Below, one piece after another: positions 1 through 64,000 of a DNA stretch of 64,000 nucleotides. Source of the stretch: Kiritimatiellia bacterium. GTDB lineage: Bacteria; Verrucomicrobiota; Kiritimatiellia; PWTM01. Where the stretch lies: assembly GCA_026417735.1 (NCBI GenBank), contig JAOACR010000020.1, forward strand, positions 62,001-126,000, given 5' to 3'. Numbering within the stretch: position 1 is the stretch's first letter; each line of letters opens with the position of its first letter. The translations under genes and the position numbers were made by a program. Under the pieces are notes generated by a model. It was not told the origin of the DNA and searched no databases. It saw nothing but the letters and a program-made list of their open reading frames with translations.

Positions 1-1
1 C

Positions 2-145
2 TATCCCCACTGCCGGGGCCTCCCGTTGACCCGCCTGGAGGAACTTTCCGAACGATGCCCCGCCGCCGCCCAGCGCCTGGCCGACGGTGTGTGGACCCGC
101 GAAGCGGAGGAGGCGCTTCTGGCCGCGTTCGCGAGCGCGCGTTGA
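2..145 (+). CDS. C-terminal end of an unidentified protein (partial)
   Basis: The reading frame is open from the left edge of the window to a TGA at 143-145, giving 47 residues that begin YPHCRGLPLTRLEELSERCP and end in an alanine-rich helix. It stops 27 bases before the start of the SDR gene, in the same direction, so the two are probably in one operon. The fragment is too short to assign a family. A sugar-metabolism role is only a guess based on the downstream sorbitol-6-phosphate dehydrogenase-like gene. Confidence 0.55.
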   Translation, partial: YPHCRGLPLTRLEELSERCPAAAQRLADGVWTREAEEALLAAFASAR

Positions 146-172
146 CCGTCGCGGCCCCCGGAGGATGTTCAC

Positions 173-988
173 ATGAGCGAGCCGGTGCTGAGCGGGCAGA
201 TCGCAGTGGTGACCGGCGGCGCACAGGGCCTCGGCGAGGCGATTTGCCGCCGACTCGCTCGCGAAGGTTGCGACGTTGTCATCGCCGACGTGCAGGCCCG
301 AGCCGCGGAAGCCACCGCGCACGCCATCGCCGCGGAGACCGGCCGCCGCACGCTCGCGATGCGCACGGACGTCACCTGCGAGACCGATGTCGCCGCGCTC
401 TTCGAACGCACGCTCGCCGAGTTCGGCCGTGTGGACATCGCCGTCGCCAACGCAGCAATTCTCATTGCCGAACCGCTCGCGGAGGCCGACGCGGAGCGCT
501 GGCGGGCGGTGATGACGGTGAACCTCTTCGGCAATTTCCTCACGTTCAAACACGCCGCCCGCGCAATGCTGCCCCGCCGGCGTGGCTGCATTCTGCAAAT
601 CAATTCCAAGTCCGGCAAAAAGGGCAGCGCCGCCAACTCCGCGTATGCGGCCAGCAAATTCGGCGGGATCGGCCTGGTGCAAAGCGCCGCACTCGAACTG
701 GCCCCGCATGGCATCCGAGTGAATGCAATCTGCCCCGGCAACCTGTTGGACTCCCCCCTGTGGACCGACCCGGAACGCGGTCTCTTCGTGCAATATCTCC
801 GCGCGGGCAAGGTTCCCGGCGCCCGAACTGTCGAGGATGTTCGACGGGCCTACATCGCGCAGGTGCCGCTGGGACGGGGTTGCACCTACGACGACGTCTG
901 CAATGTGCTGGTGTTTCTCGCTTCCGATGCCGCCGCCTATATGACCGGCCAAGCGATCAATGTGACGGGCGGACAGGAAATGCGCTGA
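173..988 (+). CDS. srlD: SDR oxidoreductase, sorbitol-6-phosphate 2-dehydrogenase-like
   Basis: This 271-residue short-chain dehydrogenase would oxidise a sugar-alcohol phosphate with NAD, as SrlD does in converting sorbitol-6-phosphate to fructose-6-phosphate. The nucleotide-binding TGGAQGLG lies at residues 14-21, NAA at 93-95, and the catalytic Tyr/Lys of YAASK at 158 and 162. Several stretches recall Escherichia coli SrlD rather than generic SDRs: INSKSGK (143-149), GNLL after the active site, VPLGRGCTYDDV, and the C-terminal TGQAINVTGGQ. The ATG at 173 follows GGAGG. The stop overlaps the start of the next gene (TGATG), so translation is probably coupled. The exact substrate is inferred; no PTS sorbitol transporter is visible in the window. 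Confidence 0.85.
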   Translation: MSEPVLSGQIAVVTGGAQGLGEAICRRLAREGCDVVIADVQARAAEATAHAIAAETGRRTLAMRTDVTCETDVAALFERTLAEFGRVDIAVANAAILIAEPLAEADAERWRAVMTVNLFGNFLTFKHAARAMLPRRRGCILQINSKSGKKGSAANSAYAASKFGGIGLVQSAALELAPHGIRVNAICPGNLLDSPLWTDPERGLFVQYLRAGKVPGARTVEDVRRAYIAQVPLGRGCTYDDVCNVLVFLASDAAAYMTGQAINVTGGQEMR

Positions 989-1914
989 TGCCGACTCCGA
1001 CCCCGGCGCTCGAATATTTCACATTCTCCTACCCCTGGCGTTCGTCGGACTACTGCCTCATCGTGCGGCGCGGCTCGCGGGCACTCTACGGCGTTGCCGA
1101 CATGATCGGCCATCCGCAGCGCCTCCGATGGCGCAACTACATGCGCGTGCTCAACCGTTACGTCGCCCAGTGTCTCGACGTGCCGCCGGATCACACTCTC
1201 GCCACCCTCGAGAGTCAGCTTCGGGACCACCTTCTGTGGCATGACCGACAGATCTTTAAGTTCCGGACCTCCCATGACCAGGGCGCGTTCGGGTTCTGCA
1301 TTGCCGCCGCGCTGATGGATGGCCTCGGCGGCCGCCTGGTCTGGCTCGGCGACTGCCGCGCCTATCGAGTCCGGCGCGGCCCCCGTGGCGCGGACGGCCG
1401 CCGCACCTTCGAGGTTGCCTGCCTGACCAGCGACCACAATGGCCTCGGGGATCTCATCCGGACTCGCGGCGAAGTCACGCTCTTCCAGGCCGAGTTCCTG
1501 GAGGAAACCAAACGACTTGACGCGTTTCTGGGCCTCGGCGCAGAGGAGCACGTGCGAGAGCTGCTGAGCCGCTCCGTCCCGATCACCACGTTGCAGCCCG
1601 ACGAATGCGTGATGCTGTTCACCGATGGCGTCTACGTCCCGCACCTCCGCGCCCAGCTCGATGCCGCAAACTTCCGGTTGGACCGCCAGATCGCCTATCT
1701 AGAGCCGTGGTTTGAGGCCTTCTTCGCCGACGCGGACCGTCGAATCCCGGATGATGAGTTCAACTACTGGCCGGAGTTGGCCACCATCCTCGTGGAAAGA
1801 ACCCTCGAACTCATTCGGCGTCGCCGTCACTATCGTGACGACATGGCAATCGTCGGCATCTACCGAACCGACGAAGCCATTGCTCGTGCTCGGCCGGAGC
1901 TGACGCGGACCTAG
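988..1914 (+). CDS. PP2C-like protein serine/threonine phosphatase domain protein
   Basis: This 308-residue soluble protein carries the scattered motifs of the PP2C fold: an acidic D39 in VADMIGHP, GDCRAY at 121-126 (the family GDSRAY strand), LTSDH at 146-150, LFTDGVY at about 210-216, and RDDMAIVG near the C-terminus where the family has a metal-binding DD. The first metal motif lacks the usual glycine after Asp (DM instead of DG), so activity may be altered. Its ATG overlaps the TGA of the SDR gene by one base, and the histidine kinase gene begins 36 bases downstream. It may act in a local dephosphorylation circuit with that kinase, but this is inference from position. The fold is fairly sure; the substrate is unknown. 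Confidence 0.75.
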   Translation: MPTPTPALEYFTFSYPWRSSDYCLIVRRGSRALYGVADMIGHPQRLRWRNYMRVLNRYVAQCLDVPPDHTLATLESQLRDHLLWHDRQIFKFRTSHDQGAFGFCIAAALMDGLGGRLVWLGDCRAYRVRRGPRGADGRRTFEVACLTSDHNGLGDLIRTRGEVTLFQAEFLEETKRLDAFLGLGAEEHVRELLSRSVPITTLQPDECVMLFTDGVYVPHLRAQLDAANFRLDRQIAYLEPWFEAFFADADRRIPDDEFNYWPELATILVERTLELIRRRRHYRDDMAIVGIYRTDEAIARARPELTRT

Positions 1915-1950
1915 CCAATCGAAATAGTTCGCCGAGAAAGGAACGTCGCG

Positions 1951-3969
1951 GTGGCCCTCCTTGACCAGACAGCGGACGCCAGCGAGAACCACCGACGGCC
2001 GGATTCACCCTCCACCGGCGCGACGACGTCCGTCCAAGCTGTGCCTGAGCTGCTCCGGCGGCTTGCGGAAGCGGCCAGCCTCGGTCTGGTGGTCTGCGAT
2101 GCGGACGGCCGCATCCTCGAGTGCAACGGGGTGTTTGCGACCATGCTCGGCCGCGCGAGCAACGACATTCAAGGTCATTCCTTCCTCGACTTCACCGTTC
2201 CCGACGAGCGCGAGGCGGAAGCGGAGGCGTTCCGTCGCTTTGTGGCGTCCGGCCGTGACGCCGGACGCGTGGTCAAACGCTACGCGCTGCCCGATGGCAG
2301 CTGCGCATGGGCCGAGGTGTTCAGCGTCCCCGTCCGTGCGGCCGAGGGGCGACCCTTTCGACTGGTCGCCCTTACGCGCGACATTACCGAATCTCAACGC
2401 GTCGCAAACTCGTTGCGGGCGTCCGAGCTGGCGTACCTGCACCTCTTCCGCGAAACGACCGACGGCGTCGCGGTGTTCGACGTGGTCCGCGATGCCGGCG
2501 GCCGTGCCGCGGACCTCCGCTGCGTCGATGTGAACCCTGCTTTGGAGCGCATCACCGGCCGCCCGGCAACCCTTTGCATCGGACGACTTGCGGGCGAAGC
2601 GTGGCCGGCCCCCGCGACCGGATGGGTTCAGCGCCTCCTGACCGCTTTGCAGAGCGGAGGTCCCGCCCACTTCGAGGATCCGTTGTTCACCACCGACCGA
2701 TGGTTCGACGTGCGGCTGGTCAGCCTTTCGCCGGACCGCTGCGCAATGTTTGTAACGGACATCACGCGCCGGATCCGCGAGGAGCAGGAGCGCCGGCAGA
2801 TGATGGACCGGGCTCAGCAACTGCAGAAGCTCGAGAGCCTCGGACGGCTGGCCGGCGGCATTGCACACGATTTCAACAACATCCTGATGACCGTGCTCGG
2901 CGCCGCAGACCTCGCGCGCGCAGAACTCCCCCCGCACCATCCCGGCCGCGAACACCTCGACAACATCATTCACGCGGCCCGCCGCGCATCGAATCTCTGC
3001 CGCCAGCTCCTCGACTATGCGGGTCGCGGGCGCCTCACCACCGCAGACTTTTCGCTCAACGACCTCATTGAAGACATGGCGCATCTGCTCGCCATATCGC
3101 TCCCGCGCAACGTCCGTCTCGACTGCGAATTGGATCCAGCGCTGCCCATGGTTCGGGGCGATCCCTCCCGCGTGATGCAGGCGATCCTCAACCTCGTTAC
3201 CAACGCCGCCGAGGCGATCGGCGAATCATCGGGCGTGATCCGGATCGCGACCTCCACGGAGCGCGTCATCACCGCGCTGGACGCCGGCCCCGGGACGCCG
3301 GACCCCCTGCCACCCGGCGACTACGTTGTGTTCGAAGTCACCGACACCGGAAGCGGCATCCCACCAGAAATGCTCAACCAGATCTTCGATCCGTTTTTCT
3401 CCACCCGGATGGAGGGCCGTGGGCTCGGCCTTCCCGCAGTGCTCGGCATCGTCCGCAGCCACGGCGGCGGGATCCGCGTCCGAAGCCGGGTGGGCGAGGG
3501 GAGTACCTTCCAGCTGCTGTTGCCCGCGGTGCGGCCGGTCGCCGCCGCCCACAGCGCGCCGTCGGGGGAGCCCGCCGCCACCAATCTCGATCTGCCGGTC
3601 TGGATCCTCGAACCGAACGAGCGGTCCCGTGATTCGATTGTCCGAATCGTGCAAACCTGCGGTCGTCGCCCGCGCGCCTTCGCCGCCAGGGAGGAGCTAT
3701 TGAACGCGATCGTGGACGGCGTGAATATCGGATGTTTCATCGTATCGGCCGCAACGCTCTCGCCGAATGCCACCGAGCTTTTGCAGATGCTTCGTCGGCA
3801 CGCCCCGATCGTGCTGCTGGGTGATCCCCCCACCCCGCTCGATGGCGGCGAAGCGGACGTCCGGCTGCCCTGGCCGTTCGTGCGCGCGGACCTCGCAAAC
3901 GCACTGAACGCTGTGCTCGGAGCTCCCCGAACCGCCCGCTCGGCGCCACAGGCAGAGGGGAGCAGCTGA
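1951..3969 (+). CDS. PAS-domain sensor histidine kinase with degenerate receiver-like C-terminus
   Basis: This 672-residue soluble kinase uses a GTG start preceded by GAGAAAGGAA. In order it has a PAS domain (about 35-150), a second PAS-like domain (about 160-275), a dimerisation/phosphoacceptor helix with H306 in LAGGIAHDFNNIL, and a HATPase domain with GDPSRVMQAILNLVTNAAEA, DTGSGIPPEM and GRGLGLPAVLGIVRSHGG. The NtrB-like H-box and ATP lid are intact. Residues from about 535 to 665 look like a response-regulator fold, but the strand that normally carries the phosphoacceptor Asp reads GCFIVSAATL and has no acidic residue. No transmembrane segments are seen, so the signal is probably cytoplasmic. 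No separate response regulator is encoded nearby. Confidence 0.88.
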   Translation: MALLDQTADASENHRRPDSPSTGATTSVQAVPELLRRLAEAASLGLVVCDADGRILECNGVFATMLGRASNDIQGHSFLDFTVPDEREAEAEAFRRFVASGRDAGRVVKRYALPDGSCAWAEVFSVPVRAAEGRPFRLVALTRDITESQRVANSLRASELAYLHLFRETTDGVAVFDVVRDAGGRAADLRCVDVNPALERITGRPATLCIGRLAGEAWPAPATGWVQRLLTALQSGGPAHFEDPLFTTDRWFDVRLVSLSPDRCAMFVTDITRRIREEQERRQMMDRAQQLQKLESLGRLAGGIAHDFNNILMTVLGAADLARAELPPHHPGREHLDNIIHAARRASNLCRQLLDYAGRGRLTTADFSLNDLIEDMAHLLAISLPRNVRLDCELDPALPMVRGDPSRVMQAILNLVTNAAEAIGESSGVIRIATSTERVITALDAGPGTPDPLPPGDYVVFEVTDTGSGIPPEMLNQIFDPFFSTRMEGRGLGLPAVLGIVRSHGGGIRVRSRVGEGSTFQLLLPAVRPVAAAHSAPSGEPAATNLDLPVWILEPNERSRDSIVRIVQTCGRRPRAFAAREELLNAIVDGVNIGCFIVSAATLSPNATELLQMLRRHAPIVLLGDPPTPLDGGEADVRLPWPFVRADLANALNAVLGAPRTARSAPQAEGSS

Positions 3970-3977
3970 ACAGTCGG

Positions 3978-4014
3978 AAAAAAACGCCCGCGCCGCCAAA
4001 AGGCGACGCGGGCG
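3978..4014 (-). terminator. Rho-independent terminator of the EF-hand gene
   Basis: On the minus strand an outer 8-bp stem (CGCCCGCG paired with CGCGGGCG) and an inner 4-bp stem with a TTTT loop are followed directly by seven T residues (3978-3984 read in reverse). It lies 28 bases past the stop of the minus-strand EF-hand gene. It also sits just after the plus-strand kinase stop, but has no T-tract in that direction. Confidence 0.8.
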
Positions 4015-4041
4015 CGCGGGTCGGAGGAACGTGATCTTGGA

Positions 4042-4380
4042 TCAGTTCGCCCCACCAGCCGCCGGCGGCTGCGCACCGCCCTTCTTCGGCTGCGGACGAT
4101 TCTTCACCCACTCCGCAAACTCTTCTTTCGTCACCTTGCCGTCGCTGTTGGCGTCCATCTTCTTGAACACCGCCTCGGCCTTTTTCTTCGCCTCGTCGTC
4201 GGCCGGCGCGCGCGCCTTCACATACTCCTCGCAGGTAATCGCACCATCACCGTCGGCGTCCAGCTTCGAGAACGCCGGTCCGCCCCCCGGCCCACCTTTC
4301 CGCCCTTCGGGTGCCGCCGACGCGCTCAGCGCCCACCCTACCCCCACAGCTGCCGCGACCACCCACACACACCACTTCAT
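4042..4380 (-). CDS. Secreted EF-hand calcium-binding protein
   Basis: This 112-residue protein starts with a signal peptide (MKWCVWVVAAAVGVGWALSA, then SAAPEG). Two EF-hand loops follow: LDADGDGAITCEEY at about 41-54 and MDANSDGKVTKEEF at about 73-86. Both have Asp at positions 1, 3 and 5 (Asn in one case) and Glu at 12, so both should bind calcium. The tail is Pro/Gly/Lys-rich. The ATG at 4380 was chosen over an upstream frame extension because it is preceded by AAGGAG at ideal spacing and starts a clear signal peptide. It is a single-gene unit with its own terminator. Small EF-hand proteins of this form are common in PVC bacteria; the partner is unknown. Confidence 0.85.
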   Translation of the reverse strand: MKWCVWVVAAAVGVGWALSASAAPEGRKGGPGGGPAFSKLDADGDGAITCEEYVKARAPADDEAKKKAEAVFKKMDANSDGKVTKEEFAEWVKNRPQPKKGGAQPPAAGGAN

Positions 4381-4513
4381 CGCCACTATCTCCTTATTGC
4401 CCGACGGGCGCCGCGCTCTGGCTCCGGCCCGCCCGGTCGAGAGACCACGCACGCCCTGTCGGTGCCACTACTTCAGCAGACGGATCGCGGGCGCTTTTAT
4501 TGTGTGAGGCCTG

Positions 4514-5581
4514 TTACGCCGAGACGGGGCGGATCGACGGCTGCTCGTGCGTCAAACAGTGCACGGAGCCCAGCCCCAGCAAAAGGTCCACCGCGTGAAT
4601 CCCAACCACTGTCCGGTCCGGAAATAGGTCCGCGAGAATCCCCAGCGCGAGCCGGTCGCGCGGGTCGTTGAACGTCGGCACCAGCACCACCTCGTTCGCG
4701 ATGTAAAAGTTCAAGTAGCTGGCCGGCAGACGACGCCCCTGATAGGTCAGCGGTTCGGGCATCGGCAGCGGCACCACCAGCGGACGCTGTCCATCCTGTA
4801 AGCGCGCCTCCTGCAACCGCTCCGCGTTCTCGCGAAGCGGGAGGTAGTTTTCGTCCCGCTCGTTCTGCTCGGTGGCCAGCACCAGGGTGGTCGGATTCAC
4901 GAAGCGGCAGACGTCATCCACGTGGCCATGCGTGTCGTCGTCGCCCGCAATGCCGCGACTGAGCCAAATCGTTGTCGTCGCCCCCAACCAGCGCGCAAAG
5001 ACGGCCTCATAGTCTGCCCGGGTGAAACCAGGATTTCGTACCTGCACGACCGGATCGAGCAGACACTGCTCGGTGGTGATCACCGTGCCGCAACCGTTCA
5101 CATCGAACGCACCACCTTCGAGCACGACCCGGCGGCCGCCGTACATCGGTTCGAACCGCGGAAGCCCCAGCGCATCCGCCGCCCGTTGCGGAATCGCCGC
5201 ATCTCGCTGCCAGTCGTCATAACGCGCCCAGCCTGTAAACGCGAAGTGCGCGATCGCCAGACCTCGCTCCGTCTCCACAAAAATCGGCCCAGCGTCGCGC
5301 GCCCAGCTCCGATCGCTCGGAATCCGGTGAAACGCCACCCGGTCCGCCGGCACCCCCTCCGCCTCCAAGACCGGCCGCACCCAACGCTCATGCTGCGCAG
5401 ATCCCACCATGATGCACACCAGCTCCGAGGGAACCAGCCGGCGGACGATCTCCCCGAAGTCCCACTGCACCGCGGCAAGCTTGCCGGGCCAGTCCTTTCG
5501 ACTGTGGGGCCAACATAGCCAGGTCGCCGCGTGCGGTTCCCATTCCGCGGGATGACGGCACCACCGCGGCCAATCGTTCAG
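4514..5581 (-). CDS. aguA: Agmatine deiminase / peptidyl-arginine deiminase family (AguA)
   Basis: Agmatine deiminase hydrolyses agmatine to N-carbamoylputrescine and ammonia in the arginine decarboxylase route to putrescine. The protein begins near HPAEWEPHAATWLCWPHSRKDW, typical of the family N-terminus. It has the RDAGPIF substrate-loop motif, VVLEGGAFDVNG, DDDTHGHVDDVCRFV, and a catalytic Cys close to the C-terminus in GSVHCLTHEQP. At 355 residues the length is normal. No ATG, GTG or TTG lies in frame at the expected N-terminus. The best start is a CTG at 5581 that overlaps the stop of the small upstream gene (CTGA), implying translational coupling or an unusual start. The partner amidase AguB is not in the window. 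Confidence 0.87.
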   Translation of the reverse strand: MNDWPRWCRHPAEWEPHAATWLCWPHSRKDWPGKLAAVQWDFGEIVRRLVPSELVCIMVGSAQHERWVRPVLEAEGVPADRVAFHRIPSDRSWARDAGPIFVETERGLAIAHFAFTGWARYDDWQRDAAIPQRAADALGLPRFEPMYGGRRVVLEGGAFDVNGCGTVITTEQCLLDPVVQVRNPGFTRADYEAVFARWLGATTTIWLSRGIAGDDDTHGHVDDVCRFVNPTTLVLATEQNERDENYLPLRENAERLQEARLQDGQRPLVVPLPMPEPLTYQGRRLPASYLNFYIANEVVLVPTFNDPRDRLALGILADLFPDRTVVGIHAVDLLLGLGSVHCLTHEQPSIRPVSA

Positions 5582-5787
5582 CTCTGCGCCGGCGGCCGCG
5601 TCGCCGCGGGCGGTGGCACCGGCACCGGCGCCGCGCGGCGCTGCCGGACCGCCCGCGTCGCCAACCCCAAGAGCATCAGCGCCAGAATCACACACAACCA
5701 TCGGATCTCCGCCGTACTCAATGTGAACCACGGCCGTAGTTTGTCCAACCCGGCCGCCCTCGACGACCACGGTCTGCGTGCCACCAC
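5578..5787 (-). CDS. Small single-pass membrane protein
   Basis: This 69-residue ORF starts with GTG at 5787 behind AGGTG, 12 bases after the leuS stop, and its TGA overlaps the probable start of the agmatine deiminase gene. It has one hydrophobic segment (IRWLCVILALMLLGLATRAV) followed by a basic RQRR stop-transfer motif and a Pro/Ala-rich tail, so it is predicted to be anchored with a short soluble tail. The arrangement resembles the N-terminal anchor of ComEA-like proteins, but no helix-hairpin-helix follows. No function can be assigned. Its spacing between two same-strand genes argues that it is real. Confidence 0.5.
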   Translation of the reverse strand: MVARRPWSSRAAGLDKLRPWFTLSTAEIRWLCVILALMLLGLATRAVRQRRAAPVPVPPPAATRPPAQS

Positions 5788-5799
5788 CGCCCGGGCACC

Positions 5800-8316
5800 T
5801 CAGCGGGTCGAAATGCTGACGAGTCGTCCCGGCACTACGACGACCCGGCGGACCTCCGCGCCCTCGATCCACTTCGCCACCTGCGGATGCGCGAGCGCCT
5901 CGGCCTCGATCGCTTTCGCGTCCGCACCCGCGCTGACGCGGATCCGTCCTCGCACCCGCCCGTTCACCTGCAGCGCGATCTCCACCTCCTCGCGCCGCAT
6001 CGCGGATGGATCCGCCTCGGGCCAGCGCGCCCGCAGCACGCTCTCCCCGTGTCCGAGCTCCCGCCAAAGCTCCTCGGCGATGTGCGGTGCAAAGGGCGAA
6101 AGCATCAGCACCAGCGCCTCCATCGCCTCCCGGTACACCGCCCGCCGCGACGCGGAGGTGTTCGGATCCACCCCAAACCGCTCCACCGCGTTGAACAGCT
6201 CCATCAGCGCCGCAATCGCGGTGTTGAACCGGAACGCGCCGTCCATGTCCCGCGTAATCTTCGCGATCGTCTCGTGCAGCTTCCGGCGCAGCTCCCGCTC
6301 CTCCTCGTCAAGCTCATCCGTTGCGACCTCCAGCCCCGCCGCCGCGGCCAGCGTCGCACGCGTCTCATACACGCGCCGCCACAACCGGTTGAGAAAGCGA
6401 AACGCCCCCTCGACCGCATCATCGTTCCACTCTGCATCTTTTTCGGGTGGACCGATGAACAGCGTGTACAGCCGCAGCGTGTCCGCCCCGTACTCCCGAA
6501 TCAGCTCGTCCGGGCTGACCACATTTCCCTTCGACTTCGACATCTTGTGCAGCTGGCCGTCCGTCTCGCTGCGCTTGCAGATCATTCCCTGCGTGAACAG
6601 CGCCCGGAACGGCTCGACAAAGGAGAGATACCCAGCGTCGTGCAGCACCTTCACGATGAAGCGAGAATAGAGCAGGTGCAACACTGCATGCTCGACACCG
6701 CCGATGTACTGGTCGACCGGCAGCCACCGATCCACATCCGCCCGGTCGAACGGCCGGTCCCGCAGTCGAGGGTTGATGTACCGCAAAAAGTACCAGCACG
6801 AACACAGCCACTGCGCCAGCGTGTCTGTCTCGCGACGGCCGGGTCCGCCGCACCGCGGGCACACGGTGCGCACAAAACCCTCGTGCGCGGCGAGCGGATT
6901 GCCCTGCTCGATCCGGAAGTCGACGTCGTCGGGCAGCCGCACCGGCAGCTCCGACTCCGGCACCGGCACCGTGCCGCACGCCGAGCAGTGCACGATCGGA
7001 ATCGGCGCCCCCCAGTAGCGCTGGCGGCTGATCAGCCAGTCCCGAATGCGGTAGGTCACCGCCGCAGCGCCGAACCCGCGCGCGGCCGCATATTCGATCA
7101 CGTCCCGCATCGCTTCCCGGTTGCCGCGCCCGCTGAACGGCCCGGAATTCGTCATCACGCCGTCCTCGACATAGGCGGCGGTCATCGCGGCCGGATCCAG
7201 ATCGCCGTCCGGCGGCCGAATCACCACCCGGATCGGCAGGCCATACCGCCGCGCGAACTCAAAGTCGCGTTGGTCATGGGCCGGCACGGCCATCACCACG
7301 CCGGTGCCGTAGTCCATCAGAACGTAGTTCGTCACCCACAGCGGCACTCGCTCGCCGGTGTACGGGTTCACCACGTGCCGGCCAGTGAACACACCCTCCT
7401 TCGGCGCGGTCTCAGCGGTCCGTTCGGCGGCGGGAATCGTCCGCTGCCGCTCCGCAAACCGCAGCACCTCCGCCTCGCACGAAGAACCTCGCACCACCTT
7501 CGCCAGCAGTGGATGCTCCGGCGCAATCGCGACGAACGTGACGCCGTAGATCGTGTCCGGACGCGTCGTGAACACCGGGCAGGCATCCCCCGTCTCCGCA
7601 ATCCGAAACTCGATCCGCGCGCCCTCCGACCGGCCGATCCAGTGCGCCTGCATCGCGCGCACGCGCTCCGGCCATCGGTCCAGCAGCGCCAGGTCATCCA
7701 GCAGACGCTGCGCGTACTCGGTGATCTTGAAGAACCACTGCTCGAGCTCGCGCTTGCGCACCGGCCGCCCGCAGCGGTCGCAAGTGCCGTCTGGCCGAAC
7801 CTCCTCGTTCGCGAGCGTCGTGCAAAAATCGCACCAGTTCACCGGCGCGAGCTTCCGATAGGCCAACCCGCGCTCGTACAGCTTCAGAAAAATCCATTGC
7901 GTCCACTTGTAGTATTCCGGATGACAGGTGGCGATCTCGCGCGACCAGTCGTAACCCACACCCCAGCTACGGATCTGTCGCTTCATCTGCGCGATGTTGG
8001 AGAGCGTCCAGTCCCGTGGATGCACGCCCCGGCTCTTTGCCGCGTTTTCCGCCGGCAGCCCGAACGCATCCCAGCCCATCGGTGTCAGCACCCTCCAGCC
8101 GCGCATCATCTGGTAGCGCGCAACCGCATCGCCGATGATGTAGTTGCGCCCGTGCCCGACATGCAGCGTCCCGGACGGATACGGGAACATCACCAAGCAA
8201 TAGAACTTCCGCGTGCTGTCGGAGGTATCGACGCGGAACGCCCCCGTCTGCTCCCAGTACGCCTGCCAGCGCGCCTCGATCTCCGCAAAATTGTACTTTT
8301 CGTTCATACCACCCAT
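5800..8316 (-). CDS. leuS: Leucyl-tRNA synthetase
   Basis: LeuRS charges tRNA-Leu with leucine in the cytoplasm. The 838-residue protein has the class I signature as [15 protein letters not shown] near residues 43-57 and [10 protein letters not shown] at about 575-585. Between them are the large CP1 editing domain ([19 protein letters not shown] and the DQRDFEF region) and a [15 protein letters not shown] segment. Cysteine pairs (CDFC, CDRC, CSAC, CPRC) suggest bound zinc in the CP1 and connecting regions. The C-terminal anticodon-binding and LeuRS-specific domains are complete. An alternative ATG lies 9 bases inside (8307). The gene is divergent from the antiporter operon and heads a minus-strand group with the small membrane protein and aguA. 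Confidence 0.97.
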
Positions 8317-8468
8317 GATTCCCGCGCGTCCGGTCCGTCGCCGGGCCGCCCGAATATACCGGAAAGGTGCGCTCGCCGCAGCCGCCGCAACGCCGACGGC
8401 GCTTTTCTTCTGCGCTGCCGCCGGCTACAACCTGCATGGGCCGACGCGGCGGCGGCGGTCCGCACCCG

Positions 8469-8969
8469 ATGCACGCGAACCGGCTGCGTACAGCGGTACT
8501 GACCGCGCTCTGTCTGGCGGGTTGGGTCGCAGTCACCCGCGATCTCCATCCGGCCTCGCTCGCCGGCGCCGCGGCCATGGCGCTGGTCGCTGCACTCTTC
8601 GCCGCCCCGGTCTTTTATGAGGACAGCCCACTCGCCGGGCTCCGGCCCCGACCCGCGCTCGTCGCGCTCCCAGCACTGCTGCTGGTGCTGCTCTGGGAGG
8701 GCTACCGCGCGGGCATCGAGCTGATCGTGCGAATGTTGTCCGGCCGCTACCGGCCCGGCGTGGTCCGGCTCCGCACCCGTCTGCGCTCCCGACTCGGCCA
8801 AACCTTGCTCGCGAACTCGATCAACCTGGTGCCCGGTACCATCACCCTCTGGGCCCGCGACCGCCGGCTGTATGTGCACTGGTTCAACGTCGCCAGCCGC
8901 CACTCTATCCACGCGGGCCGCATCATCAAGGCACGCATCGAGCGGCTGCTTGAACGGACCGTCGGATGA
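8469..8969 (+). CDS. mnhE: Mrp/Mbh-type cation/proton antiporter subunit E
   Basis: This is a 166-residue membrane protein of the MnhE/MrpE (MbhA) family, an accessory subunit of multi-subunit monovalent cation/proton antiporters. It has two or three N-terminal hydrophobic helices, then the family's conserved cytoplasmic part: YRAGIELIVRMLSGRYRPGVV, LLANSINLVPGTITLW, and a C-terminal basic helix. The ATG at 8469 begins a normal hydrophobic N-terminus; a longer frame upstream reads as low-complexity Arg/Pro and was not used. It is the first gene of a ten-gene operon in which nearly every stop overlaps the next start. Confidence 0.88.
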   Translation: MHANRLRTAVLTALCLAGWVAVTRDLHPASLAGAAAMALVAALFAAPVFYEDSPLAGLRPRPALVALPALLLVLLWEGYRAGIELIVRMLSGRYRPGVVRLRTRLRSRLGQTLLANSINLVPGTITLWARDRRLYVHWFNVASRHSIHAGRIIKARIERLLERTVG

Positions 8970-9226
8970 ACTGGACACTGCCCGTGCTGATGATCGGTAC
9001 GCTGCTGAGCCTGGTGCGGATGTTCGCGGGCCCCACGCTGTGGGACCGCGTGATCTCGCTGCAGCTGGTCTCCGTGCACGTCGTGCTGGCCATGTGCCTG
9101 TTCGCGGTCGAGCATGGGCGCCCCTTCTATCTTGATGTCGCCGCGGTCTATGCGCTGCTGTCGTTCGCGGAAACTGTCGCGTTCGCCCGTCTCTGGGCGA
9201 CGCCCGGGCAGGAGCCTCCCCGATGA
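8966..9226 (+). CDS. mnhF: Mrp/Mbh-type antiporter subunit F
   Basis: This 86-residue protein with three hydrophobic helices is of the MnhF/MrpF (MbhB) family. The family motif is seen as RMFAGPTLWDRVISLQL near residues 18-34, where other members have RGPTxPDRVVALD. The start overlaps the mnhE stop (ATGA), as expected for stoichiometric expression of antiporter subunits. It ends with a short charged tail whose stop overlaps mnhG. Confidence 0.9.
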   Translation: MNWTLPVLMIGTLLSLVRMFAGPTLWDRVISLQLVSVHVVLAMCLFAVEHGRPFYLDVAAVYALLSFAETVAFARLWATPGQEPPR

Positions 9227-9513
9227 GCACCGCGATCATCGCAGCGGGGCTCGCGCTGGTGCTGTTCGGCGCGCTGGGCACCGTGTTGCTGCCCGACCTC
9301 TACCTGCGGCTGCACGCCTCCACGAAATGCGGGGTCACCGGCGCGGCGACGGTGCTGCTGGGTCTTGCTGCGCGCGCGCCCAGCGTGGACGCCGCCGCGC
9401 GACTGGTGCTGATCGTCGTGCTGATCTTCGCAACTGCACCGATGATTCCGCACATCATCGCCGTCGCGCACGCTGCCGGGCGGCACGACGACGCCGAGGG
9501 GCCTTCGCCATGA
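9223..9513 (+). CDS. mnhG: Mrp/Mbh-type antiporter subunit G
   Basis: This 96-residue protein with three helices is of the MnhG/MrpG (MbhC) family. It shows the diagnostic LPDLYLRLHASTKCGVTGAA stretch (family: FPDxYtRLHAxTKxxTlG) at about residues 23-42, followed by a hydrophobic hairpin and APMIPHIIAVAHA, where other members have aPvaaHaiaRAA. It overlaps both neighbours by four bases (ATGA). Confidence 0.92.
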   Translation: MSTAIIAAGLALVLFGALGTVLLPDLYLRLHASTKCGVTGAATVLLGLAARAPSVDAAARLVLIVVLIFATAPMIPHIIAVAHAAGRHDDAEGPSP

Positions 9514-9749
9514 GCCCCCGCGACATCGCGCTCACGCTGATGGCGCTGATGGCCGCGGTGGTGGTGTTCGCCCGCAAGCTGGTGCACGCGGTGATCGGCC
9601 TCAGCCTCTTCAGCACCATCCTCACGCTCCAGTACCTCTGGCTGCACGCGCCGGACGTCGCGATGACGGAGGCCGCGCTGGGCGCAGGCCTCTCGACGAT
9701 CGTCTTTCTCGTTGCGCTCCAGCGCGCCGGAGGCAACTCCGATGGTTGA
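9510..9749 (+). CDS. DUF4040 / MbhD-like antiporter subunit (MrpA C-terminal fragment as a separate gene)
   Basis: This 79-residue protein has two or three helices. The segments VVVFARKLVHAVIGLSLFS and LHAPDVAMTEAALGAGLSTIVFL match the DUF4040 domain that lies in the C-terminal part of MrpA and forms the stand-alone MbhD subunit of membrane-bound hydrogenases. The conserved acidic DVAxTEAAVG motif is present (DVAMTEAALG). Its start overlaps mnhG (ATGA) and its stop overlaps the EIIA-like gene. No NuoL-like MrpA body is encoded anywhere in the window. Confidence 0.88.
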   Translation: MSPRDIALTLMALMAAVVVFARKLVHAVIGLSLFSTILTLQYLWLHAPDVAMTEAALGAGLSTIVFLVALQRAGGNSDG

Positions 9750-10164
9750 GTGGCGCGACTATCTGGTCCGCGCGCAAATCCTGCGGCTTCCACCCGCCGC
9801 GCGCGAAGTTCTCTTCGAACGCCTGATCGCGGCCGCCTGCGGACCAGGCGCGGCAACACCCCGCCCGCGCGCCGCGGAACTGCGCGAGCAGACGATCAGC
9901 CCCGGCGTCGTGCTCGTGCACGCCCGCCGCGATGACCTTGACCGTATCCGCCTCTCGATGGGCTTGCTGGTCCCGCCCGCCTCCCTCGGTCACGGCGCAC
10001 CCGTCCACGCGCTGGTCTGCGCACTGATCCCCGAACCTCGCAGTCGCGAGTACCTCACGCTGCTCGCGCGCCTCAGCCGGTTGCTCGCCGCCCCCTCCGG
10101 CTCCGCCGCGTTTCGCTCCGGCGAGCCGGACCGCGTCGCCACCGAACTCGGTCTGGCCCCGTGA
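9742..10164 (+). CDS. PTS EIIA (type 2, PtsN-like) domain protein
   Basis: This 140-residue cytoplasmic protein has the order of a type-2 EIIA domain: an N-terminal helix pair (REVLFERLIAAAC), then ISPGVVLVHARRDDL at about 63-77. The His corresponds to the phosphorylated His of AIPHAR in PtsN and fructose EIIA. Later VHALVCALIPEPRSREYLTLLARLSRLL matches the family's final beta-alpha unit. The ATG at 9742 has GGAGG upstream. It lies inside the antiporter operon and overlaps the DUF4040 gene, so it is presumably a regulator or sensor of antiporter activity rather than a sugar transporter component. No EIIB or EIIC gene is present. Confidence 0.75.
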   Translation: MVEWRDYLVRAQILRLPPAAREVLFERLIAAACGPGAATPRPRAAELREQTISPGVVLVHARRDDLDRIRLSMGLLVPPASLGHGAPVHALVCALIPEPRSREYLTLLARLSRLLAAPSGSAAFRSGEPDRVATELGLAP

Positions 10165-10177
10165 GCAGAGGTGTCCG

Positions 10178-10516
10178 ATGCTGCTGCTGCTGATCCTCAA
10201 GGACGAACGGCGGATCGAAACCGTCGTCAACGCGCTGATCGAGCTCGGTTTGTTCGATGCCACCATTCTGGACGGCGAGGCGGTCGAAAACCTCGCGACG
10301 CAGACCCTTCCCCTCTTTGCGGATGTAGGCCGGTGGTTCGGACACAATCTCGCGTACCACCGCGCGCTGCTGATCGTGCTCCCCGAGCGCCGTGCGGCCG
10401 AGGAATTTGTCGACCTTTGCGCGCGCGACGGGTTGAACCTGCGGGACCCGCAGGTCGCGGTGATGGCGCTGATCCCCGCCGAACCTTTTCCTCCGCGCGG
10501 AGAACCATTGGGATGA
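10178..10516 (+). CDS. PII-like regulatory protein
   Basis: This 112-residue protein begins with a beta strand (MLLLLILKDERRIETVVNAL) followed by a helix and ELGLFDATILDGEAVENLA, the beta-alpha-beta start typical of GlnB/PII-like trimeric regulators. The middle segment, in place of a canonical T-loop, lacks the uridylylatable Tyr of GlnB. The second half (RALLIVLPERRAAEEFVDLC) forms the second beta-alpha unit. It lies 13 bases after the EIIA-like gene and overlaps the MnhB gene. This suggests the pair senses metabolic state and modulates the antiporter. The fold is inferred from sequence pattern; ligand and target are unknown. Confidence 0.65.
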   Translation: MLLLLILKDERRIETVVNALIELGLFDATILDGEAVENLATQTLPLFADVGRWFGHNLAYHRALLIVLPERRAAEEFVDLCARDGLNLRDPQVAVMALIPAEPFPPRGEPLG

Positions 10517-10929
10517 TTGACCTTCGCGACTCTCCGCCGCTGGACACGACGCTCCGGCTGCTGTTCCCCTTCGTGCTGGTGTTCAGTTTCCAGTTGTTTT
10601 CGTATGGCGCGAACTCGCCCGGCGGCGGTTTCCAGGCAGGTGTCGCATTCGGAACGATCGTCGTCGTGCTGGACCTCGTCTGGCGTCGCCGCGCCTATCC
10701 CGACCGTATCTTCGAGCGGATGGAGCTGGCGGGTCTGCTGCTGCTGGGCGGACTTCTCCTCGCCGGCTGGCTTCGCACCGGCCGCCCCTTCCCCGACCCG
10801 GCCGCCTGGACCGGGCCGGGACTGCTGTTCTCCAACATTCAGATGTGGTCGCTGAACCTCGCCATCTTCTTGGAGGTCGCCGGTTCGATCGTGCTGATTG
10901 TGCGCCGGTTGCGGGAGCCGGGGAAATGA
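10513..10929 (+). CDS. mnhB: Mrp/Mbh-type antiporter subunit B (MnhB domain)
   Basis: This 138-residue protein with four predicted helices is of the MnhB/MrpB (MbhF) family. It contains the family signature FVLVFSFQLFSYGANSPGGG followed by FQAGVAFGTIVVVL at about residues 20-53, where other members read lYihxhGhxSPGGGFqGG. A C-terminal hydrophobic helix follows IQMWSLNLAIFLEVAGSIVL. It overlaps the PII-like gene upstream (ATGA) and the MbhE-like gene downstream. Confidence 0.9.
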   Translation: MIDLRDSPPLDTTLRLLFPFVLVFSFQLFSYGANSPGGGFQAGVAFGTIVVVLDLVWRRRAYPDRIFERMELAGLLLLGGLLLAGWLRTGRPFPDPAAWTGPGLLFSNIQMWSLNLAIFLEVAGSIVLIVRRLREPGK

Positions 10930-11180
10930 ACGGCGCTCGCACACGAACGATCACCGCCGCACTCGTGGTGGGGTTGGCCCTGTTGGCATGGCGGGCCGCT
11001 CCCCCCGATGTGGCCCCGCCCGCGCACGCGACCGCCGAGGTCGCCGCGCTCGCCCGCCGATGGAACATCCGCAACCTCGTCACCGCGATCTACCTCGGTC
11101 CGCGCGCGGCCGACACCTTTCTGGAAGTCATGGTGGTGACGCTGGCGGTCGTCGGCCTGCGGGCGCTCGGAGAACCGTGA
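10926..11180 (+). CDS. MbhE-like antiporter subunit (MrpA C-terminal domain as a separate gene)
   Basis: This 84-residue protein has an N-terminal helix, a short loop, and a second helix. NLVTAIYLGPRAADTFLEVMV at residues 51-71 corresponds to the N-x-V-T-x-I-L-x-D-x-R-x-x-D-T-x-x-E motif of the MrpA C-terminus and of hydrogenase subunit MbhE; here the Asp before the Arg is replaced. Start and stop both overlap neighbours. With the DUF4040 gene it supplies, as two separate polypeptides, the two C-terminal pieces of MrpA. Confidence 0.78.
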   Translation: MNGARTRTITAALVVGLALLAWRAAPPDVAPPAHATAEVAALARRWNIRNLVTAIYLGPRAADTFLEVMVVTLAVVGLRALGEP

Positions 11181-11491
11181 TGAGCGTGCTCATCATCGCA
11201 CTGGCGCTCTATGGCTTCATCGCCTCGGACCATCTGGTCCGCAAGGTGATGTGCATCGCCCTGATCGAAAGCACGATCATCCTCGCCTTTCTCGATGCGG
11301 GCTACGCGGCGCGCGGTCGCGCACCGATTCTCGATCCCGCCGCCGAAATCGCGATGGTGGACCCGCTCCCGCAGGCGCTGATGCTCACCGCGATCGTGAT
11401 CGGAGTTTGTTTCAATGCGCTCGCGCTGGCGCTGATCGTTCGCGTCGGGCGTCAGCGTGGCACCATGTCCGGCTCGCAGCTGCATGACTGA
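11180..11491 (+). CDS. mnhC: Mrp/Mbh-type antiporter subunit C (NuoK-like)
   Basis: This 103-residue, three-helix protein of the MnhC/MrpC/NuoK family is part of the proton/cation path. It contains LVRKVMCIALIESTIILAFL at about 18-37, DPLPQALMLTAIVIGVCFNA at about 62-81 (family DPlpQALvLTAIVIgfa), and a final helix. The ATG overlaps the previous stop by one base and the stop overlaps mnhD. Confidence 0.92.
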   Translation: MSVLIIALALYGFIASDHLVRKVMCIALIESTIILAFLDAGYAARGRAPILDPAAEIAMVDPLPQALMLTAIVIGVCFNALALALIVRVGRQRGTMSGSQLHD

Positions 11492-12986
11492 CCCGCGCCT
11501 GCTGACCGCGTTCCCACTGGTACCCCTGTTTGGCGTGATCGCGGCGCTGGCGGCGTCGATGGGCGGCCGCGACATCACGCGGTGCGTCGTCCGCATCACC
11601 GCCGCGCTGCAGGGGGCCGTGGGCCTCGCGCTGGCCGTCGGCGCGTGGCGGCACGGCGAAATTCGCCTGGCCCTCGGTGACACGGTGCTGGCGATCGAAT
11701 TCGCGTTTGGTGCCGACCGGATCCCGTTGCTGTCCGCCTATCTGCTGCCGCTGGGGGCGGCCGCCGCCCGCGCGGGGGACCTGGCCTCGCCCGCGATGCG
11801 GTTGCTGCTGCTGCTCTACCTCGGTGGCTGCAGCGGCCTGATCGTCACCGCGGACCTCTTCAATTTTTTCGTGTTCTACGAGCTGATGATGATGGCCGCC
11901 TACGTGCTGGTCGGCGCAAAAGGCAGCCTGTACGCGTCGGTGAAGTACATGCTCTTCGGCGCGCTGAGCTCGTCGCTGCTGCTCGGCGGCATCGTGCTGC
12001 TCTACGCGACCGGCGCCGGTTTCCGCGAGCCGCTCGACCCGGCGTTCCTCGCCGCGGAGCCGCTGCAGCAACGCTGGACCCTGCTGCTGCTGGCCAGCGC
12101 GTTCCTGATGAAGAGCGCGTTCGTCCCCGCCTGGACATGGGTCGCCACCTGTCACGCCGCCACCGTAACGCCCGTCTCCGCACTGCTCGGCTCCTACACC
12201 CTGATGGCCGGCCTCTACGGTCTGCAGACCCGTGTGCTCGCGCCCGCCGCCGCAGCGGTATTGCAGGATCTGTTTGGCTGGATCGAAGCACTGTCCATCG
12301 CGACGGTGTCGATCCCGAGTCTCTTCGTGCTCGTCGAGGCGGAGCCCAAGCGCTGCGTCGCGGCCTCGTCCGTCGTCGCGGCCGGCTTTGTCGGCTGGCT
12401 GATGGCACGTGGCCGCGCAACGGAGGCCATGCTGTTGATCGCGGTTCACGCAGCGGGGAAGACGCTGATGTTTTACGCGCTTGACGGAATGCAGCCGGAG
12501 GGGCGCGTGATCGCGCTGCGACGCCGCGCCGCGGTGGTGTTCGTCATCGGCACCATGCTGGCGGTCGGCCTGTTTCCCACGCCGGTCGGCGTCTGGAAAA
12601 GTGGGCTCGCCGACACGCTGCCGGCAACGATCATCGTCAGCACCGCAACGGTGCTGACGCTCGCTGGCCTGTTGAAGTTCGGTATTCGGCGGGGTGGCCA
12701 GCCACCGTCCGCCGGGCTGCTCGCCGCCGCGCTGGTCGCGCTCGCGGCCGCGACCGCCGCGGCGGCCGGCGCGGGCCTGCTCGCACGACCGCTGCCCAAA
12801 CTGATCGCGGACGCGATCGCGATTGCGGCCGCACTGCCGCTCGCGCGCCAGCTGAATCGGCTTGACGCCGCCTGGAGCCCGCAGTGGCGCCGCCGCCCCT
12901 ACCCCCACCTGAACGCCGAGCTGCTCGGCGCCGCGACGCTGCTGGCCACCGGCGCCATTTGGCTCATTCTGCCGTACGCCCGATGA
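11484..12986 (+). CDS. mnhD: Mrp/Mbh-type antiporter subunit D (NuoN/MbhH-like ion pump)
   Basis: This 500-residue polytopic protein of about 14 helices is the only large antiporter-like subunit in the operon. Conserved elements include DLFNFFVFYELMMMAAYVLV (the FVxfElm helix with a buried Glu), KYMLFGALSSSLLL, a Lys-bearing helix at AFLMKSAFVPAWTWVATCHA (family KaAlfPlH.WLPdAHa), and a later VHAAGKTLMFYALDGM. It is expected to translocate protons or Na+ in the cytoplasmic membrane. The N-terminal ATG at 11484 lies within the end of mnhC, an eight-base overlap. It is the last gene of the operon; glgC follows 70 bases later. Confidence 0.9.
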   Translation: MTDPRLLTAFPLVPLFGVIAALAASMGGRDITRCVVRITAALQGAVGLALAVGAWRHGEIRLALGDTVLAIEFAFGADRIPLLSAYLLPLGAAAARAGDLASPAMRLLLLLYLGGCSGLIVTADLFNFFVFYELMMMAAYVLVGAKGSLYASVKYMLFGALSSSLLLGGIVLLYATGAGFREPLDPAFLAAEPLQQRWTLLLLASAFLMKSAFVPAWTWVATCHAATVTPVSALLGSYTLMAGLYGLQTRVLAPAAAAVLQDLFGWIEALSIATVSIPSLFVLVEAEPKRCVAASSVVAAGFVGWLMARGRATEAMLLIAVHAAGKTLMFYALDGMQPEGRVIALRRRAAVVFVIGTMLAVGLFPTPVGVWKSGLADTLPATIIVSTATVLTLAGLLKFGIRRGGQPPSAGLLAAALVALAAATAAAAGAGLLARPLPKLIADAIAIAAALPLARQLNRLDAAWSPQWRRRPYPHLNAELLGAATLLATGAIWLILPYAR

Positions 12987-13056
12987 ATGCGCCGCACCAT
13001 TGACACCGCGCAGCGCGGCCGTCATCCTGTTCCCGGGACCTGAGAGGCGGCTTCCA

Positions 13057-14295
13057 ATGAACGTCGTGTGCGTGATCATGGGCGGCGGCGCAGGCACGCG
13101 GCTTCAGCCGCTCACCCGCGACCGCGCGAAGCCCGCGGTGCCGATCGGCGGCAAGTACCGACTGGTCGACATCCCAATCAGCAACTGCCTGAACAGCCGG
13201 CTGCGCCGGATCTATCTGCTGACGCAGTACAACAGCGTTTCGCTGCACGAGCACGTCGCCAACACCTACCAGTTCGACCAGTTCCACCGCGGCTTCGTCC
13301 GCATCATCGCCGCGCAGCAGACGCCCGACTCGGAATCCTGGTACGAGGGCACCGCTGACGCGGTGCGAAAGTCGTTCCGCTACTTCATGGACGAGTCGCC
13401 CGACCTTATCCTCGTGCTCTCCGGCGACCAGCTCTACCGAATGGACTTCCAAAAGGTGATCGAACAGCACGTCGCAAACCGGGCCGACGTGACGATCGCG
13501 ACCAAACCCGTCCCCCGCTCGGAGGCGGGCGCGCTCGGGATCATGCAGGTCGGACCGCATAACCGTATCCTTCGCTTCGTCGAGAAACCCGGCGACACCC
13601 CGCTGCTCGACGAGTTGCGCGCCCCGATGTACAGCGAGGAGCGTTACCTCGCCAGCATGGGCATCTACGTGTTCAACCGACCGGTGCTGCAGGAGCTGCT
13701 CGCCGACCCCGAGCGCACCGACTTTGGCAAGCACATCATCCCGGCCGCGATCGACCGCTTCAACGTGCACAGCTTCATCTTCGAAGGGTACTGGCGCGAC
13801 ATCGGAACCATCGGTGCCTTCTGGGAGGCAAACCTCGAGCTCACCGAACCGCGGCCGCCCTTCTCCTTCTACGAGCCCCGCGCGCCGATTTACACTCATA
13901 TGCGGTTCCTCCCCTCCTCAAAGATCAACTGCTGCGACCTCAACCGCACGTTGCTGGCGGAGGGCTGCATCATCAGCGGTCACCGTATCCTGCACTCGAT
14001 CATCGGTGTGCGCGCGGTGATCGGCGAGGGTACCGTGATCGAACACTCGGTCATCATGGGCGCCGACTACTACGAGCACGAGCGCGATCCCGCCCCCGCC
14101 TCCCCCCGCCTCGGCATCGGACGCGACTGCTTCATCCGCAATGCGATCGTGGACAAAAACGCCCGAATCGGCGACGGCGCCTACATCTCCCCGGACGGCA
14201 AACCCGATGGCACCGTCACCCCACAGTACACCGTCCGCGACGGCGTGATCGTGATTCCGAAAAACACCGTGATTCCCCCCGGCACGCGGCTGTGA
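13057..14295 (+). CDS. glgC: Glucose-1-phosphate adenylyltransferase
   Basis: GlgC makes ADP-glucose from ATP and glucose-1-phosphate for glycogen synthesis. The 412-residue protein begins with the nucleotide-binding GGGAGTRLQPLTRDRAKPAV and continues with IGGKYRLVDIPISNCLNS, YEGTADAVRKS, LSGDQLYRMD and FVEKPGDTP. The C-terminal half has hexapeptide repeats of a left-handed beta helix. The ATG at 13057 follows GAGAGGCGG. It overlaps folB by four bases (GTGA), an unexpected pairing that suggests shared expression rather than shared pathway. The regulatory N-terminal Arg/Lys context resembles bacterial enzymes; its effectors cannot be told from sequence. Confidence 0.96.
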   Translation: MNVVCVIMGGGAGTRLQPLTRDRAKPAVPIGGKYRLVDIPISNCLNSRLRRIYLLTQYNSVSLHEHVANTYQFDQFHRGFVRIIAAQQTPDSESWYEGTADAVRKSFRYFMDESPDLILVLSGDQLYRMDFQKVIEQHVANRADVTIATKPVPRSEAGALGIMQVGPHNRILRFVEKPGDTPLLDELRAPMYSEERYLASMGIYVFNRPVLQELLADPERTDFGKHIIPAAIDRFNVHSFIFEGYWRDIGTIGAFWEANLELTEPRPPFSFYEPRAPIYTHMRFLPSSKINCCDLNRTLLAEGCIISGHRILHSIIGVRAVIGEGTVIEHSVIMGADYYEHERDPAPASPRLGIGRDCFIRNAIVDKNARIGDGAYISPDGKPDGTVTPQYTVRDGVIVIPKNTVIPPGTRL

Positions 14296-14675
14296 CCGAT
14301 CGGATTCTCATCCGCGACCTCGCGTTGCGGTGCGTCATCGGCGTCTACCCGGAAGAGCGCCGCGCGCCGCAGGACGTGCTGATCAACATCGCGCTCGAAA
14401 CCGACGTTCGTGCCGCCGCGCGCAGCGACGCGCTGAACGACGCGGTGGACTACAAGGCCCTCAAAAAGGACATCGTCGCGCTCGTCGAGCAAAGCTCCTT
14501 CCGGCTGCTCGAAACGCTCGCGGACCGCATCGCCGCGCTGTGCACCTCGCGCCGCGGCGTGCGCCGCGCGACGGTGACGGTGGACAAGCCCGGCGCGCTG
14601 CGCTTCGCCCGCAGCGTCGCGGTCGAGGTCGTCCGCTCCCGCCGCCCCACGCGCCGAACTTCGCGCCCGGAGTGA
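14292..14675 (+). CDS. folB: Dihydroneopterin aldolase
   Basis: FolB converts 7,8-dihydroneopterin to 6-hydroxymethyl-dihydropterin in folate synthesis. This 127-residue protein has the family N-terminus RILIRDLALRCVIGVYPEER (IGVxxxER with catalytic Glu), LNDAVDYKALKKDI in the middle, LLETLADRIAAL, and VDKPGALRFARSVAVEV with the catalytic Lys in the KPxA motif. The start is GTG overlapping the glgC stop. It ends convergently against a DRE-TIM aldolase gene, with a perfect hairpin between the two stops. Confidence 0.92.
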   Translation: MTDRILIRDLALRCVIGVYPEERRAPQDVLINIALETDVRAAARSDALNDAVDYKALKKDIVALVEQSSFRLLETLADRIAALCTSRRGVRRATVTVDKPGALRFARSVAVEVVRSRRPTRRTSRPE

Positions 14676-14676
14676 G

Positions 14677-14694
14677 CCGTCGCGAGCGCGACGG
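14677..14694. terminator. Hairpin between convergent genes
   Basis: A perfect 8-bp inverted repeat, CCGTCGCG AG CGCGACGG, fills the 21-base gap between the folB stop and the stop of the opposing aldolase gene. There is no T-tract on either side. It may act as a bidirectional weak terminator or a 3-prime stability element. Confidence 0.45.
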
Positions 14695-14696
14695 GG

Positions 14697-15686
14697 CTAC
14701 TCCAGCATCCGGTCGTAAAACTCCACGATCCGGTTCGCGCGGTCGCTCTCCATCCACGCCATGGACTCGCGCGGATGCCGGTTGAGCGCGCCGGAAATTG
14801 CGTGCGGGATGCTGTAGCCCCACGGGATCCGCTCGTGCAGCGGAAAGAGGTGCCGCTCCACACACTCCAGAATCGGCCGCACCCGGAACTTCGGGTTTTT
14901 CAGGAACATCAGCAGCAGCTCGGTCGGGCAGTTGCCGGCGCCGCGGCCGAGCCCGTGGATCGTCACATCGAGACGGTTCGCGCCCGCAATCAGCGCCTCA
15001 ATCGTGTTCGCGTACGCCAGCTGCATGTTGTTGTGCGCATGGATGCCGACCTGCCGGTCGGGGCCCGCATAGCGCAGAAACAACCGCACATAGTCCCGGA
15101 TCTGCTCCGAATAGAGCGCACCGAAACTGTCCACCACATACAGTACGTTCACCCGCGTGGACTCGACCACTTCCGCCAGCGCGGTGCGCAGCTCCGACTC
15201 CGGCACTGTGGACAGCGCCATCAGGTTCAACGTGGTCTCATACCCCTTGTCCGCGGCGTCCTTCAGCATGTCGATCGCGATCGGAATTTGATGGATGTAA
15301 CAGGCCACGCGGATGCAGTCGAACACGCTCTTTTCCTTCGGCAGGATATCGCGACGGTAGTCGGTGCGGCCCGCGTCCGCCATCGCGCAGAGCTTCAGCG
15401 GCGGTGGTTCCTCGCCAATGATCCGCCGCACGTCGTCCTCGTCACAAAACCGCCAGGGGCCGTGCTCGTCGCGCGCGTAGAGCGCCTTGTCGGCCTTGTA
15501 ACCGAACTCCATGTAATCCACACCGGCGGCGCAGTTGGCGCGATAGACCGCGCGCGCGAACTCGTCATCAAACCGATGATTGTTCATCAGCCCGCCGTCG
15601 CGCAGCGTACAGTCGAGCACCTTGATCGAGGGACGGTAAGTGACCCACGAGTCGCGGTGCATCCCATGGCGGGTTTCCGGAGGCAT
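14697..15686 (-). CDS. DRE-TIM metallolyase superfamily aldolase
   Basis: The 329-residue protein has the TIM-barrel start IKVLDCTLRDGGLMNNHRFD at about 21-40. RDGG replaces the DRDG metal/acid motif of HMG-CoA lyase, isopropylmalate synthase and 4-hydroxy-2-oxovalerate aldolase. Other motifs are VDYMEFGYKA, YVVDSFGALY, and the two metal-binding His of VGIHAHNNMQLAYANTIEAL, then HGLGRGAGNCPTELLL. These are the hallmarks of the aldolase-type branch; the substrate is not predictable. The ATG at 15686 is weakly supported by ribosome-binding sequence, and a second in-frame ATG lies at 15662. The downstream neighbour on the same strand is the hairpin; upstream is a DUF1080 gene. Confidence 0.8.
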   Translation of the reverse strand: MPPETRHGMHRDSWVTYRPSIKVLDCTLRDGGLMNNHRFDDEFARAVYRANCAAGVDYMEFGYKADKALYARDEHGPWRFCDEDDVRRIIGEEPPPLKLCAMADAGRTDYRRDILPKEKSVFDCIRVACYIHQIPIAIDMLKDAADKGYETTLNLMALSTVPESELRTALAEVVESTRVNVLYVVDSFGALYSEQIRDYVRLFLRYAGPDRQVGIHAHNNMQLAYANTIEALIAGANRLDVTIHGLGRGAGNCPTELLLMFLKNPKFRVRPILECVERHLFPLHERIPWGYSIPHAISGALNRHPRESMAWMESDRANRIVEFYDRMLE

Positions 15687-15710
15687 GCGAACTTCCGAAG
15701 CCGCGGCGGT

Positions 15711-16334
15711 TCAGGGCAGCGGCCGGATACGGAGATTGCGGTACCAGATCGTGCTCTTCGGGTCGTGTCCCTGCAGCGCGATCGTGCCCGCGGACAGCCG
15801 CCGTCCCGGCATGTTGGCGGGCGGCGTCCAGTCCGGCGGTTCCGTCCAGTCGGTCGTCACCCGACCGTTGATCGTGATCGTGATCCGCCGGCCCTCCACC
15901 CGGATCCCATACTCGAACCACTCCCCGTCCGGCACCGGCGAGGTGTTCATCACGTCCGCCACCGCATACAGCCCGCCTGTCTTCCGCGGGTCCTTGTGCG
16001 TGTTGTTGACCTGACACTCGTAGCCGACGTCTGGCCAGCCCCGCTCCTGAAACCGCGTGTGGATGTAAATGCCCGAGTTCGCGCCCGGCTCCGTCTTCAC
16101 CTCGCAACGAAACTCGAAGTTCGTGAACGACGCCTGGCCGTCCGCGCCGACGTAGAACAGGTGCGCGCGCCCGCCGGAGACGCGCAGCGCGCCGTCCACC
16201 ACCGTGAACACGTTCGACGTCTCCTCGTTCGACCGCCACCCGCTCAGCGTGCGGCCGTCAAACATCGAGATCCACCCCTCCGCGGCCCCGGCCACCGCCG
16301 CGCCCATCAGCCAGCCGACCATCATCGTCTTCAT
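15711..16334 (-). CDS. Secreted DUF1080 (3-keto-disaccharide hydrolase-type) protein
   Basis: The 207-residue protein has a signal peptide (MKTMMVGWLMGAAVAGAAEG) and a single concanavalin-like beta-sandwich domain. It shows the DUF1080 pattern: MFDGRTLSGWRS at the start, FEFRCEVKTEPGANSGIYIH, YECQVNNTHKDPRKTGGLYA, GEWFEYGIRVEGRRITITIN, IALQGHDPKSTIWYRNLRIR at the end. Such proteins are abundant in Verrucomicrobia and Planctomycetes and some hydrolyse 3-keto-glycosides. It could bind or cleave oxidised sugars outside the cytoplasm. It lies 24 bases upstream of the aldolase gene on the same strand, so the two may be co-transcribed. Confidence 0.88.
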   Translation of the reverse strand: MKTMMVGWLMGAAVAGAAEGWISMFDGRTLSGWRSNEETSNVFTVVDGALRVSGGRAHLFYVGADGQASFTNFEFRCEVKTEPGANSGIYIHTRFQERGWPDVGYECQVNNTHKDPRKTGGLYAVADVMNTSPVPDGEWFEYGIRVEGRRITITINGRVTTDWTEPPDWTPPANMPGRRLSAGTIALQGHDPKSTIWYRNLRIRPLP

Positions 16335-16446
16335 GCGACCGATCTACACGACTTGAAGCGTTCTGTCGAACCGCTTTCTCCGCCCCGGCTTGACCCCGCC
16401 GCGCCCAGCCGTATCGTGAGCGCCCGACGCTGATGGAGCCGGAACT

Positions 16447-17973
16447 ATGAACAACATCGACCGCACCGCGATTTCACCGACCCGCGCAGAGGACTATCCC
16501 GAGTGGTACCAGGCGGTGGTCCGCGCGGCCGAACTCGCGGAGACCAGCCCGGTACGCGGCTGTATGGTGATCCGCCCCTGGGGTTACGCGATTTGGGAAA
16601 ACATCCGCGCCCGGCTCGACGAACGCTTCAAGGCGACCGGCCACGTCAACGCGTACTTTCCGCTCTTCATCCCGCTCAGCTTCCTCCAGAAGGAGGCCGA
16701 GCACGTGGAGGGCTTCGCCAAGGAGTGCGCGGTCGTCACCCACCACCGGCTCGAGGCCGGACCCGACGGCCGCCTGGTGCCGGCCGCCCCGCTGGAGGAG
16801 CCGCTCGTCGTGCGGCCCACTTCGGAAACCATCATCGGCGCGATGTTCGCGAAGTGGGTCGAGAGCTGGCGCGACCTCCCCATCAAAATCAACCAGTGGG
16901 CGAACGTCGTTCGCTGGGAACTGCGCACCCGGCTGTTTCTGCGCACCGCCGAGTTCCTCTGGCAGGAGGGCCACACCGCCCACGAAACCCGCGACGAAGC
17001 GTGGGAGGAGACGTTGACGATCCTCGAGCTCTATCGCCGCTTCGCGGAAGAGGTGCTCGCGATCCCCGTCCTCACCGGCGAAAAAACCCCCGGCGAACGT
17101 TTCCCGGGCGCGGAGAACACCTTCTGCATCGAGGCGATGATGCAGGACCGCAAAGCGCTGCAGGCCGGCACCAGTCACTTCCTCGGTCAAAACTTCGCGC
17201 GCGCGTCGGAGATCATGTTCACCGCCCGCGACCGCTCCCGGCAGTACGCGTGGACGACCTCCTGGGGGGTCTCCACGCGCCTGATCGGCGGTCTGGTGAT
17301 GACCCACGGCGATGACAACGGCATGGTCGTGCCGCCACGCGTCGCGCCCGCCCACGTCGCAATCCTCCCCATCGTTCGCCGCGATGACGATCGCGCCACC
17401 GTGCTGCCATGGTGCGAGCGCCTCGCCGCGGAGCTACGCGAGCAGCGCTTCGACGGCCGCCCCGTCGAGGTGATCGTGGACACGCGGGAAGATAACGCCG
17501 GGGAACGCGGCTGGGCCTGGATCAAACGCGGCATCCCTGTCCGCGCCGAAGTCGGTCCCCGCGACATCGCGAAGGACGCCGTCTTCGTCGGCCGCCGCGA
17601 CCGCGCCCCGCGCGACCGTTGCGCGGTTCCGCGCGCCCAGTTCGTCCACACGATCGCCGCCACGCTCGAGGAAATCCAGCGCGGACTGCTCGAGCGCGCG
17701 CGCGAGTTTCGCGACACCCACACGCACGCGCTGGACGATTGGAACGAGTTCCGCGCATTCTTCACGCCCGCAAACCCCGAAAAGCCGGAAATTCACGGCG
17801 GGTTCGCCCGCGCACACTGGTGCGGTTCGTCCGACTGCGAGCGCGCGATCAACGAGGAGCTCTCCGTGACGATCCGCTGCCTGCCCACCGGCTACGGCCA
17901 GGGACCCGCCGGCGCCTGTATTCGCTGCGGTGCGCCGAGCCGGGACCGGGTCGTGTTCGCCAAAGCGTACTGA
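16447..17973 (+). CDS. proS: Prolyl-tRNA synthetase, archaeal/eukaryotic type
   Basis: ProRS charges tRNA-Pro. This 508-residue enzyme is of the ProS type 3 architecture: no bacterial editing insertion, class II motifs RGCMVIRPWGYAIWENI, VVRPTSETIIGAMFAKW, INQWANVVRWELRTRLFLRT, and EGHTAHET. An anticodon-binding domain begins near residue 290. A C-terminal zinc-like domain carries CGSSDCE and CIRCGAPS and ends in AKAY (terminal Tyr), as in archaeal enzymes. The ATG at 16447 is behind a GGAGCCGG sequence. A tRNA-Pro with GGG anticodon is present at 53.8 kb. It is the first gene of a two-gene plus-strand group. Confidence 0.96.
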   Translation: MNNIDRTAISPTRAEDYPEWYQAVVRAAELAETSPVRGCMVIRPWGYAIWENIRARLDERFKATGHVNAYFPLFIPLSFLQKEAEHVEGFAKECAVVTHHRLEAGPDGRLVPAAPLEEPLVVRPTSETIIGAMFAKWVESWRDLPIKINQWANVVRWELRTRLFLRTAEFLWQEGHTAHETRDEAWEETLTILELYRRFAEEVLAIPVLTGEKTPGERFPGAENTFCIEAMMQDRKALQAGTSHFLGQNFARASEIMFTARDRSRQYAWTTSWGVSTRLIGGLVMTHGDDNGMVVPPRVAPAHVAILPIVRRDDDRATVLPWCERLAAELREQRFDGRPVEVIVDTREDNAGERGWAWIKRGIPVRAEVGPRDIAKDAVFVGRRDRAPRDRCAVPRAQFVHTIAATLEEIQRGLLERAREFRDTHTHALDDWNEFRAFFTPANPEKPEIHGGFARAHWCGSSDCERAINEELSVTIRCLPTGYGQGPAGACIRCGAPSRDRVVFAKAY

Positions 17974-18014
17974 ACATGTCCAGGGATCGGACGCTGCACC
18001 GCCAGGGCTATCCC

Positions 18015-19475
18015 ATGCTGGGAAGGCGATCCCGCCGCGGAGTGCGGACCGCGATCGGGCTGCTCGCCGCAGCCGCCGCCTGCGCCACCGAACCGGAGGA
18101 CGACGCCGCGCTCGCAACGCGCGCCCGCGAGGCGCTCCGCCGCGCGACCGCGTTCATCTCCTCGATCGCGACCGAAGGCGGTTACCTTTGGAGCTACTCG
18201 GTCGATTTGCAGCAGCGCTGGGGCGAGCGGCCCGCACGACCCACCGAAATCTGGGTGCAGCCACCGGGCACGCCCACCGTCGGCCTCGCGCTGCTGGAAG
18301 CCTGGCGGGCCACCGGTGACCGTCTCCACCTCGAAGCCGCCGAACGCGCGGGGGAGGCCCTCGCGCGCGGCCAACTCGCCAGCGGGGGCTGGGATTACTC
18401 CATCGACTTCGAACCCACCGCGTTCGCGCGGGCGTACCGGCGCACCGACATCGGCCGGATTTCCGTCGAGGAGGCCGCCCGAAGGCACAACCGCTCCACC
18501 CTCGACGACGACACGACCACCGCCGCGCTGCGGTTTCTGTGCGCGTTAAGCCATGAGCCGACCGTGGCCGACGCCGCACGCCGGGCCGCGATCCGGCAGG
18601 CCTTCGAGCATGGTCTGCGGGCGCTGCTCGCCGCACAGCATCCCAACGGCGGCTGGCCGCAGCGATTCGATGGGCCCGCGCCGGACACAAACGCCGCACC
18701 CGTCCGCAGAGCGCGTGTTCCGGACCCGGTGCCGCCGTACCGCCGGGAGCCCTACCACGGCCACTACACGCTGAACGATCACGTCCACGCGCAGGTGATG
18801 CACTCGCTCCTGGACATTCACGCCGCCACCGGCGATGCCCGCTGCCTCACCGCGGCGCGACGTGCCGGCGAATTTCTGATTTTGGCGCAGCTTCCGGAGC
18901 CGCAACCCGCGTGGGCGCAGCAGTACAATCGCGAGATGGAGCCCGCCTGGGCGCGAGCGTTCGAGCCGCCCGCCGTCTGCACCGCCGAAAGCGTCGGCGC
19001 GATCCGGGCGCTGATGCGTCTTCACCAGGTCACCGGCGACGACCGCTTTCTGGCTCCGATCCCCGCCGCGATCGAGTGGTTGGAACGGTCTGCGATCAGC
19101 TCGAACCGGTGGGCGCGCTTCTACGAGCTGCGAACCAACCGGCCCGTCTACGGCGACCGCGATGGCCGCATTCACTACACCCTTGCCGAGCTCAGCGAGG
19201 AACGCCGAACCGGCTACGCCTGGGAGGGAGACTTCGGCGTGCCCGAGCTGATCGCAGCCTGGCGCAGGCGCCGCGCGCCTTCGGAAACTCCGGACGCCCC
19301 CCGCGGTGCCGGCGCCCGTGAGCGCGCCGCTGCGATCGCCGCGATCGCGGCGCTCGATCCGCAGGGACGGTGGCTGCGCAACAACCGGATCGAGACCGCC
19401 GAATTCTGCCGTCGCGTGCACGCGATCGCCCGATGGCTGGCCGCGACGCAGCCGGCGCCCCCCCACGCCCGCTGA
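18015..19475 (+). CDS. Secreted pectate-lyase-like (alpha/alpha toroid) protein
   Basis: The 486-residue protein has a Tat- or Sec-like signal (MLGRRSRRGVRTAIGLLAAA, then AACATEP). It then has helical repeats typical of (alpha/alpha) barrel polysaccharide lyases: GGYLWSYSVDLQQRWGE, LDDDTTTAALRFL, NGGWPQRFDGPAPD, YHGHYTLNDHVHAQVMHSLLD, and RWARFYELRTNRPVYGDRDG followed by GYAWEGDFG. The last motifs recall pectate lyase family 10 and related proteins. The ATG at 18015 follows CAGGG; an in-frame ATG at 17976, three bases after proS, lacks a ribosome-binding site. Exported; substrate probably an acidic polysaccharide, but this is inferred from fold resemblance only. Confidence 0.7.
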   Translation: MLGRRSRRGVRTAIGLLAAAAACATEPEDDAALATRAREALRRATAFISSIATEGGYLWSYSVDLQQRWGERPARPTEIWVQPPGTPTVGLALLEAWRATGDRLHLEAAERAGEALARGQLASGGWDYSIDFEPTAFARAYRRTDIGRISVEEAARRHNRSTLDDDTTTAALRFLCALSHEPTVADAARRAAIRQAFEHGLRALLAAQHPNGGWPQRFDGPAPDTNAAPVRRARVPDPVPPYRREPYHGHYTLNDHVHAQVMHSLLDIHAATGDARCLTAARRAGEFLILAQLPEPQPAWAQQYNREMEPAWARAFEPPAVCTAESVGAIRALMRLHQVTGDDRFLAPIPAAIEWLERSAISSNRWARFYELRTNRPVYGDRDGRIHYTLAELSEERRTGYAWEGDFGVPELIAAWRRRRAPSETPDAPRGAGARERAAAIAAIAALDPQGRWLRNNRIETAEFCRRVHAIARWLAATQPAPPHAR

Positions 19476-19498
19476 GCACCGCGCCCCCCGCGCGCCGC

Positions 19499-20983
19499 TC
19501 ACAGCACCGGCGAAAGCAGTGCGGCCGCCCGCTCCAGCCACCGCTGCCCCGCCGGACGCTGCAGCCAGGCCGCGGTCGCGATCGGCTCGCCGCACGCAAA
19601 CTCGGCCAGCGCCGCCGCTTTCAGCCGCCCGATCAAGTCCTGCCCCCACACCAGCAGATTCGTTTCATAGTTCAGACGCAGGCTGCGCGAGTCCAGGTTC
19701 GCGGAGCCCACCATCGCCACCTCGTCATCCACGATCAGCGCCTTCGCATGCAGAAAGGGCGGCGACCGCTCGACAATCTGCGCGCCCGCGGTCAGCAGCG
19801 GCTCGTAAAACGAGCGGCCCGCCCAACCGGCGTAGACGTGGTTGTTGTACTTAGGAAGCAGCAGCTTCACCTCGATGCCGCGCAGCGCGGCGACGCGCAG
19901 CGCCCGCAGGATGTCCATCGTCGGCACGAAATACGGCGTCACGATCACGACCTGCCGGCGCGCGGCGGCCAGCATCGCGAAGAGCACGTCCGGCAACGTG
20001 GCGCCCTCCTCCGAGGGCTCGCCATTCACCACACGTGCGAGCGTCCGCCCCGCGACCGGCTGCGGAGGAAAGTGCTCCGCGCACAACAATCGTTCCGCCG
20101 CCTCGCCGGTCATGAAGTGCCAGTCGTTCAGAAACGAATACTGCAGCTCCTGCACAACGGGGCCCCGCACTTCAAAATGAAAGTCGCGGTCGGCGGGACG
20201 CCCAGACCGCGTCACGTTCACATCGGATATGTTCATGCCGCCGGTAAACGCGACTCGGCCGTCGACCACCAGGATCTTGCGATGGTTGCGCAGATTAAGC
20301 TGGAACTGCCGGCGCCACGGCTTCGCGAGCGTCCAACCCGCCAACCGCAGCCGGGGATGGGCACGGCGCCAGCGGCGCACAAAGCCCGAGAGCACCGAGG
20401 GCGTCGACCCGAAACGGTCGAAGAGCACTCGCACCTCGACCCCTGCCCGTGCGCGCTCCAGCAGCAGGTCCATCAGCCGGCGGCCGCTATCATCGTGCGC
20501 GAGAATGAACGTCTGCAGGTGCACATGGGAGCGCGCCGACGCGATCGCATCGAAAATGCGGGGGTAGGCCTCGTCGCCGGTGATCAGCAGCTGCAGGTCG
20601 TTGCCATCCAGCAGCGGTTCATCCGGCAGCAGCACGTCCAGCGCGCGATGCAGCGCTCGCGCCCACTCACCCTCCGGCAGCGCACAGCGGCAGTCGCGCA
20701 CACCGCGCCAGTCGGCCATCGGACGCTGCGCCGCCTCCTGCGCACGGCGCGACTCACCGAACGCCCGCCGCGCACGGGCGCGCAGCCGCGATTGCGCGGC
20801 GATCCGGTCCACGCCGAGCACCACGTAGGCGACCACGCCCACGACCGGGAAGGACCAGATAACCAACAGCCACAGCAGCGCGGAACTCGCCTCGCGCTTG
20901 ATCCGCACCGCGTGCAACGAGGCGGCGAGCGCAGCGAGCAAATGCAACACATACGCGAGCTCGAGCCATAGCGTCGTGCTCAT
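19499..20983 (-). CDS. cls: Cardiolipin synthase (phospholipase D superfamily)
   Basis: Cardiolipin synthase condenses two phosphatidylglycerols, or PG with another phospholipid, at the inner membrane. The 494-residue protein has two N-terminal hydrophobic segments (LELAYVLHLLAALAASL and WLLVIWSFPVVGVVAYVVLG). Two HKD-type motifs follow: NHRKILVVDGRVAFTGGMN at about 245 and HAKALIVDDEVAMVGSANLD at about 425, the second with the family's SANLDSRSL extension. The ATG at 20983 was chosen because it gives the expected hydrophobic N-terminus. It is the last gene of a minus-strand run starting with the peroxiredoxin gene; pyrF ends 26 bases upstream. Related PLD proteins without this function exist, but the architecture fits Cls. 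Confidence 0.92.
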   Translation of the reverse strand: MSTTLWLELAYVLHLLAALAASLHAVRIKREASSALLWLLVIWSFPVVGVVAYVVLGVDRIAAQSRLRARARRAFGESRRAQEAAQRPMADWRGVRDCRCALPEGEWARALHRALDVLLPDEPLLDGNDLQLLITGDEAYPRIFDAIASARSHVHLQTFILAHDDSGRRLMDLLLERARAGVEVRVLFDRFGSTPSVLSGFVRRWRRAHPRLRLAGWTLAKPWRRQFQLNLRNHRKILVVDGRVAFTGGMNISDVNVTRSGRPADRDFHFEVRGPVVQELQYSFLNDWHFMTGEAAERLLCAEHFPPQPVAGRTLARVVNGEPSEEGATLPDVLFAMLAAARRQVVIVTPYFVPTMDILRALRVAALRGIEVKLLLPKYNNHVYAGWAGRSFYEPLLTAGAQIVERSPPFLHAKALIVDDEVAMVGSANLDSRSLRLNYETNLLVWGQDLIGRLKAAALAEFACGEPIATAAWLQRPAGQRWLERAAALLSPVL

Positions 20984-21008
20984 GCCGCAACCGCCAGGCG
21001 CGCCCGGA

Positions 21009-21743
21009 TCACTCCGAGACCGCCGCCGCGATGTCCGCGAGCACCGCGCGCGAGGCCGCCGCCGGATCCGGCGCCTCCAAAATCGGTCGCCCCACCACCA
21101 GATGCGTGGCGCCCGCGCGGACCGCCTCCGCGGGCGTGCCGGTCCGGCGCTGATCGCCCGGCGCATCACCGGGCAGACGTATCCCCGGCGTCACCAGCAG
21201 CACCGCGGCTCCGAACCGCGCGCGCAGCTCTCCCGCCTCCCGCGGCGAGCACACCAGACCGTCCGCGCCGTGGTCCAGCGCCAGCCCGGCGAGCCGCCGG
21301 ACCACGTCCGCCGGATCCCCACGCCAACCCATCCGCTCCACTTCGGCGGTGTCAAGACTGGTCAGCAGCGTCACCGCGACGATCCGCGGCCGGTCCGCAC
21401 CGAATTCGCGCGCCGCCGCACACGCCGCCTCCACCATCGCGCCGCCCCCCGCCGCATGCACGGTGAGCAGGCGCACACCGTGCGCGGCGGCCGCACGCAC
21501 CGCGCGCGCGACCGTCCGGGGAATGTCATGCAGCTTGAGATCGAGAAAAACCGACTTGCCCCGGTTCCGCAGCGGCTCGATCGCAGTCGGCCCGGCGGCC
21601 GCGAACAGCTCCAGCCCCACCTTGTACCAGCCCACCTCGGCCGGCAACGCATCCACGATCGACCCGATCCGATCCGCGCCGGGCACGTCCAGCGCCACCA
21701 CAAGTTCCGGCCTCATCGCAGGCCGCCCGCGCACCGCCGTCAT
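21009..21743 (-). CDS. pyrF: Orotidine 5-phosphate decarboxylase
   Basis: PyrF decarboxylates OMP to UMP, the last step of pyrimidine synthesis. The 244-residue TIM-barrel protein shows LVVALDVPGADRI, the catalytic FLDLKLHDIPRTV (D-K-x-x-D) near residue 70, a VTLLTS segment, GLVCSPREAGELR, and VTPGIRLPGDAPGDQRR followed by VVGRPI at the phosphate-binding end. The ATG at 21743 follows CGGAGGGG and overlaps the stop of the M48 protease gene (ATGA), so translation is coupled. The pairing of a pyrimidine gene with a membrane-associated protease is not functionally obvious. Confidence 0.95.
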   Translation of the reverse strand: MTAVRGRPAMRPELVVALDVPGADRIGSIVDALPAEVGWYKVGLELFAAAGPTAIEPLRNRGKSVFLDLKLHDIPRTVARAVRAAAAHGVRLLTVHAAGGGAMVEAACAAAREFGADRPRIVAVTLLTSLDTAEVERMGWRGDPADVVRRLAGLALDHGADGLVCSPREAGELRARFGAAVLLVTPGIRLPGDAPGDQRRTGTPAEAVRAGATHLVVGRPILEAPDPAAASRAVLADIAAAVSE

Positions 21744-23077
21744 CGCCCCTCCGGCCGGATGACGCCCCACTCGACCAGCCGCCGCCGCGCATGCTCCGCC
21801 TCCGTGCCGCCCCCGCCCGCCTGAAGGAACTGCACGTAACGGCGGGCGGCCTCTTCGCGCCGATGCATGCGCTCCAGCGCAAGCCCGTCGAGGAAGGCAA
21901 TCTCCGCATCGCCCGGAAGCCGCCGGTCGAAGTCCGTAAAGCACTGGTGCGCACGCTCCGGCTGGCCCAGCTGCAGCGAGACGGCGCCGAGGACCGCCAT
22001 CGCCTGCGGCTCCTCTGGGTCCACTGCACGCGCGCGTTCCGCGAATTCCCGCGCCTCGCGATGACGCCGTTGCGCGGCCAGCAGCGTTGCCATTTTCAAC
22101 AGCGCCTCGTAGTCCTCCGGCGCCGCGGCGAGCGCGCGCGCGTAGGCGGTCTCCGCGTCACGCCCGCGGTTGGCGCGCCGCGCCTCGTCGCCCTCCTGGA
22201 TCGCGCGGATCGCCGGTGCCATCGCGCGCAGCGGCGCGGTCTCGTCCAGATAGCGTTCCCGACCCAACGGCAGGCCCGCGCCCGCCGCCCAAGTGGTGCG
22301 CGCGGCCTGCTCGGCCGTGTCGCGCCGCTCGCGGCTCATGGGATGCGTCGCGAACATCAGCTCGAGTGCGGAGGGCCGCTCGCGTTCCTGCCGCACCAGC
22401 AAGTCCATCAGCCCGACCATCCCCTGGGGGTTGTAGCCGGCCTTCACCATGTACTCCATACCGAGCCGGTCGGCCTCGCGCTCGTCCTCGCGGCTGTAAC
22501 GCGCCAGCAGCGCACCTCCCGCCACCGTCCCCAATCCGGCGACCACCGTCGCGGTCCGCTCATGGCCCGCCTGCTCCACCGCGATCGCCGCACCCGCGAC
22601 CGCCAGCTGCGTCAGAATCGCCGATGTCATCCGCCGCGCGGTGTGCCGCGCACACACATGGCCGATCTCATGCCCGAGCAGGCCGGCCAGTTGCGCCTCG
22701 TTCTCCAGATCCAACAGGATCCCGCGCGTCGCCGCAATGCTGCCCCCCGGAAACGCGTACGCGTTCACATAGGACGCGCGCACCGCCCGGAACGAATACG
22801 GCATCGTCGGCCGATGGCTCACCCGCGCCAGCTCCTCGCCCACCGAGCTGACATAGCGCTGCACCCGTGGCTCGCGCAGCAGACCAAAATCGCCCGAAAA
22901 CTGCCGCGGCGCATTCTCCCGGTCCAGCCGGATTTCATCCTCCGGCGAGACCAGCGAAAACTCCGAACGCCCGGTCACGGGGTTCGTGACGCAGCCCATC
23001 ACTCCCACCGCCACGGAGCCGACCGCGGCCGCGGCCAAAAACTGCCGCCGGCTCAGTTGCGGTGCACCGCCGCGCAT
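21740..23077 (-). CDS. M48 family metallopeptidase with TPR domain, Tat lipoprotein
   Basis: The 445-residue protein has a twin-arginine, lipoprotein-type leader (LSRRQFLAAAAVGSVAVGVM then GC), suggesting Tat export and lipid anchoring. The M48 protease domain has LLGHEIGHVCARHTARR with zinc-binding HEIGH at about 136-140 and the downstream EREADRLGMEYM Glu ligand. RSEFSLVSPEDE near the N-terminus is typical of BepA/YfgC and Oma1-like periplasmic proteases. The C-terminal 150 residues form TPR-like repeats (AETAYARALAAAPEDYEALL and two more). It may act in outer-membrane protein quality control. The ATG at 23077 overlaps the stop of the peroxiredoxin gene (TGATG). Confidence 0.9.
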   Translation of the reverse strand: MRGGAPQLSRRQFLAAAAVGSVAVGVMGCVTNPVTGRSEFSLVSPEDEIRLDRENAPRQFSGDFGLLREPRVQRYVSSVGEELARVSHRPTMPYSFRAVRASYVNAYAFPGGSIAATRGILLDLENEAQLAGLLGHEIGHVCARHTARRMTSAILTQLAVAGAAIAVEQAGHERTATVVAGLGTVAGGALLARYSREDEREADRLGMEYMVKAGYNPQGMVGLMDLLVRQERERPSALELMFATHPMSRERRDTAEQAARTTWAAGAGLPLGRERYLDETAPLRAMAPAIRAIQEGDEARRANRGRDAETAYARALAAAPEDYEALLKMATLLAAQRRHREAREFAERARAVDPEEPQAMAVLGAVSLQLGQPERAHQCFTDFDRRLPGDAEIAFLDGLALERMHRREEAARRYVQFLQAGGGGTEAEHARRRLVEWGVIRPEGR

Positions 23078-23760
23078 CACTCCACCGACGGCAACCGCTT
23101 CAGACACAGAAACCAGTCCAGACAACGCACGTCCGACCCCGGCTGCTCCATGCGCTCCCTCGCCGCGCCGCAGGAACCCGGCGCCGGCAGGATCACGTCA
23201 TCCCCCGGCTGCCAGTTCGCGGGCGTCGCGACCCTGTACCGATCCGAGGTCTGCAGCGCAATCAGCATCCGGAGAATTTCATCGACGTTCCGCCCCAACG
23301 TGAGCGGGTAATACAGGATTGCACGCACGATCGCGCCGGGGTCGATGAGGAACACTGCGCGCACCGCTTGCGTCGTGCTGGCGCCGGGCTGCAGCATGCC
23401 GTAGGCGCGGGCAATCTCCATCGTCAGATCGCTGATCACCGGGAAACGGACTTCGACGTTCTTCATCCCCCGGTATTCGATCCGCTCCTGAATCGTCCGC
23501 AGCCAAGCGATGTGGCTGTAGGTGCTGTCAATCGAAAGGCCGAGCAGGCGGCAATTCCGCCGTTCAAACTCCGGCTGCATCGTCGCGAAGGTGATGAACT
23601 CCGTCGTGCAAACGGGGGTAAAATCGGCCGGATGGGAAAAAAACACGACCCACTTGCCGGCGAAGTCCTGCGGGAAACTGATCCGCCCCTGCGTCGTCTC
23701 CGCCTCAAACGGCGGCGCCCTCTCGCCGATCAGGGGCAACCGACCCGTCGACTCGCTCAT
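23077..23760 (-). CDS. Peroxiredoxin, Prx6/archaeal type
   Basis: This 227-residue thiol peroxidase reduces hydroperoxides. The peroxidatic site is HPADFTPVCTTEF at about 43-55 (P-x-x-x-T-x-x-C), followed by LSIDSTYSHIAW and the conserved Arg of TQAVRAVFLIDPGAIVRAIL. The long C-terminal extension with RYRVATPANWQPGDDVILP and the Cys pair of VRCLDWFLC is characteristic of the Prx6-like archaeal subgroup, where C-terminal cysteines serve as resolving residues. It is followed with overlap by the M48 protease gene and preceded, 49 bases away, by the thioferritin-like gene. Together these suggest an oxidative-stress group. Confidence 0.93.
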   Translation of the reverse strand: MSESTGRLPLIGERAPPFEAETTQGRISFPQDFAGKWVVFFSHPADFTPVCTTEFITFATMQPEFERRNCRLLGLSIDSTYSHIAWLRTIQERIEYRGMKNVEVRFPVISDLTMEIARAYGMLQPGASTTQAVRAVFLIDPGAIVRAILYYPLTLGRNVDEILRMLIALQTSDRYRVATPANWQPGDDVILPAPGSCGAARERMEQPGSDVRCLDWFLCLKRLPSVE

Positions 23761-23809
23761 CGCACCTGCGCTCCTCCCGCTGGTGGCGCCGCGGCCGGGC
23801 GCACGGCCG

Positions 23810-24313
23810 TCAGCGTCCCTGCCGCGCGATCAGCAGCTCAAGATCCTCCTTCAGCGCCTGCAGATCCTCCTCGTGCTCGACCTCGTCGGAAAGGATTTGA
23901 ACCGCCAGGTTGTAGGTGACCGGATCGGCGACCTGCGTCGCCTCGATGAGCTTTTTGTAGGTGACAATCGCGCACTGTTCTCCGCTGATGTTCTGGTCCA
24001 GCAGCTTGGAGACATAGGGATCCGCGGGCGCATCGTAGCCACAGCCGGAGAGCTTCAGCCAGTCGGCCGGCGTCAGCGCGGGCGTGCCGCCCAACTGGAT
24101 GATGCGCAGCGCCAGCATGTCGGCATGGCGCAGCTCATCGGCGGCGTGCTGCGTCAGCTCCGCCATCACCGCGTCTTTCATCGGCCCCTTCGCCACCTTC
24201 GCTCCGAGCCAGTACTGGTAGTAGGCGAGCCACTCGTCCGCGTACGCGCGATTCAGCATGTCCAGCAGCGCACCGACGTCCATCCCGACAATCTCGCGAC
24301 CTTTCGTGCCCAT
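23810..24313 (-). CDS. Ferritin-like protein of the Dps-like/thioferritin (DPSL) type
   Basis: The 167-residue four-helix bundle protein has di-iron ligand patterns: E27 in ADEWLAYY, E60-x-x-H63 in DELRHAD, E112 in SGEQCAI, and E144-x-x-H147 in SDEVEHEED. Cys91 (LSGCGYD) and Cys114 (GEQCAI) lie near the metal site, as in the thioferritin subgroup of Dps-like proteins, which use peroxide to oxidise iron. The start at 24313 follows GGAAAGGAGAGAG. The adjacent peroxiredoxin gene fits a peroxide-defence role. It could alternatively be a bacterioferritin-like iron store; no heme-binding Met is evident. Confidence 0.82.
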   Translation of the reverse strand: MGTKGREIVGMDVGALLDMLNRAYADEWLAYYQYWLGAKVAKGPMKDAVMAELTQHAADELRHADMLALRIIQLGGTPALTPADWLKLSGCGYDAPADPYVSKLLDQNISGEQCAIVTYKKLIEATQVADPVTYNLAVQILSDEVEHEEDLQALKEDLELLIARQGR

Positions 24314-24445
24314 CGCTCTCTCCTTTCCACATCGCCGGCGGCGACCTTGGCACCAGAAGGCGCCGGCGGCAGTCGATTTACCACTCAGTCTACACCATCG
24401 CCCTGGCCACCGCGACCGGCCGCGAGGAACAGCCGTTCCACAGTC

Positions 24446-25861
24446 TCAGTACGCGTTCTGCCGTGCGGTGAGCGTTCGCACGAGAATCTTGAAATCCAGG
24501 GCCAGCGACCAGTTCTCGAGATACCACAGATCGTACCGGATCCGCTCCCGCAAATCCGTTTGGCCACGCAACCCGTGGATCTGCGCCCATCCGGTCATTC
24601 CCGGTTTGCCGGCGTGGCGCCACATGTACCGGCCGATTTCGTCGCGGAACTTTTCCACAAACTCCGGTCGTTCCGGTCTCGGCCCGACGAGGCTCATCTC
24701 CCCCTTCAGCACGTTCCACAACTGGGGCAGCTCATCGAGGTTCCATCGCCGGAGCCACGCGCCAAACGGAGTCCGCCGCGGATCGTCCGGTCGCGTCCAC
24801 ACCGGTCCGGTCGCCGCCTCGGCATCCGCCACCATCGTTCGCAGCTTGTACAGAGTGAACGGTCGCCCCCCCTCGCCGCAGCGGATCTGCCGATAGAACG
24901 CCGGCCCGGGGGACGTGCGTCGGATGATGATCGCCGCCACCAGCAGCAGCGGGGCCGCCAACAACAGGCCGATCACGGCGCCCACCACATCTTCGATTCG
25001 CTTCAGCACGCGGTTCCAGAAGCGGTCAAGCGGCCATGGCGCCATGCCCAACAGCGAAATGTCACCAATCTGACGGACGTCCACCCGGCTGGTCAGCAGA
25101 CGGAACGTGTCCGGCACCATCGAGAAGCCCGCAAGGCGACGGCCCGCCTCGATCACGATCTCCTCAAGCTGATCCGCGGTGAGCACCGAGGGGCTCGCGA
25201 CGATCACCTCGTCCACCTCCCGCGCGTCCATCACCCCCGCCAGGTCCGTGACCTCGCCGAGCACCTCCTCCGGCCGGATCGCCGGCGGCGGCGCAACGGG
25301 TTCCGCTCGCAGAAAACCGATCACCCGGGCGCGGTGCCGCGGATCGCGGTGCAGCTCGTCACGCAATTGCGCGGCCAGCGGCCCCGCGCCGATGATCAGT
25401 ACCGAGCGGTGCCTCGCCTGATGCCGCGCCCAGTGCCGCTCGAGCTGAAACAGGATGTTGCGCTCCACCAGCACCAACAGCGTCACCGTCCCAAAGCCGA
25501 GGCCCGCCACGAGGCGCGAAAACGGTGGTTCGCTGCGGATCACAAACGCCAACGCCAGCGCCAGCAACGTCCCAATCCCGGACGCGCGGACCAGCCGCGG
25601 AATCTTGTCTGTGAAATGCCCGTCCTGCGGCCGTCGGTACAAACCGAGCGCCTGAAACAGCAGCGCGTAGATCAGCGCGATCACCCCCGCCGCATAGACG
25701 TACATCGCCCGCGGCGGATGCCCGCGCGGAACCGGGATCCAGCCGGAGTCGAAGCGAATCCAGACCGCCAGCAGAAATCCCGCAAACACCGCGACCACGT
25801 CGGCGGCGACCGCCACCGCGCTGCACATCGCATCGAAGGTGTCTCGCGCGCGTCCCCGCAT
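24446..25861 (-). CDS. Polyprenyl-phosphate sugar-1-phosphate transferase (exopolysaccharide priming)
   Basis: The 471-residue protein has five N-terminal hydrophobic segments with a CoA-binding-like GAGPLAAQLRDELHRDP domain (about 155-280), then a membrane re-entrant segment and a C-terminal bacterial sugar transferase domain. In the latter, VGAVIGLLLAAPLLLVAAIIIRRTSPGPAFYRQIRCG is followed by PFTLYKLRTMVADAE, DELPQLWNVLKGEMSLVGPRPERPEFV and RHAGKPGMTGWAQIHGLRG. These are the signature motifs of the WbaP/WcaJ family, which loads the first sugar on undecaprenyl phosphate for exopolysaccharide. Isolated from other polysaccharide genes in this window. Confidence 0.93.
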   Translation of the reverse strand: MRGRARDTFDAMCSAVAVAADVVAVFAGFLLAVWIRFDSGWIPVPRGHPPRAMYVYAAGVIALIYALLFQALGLYRRPQDGHFTDKIPRLVRASGIGTLLALALAFVIRSEPPFSRLVAGLGFGTVTLLVLVERNILFQLERHWARHQARHRSVLIIGAGPLAAQLRDELHRDPRHRARVIGFLRAEPVAPPPAIRPEEVLGEVTDLAGVMDAREVDEVIVASPSVLTADQLEEIVIEAGRRLAGFSMVPDTFRLLTSRVDVRQIGDISLLGMAPWPLDRFWNRVLKRIEDVVGAVIGLLLAAPLLLVAAIIIRRTSPGPAFYRQIRCGEGGRPFTLYKLRTMVADAEAATGPVWTRPDDPRRTPFGAWLRRWNLDELPQLWNVLKGEMSLVGPRPERPEFVEKFRDEIGRYMWRHAGKPGMTGWAQIHGLRGQTDLRERIRYDLWYLENWSLALDFKILVRTLTARQNAY

Positions 25862-25928
25862 GCGCGCATGGTAGCCGCGCCCGGCCGCTGTCTCAAGAAA
25901 CGATGCCCCGAACGTCGTCGCGCCCGCC

Positions 25929-28805
25929 TCAGTCCGACGCGCCGGTGGCCGGCACCACCAGCACCCGGTAATCGTACGGCGGTAACACCACGGTGCAGCG
26001 CGCGGGCAACTCCACCCAGTTCGTCACGACGGACCCGTCGCTGCCCCGCAATGCGGCTGGACGTGTCGCCTCCAGCGGCGCAAACTCGGCCGTCTGCTCC
26101 CGGTCTGTCGGGTTCGCGAAAAACGTCGCCACCGCGCCGCCGGGTGCCCGAAAGCGTCCAACCGCGACATTCGGCACGCGGACCACGACGCGCCGCCCCC
26201 CCCCCAACGTCCCCGTTCCCCGAACGGTGTAGGACTCCTCTCGCCAGTCGCAAACAACTTCGGGCGGACGAAGCGTCTCGCCCAGCAGCAGAAACTCCGG
26301 ATACGTGCCGAACGCGGGCGCAAACCCCAGAAACGCCTCGGTCATCGGAGGGCGTCGTCCCGCGGGTGCCTCCACCGGCACCAGCAGCGCAAAGGGGCAC
26401 GGGATCAGTCCCCGCACGAGCGCGTTGGCCATCGCCTGCGCACGCAGTCCCGGACTCGGCACCGACCCCGCCGGCCCCTGACCCTGCACCATCGCCGCTG
26501 CAATGGCGGTCACGTACTCGTGATAGAGGTACGAGAAGAGCCCCACCGTCTCATCCCCCGGCGTCGCGTGGTCAGCAACGCCGAACTGGCGGCTCCAGAA
26601 AGTCGCCATCTGGGGAATGATCATCTCGCCGCAGTTTTCTGTGAGCAGCCCCACGGCACGGCCGGTTGCCGCGATCGCCCCCCGAATTCCCGCGCACAGG
26701 TTCGTAAAGTCCCGCCACATCCAGGCGCCCCACCCCGGAGGATGATCGTGCTGCGCCGAATAACACGCCGCCGCCTGGCGCCCGCCAATTTCTTGGTCGA
26801 AGCTGATCAGCGGCACGCCCAGCTCGGCCACGCGCAGAAAAATCTCCCGAATGGTTCCGCGCGCCGCCGCACAACCGTGGCATAGCGCGACCGACCAGCC
26901 TCGCCAGTCGCCCTGCGTGCCCACCTTGTGGTAGTTGTCCAGAAACCATGGCGAGCCGTCCGGCGCCGCAATCACCATCTCTCGGCGTCGCTCGAAGTCC
27001 GCAGTGTCGTCGAACGCCGGTCCGTTCCGCGTCGCCGCCCGCCGCACCACCCACCAGAACCCCGAGGTCAGAAACGCGACCGCGTCGCCCTGCTCGGAAA
27101 GCCGTCGGATTGCGGCCTCCCACGCCTCGTCCGAGGGCACCGTCGGAAAATAGTTGATTCCCGCCCACAGTCCTCGCCGCTCCCAACCATACGGCACGAT
27201 CAGCATGTGGGGCACGCGAAGGCGTTCCCGCCATTCCCGCGCCAGCTCCGGAAGCTGCTCGAGATCCTCGCCAAAGACACCGTTGTAGCCCCGCTCACCG
27301 GCGATCGGATAAATCACCCCCGCCGAACCGCGCAGAAGAAACTTTGGTACGTCCTTGCGCTCGACCAGCGGCCGCGCACACCAAAACTGCCGCTTCGCCC
27401 ACGTCTTGTACAGGTCCGCCGCATCCCGCCAGTCGCCCCGAAACGCACCCAACCAGAGGGGATAGGGCAACACCACATCCCCCCGCACCTGCGGTCGGTC
27501 GTGGGCCCAGCTCAACGTGAACTGACGGTTTGAGCGCGTGACCACCGACAGTTCCTTCATCTCACCGCCGGTGTCCCGCGCCGCGCTCAACAATCCGCCA
27601 GCGTGGTCATACACCGCCATCATCTGAACGGCAGCATCACCGGGATGTCGACCACCCAGCCGCCGGTCGCGAGCCGCCGGCGCCCGCACGACAATGCCGT
27701 CGGTGTGACTGTGCGGAATGAGCAGATGATCGTCGGCCCCCTCTTCCCCCAGCGCCGTCGCAAGCGGAAGAACCGGGCACTCCACCCGCGACACAATCAC
27801 CGTCGGGCACTCCACCGCGAGGCGGATCAAAATCCCGTCCTCGGCCGCCTGGAAACGGACCCGTACCGCATGAATGCCGACAGGACCATCTCGAAACTCC
27901 GCCTCGATTTCTCCCGCGCCCGCCGTTCGCCATTCCACGCGGCGGAACTCCTCGGCAGTGATGTCTCGAGCCGGCCCTCCCGGCCATTCCACCCGCTGGA
28001 GCCGAAACAATGGCTCCCTGCGCGATGGATCGAGAAACTCAAGTCCGCTCTCCTGGTGAGTCAAGCGAAGCCACCGCCCCCGGCGGAGATCCAGCGCGCC
28101 GGCCAGACCGCCACCCAACACCACCACGCACGCCCCAGTCTCCGACACCAACGGACCGGCCGCCGTCGGCGGCCACGGTTTCACGACGGGAGACGGAACC
28201 AGCAGATCCAGGCCATCCGAGAGGGCGGGTTGCCGTATCCGCGCATTGTCCACCCACGCCGTCGCACGAGAGTTCCCCTCCGACGCCAGCCAGACGCCCA
28301 CCGCCAGCCCCGTCACCGATACCGTCGCCACCGACGCATGCACCTGCCAGCCGCCGGGCTCTGGGCCCCCGTCCGGCCATGCCATCGCTGCGACAACCCC
28401 CGGCGCACACGCAAACCGCACCCGCGCCCAGCCGCTGGTCCAGTCCGGTGCGGGTACCCCCGCAGAGGAGACTGCCTCCGCCTTCGCCGGGCTCCATCGC
28501 CCCACCGCCAGCTCGGTCGGCGTCATCCGGGCATACACAAACCCGCCGGTCTGCATGCCGTAGAGGTACAACGCGGGGGGAGCGCCGCTGGATTCAGCCA
28601 GATGAACCCGGCATTCCACCACCGCACCCTCCGGAGAGGGCGGTGAACCGAGCGCGCGACGGGTGTGATGGGGCCGGGTCGCCACAATCTCGACCACCGG
28701 TGCGGGATCGGACTCGGCGGTCTCTCGCGTTCCATCGGGCGATTCCACCGCCGGTGTCACCCCGACGGCTCCGACGAGGAGTCCCACGACCATCATGCCC
28801 CTCAT
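25929..28805 (-). CDS. Large secreted DUF6259-type putative glycoside hydrolase
   Basis: The 958-residue protein begins with a signal peptide (MRGMMVVGLLVGAVGVTPAV) at an ATG preceded by GGGGAGG. The N-terminal 250 residues look like beta-sandwich modules. The central and C-terminal parts, with FGEDLEQLPELAREWRERL, PHMLIVPYGWERRGLWAGINYF, FLTSGFWWVV, GVPLISFDQEIGG and LTENCGEMIIPQMATFWSRQ, follow the pattern of DUF6259 (TIM-barrel) proteins that are frequent in Verrucomicrobia-type genomes. Acidic residues in SFDQE and TEN could be catalytic, but this is inferred. The final 100 residues form a beta domain. It lies 35 bases downstream of the CoA-disulfide reductase-like gene. Substrate unknown. 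Confidence 0.72.
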   Translation of the reverse strand: MRGMMVVGLLVGAVGVTPAVESPDGTRETAESDPAPVVEIVATRPHHTRRALGSPPSPEGAVVECRVHLAESSGAPPALYLYGMQTGGFVYARMTPTELAVGRWSPAKAEAVSSAGVPAPDWTSGWARVRFACAPGVVAAMAWPDGGPEPGGWQVHASVATVSVTGLAVGVWLASEGNSRATAWVDNARIRQPALSDGLDLLVPSPVVKPWPPTAAGPLVSETGACVVVLGGGLAGALDLRRGRWLRLTHQESGLEFLDPSRREPLFRLQRVEWPGGPARDITAEEFRRVEWRTAGAGEIEAEFRDGPVGIHAVRVRFQAAEDGILIRLAVECPTVIVSRVECPVLPLATALGEEGADDHLLIPHSHTDGIVVRAPAARDRRLGGRHPGDAAVQMMAVYDHAGGLLSAARDTGGEMKELSVVTRSNRQFTLSWAHDRPQVRGDVVLPYPLWLGAFRGDWRDAADLYKTWAKRQFWCARPLVERKDVPKFLLRGSAGVIYPIAGERGYNGVFGEDLEQLPELAREWRERLRVPHMLIVPYGWERRGLWAGINYFPTVPSDEAWEAAIRRLSEQGDAVAFLTSGFWWVVRRAATRNGPAFDDTADFERRREMVIAAPDGSPWFLDNYHKVGTQGDWRGWSVALCHGCAAARGTIREIFLRVAELGVPLISFDQEIGGRQAAACYSAQHDHPPGWGAWMWRDFTNLCAGIRGAIAATGRAVGLLTENCGEMIIPQMATFWSRQFGVADHATPGDETVGLFSYLYHEYVTAIAAAMVQGQGPAGSVPSPGLRAQAMANALVRGLIPCPFALLVPVEAPAGRRPPMTEAFLGFAPAFGTYPEFLLLGETLRPPEVVCDWREESYTVRGTGTLGGGRRVVVRVPNVAVGRFRAPGGAVATFFANPTDREQTAEFAPLEATRPAALRGSDGSVVTNWVELPARCTVVLPPYDYRVLVVPATGASD

Positions 28806-28840
28806 CGCCAGGCCTCCCCGCACCCCGCCCACTGCACCCC

Positions 28841-31315
28841 TCAGATGAAAAGCGCCCCACCCGAGCGCTCCGCCTCGGCCAGAAACGTCGCAACGCCGCC
28901 GAACTCCACGCCGTCGATGAGTTCCTCCGGCTTCAGCCCCATGACCTCCATCGACATTGTGCACGCGATCAGTCGCGCACCCCCCTTGCGCGCCGATTCC
29001 ATCATCTCCGGCAAACTCGCCACGCGCCGCTGCCGCATCACATGCTTCATCAGCGCGGTGCCAAGCCCGCCCATGTGGAGCTTCGAAAGCTTCAATGAGG
29101 TCGCACCACACGGCATCATCCTCGCAAACATGCGGTCCAGCAGCGTCTTGCCGGCGGGCGTCCTCGCAGGGCGCCGCCGCAGTGCATTCAGTCCCCAAAA
29201 CGTAAAAAACATCGTCACATTCCCACCCATCGCGAGCACGCCGTTGGCGATCACAAACGCCGCCAGCACACGGTCCAGATCACCCGAGAAGACGATAATG
29301 GTCTTGTCTCGAGTGGCGGGCGCGACCGCCGAAGAAGTGACCGGCGCCGCCACCGGCACCCCGCCCTTTCGAATCCGCGCCCTCACGGCTCCTGCCTCCC
29401 CCTCCCTCAGCTCCAACAGTGAATGGCCAGCATGCTCGCACCAGGCACGAATGTCCGACCGGAAACCCGGATCGGACACGCTCACCACCAGCTCCTCCCC
29501 CGACTTCATCTGCTCAATCGTCTCCCGCACCTTCAGAATCGGACCCGGACACTGCAGTCCTCTGCAGTCGAGTTCCCGCACCATGCCGACCGTCGTCGCG
29601 GGCGCCTCCATTTCTTCTTCCGCGTACGGGAGTGTTGCCACCGGCTCCGTTTCTGGTGTGGGCGTCAGCGCCCGGTGCACGCATCGGAAAGTCGTCAGGC
29701 CACCCGCCAGCGTCGCCACGTCGCGAAAACCGGATTGAACCAGCACGCGATAAGCGAGGTAACTGCGGAACCCGACCTTGCAATAGAGCCGCACCGGTTG
29801 ATCACGGTCCAGCTCGCCCAGACGGCGCCGAAGCTCTCCAAGCGGCAGGTTGCGCGCTCCTGGGATGTGCCCGCTTTCAAACTCCGCCGGGCTCCGCACA
29901 TCGAGAATCAACATCCCTTCCGTCCGCTCGGGAAACTCCTCCGCGTACCAGAAGCGGACGTCGCCCCGCAGCAGATTTGATGCGACAAAGCCCGCCATGT
30001 TCACAGGGTCCTTGGCCGACCCGTAGGGCGGCGCGTACCCCAGCTCCAGATGCTCCAGATCGTACACCGTCAGCCCGGCGCGCAGCGCGGTCGCCAGCAC
30101 ATCGAGCCGTTTGTCCACGCCATCGTAGCCCACCACTTGGGCGCCAAGGATCCGCCCCTCCTTCGGCGAGAAGAGCAGCTTCATGTGCATCGGCGCGGTT
30201 CCCGGGTAGTAGCCCGCGTGGCCGGAGGGGTGGAGATACACCTTGCGATATTCAATGCCTGCCGCGCGCAGATTTTTCTCGGTCGCGCCGGTCCCGCCGG
30301 CGGTCATGTTGAACACCTTCACGATCGCGGTGCCCTGCGTGGAGCGGTACGCGCTCGACCGGCCGGCAATGTGGTCGGCCGCAATGCGCCCCTGCCGGTT
30401 CGCAGGCCCCGCCAGCGGCACCGTCCACCGCCCCGGCAGCACCGCATGCGGCACCTCCACCGCGTCGCCCACCGCATAAATGTTTGGGTCGGACGTACGC
30501 ATGTGTTCGTCCACCACGATCCCACCGCGGGGGCCGATCTCGAGCCCCGCGGCCGCCGCCAGGTCGCTCTCCGGCCTCACCCCCGCAGCCAGCACGATGA
30601 AATCAGCGGTGAGCACCTCCCCGTTCTTCAGCTCCGCCGAGATTCGACCGCCGGGCGACTCGCGGACCGCCGCCGCAGCGGTGCCCAGATGCAGCCGCAC
30701 GCCCCGCGCGCGCAGATGGTCCTCCAGCGGCGCCACCATTTCGCGGTCCAACGGGGGCATGATCTGGTCCACCATCTCCACCACATCCACCTCGAGCCCC
30801 CGCTGCCGAAGATTTTCCGCCATCTCGACGCCGATATAGCCCCCTCCGATCACGATCGCCGAGCGCGCTCCGCCATCCACCCGACGCCGGATCGCGTCCA
30901 TGTCCTCGACGTTCCGCAAGACGTGCACACGGGGATCGTCCATCCCCGGCAGATCGGGGCGCACCGGGCGCGCACCCGGCGCCAGCACCAGCACATCGTA
31001 CGGCTCGTCGTACTCGGTGCGGTCGGCGAGCCGGCGGACCCGCACACGCCGAGCCGCCCGATCGATCGCCACCGCCTCCTCGCCCGTGCGCACCTCGATG
31101 TTCAGCGAACTGCGCAGGCTCTCGGGCGATTGAATCAGCAGCAGGTTGCGGTCTCGGATCACGTCGCCAATGTGGTAGGGCAGCCCGCAGTTCGCGTACG
31201 AAACATAGCGGGTCCGTTCGATCACCACGATCCGCGCCGACTCATCCAACCGTCGCAGCCTGGCCGCGACCGATGCGCCCCCTGCGACTCCGCCGACGAT
31301 GACGACCTTGTTCAC
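28841..31315 (-). CDS. Four-domain CoA-disulfide/persulfide reductase: FAD-NAD oxidoreductase, rhodanese, TusA, DsrE2
   Basis: The 824-residue fusion starts with a GTG behind GGAGAC. Residues 1-445 are a CoA-disulfide reductase-type flavoprotein: [20 protein letters not shown], the active Cys of [11 protein letters not shown], an NAD-binding [16 protein letters not shown], and VYAVGDAVE-like [10 protein letters not shown]. About 455-555 is a rhodanese domain with active Cys in [10 protein letters not shown]. About 595-665 is a TusA domain with [17 protein letters not shown]. The rest is a DsrE2-like domain ([20 protein letters not shown] then GG). Such proteins shuttle sulfane sulfur between CoA-persulfide or polysulfide and carrier cysteines. 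Cytoplasmic by lack of a signal. Confidence 0.92.
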
Positions 31316-31778
31316 GCTCGTAGTCTCCGCGATCGTGCTGCCGTTCGGGACCCGCAACCTACCCCCTCCCGCCGCGCTCCGCAAGACGACGACACCGCCC
31401 AGTCCGCAGACCTCCGTCCGCGATACCGGCGGCCCGCATACCACCCCATCGTCTCCCTCGCTCAGAATCCGGCTGACGGGGAATCTCAGAGCTGTTCAGC
31501 TGCATGGTCCGCTCGGATCCCATCCGCACGATGCGGCCAGAATTCGTCGCGCTGCCCGCCGCAGGATTGCCGGTTGTGCGACCGATGGAACACGCGCGTT
31601 TGCTGCGTTGACAACGACACCCACGGCCAATCGCCCGGCGTGCGGACCATCGCCCGCACGGCGGGCGCCAGGAGGCCCTTGGCCAGAGGAGAAAGTCACC
31701 GCAAAAAGGCAGAGCCGCCCTCGAATCCCGGGCTGCCTCGTCTTGCGGGCAATCGATGGCTCTTCTACAGTCTGCTCG
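31316..31778. other. Intergenic region between divergent genes
   Basis: These 463 bases separate the minus-strand CoA-disulfide reductase gene from the plus-strand macrodomain gene. Frames here are interrupted and show no recognisable domain. A TTGACA box at 31608-31613 has no matching -10 box at normal spacing. I see nothing else that can be named; both promoters are presumably here. Confidence 0.4.
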
Positions 31779-32357
31779 ATGACGGCGTCAGACCACTCCT
31801 CGGAGACCGTCTGGTCGAGAATCGAGATCGCCCGGGGCGACATCACCCGCTTCTCGACCGACGCGATCGTCAACGCCGCAAATACCAGCCTGCTGGGCGG
31901 TGGCGGTGTCGATGGCGCCATCCACCGCGCCGCAGGTCCCGAACTGTTGGAGGAATGCCGGCAGCTCGGCGGCTGCCCCACCGGCGATGCCCGCATCACG
32001 CGGGGTTACCGGCTGCCCGCTCGCTACGTGATCCATACGGTTGGGCCCGTCTGGCGCGGCGGCGCCCACGGCGAAGCCGAGCTCCTCGCCTCCTGCTACC
32101 GCCGCTCGCTCGAGCTGGCCGCTGCGCACGGGCTGCACACCATCGCCTTCCCCTCCATCAGCACGGGCGCCTATCGGTACCCTCTGGAGGCGGCCGCTCG
32201 CATCGCGTTGCAGACCACCGCCGCAACGCTCCGGCACCTCCCCCAAATCGAACGCGCCATTTTCGTGTGTTTCACCGAGGAGGACGCCGAAGTGTATCGC
32301 CGCGTCCGTACCGATCTGATCCGATGCGAATCCGCACAAGGAGAGTCATCCCGATGA
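31779..32357 (+). CDS. Macrodomain protein, O-acetyl-ADP-ribose deacetylase type
   Basis: The 192-residue protein is a single macrodomain of the YmdB/MacroD-like class. It has [20 protein letters not shown] followed by [19 protein letters not shown] near residues 15-55, and [45 protein letters not shown] forms the distal phosphate-binding loop. The NAAN-like motif ([18 protein letters not shown]) with the catalytic Asp and the [10 protein letters not shown] loop are intact, so it should bind ADP-ribose and may remove O-acetyl or protein ADP-ribose. The ATG at 31779 gives the usual short N-terminus. Its stop overlaps the next gene (ATGA). Confidence 0.92.
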
Positions 32358-32719
32358 AACTGCAACTGCCCGCCCTCGTGCTGCTCGCCACGGCCGTGAT
32401 CGCGCTGGCGGCGGACCCGAAGAAAAAGGACGAGAAGAAAAAAGCCCCTCCACCACCCCGAAACGCGGTCGCAGAACTCGCCGCGAAAGCGAACCGCCCG
32501 ACCCTCGTCGGCATCGTCGAGGTGACCAAAAACGACAAAGGGTTCCTGCGCGCCACCTTCACCGCGGATGACGGCCAGAAATTCACGATCATCAATCCCG
32601 CGATCGTGGAGGAACTGAACGGCCAAAAGGTGAAAATCGTCTACGCGGATCTGAAAACCGACCCGAAGTCCAAAGCAAGATCGCTGCGCGTCGAAGAAGT
32701 GCAGAAGCTCCCCCGCTAG
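32354..32719 (+). CDS. Secreted or periplasmic hypothetical protein
   Basis: The 121-residue protein begins with a signal peptide ([20 protein letters not shown]) and a highly charged linker ([16 protein letters not shown]). It ends in a small beta-rich domain ([20 protein letters not shown] to [11 protein letters not shown]) that looks like an OB- or SH3-like barrel. No family is recognised. It overlaps the macrodomain gene by four bases and precedes a Cys-rich protein gene by nine bases, so all three are probably one operon. The DDGQKFTI...[13 protein letters not shown] pattern resembles short periplasmic ligand-binding domains in other PVC genomes, but this is only a visual impression. Confidence 0.75.
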
Positions 32720-32728
32720 GCGCCGCAC

Positions 32729-32998
32729 GTGGACGCCGCCCGCAACACCTGGGGTGCGAAACTTCGGCGGACGCTGACCTGCTGGCTGCCGGTCGCGCGC
32801 AACCGACGGGGGCAGTGCCGGTCGTGCGGTCTCTGTTGCGAACTGCCGAACGTCTGCCCCTTCCTGCGCTTCCGCCCAGATGGCCGCTCGATGTGTGCCA
32901 TTTACCGATGGCGCCCACTGAACTGCCGCAAATATCCGAGGACCGCCGCCGAACATCTCACGCGGCCGGAGTGTGGCTTCGACTTTATCGTGACCTAA
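32729..32998 (+). CDS. Small YkgJ-like cysteine cluster protein
   Basis: The 89-residue ORF starts with GTG at 32729. The YkgJ-type metal-binding core is QCRSCGLCCELPNVCPFLRF, followed by MCAIYRWRPLNCRKYP and a late Cys (PECGF). This C-x-x-C-x-x-C-C...C...C...C pattern is that of the zinc/iron-chelating UPF0153 family. The protein is short for the family but complete at both ends of the core. Its last 14 bases overlap the opposing DUF3108 gene, so the 3-prime ends share DNA. The metal is unknown. Confidence 0.75.
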   Translation: MDAARNTWGAKLRRTLTCWLPVARNRRGQCRSCGLCCELPNVCPFLRFRPDGRSMCAIYRWRPLNCRKYPRTAAEHLTRPECGFDFIVT

Positions 32999-33875
32999 CC
33001 GCCATACGGCCATCCGTCACGCGCGTCGCCACCAGCGTCACCAATGGCGAAACCAGCTGCAGCCGGGCGATCGCGTGTGGCGACTCCGCCTCCAGCCACA
33101 CCACATAGCGGTTGCGCTCGAGCCGGCGACCTCCCCGCCAGACTTCCGGCTCAAACCGCCGACACCGTACAACGCCACTGGCCAGCGCCACGGGTTCCGG
33201 GCCTCGCTCCCCCGGTACGACCTCCACCACGTCCCGCCCAACTGCCACGCGCAAGCGCTCCGGCCGCCGCCCGAAGGACAGCTCGCGACGGAACCACCAA
33301 ATCGCCCCGCCGACGTCCCACAAACCACCGCTGAGCGGCACGTCAGACAACGGGTCCCGGTCCGAGACCGCGCGCCGCAATACCCCTGCGCCGCGGTCAA
33401 ATCTGAGCCACTCGGCGACAATCCGCCTTCGCTCCACGCAGCTCCACGTTGCGCGCAGCGGCTCAAAGGCTTCCGGGTCCATCACGGACTCATAGAACCC
33501 ATCCAGCGAAAACACGGGCGAGAGAGCGCGGTTGGAGCGAACCCGCCCGCAAAGGACCAGGCCGCACTCCGGGCTCTGCGCCCCTTCCGGCGCCCACTCG
33601 GTCCAGATGTGCAGTTCACCCACCGGCAGCACGCCCCAGCGAATCACAAAAAGATCGTGCTCGCCCACCGGTGGTATCATCCCCGGTTTTTCTTTTCGCC
33701 GCTCCCGTACGACCGCCGGGCCGTCGCGCACGGGCGGCGCGAACGGGTAGTCCTCAGCGCCGAGAACCAGTGCCACGCCGAGCTTCGCGGCCACAACCTG
33801 CGCGATTACGCCGCGCGTCCGAGGACCGGCTCTCCTTGCCAGCCGCTTCCCCCGCACGCGTCCGAAGACATTCAT
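32985..33875 (-). CDS. DUF3108 protein, probably periplasmic
   Basis: This 296-residue protein starts with a basic and then hydrophobic N-terminus (GVIAQVVAAKLGVALVLGAE). From about residue 90 it has the DUF3108 beta-strand pattern beginning GEHDLFVIRWGVLPVGELHI and DGFYESVMDP. The domain is thought to form a lipocalin-like barrel in periplasmic proteins. The ATG at 33875 overlaps the proA stop (ATGA), so it is translationally coupled to proline biosynthesis. The 3-prime end overlaps the YkgJ-like gene by 14 bases in the opposite orientation. Function unknown; coupling to proBA is unexplained. Confidence 0.72.
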   Translation of the reverse strand: MNVFGRVRGKRLARRAGPRTRGVIAQVVAAKLGVALVLGAEDYPFAPPVRDGPAVVRERRKEKPGMIPPVGEHDLFVIRWGVLPVGELHIWTEWAPEGAQSPECGLVLCGRVRSNRALSPVFSLDGFYESVMDPEAFEPLRATWSCVERRRIVAEWLRFDRGAGVLRRAVSDRDPLSDVPLSGGLWDVGGAIWWFRRELSFGRRPERLRVAVGRDVVEVVPGERGPEPVALASGVVRCRRFEPEVWRGGRRLERNRYVVWLEAESPHAIARLQLVSPLVTLVATRVTDGRMAVRSR

Positions 33876-35128
33876 TCCCGGATTTGGCCATTCCCGTGCA
33901 CGACGTACTTGTAACTGGTCAGCTCCTCGAGCCCCATCGGACCGCGCGCATGGATCTTGTCGGTACTGATCCCGATCTCCGCGCCCATGCCGAACTCGCC
34001 GCCATCGGTGAACCGGGTGGAGGCGTTCACATACACCGCGGCGGAGTCCACCTCGTCGCAGAAGCGGCGGGCCGCCTCCTCGTCCGCGGTGACGATCGCG
34101 TCGGAATGGTGGGAGCCCCACGTTTCGATGTGCCGGATCGCCTCGCCAAGATCGGGCACGACGCGCACCGCAAGGATCAGGTCGTTGTATTCGGCTGCCC
34201 AGTCCTCGTCCGTGGCCGGCTTCATGTCCGGCACCAATTCGCGCGAACGCGCGCAGCCCCGGAGCTCCACGCCCCGCGCGCGCAGCATTGCCGCGCACCG
34301 CGGCAGAAACGCCGGCGCAATGGCCTCGTCAACCAACAGCGTCTCCATCGCGTTGCAGACCGACGGCATCTGACACTTCGCGTTCTCGACGATCCGCAGC
34401 GCCATCTCCAGATCGGCGTCCTTGTGGACGTACACGTGGCAGACGCCCTTGTAGTGCTTGATCACCGGCACGCGGGCCTGCTCGGTCACCGCGCGGATCA
34501 GTCCCTCTCCGCCGCGCGGGATCACCAAATCCACCCGGCCCTCGAGCTGCACGAGCTCGCGGATCGCATCCCGGTCGGGCGTTTCAATCAACTGGATCGC
34601 AAAGGGTGGCAGGCCCCGCCGCATCCCCCCCTCGATCATCGCATCGGCAATCGCACGGTTGCTGCGCATCGCCTCCTTGCCGCCCCGCAGAATCACCGCA
34701 TTGGAGGTCTTCACGCACAGCACGGCGGTGTCGGCGGTCACATTGGGCCGCGACTCGTAGATGATCGCAATCACACCGATCGGTACCCGCACCTTCTGGA
34801 TGATCAGCCCGTTCGGCCGGATCCATCGGCTCATGCGGGCACCGATCGGATCGCGCAGCCCCATCACAGTACGGATACCGCGCACCATCGCCGCCATGCG
34901 TTTTTCGGTCAGCTGCAGGCGGTCCACCATCGCCGGCGGCAGACCGGCCGCGCGCGCCGCTTCGACGTCCTGCCGGTTCGCCTCAAAAATCGCGTCCCGC
35001 CGCGCTTCGATCTCCGCGGCCATCTCCCCGAGGATCGCGTTCTTGCGGCGAGAGTGCAGCCGCGCCAGCTCGCGCGCCGCCTCGCGCGCCCGCTCTCCGA
35101 TTTGGACGATGTCGTCGTGAAGGCTCAT
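33872..35128 (-). CDS. proA: Gamma-glutamyl phosphate reductase
   Basis: ProA reduces gamma-glutamyl phosphate to glutamate-5-semialdehyde with NADPH. The 418-residue aldehyde-dehydrogenase-fold enzyme contains RVPIGVIAIIYESRPNVTAD, VILRGGKEAMRSN, the catalytic Cys in AKCQMPSVCNAMETLLVD, and EFGMGAEIGISTDKIHARGP followed by MGLEELTSYKYVVHGNGQIR. The ATG at 35128 overlaps the proB stop (ATGA); an upstream in-frame extension is low-complexity and was not used. It is the second gene of proB-proA-DUF3108. No proC is visible in the window. Confidence 0.96.
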   Translation of the reverse strand: MSLHDDIVQIGERAREAARELARLHSRRKNAILGEMAAEIEARRDAIFEANRQDVEAARAAGLPPAMVDRLQLTEKRMAAMVRGIRTVMGLRDPIGARMSRWIRPNGLIIQKVRVPIGVIAIIYESRPNVTADTAVLCVKTSNAVILRGGKEAMRSNRAIADAMIEGGMRRGLPPFAIQLIETPDRDAIRELVQLEGRVDLVIPRGGEGLIRAVTEQARVPVIKHYKGVCHVYVHKDADLEMALRIVENAKCQMPSVCNAMETLLVDEAIAPAFLPRCAAMLRARGVELRGCARSRELVPDMKPATDEDWAAEYNDLILAVRVVPDLGEAIRHIETWGSHHSDAIVTADEEAARRFCDEVDSAAVYVNASTRFTDGGEFGMGAEIGISTDKIHARGPMGLEELTSYKYVVHGNGQIRE

Positions 35129-36294
35129 GGTCGGTTCGCTCCGGTGTCGCCCGCCAGCACGATCATGTGATCGCGATGGACGGCTTCCTCGTAGGGACAG
35201 GCGCCCAAAATTGCGGCGATCTCCCGCGTCGGTCGACCCTGAATCCGTCGCAGGTCGTCTGCGCTGTACGAGCACAGGCCGCGAGCGACGGTCTCGCCAG
35301 CGGTGTTCCGGATGTCAATCACCGCCCCGGGTTTGAACTGGCCGTGCACCGCGCGGATCCCGACCGGCAGCAGACTACGTTTGTGCTCCACCAGCGCACG
35401 ACACGCGCCGTCGTCCACCACCACCGCGCCCGTGGGCCGATGGAAGAAGCCGATCCAGCGGTCCCGGGCGGTCCAGCGCCGCGCACGGTCCGGGCGGCCA
35501 ATCAGCGTACCCACGTCCTCCCCGTGCGCGACCCTCACGATGTTGCCGGCCACACGGCCGTCCGCGATCACCACCGGAATCCCCGCCCGTGCCACGTTGT
35601 GGGCCGACTTCAATTTCGAGTCCATGCCGCCCGTGGAAATCTCGTTCGCAGATCCAAAAACCATTTTCAAGTGCGCCGGTGTCACCGACGGCAGCCAGGG
35701 CACCCGCTCACGGCTTCCGTCCGGGCGCGGCGCCTGCAGGCCGTCCACGGTGGTCAGCAACACCAGCAGATCGGCGTCGACCAGCAGCGCGACGAGCGCG
35801 GCCAGAAGGTCGTTGTCGCCAAACTTGATTTCCTCCACCGCGACAGTGTCGTTCTCGTTGATGATCGGGATGATCCGGTGCCGGAGCAGGTTCGCCAGAG
35901 TCCGACGGGCGTTGAGGTGCCGCTCGCGGGCCGCCAGCGCGTCGTGCGTGAGCAGAATCTGCGCAATCGTGCACCCGTGCCGCGCGAATGCGCGCTCGTA
36001 GAGCGCCATCAGCCGGAGCTGGCCGACCGCGGCGGCCGCTTGCAGGTCCGGCAGAAACCGTGGCCGCCGCTTCCACCCCAGCACCTCCATGCCCGACGCG
36101 ATCGCACCGGAACTGACCACGACCATCTCCCGCCCTTCGGCGCGCAGGGCCGCGACATCGGCGGCGAGTGCGCGGAAGCGACGCGGGTCGGGCCGGCCAT
36201 CGTCTCGCACAAGGACCCGGCTGCCGACCTTGACGACGATCCGCTTCGACTGCCGGAGCCGGGCGCGGTCGGGCGATAGAACTTCAGTTGGCAT
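35125..36294 (-). CDS. proB: Glutamate 5-kinase with C-terminal PUA domain
   Basis: ProB phosphorylates glutamate in the first step of proline synthesis and is normally feedback-inhibited by proline. The 389-residue protein has IVVKVGSRVLV, VVVSSGAIASGMEVLG, NARRTLANLLRHRIIPIINE, NDTVAVEEIKFGDNDLLAALVALL, LLTTVDGLQ and GTGGMxTK-like ISTGGMDSKLKSAHNVARAG. A PUA domain follows from about residue 290 (DDGACRALVEHKRSLLPVGI), typical of bacterial ProB. It heads the operon. Its start has no obvious ribosome-binding site, and an AT-rich stretch lies directly upstream. Confidence 0.96.
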   Translation of the reverse strand: MPTEVLSPDRARLRQSKRIVVKVGSRVLVRDDGRPDPRRFRALAADVAALRAEGREMVVVSSGAIASGMEVLGWKRRPRFLPDLQAAAAVGQLRLMALYERAFARHGCTIAQILLTHDALAARERHLNARRTLANLLRHRIIPIINENDTVAVEEIKFGDNDLLAALVALLVDADLLVLLTTVDGLQAPRPDGSRERVPWLPSVTPAHLKMVFGSANEISTGGMDSKLKSAHNVARAGIPVVIADGRVAGNIVRVAHGEDVGTLIGRPDRARRWTARDRWIGFFHRPTGAVVVDDGACRALVEHKRSLLPVGIRAVHGQFKPGAVIDIRNTAGETVARGLCSYSADDLRRIQGRPTREIAAILGACPYEEAVHRDHMIVLAGDTGANRP

Positions 36295-36300
36295 GAAGAG

Positions 36301-36314
36301 TATTATCGTATAAC
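36301..36314 (-). promoter_or_regulatory. Putative proB promoter with very short leader
   Basis: On the minus strand TTATACGATAATA is a rare AT-rich stretch in this GC-rich DNA. It begins about 20 bases before the proB ATG at 36294, leaving a leader of at most about a dozen bases and no ribosome-binding sequence. It looks like a -10 element or pair of them. A convincing -35 box is not seen. Confidence 0.35.
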
Positions 36315-36362
36315 ACGAGACACCCCCCTTCGAAAAGGCAGCGGGCTGCGGAGAGCGCGGTC

Positions 36363-37285
36363 TCAGCGCAGCGCCGTTGAAAACAGCCGCGTGCCCGCCC
36401 TCTCGCCCCGGGACGCCAGCCGCGCAACGAGCTCCAGACGGTGGACTCGCGCCTTGACGTCAGAGGGCCCCGGCCGTGCGCACCCCAGGTGTAGGAAGAT
36501 GACGCAGTGGCCCTCCGCCGCCAGCCCGCTGCGCAGCCCCCCGCTCGCGCGCCTCCGCCATCGCGCGCTGCATCAGCCGCCGCACATCCGCGCGCCACGC
36601 CCACCAAGTCCGATCCGGCATAGGGACGCTGGTGAGCCGGCTCGAGGATGCCACCCAAACACACCTTCCGGTCCCGGTGTCGGGTGCTAGATGTGCTCGC
36701 ACATCGCGCTCCCGACTGTCGACCAACGGCCCCCCGAACCATCGGTGGTCGCCCAAGGCGGGCACGCGGCGGTCGAGATCCTGGACCGTTAGAAACAGCC
36801 GCAACTGTTCGGCATGGCGATCAGGAACTGTCGGAACGTCCTGCGTCAGAACACACCGGCCCCTCACCTCGATTCCGAACCCCAACGCCGACGTCTCTCC
36901 CAACCGGGCGGGATTCGCCAGCGACTCCTGAACCAGCAGATGAGGCCACGGCTCTCCGGCTTCGCGCAGACGACCGCGATGCCGCGCCCACCCGTTCATC
37001 GCCAACACGAGCGCGCCGTTCCCCTCCACGACGGCGCAAGACGTTCCATTACAGGCGCGAAAACTCTGCCGCGACGTGCATCGGTGCGCGAGCGTCAACC
37101 GCAAGCGGCTGTTCCACTGCGCCACTTGCCCGCATCGGCTCCGCCTGCAGGCGTCCCGGCGGAACACCCCGCGCCACCTGCCGGCCCGGCCCCGGCGAAA
37201 GCAGCACGAAGCCCCGCTCGAACCGGAAATCCGCGAGCGACATCCCGCCATAGTGCCGCGGAACACCCATCACCACACCGGCCAT
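36363..37285 (-). pseudogene. Frameshifted relic of a secreted-protein gene next to the lyase-like gene
   Basis: Coding-like sequence continues across three minus-strand frames with no single intact ORF. Frame 1 (from about 37285 to 37049) gives MSLADFRFERGFVLLSPGPG and ends at a TAA. Frame 2 (about 37080 to 36500) gives PWPHLLVQESLANPARLGET, DRHAEQLRLFLTVQDLDRRV, HRWFGGPLVDSRE and WWAWRADVRRLMQRAMAEAR. Frame 3 gives GLRSGLAAEGHCVIFLHLGC and VHRLELVARLASRG, ending at TGA 36363-36365. The frames join end to end at about 37050 and 36520. I read this as one decayed gene of about 250-300 codons, or an intact gene with two assembly errors. The pattern resembles proteins I associate with heparinase-like genes, but no family name is certain. 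Confidence 0.55.
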
Positions 37286-37410
37286 ACACGTGAACGCGCC
37301 AGCAAACGAACGCAGAAGCCGAGGCCCTCCTCCGCGGCCTGTGACCGAGCTCGGTGCTTCGACCGCGTGCGCGGTCTGCCTGCCATGGGGTTGACTGCCC
37401 TGGCCCTCGC

Positions 37411-39225
37411 CTACCGGAGTGCGCGTCGCAAAACGGACGCCCCGATCTCCGCCCCATCCACCGCCAGCAGCGCCGAGGCCGCCCATGGCTCTTCACCGAC
37501 AAGTTCCCGCCGTTCCTCCTTCGCGAGATCTGCGCAGACCCTCAAAATCGTTTCCGCACCGCTCACCTCGACCCGCACATGGTCGCCAGCGGCCTCCACG
37601 CCGATGCGAGCGGATGCAAACGAGCGGCGAAAATCATCAAAGCCGCGGTCATCCAGCCCCTCGGCCACACGCGCGTAGACCGCGACCGCCTGCCGACCGG
37701 CTGGCGGCGAGGTCGAGTGCACCCACGTCAGGCGTCGAGCCCCCCATTGGCTTCCGTCATCCACAACCTCGACCGTTCCGCCGTCCGCCGCGGCAGTGCC
37801 CCATACAAACCGAATGCCCGCTGCCGCATCGCCTTCGCGCAGGAACACCGGCATCGTCGGCCGCGGCAGTTGCAACCGGCCTCCCACCGCCACCGGTCCG
37901 CCCTCCGCCCCAATGTAGAGAGGAAGGTCGGCCGGCAGTACCCAGTGAGAAAGCCAGCACATCAGATTGGTGCCAGAGCGGCGGAATGCGCGACTGCGAT
38001 CACTGGCATTGGCACTGGCCAGCAACAGCGCCTCCGGTCCGCGTTGCACTGCCGCGACGAACGGATACACGTGGTGCGCCTTCATGTGACCCCCGCCCGT
38101 GCGATAGGGATGCTTGCCGTAGGGGTCACCGCGTGCATCCATCAGGAACGAAACACCAACGCGCTCCATCCCCGAAAACAGCACCACAAACACCTTGTCC
38201 ATCGAGTCCTCGTAGGCCGCTCCGGACGTCCCCAGCGAAATCCGCCGCCCCACCCACTGGGCGACGCGAAAGGCCGGATCCGCGCGCCACCGCCCCCGCA
38301 CCATCCGAGGAGCGCGAGCGACCAGGTCATTGGCCGCAGGCGGCGGCGCCACCCAGCACGCATCGTGAAACCACGGCGTGCGCGACGGCTCGCCGGCATC
38401 CGCCGATGGCCAGCCCGCCCGAGCCGCCCACCGGTTCAGTCCGCCGATGCCGCGCAACGCGTCATAGTCACGACTGTGCGGCCCCCCCAGCCGTCCGGCG
38501 GGTGGAAACCAGTGCGCCGCGGTTTCTAACCAGAGAAAGTCCATCCCCGCCCGGGCCGACATCCTTGCGACTTCCGACGTAGAGTGTCGCGCAATCAGAC
38601 CCAGGTTCTCGAGGTTGACGGCGTAGTACGTCGGGCTCAGGTACTCCGTCACGCCATTCGTCAAGGTGTGCCGAATCCATCGATCCAACATTTGATAACC
38701 CTCGGCGGCCAGATCCGCGCGCCCGAGCACCTCCCCCAGCGCGATACAGTTCCATGTCTTTTTCAGAAAAATGTTCGAGTAGTCCGTGGACACTCGATGC
38801 CGTCGCACTCCCTCCGCCGCATGGTGGAAGGTCTCCTGCAGGATCGCAGAGGCGCGCGACGAGAGCCGCCCCCGGAAGTATTTCCACAGCAGAACCGCCC
38901 GCTGCATCGAGAACTCGACGCAGTTCAGGTCCTCCGGCCCCGGGTCCCCCCAGTACCACGCCAAATTGCCGTAGGTGCGCGACGCGGGATTGCGGTCCTG
39001 CTTCCGGGCGCCGTGTTCCACGGCTTGCTCGATCCACTCTGCCGGCGCACCCGCCGCCGCCGCTTCAAGCGCAAATGCATAGAAGTCGCGGGTGCCAAAG
39101 CGCACGGGCGGATTGGATACCGAACGCCACCACTGCTCCAGCGCCGGGGAGACCGCGCCGTTTGAACACAGCGCGAAGGTCATGACGATCCCCACCGCCA
39201 GCCCTGACGTACCCCCTCTGCGCAT
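37411..39225 (-). CDS. Secreted hypothetical protein, alpha/alpha-toroid lyase-like
   Basis: The 604-residue protein has a signal peptide (MRRGGTSGLAVGIVMTFALC) behind GGAGCGGAGAG. The N-terminal 300 residues are helical, with RTYGNLAWYWGDPGPEDLNC, LNGVTEYLSPTYYAVNLENL-like (TNGVTEYLSPTYYAVNLENL) and ETAAHWFPPAGRLGGPHSRD segments. The rest is beta-rich (RMVRGRWRADPAFRV, KHPYRTGGGHMKAHHVYPFV). The layout is like alginate lyase/heparinase II/III-type enzymes with Tyr/His/Arg candidates in YYAVN, HSRDYD and HHVYP. No family is firmly recognised. The frameshifted relic follows it on the same strand. Confidence 0.68.
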   Translation of the reverse strand: MRRGGTSGLAVGIVMTFALCSNGAVSPALEQWWRSVSNPPVRFGTRDFYAFALEAAAAGAPAEWIEQAVEHGARKQDRNPASRTYGNLAWYWGDPGPEDLNCVEFSMQRAVLLWKYFRGRLSSRASAILQETFHHAAEGVRRHRVSTDYSNIFLKKTWNCIALGEVLGRADLAAEGYQMLDRWIRHTLTNGVTEYLSPTYYAVNLENLGLIARHSTSEVARMSARAGMDFLWLETAAHWFPPAGRLGGPHSRDYDALRGIGGLNRWAARAGWPSADAGEPSRTPWFHDACWVAPPPAANDLVARAPRMVRGRWRADPAFRVAQWVGRRISLGTSGAAYEDSMDKVFVVLFSGMERVGVSFLMDARGDPYGKHPYRTGGGHMKAHHVYPFVAAVQRGPEALLLASANASDRSRAFRRSGTNLMCWLSHWVLPADLPLYIGAEGGPVAVGGRLQLPRPTMPVFLREGDAAAGIRFVWGTAAADGGTVEVVDDGSQWGARRLTWVHSTSPPAGRQAVAVYARVAEGLDDRGFDDFRRSFASARIGVEAAGDHVRVEVSGAETILRVCADLAKEERRELVGEEPWAASALLAVDGAEIGASVLRRALR

Positions 39226-39269
39226 CGCTCTCCGCTCCTGCCCCCTCCGCTGTCCCACAACCGAGCGCC

Positions 39270-39878
39270 TCAGCGACCTGCCCGCCCCTCGTTCTCCGGT
39301 TCGAACGCGAGTGCCGCCGAGTTGATGCAGTATCGCAGACCCGTCGGCGGCGGTCCGTCCGCGAACACATGGCCAAGATGTGCGTCGCACAGCGCACAGC
39401 GGATCTCGGTGCGTACCATGCCGTGGCTGCGATCCTCCAACTCCCGCAGGTTCGCCCGGTGGACCGGCTTCACAAAGCTTGGCCAGCCGGTCCCAGATTC
39501 GAACTTATCGTCGGATCGAAACAGCGCAAGCCCGCAGCCGACACACCGGTAGAGTCCACGGCCCTTGTGCCGGTAAAACTCACCGGTGAACGCGCACTCC
39601 GTACCGCCCTGTCGCGTCACACGGTATTGCTCCGGCGTCAGACGACGCCGCCACTCCTCGTCGCTGCGTCGGACCACCGGCCGGCGCACCAGCGCATTGG
39701 ACTCGACCAAAAAGACCTCGACCTCATCGCCCGAGCGCGTGCGCGACATTGCCGACCGCTCTCCGAATGCCAGCGGCACGAGCACGATTGCCGCCAGCAG
39801 CGCGCCGGCCGCACCGGCGGCCACTGTTGGCCCCCGGCCCCGACACGCGGCAGCATCGCATCGTTCGCTGAGCACCAT
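39270..39878 (-). CDS. msrB: Peptide-methionine (R)-S-oxide reductase, membrane-anchored
   Basis: MsrB reduces methionine-R-sulfoxide in proteins. The 202-residue protein has a hydrophobic N-terminal segment ([20 protein letters not shown]), then the MsrB domain beginning [23 protein letters not shown]. It has zinc-binding CVGCGLALF and [23 protein letters not shown], and the catalytic Cys of [11 protein letters not shown]. The anchor suggests periplasmic or membrane-surface repair. The ATG at 39878 is upstream of the anchor; ribosome-binding sequence is weak, so an internal start is possible. It is divergent from the metalloprotease gene. Confidence 0.93.
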
Positions 39879-39998
39879 GCCCGCACTATCGCCGACCTCG
39901 CGTCGTCGGTCAACGGGAACGCCCCACGGCACCGCGGCGCGGCCCGCCGTTCCGCCCGGTTGCACTTTCCGACCGTTCCGATATCGTGCGCGGCTGCA

Positions 39999-41747
39999 AT
40001 GCGACCGCTCGGTTCCGTGTTCTGCGCCCTAACTGTGGGCACCGCCGTTTCCATCGTCACACCCGCGCGCGCCACCGCGACAGGTCCCCCAACCCGCCCC
40101 CCACCGGTCCGCGTGGTCTACTTCGTTCCTGCCGATCGCGAACCGCTCTCGAATCGAGCGGAACGCCTGACCCGCACCCTCGAGGACGTCCGCCGCTTCT
40201 ACCGGGACGGTATGGCCGCCGCTGGGTTGGGGCCGCTCACGTTTGACCTTGAGCGGGATTCAGACGGCCGGGTGGTGCTGCACGAGGTCCGCGGGCGGCA
40301 TCCGTCCGACGCCTATGGCCGGAACGACGCCGCCAAAGTCCGCGATGAGGTGCGAACGGCGCTGGCCGCGCGCGGCATTGATGCGGACCGCGAACTGCTG
40401 CTGATCGTGCAGGTGCTGCTCCGCTGGCAGGACGGACGCGCAATCGAGGTGGGGCCCTACGTCGGCGGCGGCGACGGCCGGTTTGGTGCCGCGCACGTCT
40501 ACGACGATGAACGGCTCGACGCTAGCCGGCTCGCCTCGAGGGAGCCCGGCGGCTGGTACGGCGGTAAGCCCTGCTCGATCGGCCGGTTCAACACGCACTA
40601 CATCGGCGGAATCGCCCACGAGCTCGGGCACGCGTTTGGGCTGCCGCATGACCGCGAGACCGCGGAGGACCGCGCGATGCGCGGCCGCTCGCTGATGGGC
40701 AGTGGTAACCACACGTACGGCGAGGAGCGCCGGGGAGAGGGGCCCGGCGCTTTCCTCAGCACGGTCAGCGCGATGCAGCTGCGGTACGCACGCGCGTTCG
40801 CCGGCGACCTGCCCGATGCGCATGTGCGACCGACGGCGGAGTTTCCCTCGTTCGAGGCGGACTACTCCAACGGCGCCGTCGTCCTCACCGGCGTGGTCAC
40901 CGGCACGCCCCCCGTGTGGGCGGTCGCGGTGTGGAACGACCCGATGTGGATCGCGGGCGACTACGACGCGGTGGCGTGGGGCAGTCCAACGGATCCGCAG
41001 GGGCGTTTCCGGCTCGCCATTCGCGAGCTCGAGACCGGCCGTTACGAGCTCCGCCTCCGCGCCCTGCACACCAACGGTCGGACTTCCCTTCGCCGTTTCA
41101 CGTACACCGTGGATGCCAACGGTGTGCCGGATGTGATCGCGCTGCGAACCGCGCTACCCCTCGCGTCAGCGGTGCAAGCGTGGCTGCAGCGCGACGAGGC
41201 GGCAGTGCGCCGGCTGGCGTCAACGGTCATGAGCATCGCGCCGGCCGGTCATGAGTCGTACCGCAAAGCAGCTCACCTGCTCGAGCGGCTGGCGCCAGCG
41301 CCCCCCGGACCACCACCCGCCGTCCGGCCACCGGACGTCACCCGCGTGGAACTTTCCCACGCAAAAATGACCGAGGCCTCCGTCGGCTGGGGGCGGGTCA
41401 TGCGCGACGAGGCGCCGGAGGTCGTGTTCATCGAGCTGAATGGAGAATTTGTTCCGCGCGGTCTCTGGGCCCATGCGCCGGCCCGCCACGTGTTCGATCT
41501 CGGCGGGAGATGGCGCTGTTTTCGGTCCCGCTGCGGCGTCCACGATCACGGGCGCGGCACGGTGCGGTTCGTGGTGCGCGCGGACGGCCGTGAGCTGTAC
41601 CGCTCTGCGACCATCCGGGCGGGCCAAGCGGTCGGGATCGAGCTCGACGTCAGTGGCGCGCAGCAGCTGGAGATGATTGTCGAGGACGCCGGCGATGGTC
41701 GCAATGGGGACTGGGGCGTCTGGGCGGACCCGGTGGTTGAGCGCTGA
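39999..41747 (+). CDS. Secreted metzincin-like metalloprotease with C-terminal NPCBM-type domain
   Basis: The 582-residue protein begins with a signal peptide ([20 protein letters not shown]) and a protease domain with [18 protein letters not shown] at about 205-222. This is the extended HExxHxxGxxHD zinc site of metzincins. [10 protein letters not shown] follows. Residues 250-390 hold a beta-sandwich ([20 protein letters not shown]). The last 150 residues match an NPCBM-type carbohydrate-binding module: [20 protein letters not shown] to [35 protein letters not shown], and a final [10 protein letters not shown]. It could cleave a glycoprotein or envelope target. It is divergent from msrB. Confidence 0.83.
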
Positions 41748-41857
41748 TCCGGTGCGTCAACTGAGTTCCGCCGCCCGGCGCCACCGCCTCGCGGTTCGCT
41801 CCGCCCGCGTACTTGCCGCCGGAGGGGCACCGCGTTAGGTTGGCGAAGGTTCGACCG

Positions 41858-44800
41858 ATGACGCCGACGGGTCAGCGTGCGGGCATCTGCAACGGCGGCG
41901 CGCCGTCACCGACCGCCGGCGATCTGCGGCTGCCCCGCTCGTTCCACTGGCTGAACGCGACACAGTTTCTTGGCGCGCTGAACGACAACCTCTTCAAGCT
42001 GCTGGTCACCTTCGCGGTGATCCGGCTGCTCGGCGAGTCCGCCAGCGAACTCGCGGCCGGTCTGGGTGGCCTGCTCTTTGCGCTTCCGTTCCTGCTCTTT
42101 ACGCCGGCCGCCGGCGTGCTCGCGGACCGGATCAGCAAGCGCAACATCCTTGTCGGCGCTAAGGCACTGGAAGTCGCCGTGATGCTGGCGGGCGCATTTG
42201 CGCTGGCGCAGCAGAGCGCGCCGATGCTGTTCGGCGTGCTGTTCCTGATGTCCGCGCAAAGCGCGCTGTTTGGTCCCGCAAAGTACGGCATCATCCCGGA
42301 AATCGCCGGCCGCGAGCGGCTGTCACGCGCGAACAGCCAGATCGTGATGGCCACCTACCTAGCAATCATCATCGGCACGTTCGTGGCGCCTGGTTCGGTA
42401 CGACTGCTCGGCAACCGCGTCGCGCCGGCCGGATGGATCTGCGTCGCGGTCGCAGTGGCGGGGCTGCTGACCTCGTTCGGGATCGAGCCCACACCGGCGG
42501 CCGGCGTGCGGCGCCGGCCCTCCTGGCTGTTCTGGTCCGATGTGATCCGGCCGCTGCGGTCGGTTCGTGAAGACCGCTATCTGCTGCTGGCGATCGCCGG
42601 TCTCGCCTACTTCTCCATGGTGGGCGCATACCTGCAACTGAACTTGATTCCCTACGGAATCCGCCACCTCGGATGGAGCGAGGTGGACAGCGGTTTTCTC
42701 TTCGTTGGTGCCGCGGTCGGTATCGGGCTTGGCGCGGGCCTCGCGGGATGGTGGTCGGGCCGGAACGTCGAGTTCGGTGTGGTACCGCTCGGCGCGGCGT
42801 TGTTGGCCGCCAGCGCGATCGCGATCGGTACCACGGCCCGTCCCGCCGTCGCGGCGGTGTCTGCGGTAACCGCCGGCATTGGCGCCGGACTGTTCGTGGT
42901 GCCGCTGGAGGCCTTCGTGCAGATGCGTTGCCCGCGGGACCGGCTCGGCGGCGTGCTCGCCGCGAACAACTTCCTCAGCTGGATCGGCGTGCTCGCGGGT
43001 TCGGGCCTTCTGCTCGCGATGCACCGGTGGGCCGGCCTGCCGGTCGCGCGCGGTTTCCAGGCGGTCGGCGCACTGACGCTGCTGCTGACCGCGGTGACGC
43101 TGGCCGTGCTTCCGGATTTTCTTGCAAGGTTCGCCGCGGTGGTGGTCACTCGCACGGTCTATCGCGTGCGCGCACTGGGTCTGGAAAATCTGCCGATCGA
43201 GGGTGGCGCGCTGCTGGTCGCAAATCACGTCAGTTATCTCGACGCGCTCCACATGCTGGCCTGTCAGCAGCGCCGCATCCGCTTTCTGATGCATCGTCCG
43301 ATCTACGAGCAGCATCCGCTGCGGCCGATCTTCCGGCTGATGGGCTGCATTCCGATCGCGCCCGACGACCCGCCGCGCCGTCTCGTCGCCGCGTTGCGGG
43401 AAGCACGGGAGGCGCTGGACCGCGGTTTCCTTGTCTGCGTGTTCGCCGAAGGGGCACTGACGCGGTCCGGCTTCATGACCGCATTCCGTCCCGGCTTTGA
43501 ACGCATCGTGCGAGGCAGTCAGCACCCGGTGATTCCAGTGTATCTCGGCGGCACGTGGGGTAGCGTGTTCAGCCGCTACCGACCGCGCGACCATGCGCGG
43601 GTGCCGGTGCGCTTCCCTCGCCAGGTCACCGTCGTGTTCGGTCGGCCGATGTCCCCCGACTCCACCGCCGCAGAAGTTCGCGCGGCGGTGCAGGAGCTGT
43701 CGGTCGTGTATTTCAACGACCTCAAACCGCGCCGCCGACCACTCGGTCACGCATGGGTTCGCGCGGCTCGGCGCAACTGGCGACGCATAGTGATGACGGA
43801 CACGCTCGGCCGGCGATTGACCGGCGGCCGCGCGCTGATCGCCAGCATCGCGCTCGCGCGCCAGCTTGCTCCGCGGGTTCGCGGCCATCCGGCGGTCGGC
43901 GTGCTGCTGCCTCCCAGTGTCGGGGGCGCCCTCGCAAACTTGGCGCTGGCGCTGCTGCGAGTGCCGTCGGTCAACCTCAACTTCACGGTCTCGGCCGAGG
44001 CGTTCCGCTCCGCGATCCGTCAGGCCGGCGTGCGCACTGTGGTGACATCGCGCGCCTTTCTGGAAAAAATCCGGCTGCCGGCTGAGCTGCCCGGACCCGC
44101 GTACCTTGAGGATCTGCTGGCGGAGCTCACGCCACTGCGCCGGCTGGCAGCTGCCGCGCTCGCGCTGGCCGCCCCAGCCGTCTGGCTGGGCCGGGCGCGA
44201 AAGTTCGAGGCGGACACTCCGGCCACCATCATCTTTTCCTCCGGCACCACCGGCGAGCCGAAAGGCGTCGTGTTGAGCCACCACAACCTCCTGTCGAACG
44301 TGGAGGGCCTGATGCTCGCGTTCCGCGCGCGGCGCGACGAGGCGCTCGCCGCGACGCTGCCCCTGTTCCACTCGTTCGGGTATACCTGCGGCGTGTGGTT
44401 TCCGCTGCTGGCGGGCATCACCGCGCACTACCATCCCAACCCGCTCGACTCGGCGCGCATCGCGCAGATGATTCGCGAGGAACGCTGCACGGCGCTCTTC
44501 GCGACGCCCACGTTCCTGCTGGGGTACCTGCGCCGCGCCCAGCCGGAGGATCTGCGCACCCTCCGCTGGCTCATCACCGGCGCCGAAAAACTGCGGGCCC
44601 ACGTCGCCGACGCCTTCGAACAGCGCTTCGGCATCCGGCCGCTCGAAGGCTACGGCACCACTGAGCTGTCGCCAGTCGTCGCACTGAGCGTCCCGCACGT
44701 GAGGGACGGGGATCTGGTGGAAACCGGTTGGAAGAGCGGCAGCGTCGGTCGGCCGATCCCCGGGGTCGCGCTGCGCATTGTCGACCCCACCACCGGTGCA

Positions 44801-45334
44801 CCGCTGCCGCCGGGCGAGACCGGCCTGCTGCTGGTTCGCGGCCCGAACGTCATGACCGGCTACCTCGGCCGGCCCGATCTCACCGCGGAAGTATTGCGCG
44901 ACGGCTGGTACGTGACCGGGGACATCGCCTCCCTCGACGAGGACGGATTCCTGTACATCGTGGACCGCCTTGCCCGCTTCAGCAAAATCGGCGGCGAGAT
45001 GGTCCCGCACATGGTGGTCGAAGAAGCGCTCCAGCGCGCGTTAGGGGAACCGGCCGAGATCGCAGTGGCAGTGACCGCGGTGCCGGACGAACGCCGGGGG
45101 GAGCGCCTGGTGGTGCTCTACACCGATGCGGCCGGCGATCCAAGCCGGCTGCATGCCAGCCTCGAAGCCGCGAATCTTCCCAATCTCTGGAAGCCCGCAT
45201 TGACCGACTACCTGCGGGTCGAGCGGATCCCGGTCACAGCGACCGGCAAGCTCGACGTCCGACAGCTGCGCCGGCTCGCGGAGAAGTTGGCGACGAGCGA
45301 GGCGTCACGCCCTATCAGCGGTCTTGGCGCCTGA
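41858..45334 (+). CDS. LplT-acyltransferase-acyl-ACP/AMP ligase fusion (Aas-like)
   Basis: The 1158-residue protein combines three units. About 1-415 is an MFS lysophospholipid transporter-like domain (FHWLNATQFLGALNDNLFKL then LVTFA, and LISKRNILV-like DRISKRNILVGAK). About 430-620 is a PlsC-type acyltransferase with ANHVSYLDALHML (H-x4-D), FAEGALTRSG and RGSQHPVIPVYLGGTWGS. About 640-1150 is an adenylate-forming ligase with TIIFSSGTTGEPKGVVLSHH, EGYGTTELSPVVALS, RGPNVMTGYLG and YVTGDIASLDEDGFLYIVDR. It would import lysophospholipids and reacylate them using fatty acids in one polypeptide. The ATG at 41858 has GAAGG; an upstream TTG exists. Confidence 0.92.
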   Translation: MTPTGQRAGICNGGAPSPTAGDLRLPRSFHWLNATQFLGALNDNLFKLLVTFAVIRLLGESASELAAGLGGLLFALPFLLFTPAAGVLADRISKRNILVGAKALEVAVMLAGAFALAQQSAPMLFGVLFLMSAQSALFGPAKYGIIPEIAGRERLSRANSQIVMATYLAIIIGTFVAPGSVRLLGNRVAPAGWICVAVAVAGLLTSFGIEPTPAAGVRRRPSWLFWSDVIRPLRSVREDRYLLLAIAGLAYFSMVGAYLQLNLIPYGIRHLGWSEVDSGFLFVGAAVGIGLGAGLAGWWSGRNVEFGVVPLGAALLAASAIAIGTTARPAVAAVSAVTAGIGAGLFVVPLEAFVQMRCPRDRLGGVLAANNFLSWIGVLAGSGLLLAMHRWAGLPVARGFQAVGALTLLLTAVTLAVLPDFLARFAAVVVTRTVYRVRALGLENLPIEGGALLVANHVSYLDALHMLACQQRRIRFLMHRPIYEQHPLRPIFRLMGCIPIAPDDPPRRLVAALREAREALDRGFLVCVFAEGALTRSGFMTAFRPGFERIVRGSQHPVIPVYLGGTWGSVFSRYRPRDHARVPVRFPRQVTVVFGRPMSPDSTAAEVRAAVQELSVVYFNDLKPRRRPLGHAWVRAARRNWRRIVMTDTLGRRLTGGRALIASIALARQLAPRVRGHPAVGVLLPPSVGGALANLALALLRVPSVNLNFTVSAEAFRSAIRQAGVRTVVTSRAFLEKIRLPAELPGPAYLEDLLAELTPLRRLAAAALALAAPAVWLGRARKFEADTPATIIFSSGTTGEPKGVVLSHHNLLSNVEGLMLAFRARRDEALAATLPLFHSFGYTCGVWFPLLAGITAHYHPNPLDSARIAQMIREERCTALFATPTFLLGYLRRAQPEDLRTLRWLITGAEKLRAHVADAFEQRFGIRPLEGYGTTELSPVVALSVPHVRDGDLVETGWKSGSVGRPIPGVALRIVDPTTGAPLPPGETGLLLVRGPNVMTGYLGRPDLTAEVLRDGWYVTGDIASLDEDGFLYIVDRLARFSKIGGEMVPHMVVEEALQRALGEPAEIAVAVTAVPDERRGERLVVLYTDAAGDPSRLHASLEAANLPNLWKPALTDYLRVERIPVTATGKLDVRQLRRLAEKLATSEASRPISGLGA

Positions 45335-45394
45335 GCGGCGACCGAGTTGGCCACCAACGCTGCACTGGCTACGATTGGCAAGGGAATTGCCGTC

Positions 45395-45958
45395 ATGAAA
45401 CGTCTGGCACTCTGGATCGCCCGCAGCGCAACAGTCGGAGCGCTGCAAGCGTGTGCAGCGGACGCCCTCCCACCGCGCGAGTTCGAAGTGAAGCTCGACG
45501 GCGAACCGGTCTCCGGCAAACAGGTGGTCACGGTGCGGTTCACCCCCATGCAAAGTCGCACCTACGACATGCTGACCTTCGAGTGCGTGCTGCGCCAGGA
45601 GTACATGCAGACCGACTCGGCGGGGCGCACCCGCCGGCGGGTGGTCGAGCCGGCCGTCTTCACTCACCGCGAACGGGGGGTCAAGTTCGTCGAGGCGCTC
45701 GACAAACACATCAGTTTCTGGGTGCCCATTTCAGTCGAAAGACTCCGAGAAGCTTTCGGAGAAACCCTGTTTGTGGCCAGCGCGCCCGTCACCATCCACA
45801 AGGTCGTGATCCGCGCATACCATAACGGCGACGTCGTGTGGACCGTCGAGAGTCCACCCGGTGCCGGCCCGAAGACCGCCCCGGCAGACGCAGCCGGCAG
45901 CGGTCCGAAGCGCGATAAGTACGGCCTGCCGGAGTTCCGGGGAGGCCGGCGGCCATGA
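45395..45958 (+). CDS. Secreted hypothetical protein
   Basis: The 187-residue protein has a signal peptide (MKRLALWIARSATVGALQAC, possibly a lipobox-like C near ADALP) behind AAGGGAATTGCC. The body is a beta-rich domain without recognised motifs: FEVKLDGEPVSGKQVVTVRF, ISFWVPISVERLREAF, VVIRAYHNGDVVWTVESPPG. It ends in a Gly/Pro-rich tail. Its stop overlaps the following gene (ATGATG), so it forms the first gene of a three-gene envelope operon with the PEGA and porin genes. No family is recognised. Confidence 0.72.
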   Translation: MKRLALWIARSATVGALQACAADALPPREFEVKLDGEPVSGKQVVTVRFTPMQSRTYDMLTFECVLRQEYMQTDSAGRTRRRVVEPAVFTHRERGVKFVEALDKHISFWVPISVERLREAFGETLFVASAPVTIHKVVIRAYHNGDVVWTVESPPGAGPKTAPADAAGSGPKRDKYGLPEFRGGRRP

Positions 45959-47568
45959 TGCGCGCAGTCGCGATCTGGCTGGGGCTGGTCATTGCCGCCT
46001 ACGGCGCAACAAGCGTGGACCAAGCGCTATACGGCCCGGAGATGATGGCACTGCGAGCAGCCATCTCGAACGAGCTCGCGGCCGCGGAGTCGCGCACGCG
46101 TGAAGGGCGGGCCCAGGTGCTTCGACAGGCGCTTGCGGACTGGGAGACTGAGCTGGCGGAACGCAGACGCACCCGGAACATCCGCGGCATTGCCGTCGCG
46201 GAGGACGCTCGTATGGCACTGCAACGAATGCTCGAGGAACTCGAGAAGACCGGGCGCGTCGAATGGCCCTCTTCGCTGCGCCGCGAGCTCACTGAGCCGT
46301 TCCAGCGCCTCCGCGACCGTATGGAAGGGGCAGAGCGGACCGGGGCCGACCTCGTGGCGGCAGCGGAGCGAGCAGCGCTGGAACGGTTCCGAACGGCGGC
46401 GTCGCGGGTCGGCGTCTCGCTCCCACAGGAGCCGGACGCGCTCCGCGCGCGCTTTCACGCATGGCTGCGCGAGCCGCCGCCCTCTCCTCCAGCCGCAGCG
46501 CCCGGAACTGCGCCGGTCGCCCGCTCCGAGGCCGAGCCGCCAATCGCCGCGGCTCCGAGACGGACCGAGCCACCAGAGTTCTTCGCGCAATCCCGTCCGG
46601 GCGCCGACTGGATCGATGTGGGGATCTGGCGAGCAGAGTCGCGGGGCCCCGATGTCTATGAAATCACGGTCTTTGGCCCGGCAGGTGAGCGACGGGGCGA
46701 AAAGAGCAATCCCGTTCTGGGCCGTACGACTGCGTGGTCGTGGCGCCAAAATCGCGAGGTGATGCCCGGCGCTTATTCTTGGCGGCTGCGCCGCCTGGGT
46801 ACGGCGGACGTGGTCGACGTCATCGAATGGCCCTCGCCGTCGAACGACGGCCGGCTCATCTTCCGCACGCGCATGCCCTCCCGCTTGCCCGCAGAGACCG
46901 CGTTCGAGGTCCAGTACTCCACCTCCAGGCTCGTCTCAGTCGACATCCGAACCGACCCTCCTGGCGCACTGATCGAAATCAACGGTCAACCTCACCGCGA
47001 AGGACTTCGGGAAGTGCGTACGCCCGCCACGGTCCATGTGGTGCCCGGTACCATTTCCATGAAGCTGTCGCTGGACGGCTACCAGGACGCCGTCGCACCG
47101 GCGCTGCGCGTGGACTCAAACCGAACGATCACGGTAAAACTCGCTCCGCTGAAGGACCTGCCCGGCCGTACGGTCACCGTGGATGCGCAAAGCGTCTGGA
47201 CGGATTCCGGCATCGCGGTGCGCCGTGGCGACCGTGTCCGTCTTTCCATTGAAGGCGAATGGAGCTGCGGAGCACGGGGCGAGATGACCGGTCCGCAAGG
47301 GTACGATCCGCGCGATCTGCGCTTCAGCCACTATTACCTTGCCGGCTCGGGCGCCCCCAAACAGTTGGAGTCGGCACCCTATGGCGCACTGCTGGTGCGG
47401 ATTGGAACGAACAGCCCGATGGCGGTCGCCGGCAGTCGGGGGTTCGTCGCATCCGCCGAAGGCCCCCTGCTCTTCGACATCAACGAGTCGACCGACCCTT
47501 CGCACCGCCGCAACAACCGGGGTGCACTGAAGCTGAAGATCAGCGTGCAGCCCGGCGGCGCCCCGTGA
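45955..47568 (+). CDS. Secreted protein with coiled coil, PEGA domain and PA-IL (LecA)-like C-terminal domain
   Basis: The 537-residue protein has a hydrophobic N-terminus (MRAVAIWLGLVIAAYGATSV) and a Glu/Arg-rich helical stretch of about 140 residues suggesting a coiled coil. A Pro/Ala-rich linker follows. A PEGA-like beta domain has VDIRTDPPGALIEINGQPHR and VVPGTISMKLSLDGYQDA at about 330-385. From about 405 to the end, VDAQSVWTDSGIAVRRGDRV, YGALLVRIGTNSPMAVAGSR and GPLLFDINESTDPSHRRNNR follow the PA-IL galactose-binding lectin-like fold pattern. An envelope sugar- or peptidoglycan-related role is inferred. It overlaps both neighbours. Confidence 0.75.
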   Translation: MMRAVAIWLGLVIAAYGATSVDQALYGPEMMALRAAISNELAAAESRTREGRAQVLRQALADWETELAERRRTRNIRGIAVAEDARMALQRMLEELEKTGRVEWPSSLRRELTEPFQRLRDRMEGAERTGADLVAAAERAALERFRTAASRVGVSLPQEPDALRARFHAWLREPPPSPPAAAPGTAPVARSEAEPPIAAAPRRTEPPEFFAQSRPGADWIDVGIWRAESRGPDVYEITVFGPAGERRGEKSNPVLGRTTAWSWRQNREVMPGAYSWRLRRLGTADVVDVIEWPSPSNDGRLIFRTRMPSRLPAETAFEVQYSTSRLVSVDIRTDPPGALIEINGQPHREGLREVRTPATVHVVPGTISMKLSLDGYQDAVAPALRVDSNRTITVKLAPLKDLPGRTVTVDAQSVWTDSGIAVRRGDRVRLSIEGEWSCGARGEMTGPQGYDPRDLRFSHYYLAGSGAPKQLESAPYGALLVRIGTNSPMAVAGSRGFVASAEGPLLFDINESTDPSHRRNNRGALKLKISVQPGGAP

Positions 47569-48656
47569 GCCGCGCGCCCCCCCTCGCGTTGCGGATTGCG
47601 GCTCTGGCACTCCCATGGTGGGCCACAGCCGATGCACGGTCTGCGACACCGTGGCGCTTGAGCGGCGATTCGCGGTTACGGATGGAGTGGCGCGAAACGA
47701 AGGTCGGAGATTCCACGGTTCGATGGCGGCTCCGACTTCGAGAAGAGTTCCAGCTCGAAACCGAGGAGGGCTGGACGCTCGCGCTCGGACTGGCCACCGG
47801 CCGGCGGGGCGATCCCCGCGATCCAGACTGGCTCTTCGGCGACCGCGATGGGCAACTGCTGATCCGTCCCTCTCCCGCCTGGGTTCGATGGCGTCCGCAA
47901 CGCCGAGATATGCCCTCGCTCACCGCAGGGCGTATGCCGATGCCGCTGCTGAGGGTGAACGATCTGATTTTCGACGGAGACTGGCACCCCCTCGGCGCGT
48001 CCCTTGAGAGTCAGCTCGGTGAAGCGACGAGTCTCTTACGGTCGCACGCCGGCACGTTTTGGCTGGCGGATATGGGCGCGCCGTCGTGGAGGTTGCACAC
48101 CGGACAAATCGCGTGGGACCGCGCACCATCGCGCGACTGGCGCACACTGGTCGGCGCCTCGGTGGTTTGGCATGTGGACGCGGAGGAGCGCTCTCCGCCC
48201 ATCGCTCCGCCGCACGCGGTCGGGAACACCCTCCGCTCCGACCTGCCTGGCGATCCCTCGCGCTTGGCAACAGACTTTCACCTGATCGAGGGCTTTGCGT
48301 TGGTCACATGGGATCCATGGTTGCCGGTTTCGATGTGCGCGCAGGGGGTGGTGAACACCGCCGCATCGGCCGAGCGAACGGGTTGGCTCATTGGAGTCTC
48401 CGCGGGTGCCGCGCGGGCGGTCCGCGGCGTTGAGGCGGGATGGTCCTACAGGGAGCTGCGCGCCGACGCGGTGCCGGCGAGCCTCGCGGACTCGGACTTC
48501 GGCGGCACCGCTCTGCACGCGCACCGCATTCACATTCGATGGCAGCCCCTCAGAAATTTGTGGTTGACGCTGGCCTGGCGGTCCACCCGTCCCCTCTCAA
48601 GTCGCGGCCCACCGCCAACCGAGCTCTGGCAGGCCGACCTGCTTCTCCGATTTTGA
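47565..48656 (+). CDS. Putative outer-membrane porin
   Basis: The 363-residue protein starts with GTG overlapping the PEGA-gene stop. It has a signal peptide (SRAPPLALRIAALALPWWAT) and beta-strand-rich repeats ending in aromatic residues: WRLSGDSRLRMEWRETKVGD, VRWRLRLREEFQLETEEG, LPSLTAGRMP-like PSLTAGRMPMPLL, NDLIFDGDWHPLGASLESQL, FHLIEGFALVTWDPWLPVSM. It ends in a terminal ELWQADLLLRF whose last Phe is typical of outer-membrane beta barrels. This resembles the putative-porin group found in Lentisphaera/Kiritimatiella-like genomes. The neighbouring PEGA protein may bind it. Confidence 0.72.
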   Translation: MSRAPPLALRIAALALPWWATADARSATPWRLSGDSRLRMEWRETKVGDSTVRWRLRLREEFQLETEEGWTLALGLATGRRGDPRDPDWLFGDRDGQLLIRPSPAWVRWRPQRRDMPSLTAGRMPMPLLRVNDLIFDGDWHPLGASLESQLGEATSLLRSHAGTFWLADMGAPSWRLHTGQIAWDRAPSRDWRTLVGASVVWHVDAEERSPPIAPPHAVGNTLRSDLPGDPSRLATDFHLIEGFALVTWDPWLPVSMCAQGVVNTAASAERTGWLIGVSAGAARAVRGVEAGWSYRELRADAVPASLADSDFGGTALHAHRIHIRWQPLRNLWLTLAWRSTRPLSSRGPPPTELWQADLLLRF

Positions 48657-49329
48657 GCTCGCGCGTCCGCAAAGACTTCGCCTCGATCTCTGACAGCCCC
48701 TTTGTTCTCAGGACCACATCAATCTGGCGGCGAAGCTCGGCCGAAAACATTGAAGAGGCCGGCTGTCCGGCAGAATTCTCGCAGCCGATGAGTCCCACGA
48801 TCCCCGACGTAGCATCTGCGCCCCAAGGTGATGCAGCCCCTAGGATGCAGTTGCCGTTCTGGCTGTCTTTGCCAGATGCCCGTGATGAGCTTGTGACGGC
48901 CCTTGAGAATTCCTGCGGTTCAGAGGTCCGATGCGGCAGCTCTCTACCCTCCCGAAGCCCCCCTTGTGCGTATGCATGCGGCGGCCGATCAAAACGCGTC
49001 CAGAGGGCAAACAATGCCTCCGACGGACGCCCGCGAGAGCGTGGCGGGCGGTGGGCGACTGACCGACGTGAGAAGGCGTGCCGCCACCAGGGTGCCGACC
49101 ACTCGCGCAACGGCTGAACCGGCGAGAACCGGTCTCGTCTACCCAGCCTTCTGCCGACCGTCGAGGAATGCGTCATCGCGAATCACACCTGAGCGCGATG
49201 ACGCTTCGCCCATGTGCACACGATGCTCGGCTCTGACGGTACCCAAAAGCAGACTGGAGAAAACCCCGGTCAGGGCGTCCCGATTAGCCAATCCAACCGG
49301 AAACTTTGACGTCTTAAAGAAAACTCGTT
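48657..49329. other. Intergenic region, no intact gene recognised
   Basis: Between the porin and the beta-helix gene there are 673 bases. A minus-strand frame from about 49176 to 48660 is open and reads QNGNCILGAASPWGADATSG and FSAELRRQIDVVLRTKGLSE. It has no start with a ribosome-binding site and no recognised domain, so it is not called. Base composition is lower in GC than the neighbours. No hairpin with a T-tract was found. Confidence 0.4.
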
Positions 49330-51327
49330 TCACGGCTCCCTTTTCCCGTCGGCACCGCCGCCCACCGCCGACCCCCACGGCGTCGTCAGTGGTGCGGCTT
49401 CGCCCGACCGCGGGGGATAAGCGACCAGTAGTGGTACCATGGCCCCTTGGCCGCGGCCATAGGCCTGCCCCTTCAGCATCCGCCGTTCCTCGCCATTCCG
49501 GCGCTCCACCAGAATATCGAACGGAGCGTTTCGGCGAGTGACCCATTCGCCGACCGTCGCGGAAAGCCGTCCTCCACTTTCGACGATAAACATCTGCTTC
49601 GGCGAGATGTCCGCCTTGTTTGCATAGATCAAGCCACCGAGGATTTCGAGGCTGCCACCGTTGCGCACCCGCCCGATTGTGGGGTCGTTTTCTGTTTTCA
49701 GCCCCAAGATCCACAGTGTGCCGCCGTCCACGTCCAGCCGCGGTTCCTCCCAGCCCTCGGGGTTGACCTGGCGACCAAAGACGCGCGTTCCGGCAGCAAC
49801 CTTGATGCTCTTCGCCCGCACGTCGTGCAGAAAGGTGTCGCCTGCGCCTGGATAGGTTTCGACCTCATAAAACGACATGTGACGAATCACCAACCGGCGC
49901 GCTGATCGCTGCTCGAAACGCGGCGCGGTGTACCACGAGTTGAATCGCTCGATCACAACGACGGGGGCCGCGCCGTCTTCCATGATGAACAGAGGCACTG
50001 AAGTCTCTTCCTGAAACATCGTGCGCTGATTGTTGTGCGCGACGACTGCACCCAAATTCGCCTCGCAGCCGATGAGGCGCCGGAGGTTGCCGCGCAGCCG
50101 GATGGTGCCGTGGACCGCATAGTCAGCCAGACCAGGCTTGTGCGGAAAATAGATGGTGGTCGCCCCCGAATCGATCGCCCGCTGCAGCGCGGGTGCCCAG
50201 TTCTCGCGTTCAAACTTCTTCCCGTCCCCAACGCGTCTGAACGTAACTTTCTCAGGGGGGCCAAAGTCGGTGACGCTGACCCAGCGATCTGCTGGGTCCC
50301 ACGGAACATCGGGGGTCTCCTCGGCCGGCAGCCGCAGCGAACGCGCAGGCGAGGGAAACAGCGAGAGCGGCTCATGCGTGACGAACTCCTCCACGCTGTC
50401 CTTCGCCACACCGCGGCCGTGGCCACTGGCGTTATCGAGAAGTCGTTCATAACCAGGCGCGCGCACATCTCGCAAAAACATCGCGGCGAACTGCTCGTTG
50501 ATGAGCGCCGCCCCTCTCGTGCCGGGCAAACCCACAAGCTCGCTTTCGATCAGCGTCACTAGACCCGGGCCGCTCAAGTTCACAATCGCAGGTACGGCGT
50601 TCCGGCTTGTGAGTCTCCGAAAGCTAATGATCTGACCCGCGTTACGAATACCGGCCACCCGCTGCCCTTCCAACCGAATGTGCTCAAAGGTGACACTGTC
50701 CACCGGATGCTGCGTGAAGATGCCGACATCGAAGCCACGGATGGTCACGTGTTCGATAAGGCACGGCCCCTGTTCGTTGGTATACCCGAGATCGAGGCCG
50801 ATGACGCCGCGTCCTTCCGGATCGCCGGAGCGGATTGTGACGCGGTGCATCCCGCCCTGGTTGTTCGCAATGAAACGCACGCCGATGGCACCGGGGTTGC
50901 CGCGGCCCGTGTCGAGAGTGAGATTACGCAGACCGTTGCGAAAGCGCTGAGCCGGCGCCTTCCCCGTCCAGATCATGGACTGCGGATTGTTGGGATCTCG
51001 GAATCCAGGGCAGTTGTCAGCCAGTTGGAGAATAGTGCCCTCTTCGCTTTGGCCCTGAAGCACCTGCCGTTTTTTTCCGCGGCCCCAAACAAGCATCTGC
51101 GAAATGATGTAGCGTCCGTTGGGGACATAGATGAGATGGTTTTCCGGCTCCTCCCGCAGCGCCCGTTGGAAAGCCTCCGTGTCATCCGTGACACCGTCGC
51201 CCTTCGCACCGTAATCGCGCACGTTGGCCACTCTCGCACCCGGCGGAAAAACGATTTCCTCGGAACGCGGAGAGTCAGCCAGCGCTACCCACAACGCTAC
51301 GGCGAAACCTAACATGAACCTCCGCAT
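49330..51327 (-). CDS. Secreted parallel beta-helix protein, pectate lyase 3-like
   Basis: The 665-residue protein has a signal peptide (MRRFMLGFAVALWVALADSP) behind GGGAGAATAAAC. It has the pectate-lyase-3 opening VANVRDYGAKGDGVTDDTEA with FQRALREEPENHLIYVPNGR (about 25-85). Further beta-helix coils follow (IGVRFIANNQGGMHRVTIRS, IEHVTIRGFDVGIFTQHPVD). A second half opens with VSVTDFGPPEKVTFRRVGDG and ALQRAIDSGATTIYFPHKPG, that is, a repeat of the same start motif. The domain duplication with two DYG/DFG starts resembles exo-1,3-glucanase and tailspike-like enzymes. Substrate unknown. Confidence 0.83.
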   Translation of the reverse strand: MRRFMLGFAVALWVALADSPRSEEIVFPPGARVANVRDYGAKGDGVTDDTEAFQRALREEPENHLIYVPNGRYIISQMLVWGRGKKRQVLQGQSEEGTILQLADNCPGFRDPNNPQSMIWTGKAPAQRFRNGLRNLTLDTGRGNPGAIGVRFIANNQGGMHRVTIRSGDPEGRGVIGLDLGYTNEQGPCLIEHVTIRGFDVGIFTQHPVDSVTFEHIRLEGQRVAGIRNAGQIISFRRLTSRNAVPAIVNLSGPGLVTLIESELVGLPGTRGAALINEQFAAMFLRDVRAPGYERLLDNASGHGRGVAKDSVEEFVTHEPLSLFPSPARSLRLPAEETPDVPWDPADRWVSVTDFGPPEKVTFRRVGDGKKFERENWAPALQRAIDSGATTIYFPHKPGLADYAVHGTIRLRGNLRRLIGCEANLGAVVAHNNQRTMFQEETSVPLFIMEDGAAPVVVIERFNSWYTAPRFEQRSARRLVIRHMSFYEVETYPGAGDTFLHDVRAKSIKVAAGTRVFGRQVNPEGWEEPRLDVDGGTLWILGLKTENDPTIGRVRNGGSLEILGGLIYANKADISPKQMFIVESGGRLSATVGEWVTRRNAPFDILVERRNGEERRMLKGQAYGRGQGAMVPLLVAYPPRSGEAAPLTTPWGSAVGGGADGKREP

Positions 51328-53824
51328 GTTTATTCTCCCAAATCGGGACTTCCCAGCCATTCGAAAAGTCTCCCAGCACGCCCTGCGCTGGCAGCGCGAC
51401 CATTCTACTTTGTGCCCCCAGAGCATGGCCAACGGCTCCCCGTTCCCTCCCTCGGCCCCAGCATGACGCGCTGTTGCACAGCGCATCGTCACCTGGCGAC
51501 CGAGCCCTCACTCTCGCCCGCGGCGACGCGCCACGGGGTGGTGGGCGCATGCAATGGAGGGGTCCCGCAGGACCAAAATTCGATCCGGTTGTGCACCGCC
51601 GCGCCACTCATGTGGTCCTTCCACCGCGGCACGACATGTTCGTGGCCCGGATCCCTGCGCAGAACCGCGGAAAGACACACAAGCCGGCCGGCTCCTTAAA
51701 CACTCCTTATCGGCAGCCGAAGCGCTCCCTCCGAGTAGTTTCGCAGTTTTCTTCCGCAGCGGGGCCTTTGCATGCTGCGCCGCCGTTCCCTCAATGCTGC
51801 TCACCGAACACTTCACCCTCAGCGCCCAGTATGGTGCTACTACGCCGTTCCTGCGGCACACCTCACACTCGTACACCGGCACGCCTTTGCGCGTCCCGCG
51901 CGGCAGCTTCCCGGCGCCAAGACATTTCCCGCACGGGAATGCCTGCAAATACGTTCCATGACTATGGTCGTCCTCCCCCTCCCCACGCGCAGCACTGCAA
52001 CCCCGTCGTACCTGAGCAGTTCGGGCATACGCACCGCCCTCCAGCCCCGACAGTACCCTGCACAGCTCCAGCCGCAACGGCCGCTCTGATGCCAGATTGG
52101 GCGACGGGCCGCCGTTGGGCGCCCATTTTTCCGAGACCAACGCACATCGGACAACGATGCCGCGCTAATCCGCCGCCTTTGCCCGGCAGTTTTTGGGCGC
52201 TGGAGTAGTTCTCACACTCGAACGCCTTCGGCTAGCTACCCTCGCTCCGACGACCCTTCCCCATACCCAGGCACGCCGGACACTGCACCTCGTCCTTGCC
52301 GAAGCACCGGTCTCAAATTCACTCACTTATCCCTCGTTAGCCAGGGCGCATACGTGCGCAGTCTTCTTTCATCGGGTCGGCATGATACCTGCCTGAGCAG
52401 AGTTTCGGTGGTCCTGCTCCAGTAGTGTGGGCCCGGACTCAGATGCGGCCTTCAGCGGTGGAGCATCTGCGGAGCGGCTTCGGCAATTTCGGGCTTCGCC
52501 GAACTTTCCTGCTCGTAGCTGATTGACTGGATGAGCCAGTGCAAAAGCGACATGCTGATTTGTTGAGCCAAGACGGCCTCACGCGCCCGAAAAGCTGGCG
52601 CTCGGAATCGCTTCTCGGCCGCCCTGCTGAATCAGGTCCGAACATTTTTCTCCCTCCTTGGTATGCAGCCTGTCCGGGCCTATTCCCACCAGTGCATGGT
52701 CTCCCTCCCCCAGCCGTTTCCGGCGACCGAATTCGAAGAGTTGAGTGTCACTGTAAGAAACACGTGTCTCCTCGCCGAGGCGGACCGGCCGCTGGGGATC
52801 TCCCGCCGATAGCGCGACCGCGGGCACCTTGTAGCACGTACGCGGTCACGATCTCGGCAAGGCTAACGTCCGCCTCGCCGCGCAAACCGCATCCGAGCAA
52901 ATACGAGAAGGCGCCGCTCACGACTGAGAGATCCCATCACTGAGAACTCATGCTCATCCCGCTGGCCCTTCATCCGTCCTCACCAGCTCCTCGGTAGGCT
53001 CCTGTTCGCCCTCGGAGAGGCTCGCCCTATCCCCCACCTTCCGCCTCTCGGACACCTTCGCGGATCGGCTTGACCTCCTCGGTTCTCGGCCGCTGGTGGA
53101 GTGACGCTTCGCCACCAAGCTGAGGCTTGATGGCACAAAGATACCCTCGACTCGGCAATGGCACCCCAAGGCGCCCCCCACCTAGTGTTGGAATCTCGCA
53201 CTACCCCAGCCATAACCTTCCCCATGTGGAGCTCAAGCTCCTGCATCCGGGCATCAACACGTACTCTGTGACCCCCAATGGTGCTTCGCCTGGCTGCCCC
53301 CAGCCCGCGATCGGCGCATACTCTACAGCCAAGCCAATAAACAAATGTGAGTTCCCCGAGTTTGGCGGCCCTACCGCCCGCTGCTCGCGGGCCGCCGGAA
53401 TTTCGAAACGCCGAGCGAGGTCTTCACGTTCGCCTTCTGCGTCCCCTTGGCAAAACACCACCAGCACGAGGCTGCCGCGATTTGGTTGGCCGCTGACAAA
53501 TTCACCATCCCGCAGCGTCTCCGAAGTCGCGAAGTCTGCGCAGACGCTCTGAGATAACGACGCGCACGAGGATGTGCGGCGGTGATCACCGAAAGGCCGT
53601 GGGAAAACGCATTCAAAGCAAAAGAGAACCGACATGGGCCGGGCGGAGGTCGCGCGCCAGTCACGGTTTGTCCCTCGCGAATTGTCCAGGTCCGCATCCC
53701 CTGTCCAAGATGATCTGCCTCCGCGATCTAAGCTGCCGATCGTCATGAGAGAGGAAATTGGGACGCTTGGCACTCACCAGCCGTTCCATAGCGAACAGAA
53801 CGTCTGGCCACGAAAAACGTGCCC
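51328..53824. other. 2.5-kb decayed region with interrupted coding remnants
   Basis: No intact gene could be identified here. Several minus-strand frames carry convincing fragments broken by stops and frame changes. Examples are VSYSDTQLFEFGRRKRLGEG (about 52760), ISMSLLHWLIQSISYEQESS running to TGA near 52450, RDGEFVSGQPNRGSLVLVVF (about 53510) and GGHRVRVDARMQELELHMGK (about 53230). GC and third-position bias are lower than in the neighbouring genes. It ends at the 3-prime side of a tRNA-Pro gene. I take it as a degraded insertion or gene cluster. Confidence 0.5.
51840..52330 (-). pseudogene. Relic of a cysteine-repeat (DnaJ-type zinc-ribbon) protein
   Basis: On the minus strand CPxCxGxGK-like motifs recur: CPACLGMGK at about 52282, CPMCVGLGKMG at about 52153, CPNCSGTTGLQC at about 52026 and, in a shifted frame, FPCGKCLGAGKLPRG at about 51935, followed by YECEVCRRNG. 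Spacing is close to 128 bases for the first two intervals and 94 for the third. The frame is interrupted by a TAG after the first motif and by TAG at 51962-51964. The pattern is that of DnaJ cysteine-rich repeats (CxxCxGxG) arranged in tandem. Because frames are broken, it is called a relic; the intact ancestor is not recognised. Confidence 0.4.
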
Positions 53825-53902
53825 TGGTCGGGGCGACGGGATTTGAACCCGTGACCTCTTGCACCCCAAGCAAGCGCGCTAGCCAGTCTGCGCCACGCCC
53901 CG
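53825..53902 (-). tRNA. tRNA-Pro (GGG), CCA encoded
   Basis: Reading the minus strand, the acceptor stem CGGGGCG pairs with CGCCCCG. The D-arm, an anticodon stem CTTGC/GCAAG around loop TTGGGGT (anticodon GGG at 53865-53867), and the T-arm ACGGG TTCAAAT CCCGT are all complete. The 3-prime CCA is encoded (53825-53827). The gene lies 76 bases downstream of the TrmH-family gene on the same strand and its 3-prime end faces the decayed region. Confidence 0.97.
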
Positions 53903-53978
53903 CAGCAGTGCCGCAAACTACCACGCCCGCTGCAGAACGGTCAATGAGCACCGTTCCTCGCCACGCTCCTCCTTCCAC

Positions 53979-54833
53979 TCACGCGGTATCGCCCTTCGTC
54001 CGCTGCCCCGCCCGCGGAGAGCTGTCCAACGGTTCCGCCCACCGTTGCCGCACCGCATCATGGAGGAGAATCGTCGCGGCCGCGGAAACGTTCAGCGAGT
54101 CACAACTGCCACGCATCGGAATACATACCCGCCTGTCCGCAGCCTCTAACCAAGCGGATGTCAGCCCGTACTGCTCGGATCCAACCACGATCGCGCTGGG
54201 TCCGCTCATATCGCACTGGAAATAGGGTTCGGTCGCCGCGGGGGTTGCCGCGAAAATCCGAATGTGGCGAGCTTTCAGCCAGGCGATGGTTTCCTCGCCA
54301 CCCGCCTCCGCAACGGGCACCGTAAAAACGGCACCAACGCTGGCGCGAATCGCATTGGGATTGAAGAGATCCGTCCGGCCGTCCACGAGGATCGCCGCAT
54401 CGGCGCCCGCCGCATCGGCACTCCGCAGCATCGTGCCCAGGTTGCCCGGCTTTTCGATGCCCTCCATCACCAGGACCAACGGGCAGCTGCCAAGCTGCAA
54501 ATCGCCCAGCGAACGCCGCACAATCGGCGCCACTGCGATCAGGCCGTCCGGCCGATCCCGGTAGGAGAGCCGCCGAAAGACCGCCTCGGAACAGTCGAGC
54601 AGGTCGGCCCCGGCGGCCGCCGCACGGGCGAGGATGGTATCCTCGTTCGAACCCAGAAAGAGCTCACGACAGAAAAACAACTCGAGTGGTCGCACTCCGT
54701 GATCGAGCGCGCGGAGGTTCTCCCGATAGCCCTCCACCAGCATCCGACCGGTCCGCTCGCGATCCCGACGGTCGCGCAGCGCCATCGCTGCACGCACGCG
54801 GTCATTTCGGACGCTCGTAATACGAATCGGCAT
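53979..54833 (-). CDS. TrmH/SpoU family RNA 2-prime-O-methyltransferase
   Basis: The 284-residue protein has an N-terminal substrate-binding domain (RITSVRNDRVRAAMALRDRR, then LVEGYRENLRALDHG) and a SPOUT knot: EGIEKPGNLGTMLRSADAAG (motif 1), LFNPNAIRASVGAVFTVPVA, IVVGSEQYGLTSAWLEAADR (motif 2), and IPMRGSCDSLNVSAAATILL (motif 3). It uses S-adenosylmethionine to methylate a ribose in rRNA or tRNA. Motif 2 has GSEQ-GL where most members have GNEG-GL. The start ATG is at 54833. The tRNA-Pro follows on the same strand. The target RNA cannot be told. Confidence 0.92.
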   Translation of the reverse strand: MPIRITSVRNDRVRAAMALRDRRDRERTGRMLVEGYRENLRALDHGVRPLELFFCRELFLGSNEDTILARAAAAGADLLDCSEAVFRRLSYRDRPDGLIAVAPIVRRSLGDLQLGSCPLVLVMEGIEKPGNLGTMLRSADAAGADAAILVDGRTDLFNPNAIRASVGAVFTVPVAEAGGEETIAWLKARHIRIFAATPAATEPYFQCDMSGPSAIVVGSEQYGLTSAWLEAADRRVCIPMRGSCDSLNVSAAATILLHDAVRQRWAEPLDSSPRAGQRTKGDTA

Positions 54834-54879
54834 GCTTGAAGTATAGCGGCGAGGAGCGGATTACATCAGCCGCCCCTTC

Positions 54880-55716
54880 TCACAGCGGTCGCACGACGAG
54901 CTCCTCCCCTTCGCGGGCCAGCGCGGCGCCTTCGCCGACGGCCGCTCGCACCTGGTGCTCAATCGCATCGAGCGCGGCATCATCGTGTTCGGGCGCGTGA
55001 TGGATCACCCGCAGTTGCGCCACGCCGGCTGCGCGCGCCACCGCGACCGCCTCAGACCAGGTGCTGTGCCCCCACCCGCGGCGCCCGGCATACTCTGCGT
55101 CGGTGTAGGCACCGTCAAAACACAGTAGAGAGGCGGGCGATGGAGTGCGGCAAAACCGCAAAAATTCCCGACGCCGGTCTTCGCCGGCCGCCGCCCATTC
55201 GATGTCCGTCGCAAACACCAGCGCACCTCCCTCCCTCTCATCGACGCGGTAGGCCACACAGCCGCCCTGATGCTCCACTGCGCACCACCGCACCTCCAGC
55301 CGCCCGACGACCAACGGCGCGGCCGTCAGCGTCTCGAATCGAAGCTGCGCCCCGATGTGATGGAGCCCCACCGGCCAGAACGGCGGACCAAAAAGGTTCG
55401 GCAGCACGTCGGCGACCGCTCGGCCGCCAAGAAGCGGTGCGGCCAGCGTGACTTCTCGGCCGCGCTGGTACAGCGCGCCAAGCAGCGGCAGGCCGGCAAT
55501 GTGGTCGAGATGATAGTGGGTGAACAGTACCGTCAAGGGGTCGGATGCCCGGCCAAGCGAGGCACTAAGACGCCGAACTCCCGTGCCGGCGTCGATGATC
55601 AACCGCTCGCCGCCTGTGCCCTCAATTGCAATGCAGGTGGTGTCCCCACCGTACCGGAGGTGGTCGGCGTCAGCCGTCGGATACGACCCTCGCACACCGC
55701 CAAACACGACTTTCAT
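54880..55716 (-). CDS. MBL-fold metallo-hydrolase
   Basis: The 278-residue protein starts at an ATG preceded by AAGGTGG. The metallo-beta-lactamase fold has THYHLDHIAGLPLLGA (H-x-H-x-D-H) at about 65-80, DAGTGVRRLS, VEHQGGCVAYRVDER, FATDIEW and CFDGAYTDAEY, GWGHSTWSEAV, and HHAPEHDD at the end. This pattern is that of the PhnP/RNaseZ-related phosphodiesterase or cyclic-nucleotide phosphodiesterase-like branch. It is adjacent to an adenylate cyclase gene, so a cyclic-nucleotide role is possible but unproven. It lies 37 bases downstream of the cyclase. Confidence 0.87.
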   Translation of the reverse strand: MKVVFGGVRGSYPTADADHLRYGGDTTCIAIEGTGGERLIIDAGTGVRRLSASLGRASDPLTVLFTHYHLDHIAGLPLLGALYQRGREVTLAAPLLGGRAVADVLPNLFGPPFWPVGLHHIGAQLRFETLTAAPLVVGRLEVRWCAVEHQGGCVAYRVDEREGGALVFATDIEWAAAGEDRRREFLRFCRTPSPASLLCFDGAYTDAEYAGRRGWGHSTWSEAVAVARAAGVAQLRVIHHAPEHDDAALDAIEHQVRAAVGEGAALAREGEELVVRPL

Positions 55717-55753
55717 CGACCCACCTTCGCGACATCTGTGGACGGCTCTCGTC

Positions 55754-57880
55754 CTACTTCGCCTCCAGCGTCCATACGCCGTCCCAGTCCGCCGGCGGTT
55801 GCACCGCGAACCTCCGACAGCGTTCCGCATGCGCTCTCGACACTGGATCTTTCACGCCGAGATGCTCAAACGCCGCCGCGGCCTCCGCAAAACGGCCCTC
55901 CTCGGCCAGCGCCAGTGCGCGATCATACTCGGGCAACCACTCGGGGAGACCCTTGCTGGCCGCGGTGCCCAACGGCTCCCACACGGTTACCGGCGCCCGC
56001 CGGCCGACAACGCGGATCCGCCCTAGCCGCCGCCACACAAACTGCGGGCCGGCCGCCTCCCGCACTGTGTCGGCCACCATCACGTAGCTGCCGAAAAACT
56101 TGTTGGCGCCTTCCAACCGCGAGGCGAGATTCGCCGCGTCCCCCAGCACGGTGTAGTTGAACCGCTCCTCTGAGCCCATGTTCCCCACCACCACCTCGCC
56201 AGTGTTCAGGCCGATCCGCATGTGCAGCTCGGCGCCGAACTGCTCCGCCCAGACCGCCCGCCGCTCGTCGAGAATTTGCTGACAGGCAAGCGCCGCGAAC
56301 ACCGCCCGACGGGCATGGTCCGGCTGTTCCACCGGCGCGTTCCAGAACGCAACGATCGCATCGCCGATGTATTTATCCACATACCCGCCATGATCGAGGA
56401 TCGCGCGGCCCATTGCGGTGAGATACTCGTTCAACAGCCGCGTGAGCTGGGGCGGGTCCAGCCGCTCGGAGAAGGTCGAAAACTTCTCGATGTCGGAGAA
56501 AAAAATCGTCAGCTGGCGCTTTTCCCCCCCCAAACGCAACCGCGAAGGATCCGCGAGAAGCTGCTCGATCACCTCCGGGCCCAGATAGTGGCGGAACGCG
56601 CGCTGAATGAACGCCTTCTGCCGGCCTTCCGTCGCATAATTGTACAGCGCCGCGCCGATGCCGACGGACAAACCGGCCAGCGAAGGCCAGGCCGCCGGCG
56701 CATACCACCCAGCAGCAGCCAGCCCGAGCGCCCCGCAGAACGGCCCGGCCACCGCCGCCACCAGCGCGAGGCCCACCTGCCACGCACGCCGCGCCGCCCC
56801 CGCCGCCAGCGACGTCACCAAACACCAGAGCATCGCCGCAACGTCCAGCACCAAGAGCGGCAAGGGCCGAACGAAGTCGCCGGCCAAAAGATTGTCCAGC
56901 GCGGTCGCGTGAATCTCGACGCCCGGATACACGCGGCCGAGTGGCGTCGGCCGCAGATCCAGCAGCGCCGGCGCGCTCGCGCCGACCAGCACGTAGCGGT
57001 CGCGAAACTCCGCGGGATCCACCGTCGGTGTCCCGCCCTCGGCCAGCCGTAGCTCCGACTGGATCACCGCCGCCGCGCTGAACGCGCGATGAGTGCCCGA
57101 GGCACCACGAAAGCGTAGCCGCACCCGACCTTCGCGGTCCAATGGAACACGGTGCGGGCCGATTCGGACCTGATCAACGGCGATCTCGAGCGGCGGCAGC
57201 TGGTCGCCCACAGACAGATCCAGCATTCGCAGCGCCAGCCCCAACATCGGCACCAGCCGTCCGTCGAACACCCGGAAGGGACGTACCCGCCGGAACACCC
57301 CGTCACTGTCTCCGGTATCGCTGACGCTGCCGAGCATCGCCGCGTTGGTCGCGACCTCCGGGATTGGCCATGCAGCGTGGCTGGCACCCCACCGGTTGGA
57401 CCAGACGGTCGCGGCCGTCAACGCGGGCATCCGCGCGGTGCCGTCGGCCGGCCATCGCGTCGTTTCCCCCTCGCCGGGTCCACCCAGGTAGAGCGCTGCC
57501 GCGACGCGACCGTTCCGCGCCAGCGCCGCACCGAGCGCCTCGTCGTCGGCAACGCCGGCGACGGATGGCTCTGTAAACACGAGGTCCAGTGCAACTGCTC
57601 GGGCACCGGCGCGTCGGCAGAAATCCAGAATGGGACCGTACACCTCTCGCGGCCAGGGCCAGGGCAGCCGCATTTCCCGCCGCGCCCAGTCCAAGCTGGC
57701 CTGGTCGAGCAGGACGATTCGAATCGCATCGGTCGCGGGGGAAGGGGCGGCGGTCCAGCGCGCACGCCAGTCCCACGTCACCTGTTCCAGCCGCTCCAGG
57801 GCGCCCTGCGCCGCCAGCATGCGCCACAGCGCCCAGCCGGCCATACCAATCAACAGCGCAATCCAGTGACGACGACGCAT
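55754..57880 (-). CDS. CHASE2-domain class III adenylate/guanylate cyclase
   Basis: The 708-residue membrane protein has an N-terminal TM helix, then an extracytoplasmic CHASE2 sensor (WDWRARWTAAPSPATDAIRI to VYPGVEIHATALDNLL, about 30-330). Three helices follow (LPLLVLDVAAMLWCLVTSLA and two more). A catalytic domain (about 460-640) has LTIFFSDIEKFSTFSERL with the first metal Asp, YVDKYIGDAIVAFW with the second, MRIGLNTGEVVVGNMGSEER and YTVLGDAANLASRLEGANK. A tail of about 70 residues has TPR-like character. It converts ATP or GTP into a cyclic nucleotide in response to an external cue. An MBL hydrolase gene follows. Confidence 0.93.
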   Translation of the reverse strand: MRRRHWIALLIGMAGWALWRMLAAQGALERLEQVTWDWRARWTAAPSPATDAIRIVLLDQASLDWARREMRLPWPWPREVYGPILDFCRRAGARAVALDLVFTEPSVAGVADDEALGAALARNGRVAAALYLGGPGEGETTRWPADGTARMPALTAATVWSNRWGASHAAWPIPEVATNAAMLGSVSDTGDSDGVFRRVRPFRVFDGRLVPMLGLALRMLDLSVGDQLPPLEIAVDQVRIGPHRVPLDREGRVRLRFRGASGTHRAFSAAAVIQSELRLAEGGTPTVDPAEFRDRYVLVGASAPALLDLRPTPLGRVYPGVEIHATALDNLLAGDFVRPLPLLVLDVAAMLWCLVTSLAAGAARRAWQVGLALVAAVAGPFCGALGLAAAGWYAPAAWPSLAGLSVGIGAALYNYATEGRQKAFIQRAFRHYLGPEVIEQLLADPSRLRLGGEKRQLTIFFSDIEKFSTFSERLDPPQLTRLLNEYLTAMGRAILDHGGYVDKYIGDAIVAFWNAPVEQPDHARRAVFAALACQQILDERRAVWAEQFGAELHMRIGLNTGEVVVGNMGSEERFNYTVLGDAANLASRLEGANKFFGSYVMVADTVREAAGPQFVWRRLGRIRVVGRRAPVTVWEPLGTAASKGLPEWLPEYDRALALAEEGRFAEAAAAFEHLGVKDPVSRAHAERCRRFAVQPPADWDGVWTLEAK

Positions 57881-57931
57881 CGCGGCGACTCTACTTCTCC
57901 CGCCCTCCGCCGTGCAAAGCCTTCGGCCCGC

Positions 57932-58537
57932 TCACGGCGAGGCGGGCAGCGGCTCGTAGCTGTCCACAATCGCCTGCCACACCGGCGCCCATGCGTCCAG
58001 GCGGCCCTTCGGCGCGGCGATTTGAAGATGGTGGTTGGTGGTTCCCACCAGCAGATCCACCGTCTGGACCTCCGTGCCGTACATGCCGAGCCGGCGCACA
58101 AACGCGATGCGGCCGGCCACGTTAGTGGCGATCGGCTCGATCGGCAGGCTCATTTGTTCCGCTTGCGCGCGCAGTTCGTCCGCAAGGCGCTCCGGTCGGT
58201 CATGGCCGAGGTCCCGCAGCCGAACCCACAGCTCGAGCCCATCCGGCCCGCGGAAGCCAACGAATGCGAGATCGTTCGACGACCGGTCCGCATCACGGGG
58301 GCGAACTGCCCAGCCAGCCGGCAACGTGAGCGCGAATGCGTTGCCGGGGTGCCGGTATCGCACTGGCCCCGTTACCGCCGCAGCCGCCACCCCGGCGTCG
58401 TCGCGAAATTCCCGCAGCGCCTGCAGCGCTGCCAGTCCCCCGATCACTGCCACTGCCGCCACCGCCACCGCGAACCGTCGCAGCCGAGTGGCGGCCAGAG
58501 AGGGAGGCGGCTCAGGCCGGCGCGAACTGCTGCTCAT
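57932..58537 (-). CDS. Single-pass membrane-anchored hypothetical protein
   Basis: The 201-residue protein has an N-terminal helix (RRFAVAVAAVAVIGGLAALQ) and a soluble domain (NAFALTLPAGWAVRPRDADR, FVGFRGPDGLELWVRLRDLG, LGMYGTEVQTVDLLVGTTNH, QAIVDSYEPLPASP). The soluble part has the look of a PsbP-like or LPG-type fold found in lipoproteins that bind small ligands; no family can be assigned firmly. Its first 26 bases overlap the end of the ABC transporter gene in the same orientation, so translational coupling is likely. Confidence 0.75.
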   Translation of the reverse strand: MSSSSRRPEPPPSLAATRLRRFAVAVAAVAVIGGLAALQALREFRDDAGVAAAAVTGPVRYRHPGNAFALTLPAGWAVRPRDADRSSNDLAFVGFRGPDGLELWVRLRDLGHDRPERLADELRAQAEQMSLPIEPIATNVAGRIAFVRRLGMYGTEVQTVDLLVGTTNHHLQIAAPKGRLDAWAPVWQAIVDSYEPLPASP

Positions 58538-60269
58538 ACAGCCTCCGGTACACGCCGCCCCGGCCCAGCAGCTCCGCGTGGGTCCCCTGCTCCACGATCC
58601 GGCCGTTCTCCATCACCACGATCTCGTCCGCGCCGACGATCGTCGAGAGACGATGCGCGACAATCAACACCGTGCGCCCCACCATCAGCTCATCCAGCGC
58701 GGCTTGCACGAGCCGCTCGTTTTCCGTATCGAGCGAACTGGTCGCCTCGTCGAGGATCAGGATCGGGGGGTTCCGTAGAATCGCGCGCGCGATCGCGATG
58801 CGCTGCCGTTGACCGCCCGACAGCCGCACCCCCCGTTCCCCAATCACGGTCTGGTAGCCCTGCGGCAACTGCAAAATGAACTCGTGCGCCTGCGCACGGC
58901 GCGCAGCGTGCTCGATCAGCTCGAACGGCGTGTCCGGCCGTGCGTACGCGATATTCGCTTCGACCGTGTCGTTGAACAATACGGTTTCCTGCGTCACGAG
59001 ACCGATTTGCGCCCGCAGCGAACGCAGCGTGAACGAGCGCACGTCGCGCCCGTTCAGCAAGACTCGGCCGCCCGTCACGTCGAAAAAACGCGGCAGCAAA
59101 CTCACCAGGGTCGTTTTGCCGGCACCCGACGCGCCGATGATCGCCACCCGCCGGCCGGCCGGCACCCGCAGCGTGATGTCGCGCAACACCGGCTCATCGT
59201 CATACGCAAAGCTCACCGACTCAAAAACGATTTCCCGCACTGGTTCGTCGAACGGCACCGCGCCGGGCAGGTTCGAGACCCGAACCGGTTCGTCGAGCAG
59301 CTCAAAGATCCGGTCCGCGGCGGCGGCGCTGTGCTGGATGTTCATGTGCAGGTTGCCGAGGCGTTTCGCCGGGTCGTACATCACGAAGAGCGCCGCCGCA
59401 AACGTGAGAAAGTCCTGAACCGGCAACCGTGCCCACCAAGCATACAGCAGCAGCAGCGACAGCCAGATTGCCGCGAACGCGACGATGATCGGCTCCACCG
59501 CGACGCGCGCGCGCGTCAGCCGCATGATCCGCCGGAACACCGAGGCGCTCCGCTCTCGGAACCGGGCGCGCTCGAAGTCCTCCGCGCCGAACGCCTTCAC
59601 GATCCGCACACCGCTGATCGTCTCCTGCAGCAGCGAGACGAGGTCGGCGAGCCGCTGCTGTCCCTCCCGCGCGTGCCGCCGCACGCGCCGCCCAAAGCCG
59701 ATGATCGGCACCAGGCACACCGGAAACACCACGAGGCTCGCCGTCGCCAGCCGCCAGTCCAGCCACACCAGGTACGCCGCCGCACCCACCAGCACGAACG
59801 GCTGCTGCAGCAGATCGGCCAGCACCGTCGACACCGCACGCTCGACCAGCGACGTATCGTTCGACGTGCGCGAGATCAGCTCGCCTGTGCGGCTCTGGGT
59901 GAAGAAGTCGAGCGACAGGTCCTGCAAGTGGTCAAAGATCGCCACCCGCAGGTCCATCACCACGCGATGGCCCACCCACTCCACGAGGTAGCGGCTGACG
60001 AAAAACCCCACGCCGCGCACCGCCGCCAATGCCGGCATCAGGGCCGCGATCGCGAGCGCCGCCCTCAGGTTGTCCACCCGCTCCACAAACACTGTGGTGA
60101 GCAGATGGCGAAACACCAGCAGCATCGAGGTTGTGGAACCCGCGAACAGCAAGCCTGCGACGACGCCCGCCGCCAGCCGCCCCGCATGCGGTCGCACGTA
60201 CCGCAGCAGACGCCGGTAGGTCGCCAGCGCCCGCGGGCGCGCGGCAGGAGGCATCGGTGCCTCGGTCAT
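58512..60269 (-). CDS. MsbA-like ABC exporter (fused membrane and ATPase domains)
   Basis: The 585-residue half-transporter has six TM helices ([20 protein letters not shown] and others) and an ATPase with Walker [22 protein letters not shown]-loop [20 protein letters not shown], signature [17 protein letters not shown], Walker [17 protein letters not shown], and an H-loop [18 protein letters not shown]. This is the MsbA/lipid or multidrug exporter architecture, working as a homodimer. The start overlaps the trxB stop (ATGA) and its 3-prime end overlaps the anchored protein gene. A lipid A or glycolipid substrate is plausible but not shown. Confidence 0.94.
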
Positions 60270-61195
60270 CCGCCCCGCGCCTCGAGATAACGGACCGCCT
60301 CGATCGCGGCCATGCAGCCGCTGCCGGCTGCGGTGATCGCCTGGCGGTAGACCGAATCCTGCACATCACCACAGGCGAACACCCCCGGCCGCGAGGTCCG
60401 CGTGAACTCCGTCCGAATGTAGCCGTTGGCGTCGAGCTCCAGCTGCCCCCGAAAGATCGCGGTGTTCGGCTCATGGCCGATTGCGCAAAAGTATCCGCCA
60501 ACCTCCAGCCGAGACCTCTCGCCGGTCAGGACGTTGCGAACCGTGACGCCCACGACCTTTCGCTGCGCGGGATCATGGACCTCCTCCACCACCGAGTTCC
60601 ACATCACCCGGATTTTCGGGTTCGAGAGCGCTCGCTGCGCCATGATCGGTGAAGCCCGAAACTTGTCCCGACGATGAATGATGATCACCTCCGAGGCGTA
60701 ACGAGTCAGAAAGGTCGCCTCCTCCATCGCGGTGTCGCCCCCGCCCACCACACATACCGGAACGCCGCGGAAGAACGCGCCGTCGCAGGTGGCACAGGCG
60801 GAAACGCCGTGGCCGATCAGCGCCTGCTCGCTGGGCAGCCCGAGATACTTCGCGCGCGCACCGGTCGCGATGATCAACGTGCGGGTCTTCAGCGTCTGCC
60901 CGTTGTCGAGCGTCACCTTCAGCGGTTCACCGCTGAGGTCCACCGCCACCGCCGAACCGGACACCACTCGAGCACCGAACCGTTCCGCCTGCTGACGCTG
61001 CAGATGCATCAGCTCGAATCCGTCCACGCCTTTCGGAAAGCCGGGGAAGTTTTCTACCTCCGTGGTCGTCGTGAGCTGCCCCCCCGGTTGCGGGCCCTCG
61101 ACCACCAGCGGTTCGAGGTTCGCCCGGGCCGTATAAATCGCGGCGGTGTAGCCCGCTGAGCCGGACCCCAGAATGATCACATTGTCCATCGTCAT
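60266..61195 (-). CDS. trxB: Thioredoxin-disulfide reductase
   Basis: TrxB reduces thioredoxin with NADPH through FAD. The 309-residue protein has [40 protein letters not shown], the redox-active Cys pair CATC in [10 protein letters not shown] at about 134-137, NADPH-binding [18 protein letters not shown] and IHRRDKFRA, and [26 protein letters not shown] ribosome-binding site precedes ATG 61195; the alternative ATG two codons inside is equally likely. A TATAGT element lies about 20 bases upstream on the minus strand. Its stop overlaps the ABC transporter start. Confidence 0.96.
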
Positions 61196-61374
61196 ACAAC
61201 TCCGCTGCGGACTATATCAGCCTGCCGCTCCTTGCGCATCCGTCGCCCTCCCTCCCCCACACGACCCGGCATCCTTCGCCGCATCGCTCCCCCGCGCCCG
61301 CCGCGATCGCTCGGCCAGGGGCCCGAAACCTGATAGACTGCCCAACAACCTAAACCGCAATGAGGAGATTGCCG

Positions 61375-62070
61375 ATGCATTGCCGCACGTGGTCCTTCGC
61401 GATCGCTCTGATGCTCGTGACATTCTACGCCGCCGCCGGAGAACCGCGGCTCCTGTTCGACGGGGTATCCACGAACGGCTGGGTCCTTCGCGGCGGACAT
61501 GCCCGCTTCCGGATTGAGGACGGTTGCCTCGTCGGCACAACGGTCACCGGTCAGCCGAACTCTTTCCTTTGTCCGCCCGGTGAGTACGGCGATTTTGTGC
61601 TCGAATTCGAATACCTCGTGGCTCCGAAGTTGAACTCGGGAGTGCAGATCCGCAGCCAGTGCTTCGATCGTCCGGTCGAAGTGGAGCACAAAGGCAAGAA
61701 GATCGTCGTGCCGGCCGGCCGGGTGCACGGCTATCAGGTCGAGATCGACAACGACCCCCACCGTGCGCGGTTCTGGAGCGCGGGTCTGTACGAAGAGGGC
61801 TGCCGCGGCTGGATTTTTCCCGGCTTCGCCGGTGGCGATGGCGCCGCGTTCACCGAACAGGGACGCCGGCTGACCAAAGTGGACGACTGGAACCGCGTCC
61901 GCATCGAGTGCCACGGCGACTCGATCCGCACCTGGTTGAACGGCGAGCTGCGGGTGGAGGCCCGGGACGCCCGCGTTGCGAAAGGGTTTATTGGGTTTCA
62001 GGTCCACAGTCACAAGGAGCCGGGCCTCGAGGTGCGATGGCGGAACATTCGAATCCGCGAGTTGCCGTGA
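61375..62070 (+). CDS. Secreted DUF1080 (3-keto-disaccharide hydrolase-type) protein
   Basis: The 231-residue protein has a signal peptide (MHCRTWSFAIALMLVTFYAA) and a beta-sandwich with LLFDGVSTNGWVLRGGHARF, GDFVLEFEYLVAPKLNSGVQ, a long insert IVVPAGRVHGYQVEIDNDPH, RIECHGDSIRTWLNGELRVE, and FQVHSHKEPGLEVRWRNIRI. The ATG at 61375 was chosen because GAGGAG precedes it at good spacing; an ATG at 61360 lies within that sequence. It overlaps the next gene (GTGA) and is divergent from trxB. It is the second such protein in the window and may act on 3-keto or deoxy glycosides. Confidence 0.9.
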   Translation: MHCRTWSFAIALMLVTFYAAAGEPRLLFDGVSTNGWVLRGGHARFRIEDGCLVGTTVTGQPNSFLCPPGEYGDFVLEFEYLVAPKLNSGVQIRSQCFDRPVEVEHKGKKIVVPAGRVHGYQVEIDNDPHRARFWSAGLYEEGCRGWIFPGFAGGDGAAFTEQGRRLTKVDDWNRVRIECHGDSIRTWLNGELRVEARDARVAKGFIGFQVHSHKEPGLEVRWRNIRIRELP

Positions 62071-63482
62071 CCCGCGGACGTTCCAGCACGGTACCGGCGG
62101 TACTGCTGGCGACCGCTGCAGTATTCATCGTTGCTCGCGCCGGTGCGGCCGATGTGGTTGATCCGCTCCTGGTGCGGGTTGAGGCGAAGCGCCGGACGAC
62201 CGACTCCGCATGGCAATGGATGGAAACGCGCTCGCTCGCCAGCGTCGAGGACATCGGCGAGCTTCGCGCGCCACCTCAAAACCGCTGGGGCGGCCGAGCC
62301 GACCGCGTGATCGCGCCACCGGGCCGCTTCCGCGTACTCCGCGACGGCCGCCGCTGGATCTTTGCCGACCCGGACGGCTGCGAATGGTTCAGTATCGGAA
62401 TCTGCAGCGTCTCCACGGGGCGCTCCCCGCGCAGCCAGGAGGCGCTCCGGCAACGGTTTGGTTCCATCGAGCGGTGGGCGGAGGAGGTCACCGATCTGCT
62501 CTGGCGACACGGCTTCAATACGCTGGCCTGCTGGTCCGACTGGTCGCGTCTGCGGCAGGTCCGCCGCCCCATGCCCTACACCACGCAGTTGAACCTGATG
62601 GGCTCGTTCGGCCGACGGTATCACGGCGCCTGGCAGGTGTCCGGACATCTCGCGTACAGCAACAACTGCATCCCGGTCTTCGATCCCCGCTTTGCCGAGT
62701 TTGCGCGAATGCTCGCCGCGGAAATCCTCGCGCCGATCCGCGACGACCCGCTGTGCGTGGGGCACTTCTCCGACAACGAGCTACCGTTTCCCGAGGACGC
62801 GCTGGAGCGTCACCTCGCGTTGCCAGCCGGTACCGCCGGACGGGAGGAAGCGGTTCGATGGCTGCGCGCGCGGCGGCCCAACAGCCCCGCCGAACAACCA
62901 ACGACGGCGGACCGCGCCGCCTTCCTCGAACATCTCGCGGAAACCTACTTCCGGTTGTGCGCGGAGGCGATCCGCGCCGCCGCCCCTCGCCACCTCTATC
63001 TCGGCGCCCGATTCCATGGCGCCGACCTGCGCCGACCCGAACTATTCCGCGCCGCCGGGCGCCATGTGGACGTGATCTCCGTGAACTGGTACGGCGTCTG
63101 GACACCAGAGGCGGCGCGCATCGCCGAGTGGGCCACCGCCGCCCAGCGTCCGGTGATGATCACGGAATGGTACGCAAAGGGAATGGACTCCGGCCTCGAC
63201 AACGTGAGCGGCGCCGGCTGGACCGTCAAAACTCAGCGCGATCGCGGTCTGTTCTATCAAAACTTCACCCTCGCATTGCTCCGCTCGCCCGACTGCGTGG
63301 GCTGGCACTGGTTCAAGTACATGGACAACGACCCCGCGGATACCCGGGCGGACCCTTCCAACCGGGATTCGAACAAAGGGATTGTCAGTGCGACCTATCA
63401 GCCCTGGACGGAGCTGCTGGTTCGAATGCGTGCGCTGAACGAGCTGGCGTATCCGCTCCGGGATCGTCTGGCACCGCGCTGA
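62067..63482 (+). CDS. Secreted agarase-like glycoside hydrolase (clan GH-A type)
   Basis: The 471-residue protein uses a GTG overlapping the DUF1080 stop and has a signal peptide (TRGRSSTVPAVLLATAAVFI). A TIM barrel follows: FNTLACWSDWSRLRQVRR, IPVFDPRFAEFARMLAAE, VGHFSDNELPFPEDAL (acid/base Glu in NE), YLGARFHGADLRRPE, VDVISVNWYGVW and PVMITEWYAKGMDSGL with a nucleophile Glu. VGWHWFKYMDNDPADTRADP closes it. This is the layout of GH50-like beta-agarases and related enzymes. An ATG at 62037 is an alternative start. Acts probably outside the cell on a galactan or related glycan. Confidence 0.8.
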   Translation: MTRGRSSTVPAVLLATAAVFIVARAGAADVVDPLLVRVEAKRRTTDSAWQWMETRSLASVEDIGELRAPPQNRWGGRADRVIAPPGRFRVLRDGRRWIFADPDGCEWFSIGICSVSTGRSPRSQEALRQRFGSIERWAEEVTDLLWRHGFNTLACWSDWSRLRQVRRPMPYTTQLNLMGSFGRRYHGAWQVSGHLAYSNNCIPVFDPRFAEFARMLAAEILAPIRDDPLCVGHFSDNELPFPEDALERHLALPAGTAGREEAVRWLRARRPNSPAEQPTTADRAAFLEHLAETYFRLCAEAIRAAAPRHLYLGARFHGADLRRPELFRAAGRHVDVISVNWYGVWTPEAARIAEWATAAQRPVMITEWYAKGMDSGLDNVSGAGWTVKTQRDRGLFYQNFTLALLRSPDCVGWHWFKYMDNDPADTRADPSNRDSNKGIVSATYQPWTELLVRMRALNELAYPLRDRLAPR

Positions 63483-63872
63483 GGCGCCGAGGAAGATGAC
63501 CTGTTCCCCCTCCAAGGGTTGGAAGCCTCCGCGTCCGGACGATCCAACCATGGGAACACTGCCGGTGCGTCCCGCGGGGCAAACTCTGCGCCGGAGCCAC
63601 GAACCCTCACTGTCTGCGACGAGCTGAAACAATGGGGGCGACGCCTCCCTGGGCGGGGTAGCGATGACGCCGCGCGGTTCCGGCGCGATCGCATCGTGGC
63701 CGGTTTCGGCGCGCGATTGAAGCCGGCCGCCGGCGCGCGGCAGCGGCGGACGATCACCCCTGCCCTCTCGGTCCTGCAGAGCGGGTTCCGTTGGCCCCGT
63801 CTCCGGCCGGCTGCCACCCCCCTCGCTGAGCCCCTCGTTGTCGGGTCGCGAACACGGCGGTACGATGAGCCT
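63483..63872. other. Intergenic region, nothing recognised
   Basis: A 390-base stretch between the agarase-like gene and the glycosyltransferase start. It contains no convincing gene, RNA or repeat. GC-rich short inverted repeats are present but none has a T-tract. Confidence 0.4.
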
Positions 63873-64000
63873 GTGAAAGTGGCGATCGTCACGGCGGGTT
63901 CGGGCGGCCGGTTCTACTGCCAGAACTGCCATCGCGACCTTGCGCTTGCACGCGCACTCCGCGCGGCCGGCGTGGACGTGGTGATTGTCCCGCTCTATTT
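63873..64000 (+). CDS. Family 4 glycosyltransferase, N-terminal part (cut by window edge)
   Basis: The frame opens with GTG at 63873 and reads VKVAIVTAGSGGRFYCQNCH then RDLALARALRAAGVDVVIVP to the right edge. It is the first Rossmann strand-helix-strand of a GT4-type (GT-B fold) glycosyltransferase. The Cys pair C-x-x-C after the first strand, followed by RDxALaRAL, is a variant seen in PVC-type members. The rest lies outside the window, so neither length nor acceptor can be judged. Confidence 0.6.
   Translation, partial: MKVAIVTAGSGGRFYCQNCHRDLALARALRAAGVDVVIVPLY

Follow-up and report, generated by a model that had tools for sequence, protein, structure and literature searches.

Within the window analyzed here, a 64,000-nt stretch from a Kiritimatiellia bacterium (GCA_026417735.1, contig JAOACR010000020.1, positions 62,001-126,000 of the forward strand), ten genes read in the same direction on the + strand between positions 8469 and 12986, in the order MnhE, MnhF, MnhG, MbhD/DUF4040, EIIA, PII, MnhB, MbhE, MnhC, MnhD. 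They comprise eight membrane subunits, one EIIA(Ntr)-fold protein and one PII-like protein. Adjacent genes overlap by 1-8 nt, the exception being a 13-nt gap between the EIIA and PII-like genes, and scans for promoters and terminators revealed no signal above chance. The ten genes, their order and their tight packing are thus as a first-pass annotation of this DNA had described them.

8469..8969, + strand: MnhE / MrpE / MbhA-like subunit; PF01899 (MNHE), 3.6e-29
8966..9226, + strand: MnhF / MrpF / MbhB-like subunit; PF04066 (MrpF), 1e-16; overlaps MnhE by 4 nt
9223..9513, + strand: MnhG / MrpG / MbhC-like subunit; PF03334 (MnhG), 1e-17; overlaps MnhF by 4 nt
9510..9749, + strand: MbhD-like subunit (DUF4040; first segment of the MrpA C-terminus); PF13244 (MbhD), 2e-19; overlaps MnhG by 4 nt
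9742..10164, + strand: putative regulator with predicted EIIA(Ntr) fold; PF00359 (PTS_EIIA_2), 3.4e-4; predicted model pLDDT 92.3
10178..10516, + strand: PII-like protein; no Pfam match; predicted model pLDDT 75.6, structural matches nearly all PII or PII-like
10513..10929, + strand: MnhB / MrpB / MbhF-like subunit; PF04039 (MnhB), 1.3e-19; overlaps the PII-like gene by 4 nt
10926..11180, + strand: MbhE-like subunit (second segment of the MrpA C-terminus); NCBIfam PRK12567 models, MbhE portion, best 1.8e-6
11180..11491, + strand: MnhC / MrpC / MbhG-like subunit; PF00420 (Oxidored_q2), 2.4e-19; NCBIfam subunit C, 9.1e-24
11484..12986, + strand: MnhD / MrpD / MbhH-like antiporter subunit; PF00361 (Proton_antipo_M), 4.4e-22

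An MrpA-less, Mbh-type antiporter module

Judged by sequence, the eight membrane subunits are an MrpA-less, Mbh-type cation/H+ antiporter module, or "Group 3 Mrp". Pfam and NCBIfam place homologues of MrpB, C, D, E, F and G together in one operon, as Group 3 Mrp requires, and the window's genome possesses an MrpD-type subunit only, with no MrpA. Recognition of the MbhE-like subunit is weak and comes only from the MbhE portion of models for fused B subunits; its core motif is kept in relatives. A profile built from ten operon copies of MnhD matched MbhH most closely (6cfw_H, 1.7e-34), followed by MbsH (6u8y_H, 7.8e-34), and the charged residues E133, K154, K210 and K372 are invariant across these ten copies; the membrane complex probably exchanges Na+ or K+ for protons.

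Searches beyond the window bore out two absences that had been noted from the window alone. Proton_antipo_M has a single match in the window's genome (96.8% complete), which is the operon's own MnhD, and no second such protein was found in G000, G001, G008 or G308; nor does the window's genome hold the MrpA/NuoL N-terminal body that defines canonical Mrp (Groups 1 and 2), so that the NuoL-type subunit encoded elsewhere, raised in the first-pass annotation as a possible objection, was looked for in that genome and not found. The complex-I/hydrogenase large subunit (PF00346) is likewise missing from that genome and from all 7 family genomes searched, with controls positive in 11 of 14, and no redox gene lies within the operon in any locus read. 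A hidden MrpA/NuoL or complex-I/hydrogenase partner was accordingly dropped as a candidate, within the scope of the Proton_antipo_M and PF00346 searches.

The system had been proposed to be distinct from Mrp, which for its membrane part does not hold, as MrpA-less Mrp has already been described as "Group 3 Mrp" and stands alone in Pyrococcus furiosus (PMC8415708). The P. furiosus operon (mrpEFGBB'CD; PMC8415708) shares E, F, G, an MbhD-type part, B, C and D with ours, and each has one MrpD, no MrpA and no redox genes. In P. furiosus, however, MrpB unites MbhD and MbhE, and no genes other than mrp are described for the operon, whereas in the window they are separate genes, with MbhE after MnhB, and EIIA and PII-like genes sit inside. 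The Mbh and Mbs membrane modules (MbhA-H) possess eight homologous subunits, including the nearest relatives of our MnhD, but the window's operon has no catalytic or NuoH-like subunits and has regulators inserted. The earlier equation with the MbhA-H set therefore stands for the subunits and fails for their order, since here MnhB precedes MbhE whereas the Mbh letters run MbhE-MbhF. Canonical Mrp/Mnh (Groups 1 and 2) shares the MrpB, C, D, E, F and G homologues but differs by the MrpA N-terminal antiporter body.

Two soluble proteins with predicted EIIA and PII-like folds

According to its predicted model, the first soluble protein has an EIIA(Ntr) fold, with E. coli IIA-Ntr (1a6j) as best PDB match (Z 16.5, rmsd 2.5, 139 of 140 residues). 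Its PTS_EIIA_2 score of 21 bits falls below the cut-off of 27, and two relatives score above it (30.2 and 41.8 bits). Relatives support a start at ATG 9742, and the phospho-acceptor His is therefore residue 60, not about 70 as originally proposed. The retention of this residue is well founded: His60 (codon 9919-9921) and Arg62 are invariant in nine of nine aligned operon copies, most of which are 22-42% identical to the window's EIIA, and the column is H in 43 of 43 aligned EIIAs from all contexts. The surroundings of His60 lack the GSTG...AIP motif that flanks the His in PtsN. In the alignment, E. coli PtsN serves as a yardstick only; no conclusion uses its row, and the 1a6j match is independent of it.

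The second soluble protein has, in a model of moderate quality, a ferredoxin-like PII fold. Nearly every top match by Foldseek and VIA is a PII or PII-like structure, the best at Z 8.5 (rmsd 2.8, 76 aligned), with Foldseek E > 0.01 and a low-confidence T-loop region. PF00543 does not match the window's protein, and a related spirochaete copy falls just short of the cut-off (9.6e-5). Because a PDB sequence search with the operon PII-like profile alone returned chance-level matches only, the assignment needed fold comparison together with relatives linked to exchangers: the operon profile matches exchanger-linked PII-like domains (prob 98.1, E 1.2e-13), and these in turn match PII structures best (E 0.018). 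Structural and profile matches thus support the PII-like identity first suggested for this gene.

Conservation of the operon across phyla

The complete operon occurs in five genomes from three genera of the window's family (G000, G001, G002, G005 and G008), and a further genome (G003) carries its 3' part at a contig start. All ten genes in identical order are also found in a spirochaete MAG (L078) and in Ca. Muiribacterium halophilum (L083), while in one spirochaete MAG the operon is divided between two contigs (L081/L082). Two Spirochaetota loci (L079/L080) possess the operon without EIIA, and a Ca. Sumerlaeota locus (L077), whose contig ends inside MnhB, possesses it without DUF4040. The order, whose recurrence in related genomes had been set as a check, is hence kept in the family and in other phyla (Spirochaetota, Ca. 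Muiribacteriota and Ca. Sumerlaeota), a conservation that rules out a chance arrangement and leads us to reject random insertion of the regulators. Both built-in regulators are conserved partners, but EIIA is dispensable; the PII-like protein is the steadier partner of this operon type, and EIIA can be lost.

The EIIA and PII-like pair beside other antiporters

Among 32 Spirochaetota loci, EIIA adjoins the PII-like gene in every one, and antiporter or complex-I-like subunits lie beside the pair in 28: 17 Mrp, 10 PF00999 and 1 Hyf-like. The 17 Mrp loci belong to an Mrp operon type other than the window's, with the pair upstream. In the window's own phylum an antiporter lies beside 25 of 27 loci, and the pair is also found, in several arrangements of the genes, next to antiporters of the unrelated Na+/H+-exchanger family. 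Eight pairs, from some spirochaetes and Sumerlaeota, have no recognized antiporter nearby (L136, L138, L139, L142, L186, L187, L188 and L190), and in some genomes the pair hence probably acts on other targets; at one locus (L191) the PII-like gene occurs with neither EIIA nor antiporter.

These distributions lead us, by a narrow preference, to view EIIA plus PII-like protein as a portable two-input cassette that was joined, apparently more than once and in several phyla, to unrelated cation/proton antiporters, such that one exchanger would receive both PTS phosphorylation and a small-molecule signal as inputs. With the same slight leaning, its partners would be MrpA-less Mrp, arranged in two kinds of operon, and Na+/H+-exchanger-family proteins, for which several arrangements occur.

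Proposed gating of the antiporter and competing explanations

For the window's operon, we consider it likely that a cation/proton antiporter of the stand-alone, MrpA-less kind (Group 3, Mbh-type) is accompanied by two dedicated soluble regulators that gate exchange, with the EIIA and PII-like proteins probably acting as sensors that switch it. We infer gating from the genomic association and from two precedents: in E. coli, PtsN in its unphosphorylated form binds the K+/H+ antiporter YcgO and inhibits it (PMC11808508), and in cyanobacteria the Na+-coupled bicarbonate transporter SbtA is bound and inhibited by the PII-family protein SbtB (PMC10710835). The first resembles our system in tying an EIIA(Ntr)-fold protein with a phospho-acceptor His to a cation/H+ antiporter, but YcgO belongs to the CPA1 antiporters, carries a regulatory region of its own at the C-terminus and has no PII-like partner described (PMC11808508), and in the window the EIIA gene sits within the antiporter operon. 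The second likewise links a PII-like protein to an ion-coupled transporter, but of another family and with no EIIA (PMC10710835). Our literature search returned these separate precedents only, and no paper in which an Mrp antiporter is connected with an EIIA or with a PII-like protein.

In the proposed mechanism, phosphate would travel from PEP via EI and then HPr to EIIA His60, and the EI gene adjoins the HPr gene in the window's genome. The PII-like protein would bind a small molecule, possibly a nucleotide, and either or both proteins would attach to the antiporter on its cytoplasmic side to turn exchange on or off, such that Na+ (or K+)/H+ exchange would keep pace with PEP/carbon status and with a second signal from a metabolite. 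Points that we counted against gating were the EIIA-less spirochaete operons, the antiporter-free pairs, the moderate PII model and the lost PtsN flanking motif. Mrp is not known to function as a trimer, which counts against PII-type gating. According to a review, transporters under PII control appear limited to those able to work as trimers (PMC10710835). We also counted against gating that no driving force has been established for stand-alone Mrp of the MrpA-less kind (PMC8415708).

Placed beside Mrp and Na+/H+-exchanger antiporters, the pair would link carbon and energy status (PEP via the PTS) to Na+/K+/pH homeostasis, into which, if gating is true, a metabolite signal would feed as second input. 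Some bacteria may thus match their ion balance to carbon and energy status through such pairs, which would also offer a handle on the switching of MrpA-less Mrp.

It is unlikely that the soluble proteins are merely co-expressed with the antiporter and act on other targets, for example by relaying ion or pH status to the PTS, transcription or carbon metabolism. The antiporter-free pairs of some spirochaetes and Sumerlaeota would fit this, as does the action of E. coli PtsN on TrkA and KdpD (PMC13104625), but co-expression with arbitrary targets would not lead one to expect a pair adjoining, in several gene orders, antiporters of two unrelated types, and E. coli PtsN inhibits an antiporter directly (PMC11808508). 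Quite improbable is an EIIA-like protein that is a decaying or purely structural remnant, never phosphorylated, leaving the PII-like protein as sole regulator; the weak Pfam score of the window copy, its lost flanking motif and the EIIA-less L079/L080 point that way, whereas His60 and Arg62 stay invariant despite such divergent sequences, the IIA-Ntr fold is predicted with high confidence, and the genome encodes EI and HPr. A membrane module serving as the ion-pumping arm of a redox complex, with catalytic subunits encoded elsewhere and regulators tuning that complex, is slightly less probable still: MnhD is closest to subunits of redox complexes, the P. furiosus MrpA-less Mrp has no known energy input (PMC8415708) and one PII-EIIA pair (L143) lies by Hyf/complex-I-like subunits, but against these stand the lack of PF00346 in the 7 family genomes, operons free of redox genes in every locus read, and a regulator pair that also adjoins single-protein exchangers.

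Organization of the operon and its membrane complex

Coordinates and family scans confirmed the ten genes proposed by the first-pass annotation, in the order it gave.

5800-8316, minus strand: long ORF, divergent and upstream of the operon, which from its sequence we take to be leuS
8469-12986, all genes in the same direction: MnhE, MnhF, MnhG, MbhD (DUF4040), EIIA, PII-like, MnhB, MbhE-like, MnhC, MnhD
13000-14295: downstream ORF of 431 codons, presumably glgC by reading of the sequence

Eight of the nine junctions overlap by 1-8 nt and the remaining one, between the EIIA and PII-like genes, is a 13-nt gap; a promoter-like site was sought at the operon and none was found. Family scans recognized MnhE, MnhF, MnhG, MbhD, EIIA, MnhB, MnhC, and a Proton_antipo_M protein, with MbhE recognized weakly via fused subunit-B models and the PII-like protein without a match in the Pfam scan.

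Against solved structures, a profile of 10 operon MnhD proteins matched MbhH (1.7e-34) and MbsH (7.8e-34), with MrpD lower (3e-22 and weaker). The window's genome (96.8% complete) encodes exactly one Proton_antipo_M protein, the operon MnhD, which speaks against a NuoL-type subunit encoded elsewhere; the same count holds for G001, G008, and Ca. Muiribacterium halophilum (G308), and a complex-I/hydrogenase large subunit was sought in 7 genomes of the window's family and not found. Group 3 Mrp is defined by the absence of MrpA (PMC8415708), and because a single Proton_antipo_M protein with no such large subunit fits this group, the membrane set is of a known kind. Judged from sequence, the complex is thus a Group 3 Mrp and no new transporter class, and the idea that the membrane part is distinct from Mrp had to be dropped, as Group 3 Mrp is known to stand alone in P. 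furiosus, where its energy input is given as unknown (PMC8415708). Two genomes of the same family (G002:C52, locus L070; G005:C140, locus L069) each encode an additional Proton_antipo_M protein that lies outside the operon.

Conservation of the operon

The ten-gene order is kept in related genomes, being complete in five of the window's family (G000, the window's own, G001, G002, G005, and G008; three genera); a contig of genome G003 starts with the operon's 3' part, and G006, of the same family, has in its place a Mrp operon of the classic kind that encodes a long MrpA-like protein. A pattern-based search through 84,980 species genomes returned 11 loci: 4 in the window's family, 5 on spirochaete contigs (4 MAGs), 1 in Ca. 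Sumerlaeota, and 1 in Ca. Muiribacterium halophilum. Beyond the family, all ten genes are present in spirochaete locus L078 and in L083 (Ca. Muiribacterium halophilum), while L081/L082 are operon halves on two contigs of a single spirochaete MAG and the Sumerlaeota locus (L077) is without DUF4040, its contig ending inside MnhB. Because genomes sampled from the window's phylum did not overlap with those from these three phyla, the operon was counted in four phyla. Two spirochaete loci (L079:1956-2608 and L080:4121-4755) are without EIIA, the gap being too short, and DUF4040 is directly followed by the PII-like gene, which suggests that, for operons of this type, the core partner is the PII-like protein.

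The putative regulator pair beside other antiporters

The PII-like protein occurs in 33 of 345 spirochaete genomes, with EIIA adjoining its gene in all 32 loci whose surroundings were read. At 17 of these 32 (L119-L135) the PII-EIIA pair lies upstream of MnhE-F-G-DUF4040-MbhE-MnhB-C-D, at 10 it adjoins a Na+/H+-exchanger family protein (PF00999, unrelated to Mrp), at 1 (L143:7452-14547) Hyf/complex-I-like membrane subunits follow, including a NuoH-type protein (PF00146, 3.5e-32), and at 4 no recognized antiporter lies near; these are counts rather than independent trials, loci inside one phylum being related. Two of the upstream-type loci (L119 and L120) encode two MnhD-type proteins each. In the window's phylum, 23 of 388 genomes match and 25 of 27 loci adjoin an antiporter (5 the window-type Mrp operon, 20 the exchanger family, ordered exchanger-EIIA-PII, often with EIIA and PII fused, EIIA-exchanger-PII, or EIIA-PII-exchanger), the other 2 being at or near contig ends. 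One spirochaete genome (G304) carries window-type (L078), upstream-type (L124), and exchanger-EIIA-PII (L137) loci. Several pairs in Sumerlaeota have no antiporter nearby, nor is a recognized one near the pairs at L136, L138, L139, L142, L186, L187, L188, and L190.

A tree of the PII-like proteins, built on 113 columns, places the window type in a single clade (95/91), and a supported branch (98/95) sets two groups apart: window-type Mrp with some exchanger-linked and some free pairs on one side, and upstream-type Mrp with the fused exchanger-linked ones on the other; in the EIIA tree the window type is again one clade (100/100), with weak deeper branches. The long branches and the shortness of the proteins restrict what either tree can show; their topology suggests, short of proof, that linkage of the pair to Mrp arose at least twice.

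Identity and putative role of the regulators

The window EIIA scores under the Pfam cut-off and two relatives over it, and its confident predicted model (pLDDT 92.3) matches E. coli IIA-Ntr (Z 16.5, rmsd 2.5, 139 residues). Its putatively phosphorylatable histidine is retained, as had been proposed: the column is H in 43 of 43 aligned EIIAs from all contexts, and His60 and Arg62 are invariant in 9 operon copies with 22-72% identity to the window's. HPr and EI genes adjoin each other in this genome. The PII-like identity of the second soluble protein is likewise supported by structural matches and a profile chain. Nearly all top matches to its moderate model (pLDDT 75.6, pTM 0.66) are PII or PII-like, such as SbtB, CPII, and GlnK; the operon profile matches exchanger-linked PII-like domains (probability 98.1%, E 1.2e-13), whose best structure matches are PII structures, and a spirochaete relative matches PF00543 just under the cut-off (9.6e-5).

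In the proposed mechanism, EIIA would convey the state of PTS phosphorylation and the PII-like protein that of a small molecule, with the antiporter, at the membrane, as the point where both act. Precedents for such direct action are E. coli PtsN, whose unphosphorylated form binds YcgO, a K+/H+ antiporter, and inhibits it (PMC11808508), and PII-family proteins that bind and inhibit transporters, SbtB on SbtA and GlnK on AmtB (PMC10710835). A regulated antiporter with EIIA and PII-like proteins as putative regulators stays our best reading of the operon, which bears out the first-pass interpretation in part. What appears new is the conserved, portable EIIA and PII-like pair, of which no earlier description was found in the open-access literature searched (most subscription journals lie outside it), the membrane complex being already known. 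The window EIIA model (9742-10164) also matches regulatory domains on the cytoplasmic side of animal anion exchangers (band 3/AE; Z about 9-11), a resemblance of predicted fold to a different ion exchanger class.

Follow-up and report, generated by a model that had tools for sequence, protein, structure and literature searches.

The locus raises the question of which partner is served by two linked genes for predicted envelope proteins that lie immediately before a porin gene. The window (the whole stretch of DNA analysed, 64,000 nucleotides from a Kiritimatiellia bacterium) carries, on the forward strand, gene A (45395..45958, an ATG-initiated frame of 187 aa), gene B (45955..47568, 537 aa) and gene C (47565..48656, 363 aa from a GTG start). 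The original prediction had described three envelope genes overlapping at both junctions and, indeed, four-base overlaps were found, ATGA between A and B and GTGA between B and C. Since the products are conserved in their nearest same-genus relatives (82%, 69% and 59% identity for A, B and C, respectively), the three frames can be taken as real genes. In this genus A-B and the porin gene are probably co-transcribed. Upstream of A, a gene at 41855-45334 encodes MFS, acyltransferase and AMP-binding domains and is presumably of the lysophospholipid-recycling type; A-B stands behind it in the window's genome (G000) and in G001 and G002, and in G003 the contig starts too near A-B to tell. On the 3' side of the porin gene, the minus strand encodes a pectate-lyase-like (PF12708) protein (49330-51327).

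The key information about the partner of A and B came from the comparison of genomes. A search of the genome contigs with B alone retrieved no relative, and a search with a five-row alignment retrieved four. Of 58 relatives, 13 carry B, 14 carry A and 30 have a member of the porin family. In distant genomes, A and B close an operon with the order TPR-TPR-ExbB-ExbD-ExbD-vWA-A-B, whose other members were identified with Pfam as TPR, TPR-like, MotA_ExbB, ExbD and ExbD proteins, plus a VWA-like protein scoring below the Pfam cut-off. The helix that anchors this vWA protein contains an S-x3-H motif in 14 of 16 sequences, and its MIDAS-like DxSxS, T and D residues are kept. Across the class (288 genomes), A was found in 22 genomes, a vWA homolog at E<1e-100 in 32 and B at E<=1e-60 in 20, with many further genomes matching only the PEGA part of B. 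All 22 genomes carrying A fall within the 32 carrying vWA; the hypergeometric probability of this overlap by chance is 1.3e-25 counted by genome and 4.0e-16 by genus, figures that ignore kinship and should not be read literally. Two genomes with weaker vWA matches (~1e-78; G019 and G043) were left out of the 32, and both contain a weaker relative of the vWA operon (L115 and L116), with ExbB and two ExbD genes and without A or B. A sample of 387 genomes of the phylum contained 21 with A, four of them outside the class, and all four also encode vWA.

The linkage is physical in most cases. The vWA gene is directly followed by A in 20 of the 26 genomes with A (16/22 in the class and 4/4 outside it), and B was found in 23 of the 26, lying on a different contig from A in G055, where the contig breaks, and in G215. 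No clear B was detected in G039 or G182, and in G470 the contig ends after A. The order is different in G039 (L075), namely vWA, A, TPR, TPR, ExbB, ExbD and ExbD, and in G005 a second, different ExbB and ExbD pair (L066:972-2751) lies a few genes downstream of B. This co-occurrence and operon linkage with vWA across genomes make the motor the likely partner of A-B.

In the genus of the window, A-B is separated from the motor operon. The pair stands apart from the motor in G000-G003, G006 and G215, and each of these genomes has the vWA operon elsewhere. In the window's genome it is found on contig C9, without A or B, with the vWA gene at ~290,685-292,028 of the minus strand. This operon encodes a TPR protein, ExbB (96.6 bits), two ExbD proteins (100.9 and 68.5 bits) and a vWA protein for which the VWA models score 22.7 and 20.4 bits, short of their thresholds, and whose anchor helix contains the sequence SLGLH. 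The motor operon likewise lacks A-B in G001, G002, G003 and G006, the contig of G002 showing the last three motor genes only. Because in this genome the motor lies on C9, the partner of A-B could not be seen from the window, and the visible neighbor, the porin, was misleading; the likely true partner emerged only through genome comparison. The window's genome as a whole gives eight ExbD matches and three TonB-receptor Plug matches, the latter all on other contigs, pointing to further ExbBD motors and a small number of TonB-dependent receptors in addition to the vWA machine.

What kind of partner B might be is suggested by its architecture. The protein begins with a hydrophobic N-terminus, followed by a helical, coiled-coil-like region (residues ~25-172; 46027..46470), a Pro-rich linker, a beta domain (residues ~209-322; 46579..46920, defined from the model and the alignment), a PEGA domain (residues 327-396; 46933..47142) and a C-terminal PA-IL/LecA-like domain (residues 404-534; 47164..47556, placed by fold comparison and profile). 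The structural model, obtained from a five-row alignment (mean pLDDT 74.4), displays helices at 2-172, disorder at 179-205 and then beta structure at 209-322, PEGA at 327-395 and C-terminal beta structure at 405-532; the mutual placement of these domains is not fixed by the model because its pTM is low (0.34). Within the beta domain, W292-P293 is invariant in all 13 aligned orthologs. The Pfam PEGA model (PF08308) matches residues 328-396 with 29.4 bits against a curated cut-off of 20.8, and the domain has a transthyretin-like fold, superposing on 5aq0 with a Z of 8.7 (VIA-align). The B orthologs of G007 and G020 are missing PEGA and retain the PA-IL-like domain. The NCBIfam search gave nothing credible, and searching the PDB by sequence with B alone gave chance matches only. 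The proposal that B joins a coiled coil, a PEGA domain and a PA-IL-like C-terminus thus holds, on the strength of the modelled helices, the PEGA score and the PA-IL fold match (Z 11.2). B thus combines known domains in a new way; no literature report of PA-IL combined with PEGA was found, and among the articles listed on PEGA domains and lectins in the outer membrane none was relevant as judged by its title and the opening of its abstract.

The C-terminal domain of B has the PA-IL jelly-roll fold, as judged from its model, with independent support from sequence and fold. Residues 404-534 superpose on PA-IL (1l7l) with that same Z, an rmsd of 2.7 and 20% identity over 104 residues, and the domain compares with PllA at Z 9.9 and with EclA at Z 8.3 (all VIA-align). 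Foldseek gave a probability of 1.00 and a TMt of ~0.6 for PA-IL, with E-values of only 0.008-0.03. A profile made of 19 orthologous domains retrieved LecA from the PDB (E 0.005) in the matching register, and the Pfam PA-IL model (PF07828) matched three of the 19, the best at 7.8e-7, with no match to the window's own domain. Small proteins with a distant PA-IL-like domain (open frames of 211-261 aa; L195, L196, L197, L198 and L201) were also noticed in five genomes without an A-B pair (G009, G094, G028, G059 and G050).

The original prediction depended on this domain having the Ca2+ and sugar pocket of PA-IL, and here the outcome was divided: the side-chain ligands of Ca2+ are kept, with Glu in place of one Asp, but the galactose loop may have been rebuilt. 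The candidate Ca2+ site is formed by N510-E511 and N520-N521, followed by G523 (47482..47523), and this NE...[DN]NxG pattern is kept in 19/19 PA-IL-like domains. In EclA, a PA-IL relative, Ca2+ is bound by the side chains of Asp114, Asp121 and Asn122 and by two main-chain oxygens, according to PMC11875179. In the profile alignment, E511, N520 and N521 of B fall on the places of the LecA Ca2+ ligands. Over the 19 domains, the first position is always Glu, the second is Asp in 14 and Asn in five, and the third is always Asn. The exact 7/8 spacing of the EclA ligands occurs in three domains (L184, L185 and L189), and the others, including that of the window, have a two-residue insert. From this alignment a metal site in B is likely, the replacement of the LecA Asp by Glu being a conservative change. 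As for the sugar, the region where the galactose-contact loop is expected (residues 434-465) is poorly modelled, with a pLDDT below 50. EclA itself keeps the Ca2+ ligands but not the galactose residues, as described in the same article.

The family can do without the lectin part, because A is undetected in 10 of the 32 vWA genomes, where the motor hence occurs without it, and because a B-like protein can end before the lectin domain. In two of the vWA genomes without A (G010 and G221), the N-terminal half of B is present, in G221 with neither PEGA nor PA-IL domain; the B-like open frame of G221 (L222:6655-7668, 338 aa) stops before them and lies on a contig other than that of the vWA operon.

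Gene A encodes a secreted protein of 187 aa that is the constant companion of the vWA transducer. A Pfam search up to E 1 assigned it to no family. Its model suggests an all-beta sandwich; the resemblance to Ig/arrestin-like folds is weak, the best match having a Z of 8.0 and coming from a model with a pLDDT of 60.4. The window's protein has a Cys after LQA, and its assignment as a lipoprotein was rejected because this Cys is absent from the G001 ortholog; in the alignment, judged by eye, no N-terminal Cys is common to the A orthologs.

All these observations could be integrated by assuming that A and B act outside the cytoplasm as accessory components, namely periplasmic or outer-membrane clients, of the ExbB-ExbD-ExbD-vWA force transducer, a reading well supported by genomics to which we give a probability of roughly 0.7. 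Weighing against it are the vWA genomes in which A is undetected, the broken linkage in the window's own genus, the poor prediction of the galactose-contact region, the Glu in place of the LecA Asp and the two-residue insert between the ligands. A working model can be proposed around this reading. By homology, the proton motive force would power ExbB and ExbD in the inner membrane, where the vWA protein would be anchored by its TonB/TolA-like helix (with the S-x3-H motif) and from where its proline-rich arm would reach into the periplasm. The vWA head might then bind A, B or both, and B could span the periplasm by means of its helices and use its Ca2+-dependent PA-IL-like domain to hold a glycan of the envelope or the cell surface. 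The motor would pull on, or remodel, this attachment between B and the glycan, as Tol-Pal pulls on Pal. That B tethers the motor to an envelope glycan through its lectin-like domain is a tentative proposal, to which we give somewhat less than even odds.

A related reading, in which the vWA motor moves B as an adhesin for surface attachment or motility, appears unlikely, although it survives better than the other alternatives. B does end in a lectin-like fold, and PMC12204202 (Williams-Jones et al. 2025) raises the possibility that the vWA family acts in gliding. However, Pfam detects neither a sorting domain nor adhesin repeats in B, the A orthologs do not share an N-terminal Cys (by eye), and a periplasmic site is equally possible.

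Somewhat less likely still is that A and B are chaperone-like factors for envelope assembly, co-regulated with the vWA operon and with no force acting on them. The Ig/arrestin-like sandwich of the weak A model would suit such a role, as would the likely membrane-lipid function of the gene that precedes A in the window, G001 and G002; yet the constant pairing with one type of motor, both in the class and beyond it, is tighter than general co-regulation needs.

The third alternative, contained in the original prediction, is the one suggested by the porin. The product of gene C is a porin-like barrel of the Porin_5 family (PF16930, 46.6 bits against a cut-off of 22) and its last residue is Phe, so this part of the prediction was correct. 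The conservation of the three genes together, proposed as a test, was found within the genus (G000-G003, 4/4 species), but nowhere outside it: no porin of this family stands beside A-B in the mapped neighborhoods of other genera. In a tree of 20 porins, those of G000-G003 form a group (support 99/96) and the copy of G006 is its sister (99/98). This nearest porin outside the genus lies on another contig, although G006 also has an A-B pair, and in G004 a related porin is present without A, B or vWA. The porin is therefore a genus-restricted neighbor of A-B, since it follows B only in G000-G003 and the copy of G006 is elsewhere; judged from these sequences, it joined, or stayed with, A-B only in this genus and looks like a local addition. 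Consequently, the notion that sugars are captured by B, at the outer membrane or beyond it, and handed on to porin C, with A as a helper, is improbable and was dropped: the overlapping B-C junction, the adjacency in 4/4 genus members and the Ca2+ ligands of the PA-IL-like domain would agree with it, but the porin linkage is limited to the genus, Pfam finds no Plug or receptor domain in A, B or C, and the conserved partner of A-B is the ExbBD/vWA machine.

What the locus shares with SusC/SusD or TonB-dependent uptake is a barrel in the outer membrane close to a protein that may bind glycans, but C is a Porin_5 barrel without Plug that is not conserved with A-B. With PA-IL/LecA, PllA and EclA, B shares the fold and the pattern of Ca2+ side-chain ligands; it differs in that the domain shares one polypeptide with helices, a beta domain and PEGA, in the change from Asp to Glu and, with respect to LecA, in a longer loop region with a conserved HYY.

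Among the closest counterparts is the vWA family presented in PMC12204202 as a new class of force transducers with unknown function, encoded in a TPR-TolQ-TolR-TolR operon; in the literature searched on vWA proteins with such motors, this was the relevant article, some of the others being judged by title and the opening of the abstract. The argument that these vWA proteins are driven by the motor is built there, in section 8, on AF3 models and synteny, and the S-x3-H motif is described as present also in TonB and TolA. The C9 operon of the window's genome corresponds to this family in having a TPR protein, an ExbB/TolQ-like protein, two ExbD/TolR-like proteins and a TM-anchored vWA protein with the S-x3-H helix. 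The difference is that the present comparison adds A and B to it as constant partners, whereas section 8 names a TPR partner only; the main text of that article nowhere uses the words "PEGA", "lectin" or "porin", although its figures or supplements could include a drawn but unnamed neighbor. The transducers thus gain two specific, testable partners, one of them with a fold typical of Ca2+-dependent sugar-binding lectins. If this is right, the question of what the motor pulls on becomes experimentally addressable.

TolB_N (PF04052) had no match in the window's genome and a weak one in G003, of the same genus; 18 of the 288 class genomes match it. Its absence, considered as a mark of the vWA genomes, says little, as 270 of the 288 are without it. 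The Tol-Pal system (TolQ-TolR-TolA-TolB-Pal-CpoB) is composed of a proton-driven motor, a periplasm-spanning transducer, a TPR partner and periplasmic or outer-membrane effectors. By analogy, the machine considered here would have an equivalent of each, with envelope effectors downstream; it would differ in the head of its transducer, which is a vWA domain, and in its proposed glycan tether, which has a PA-IL fold and not that of OmpA/Pal. We therefore suggest, as a possibility that we hold at little better than one in three, an unrecognized Tol-Pal-like trans-envelope machine in lineages mostly without detectable TolB, in which a proton-driven ExbBD motor would act through a vWA head, anchored like TonB and standing in for TolA/TonB, and the role of Pal would fall to a Ca2+-dependent glycan tether of the PA-IL type.
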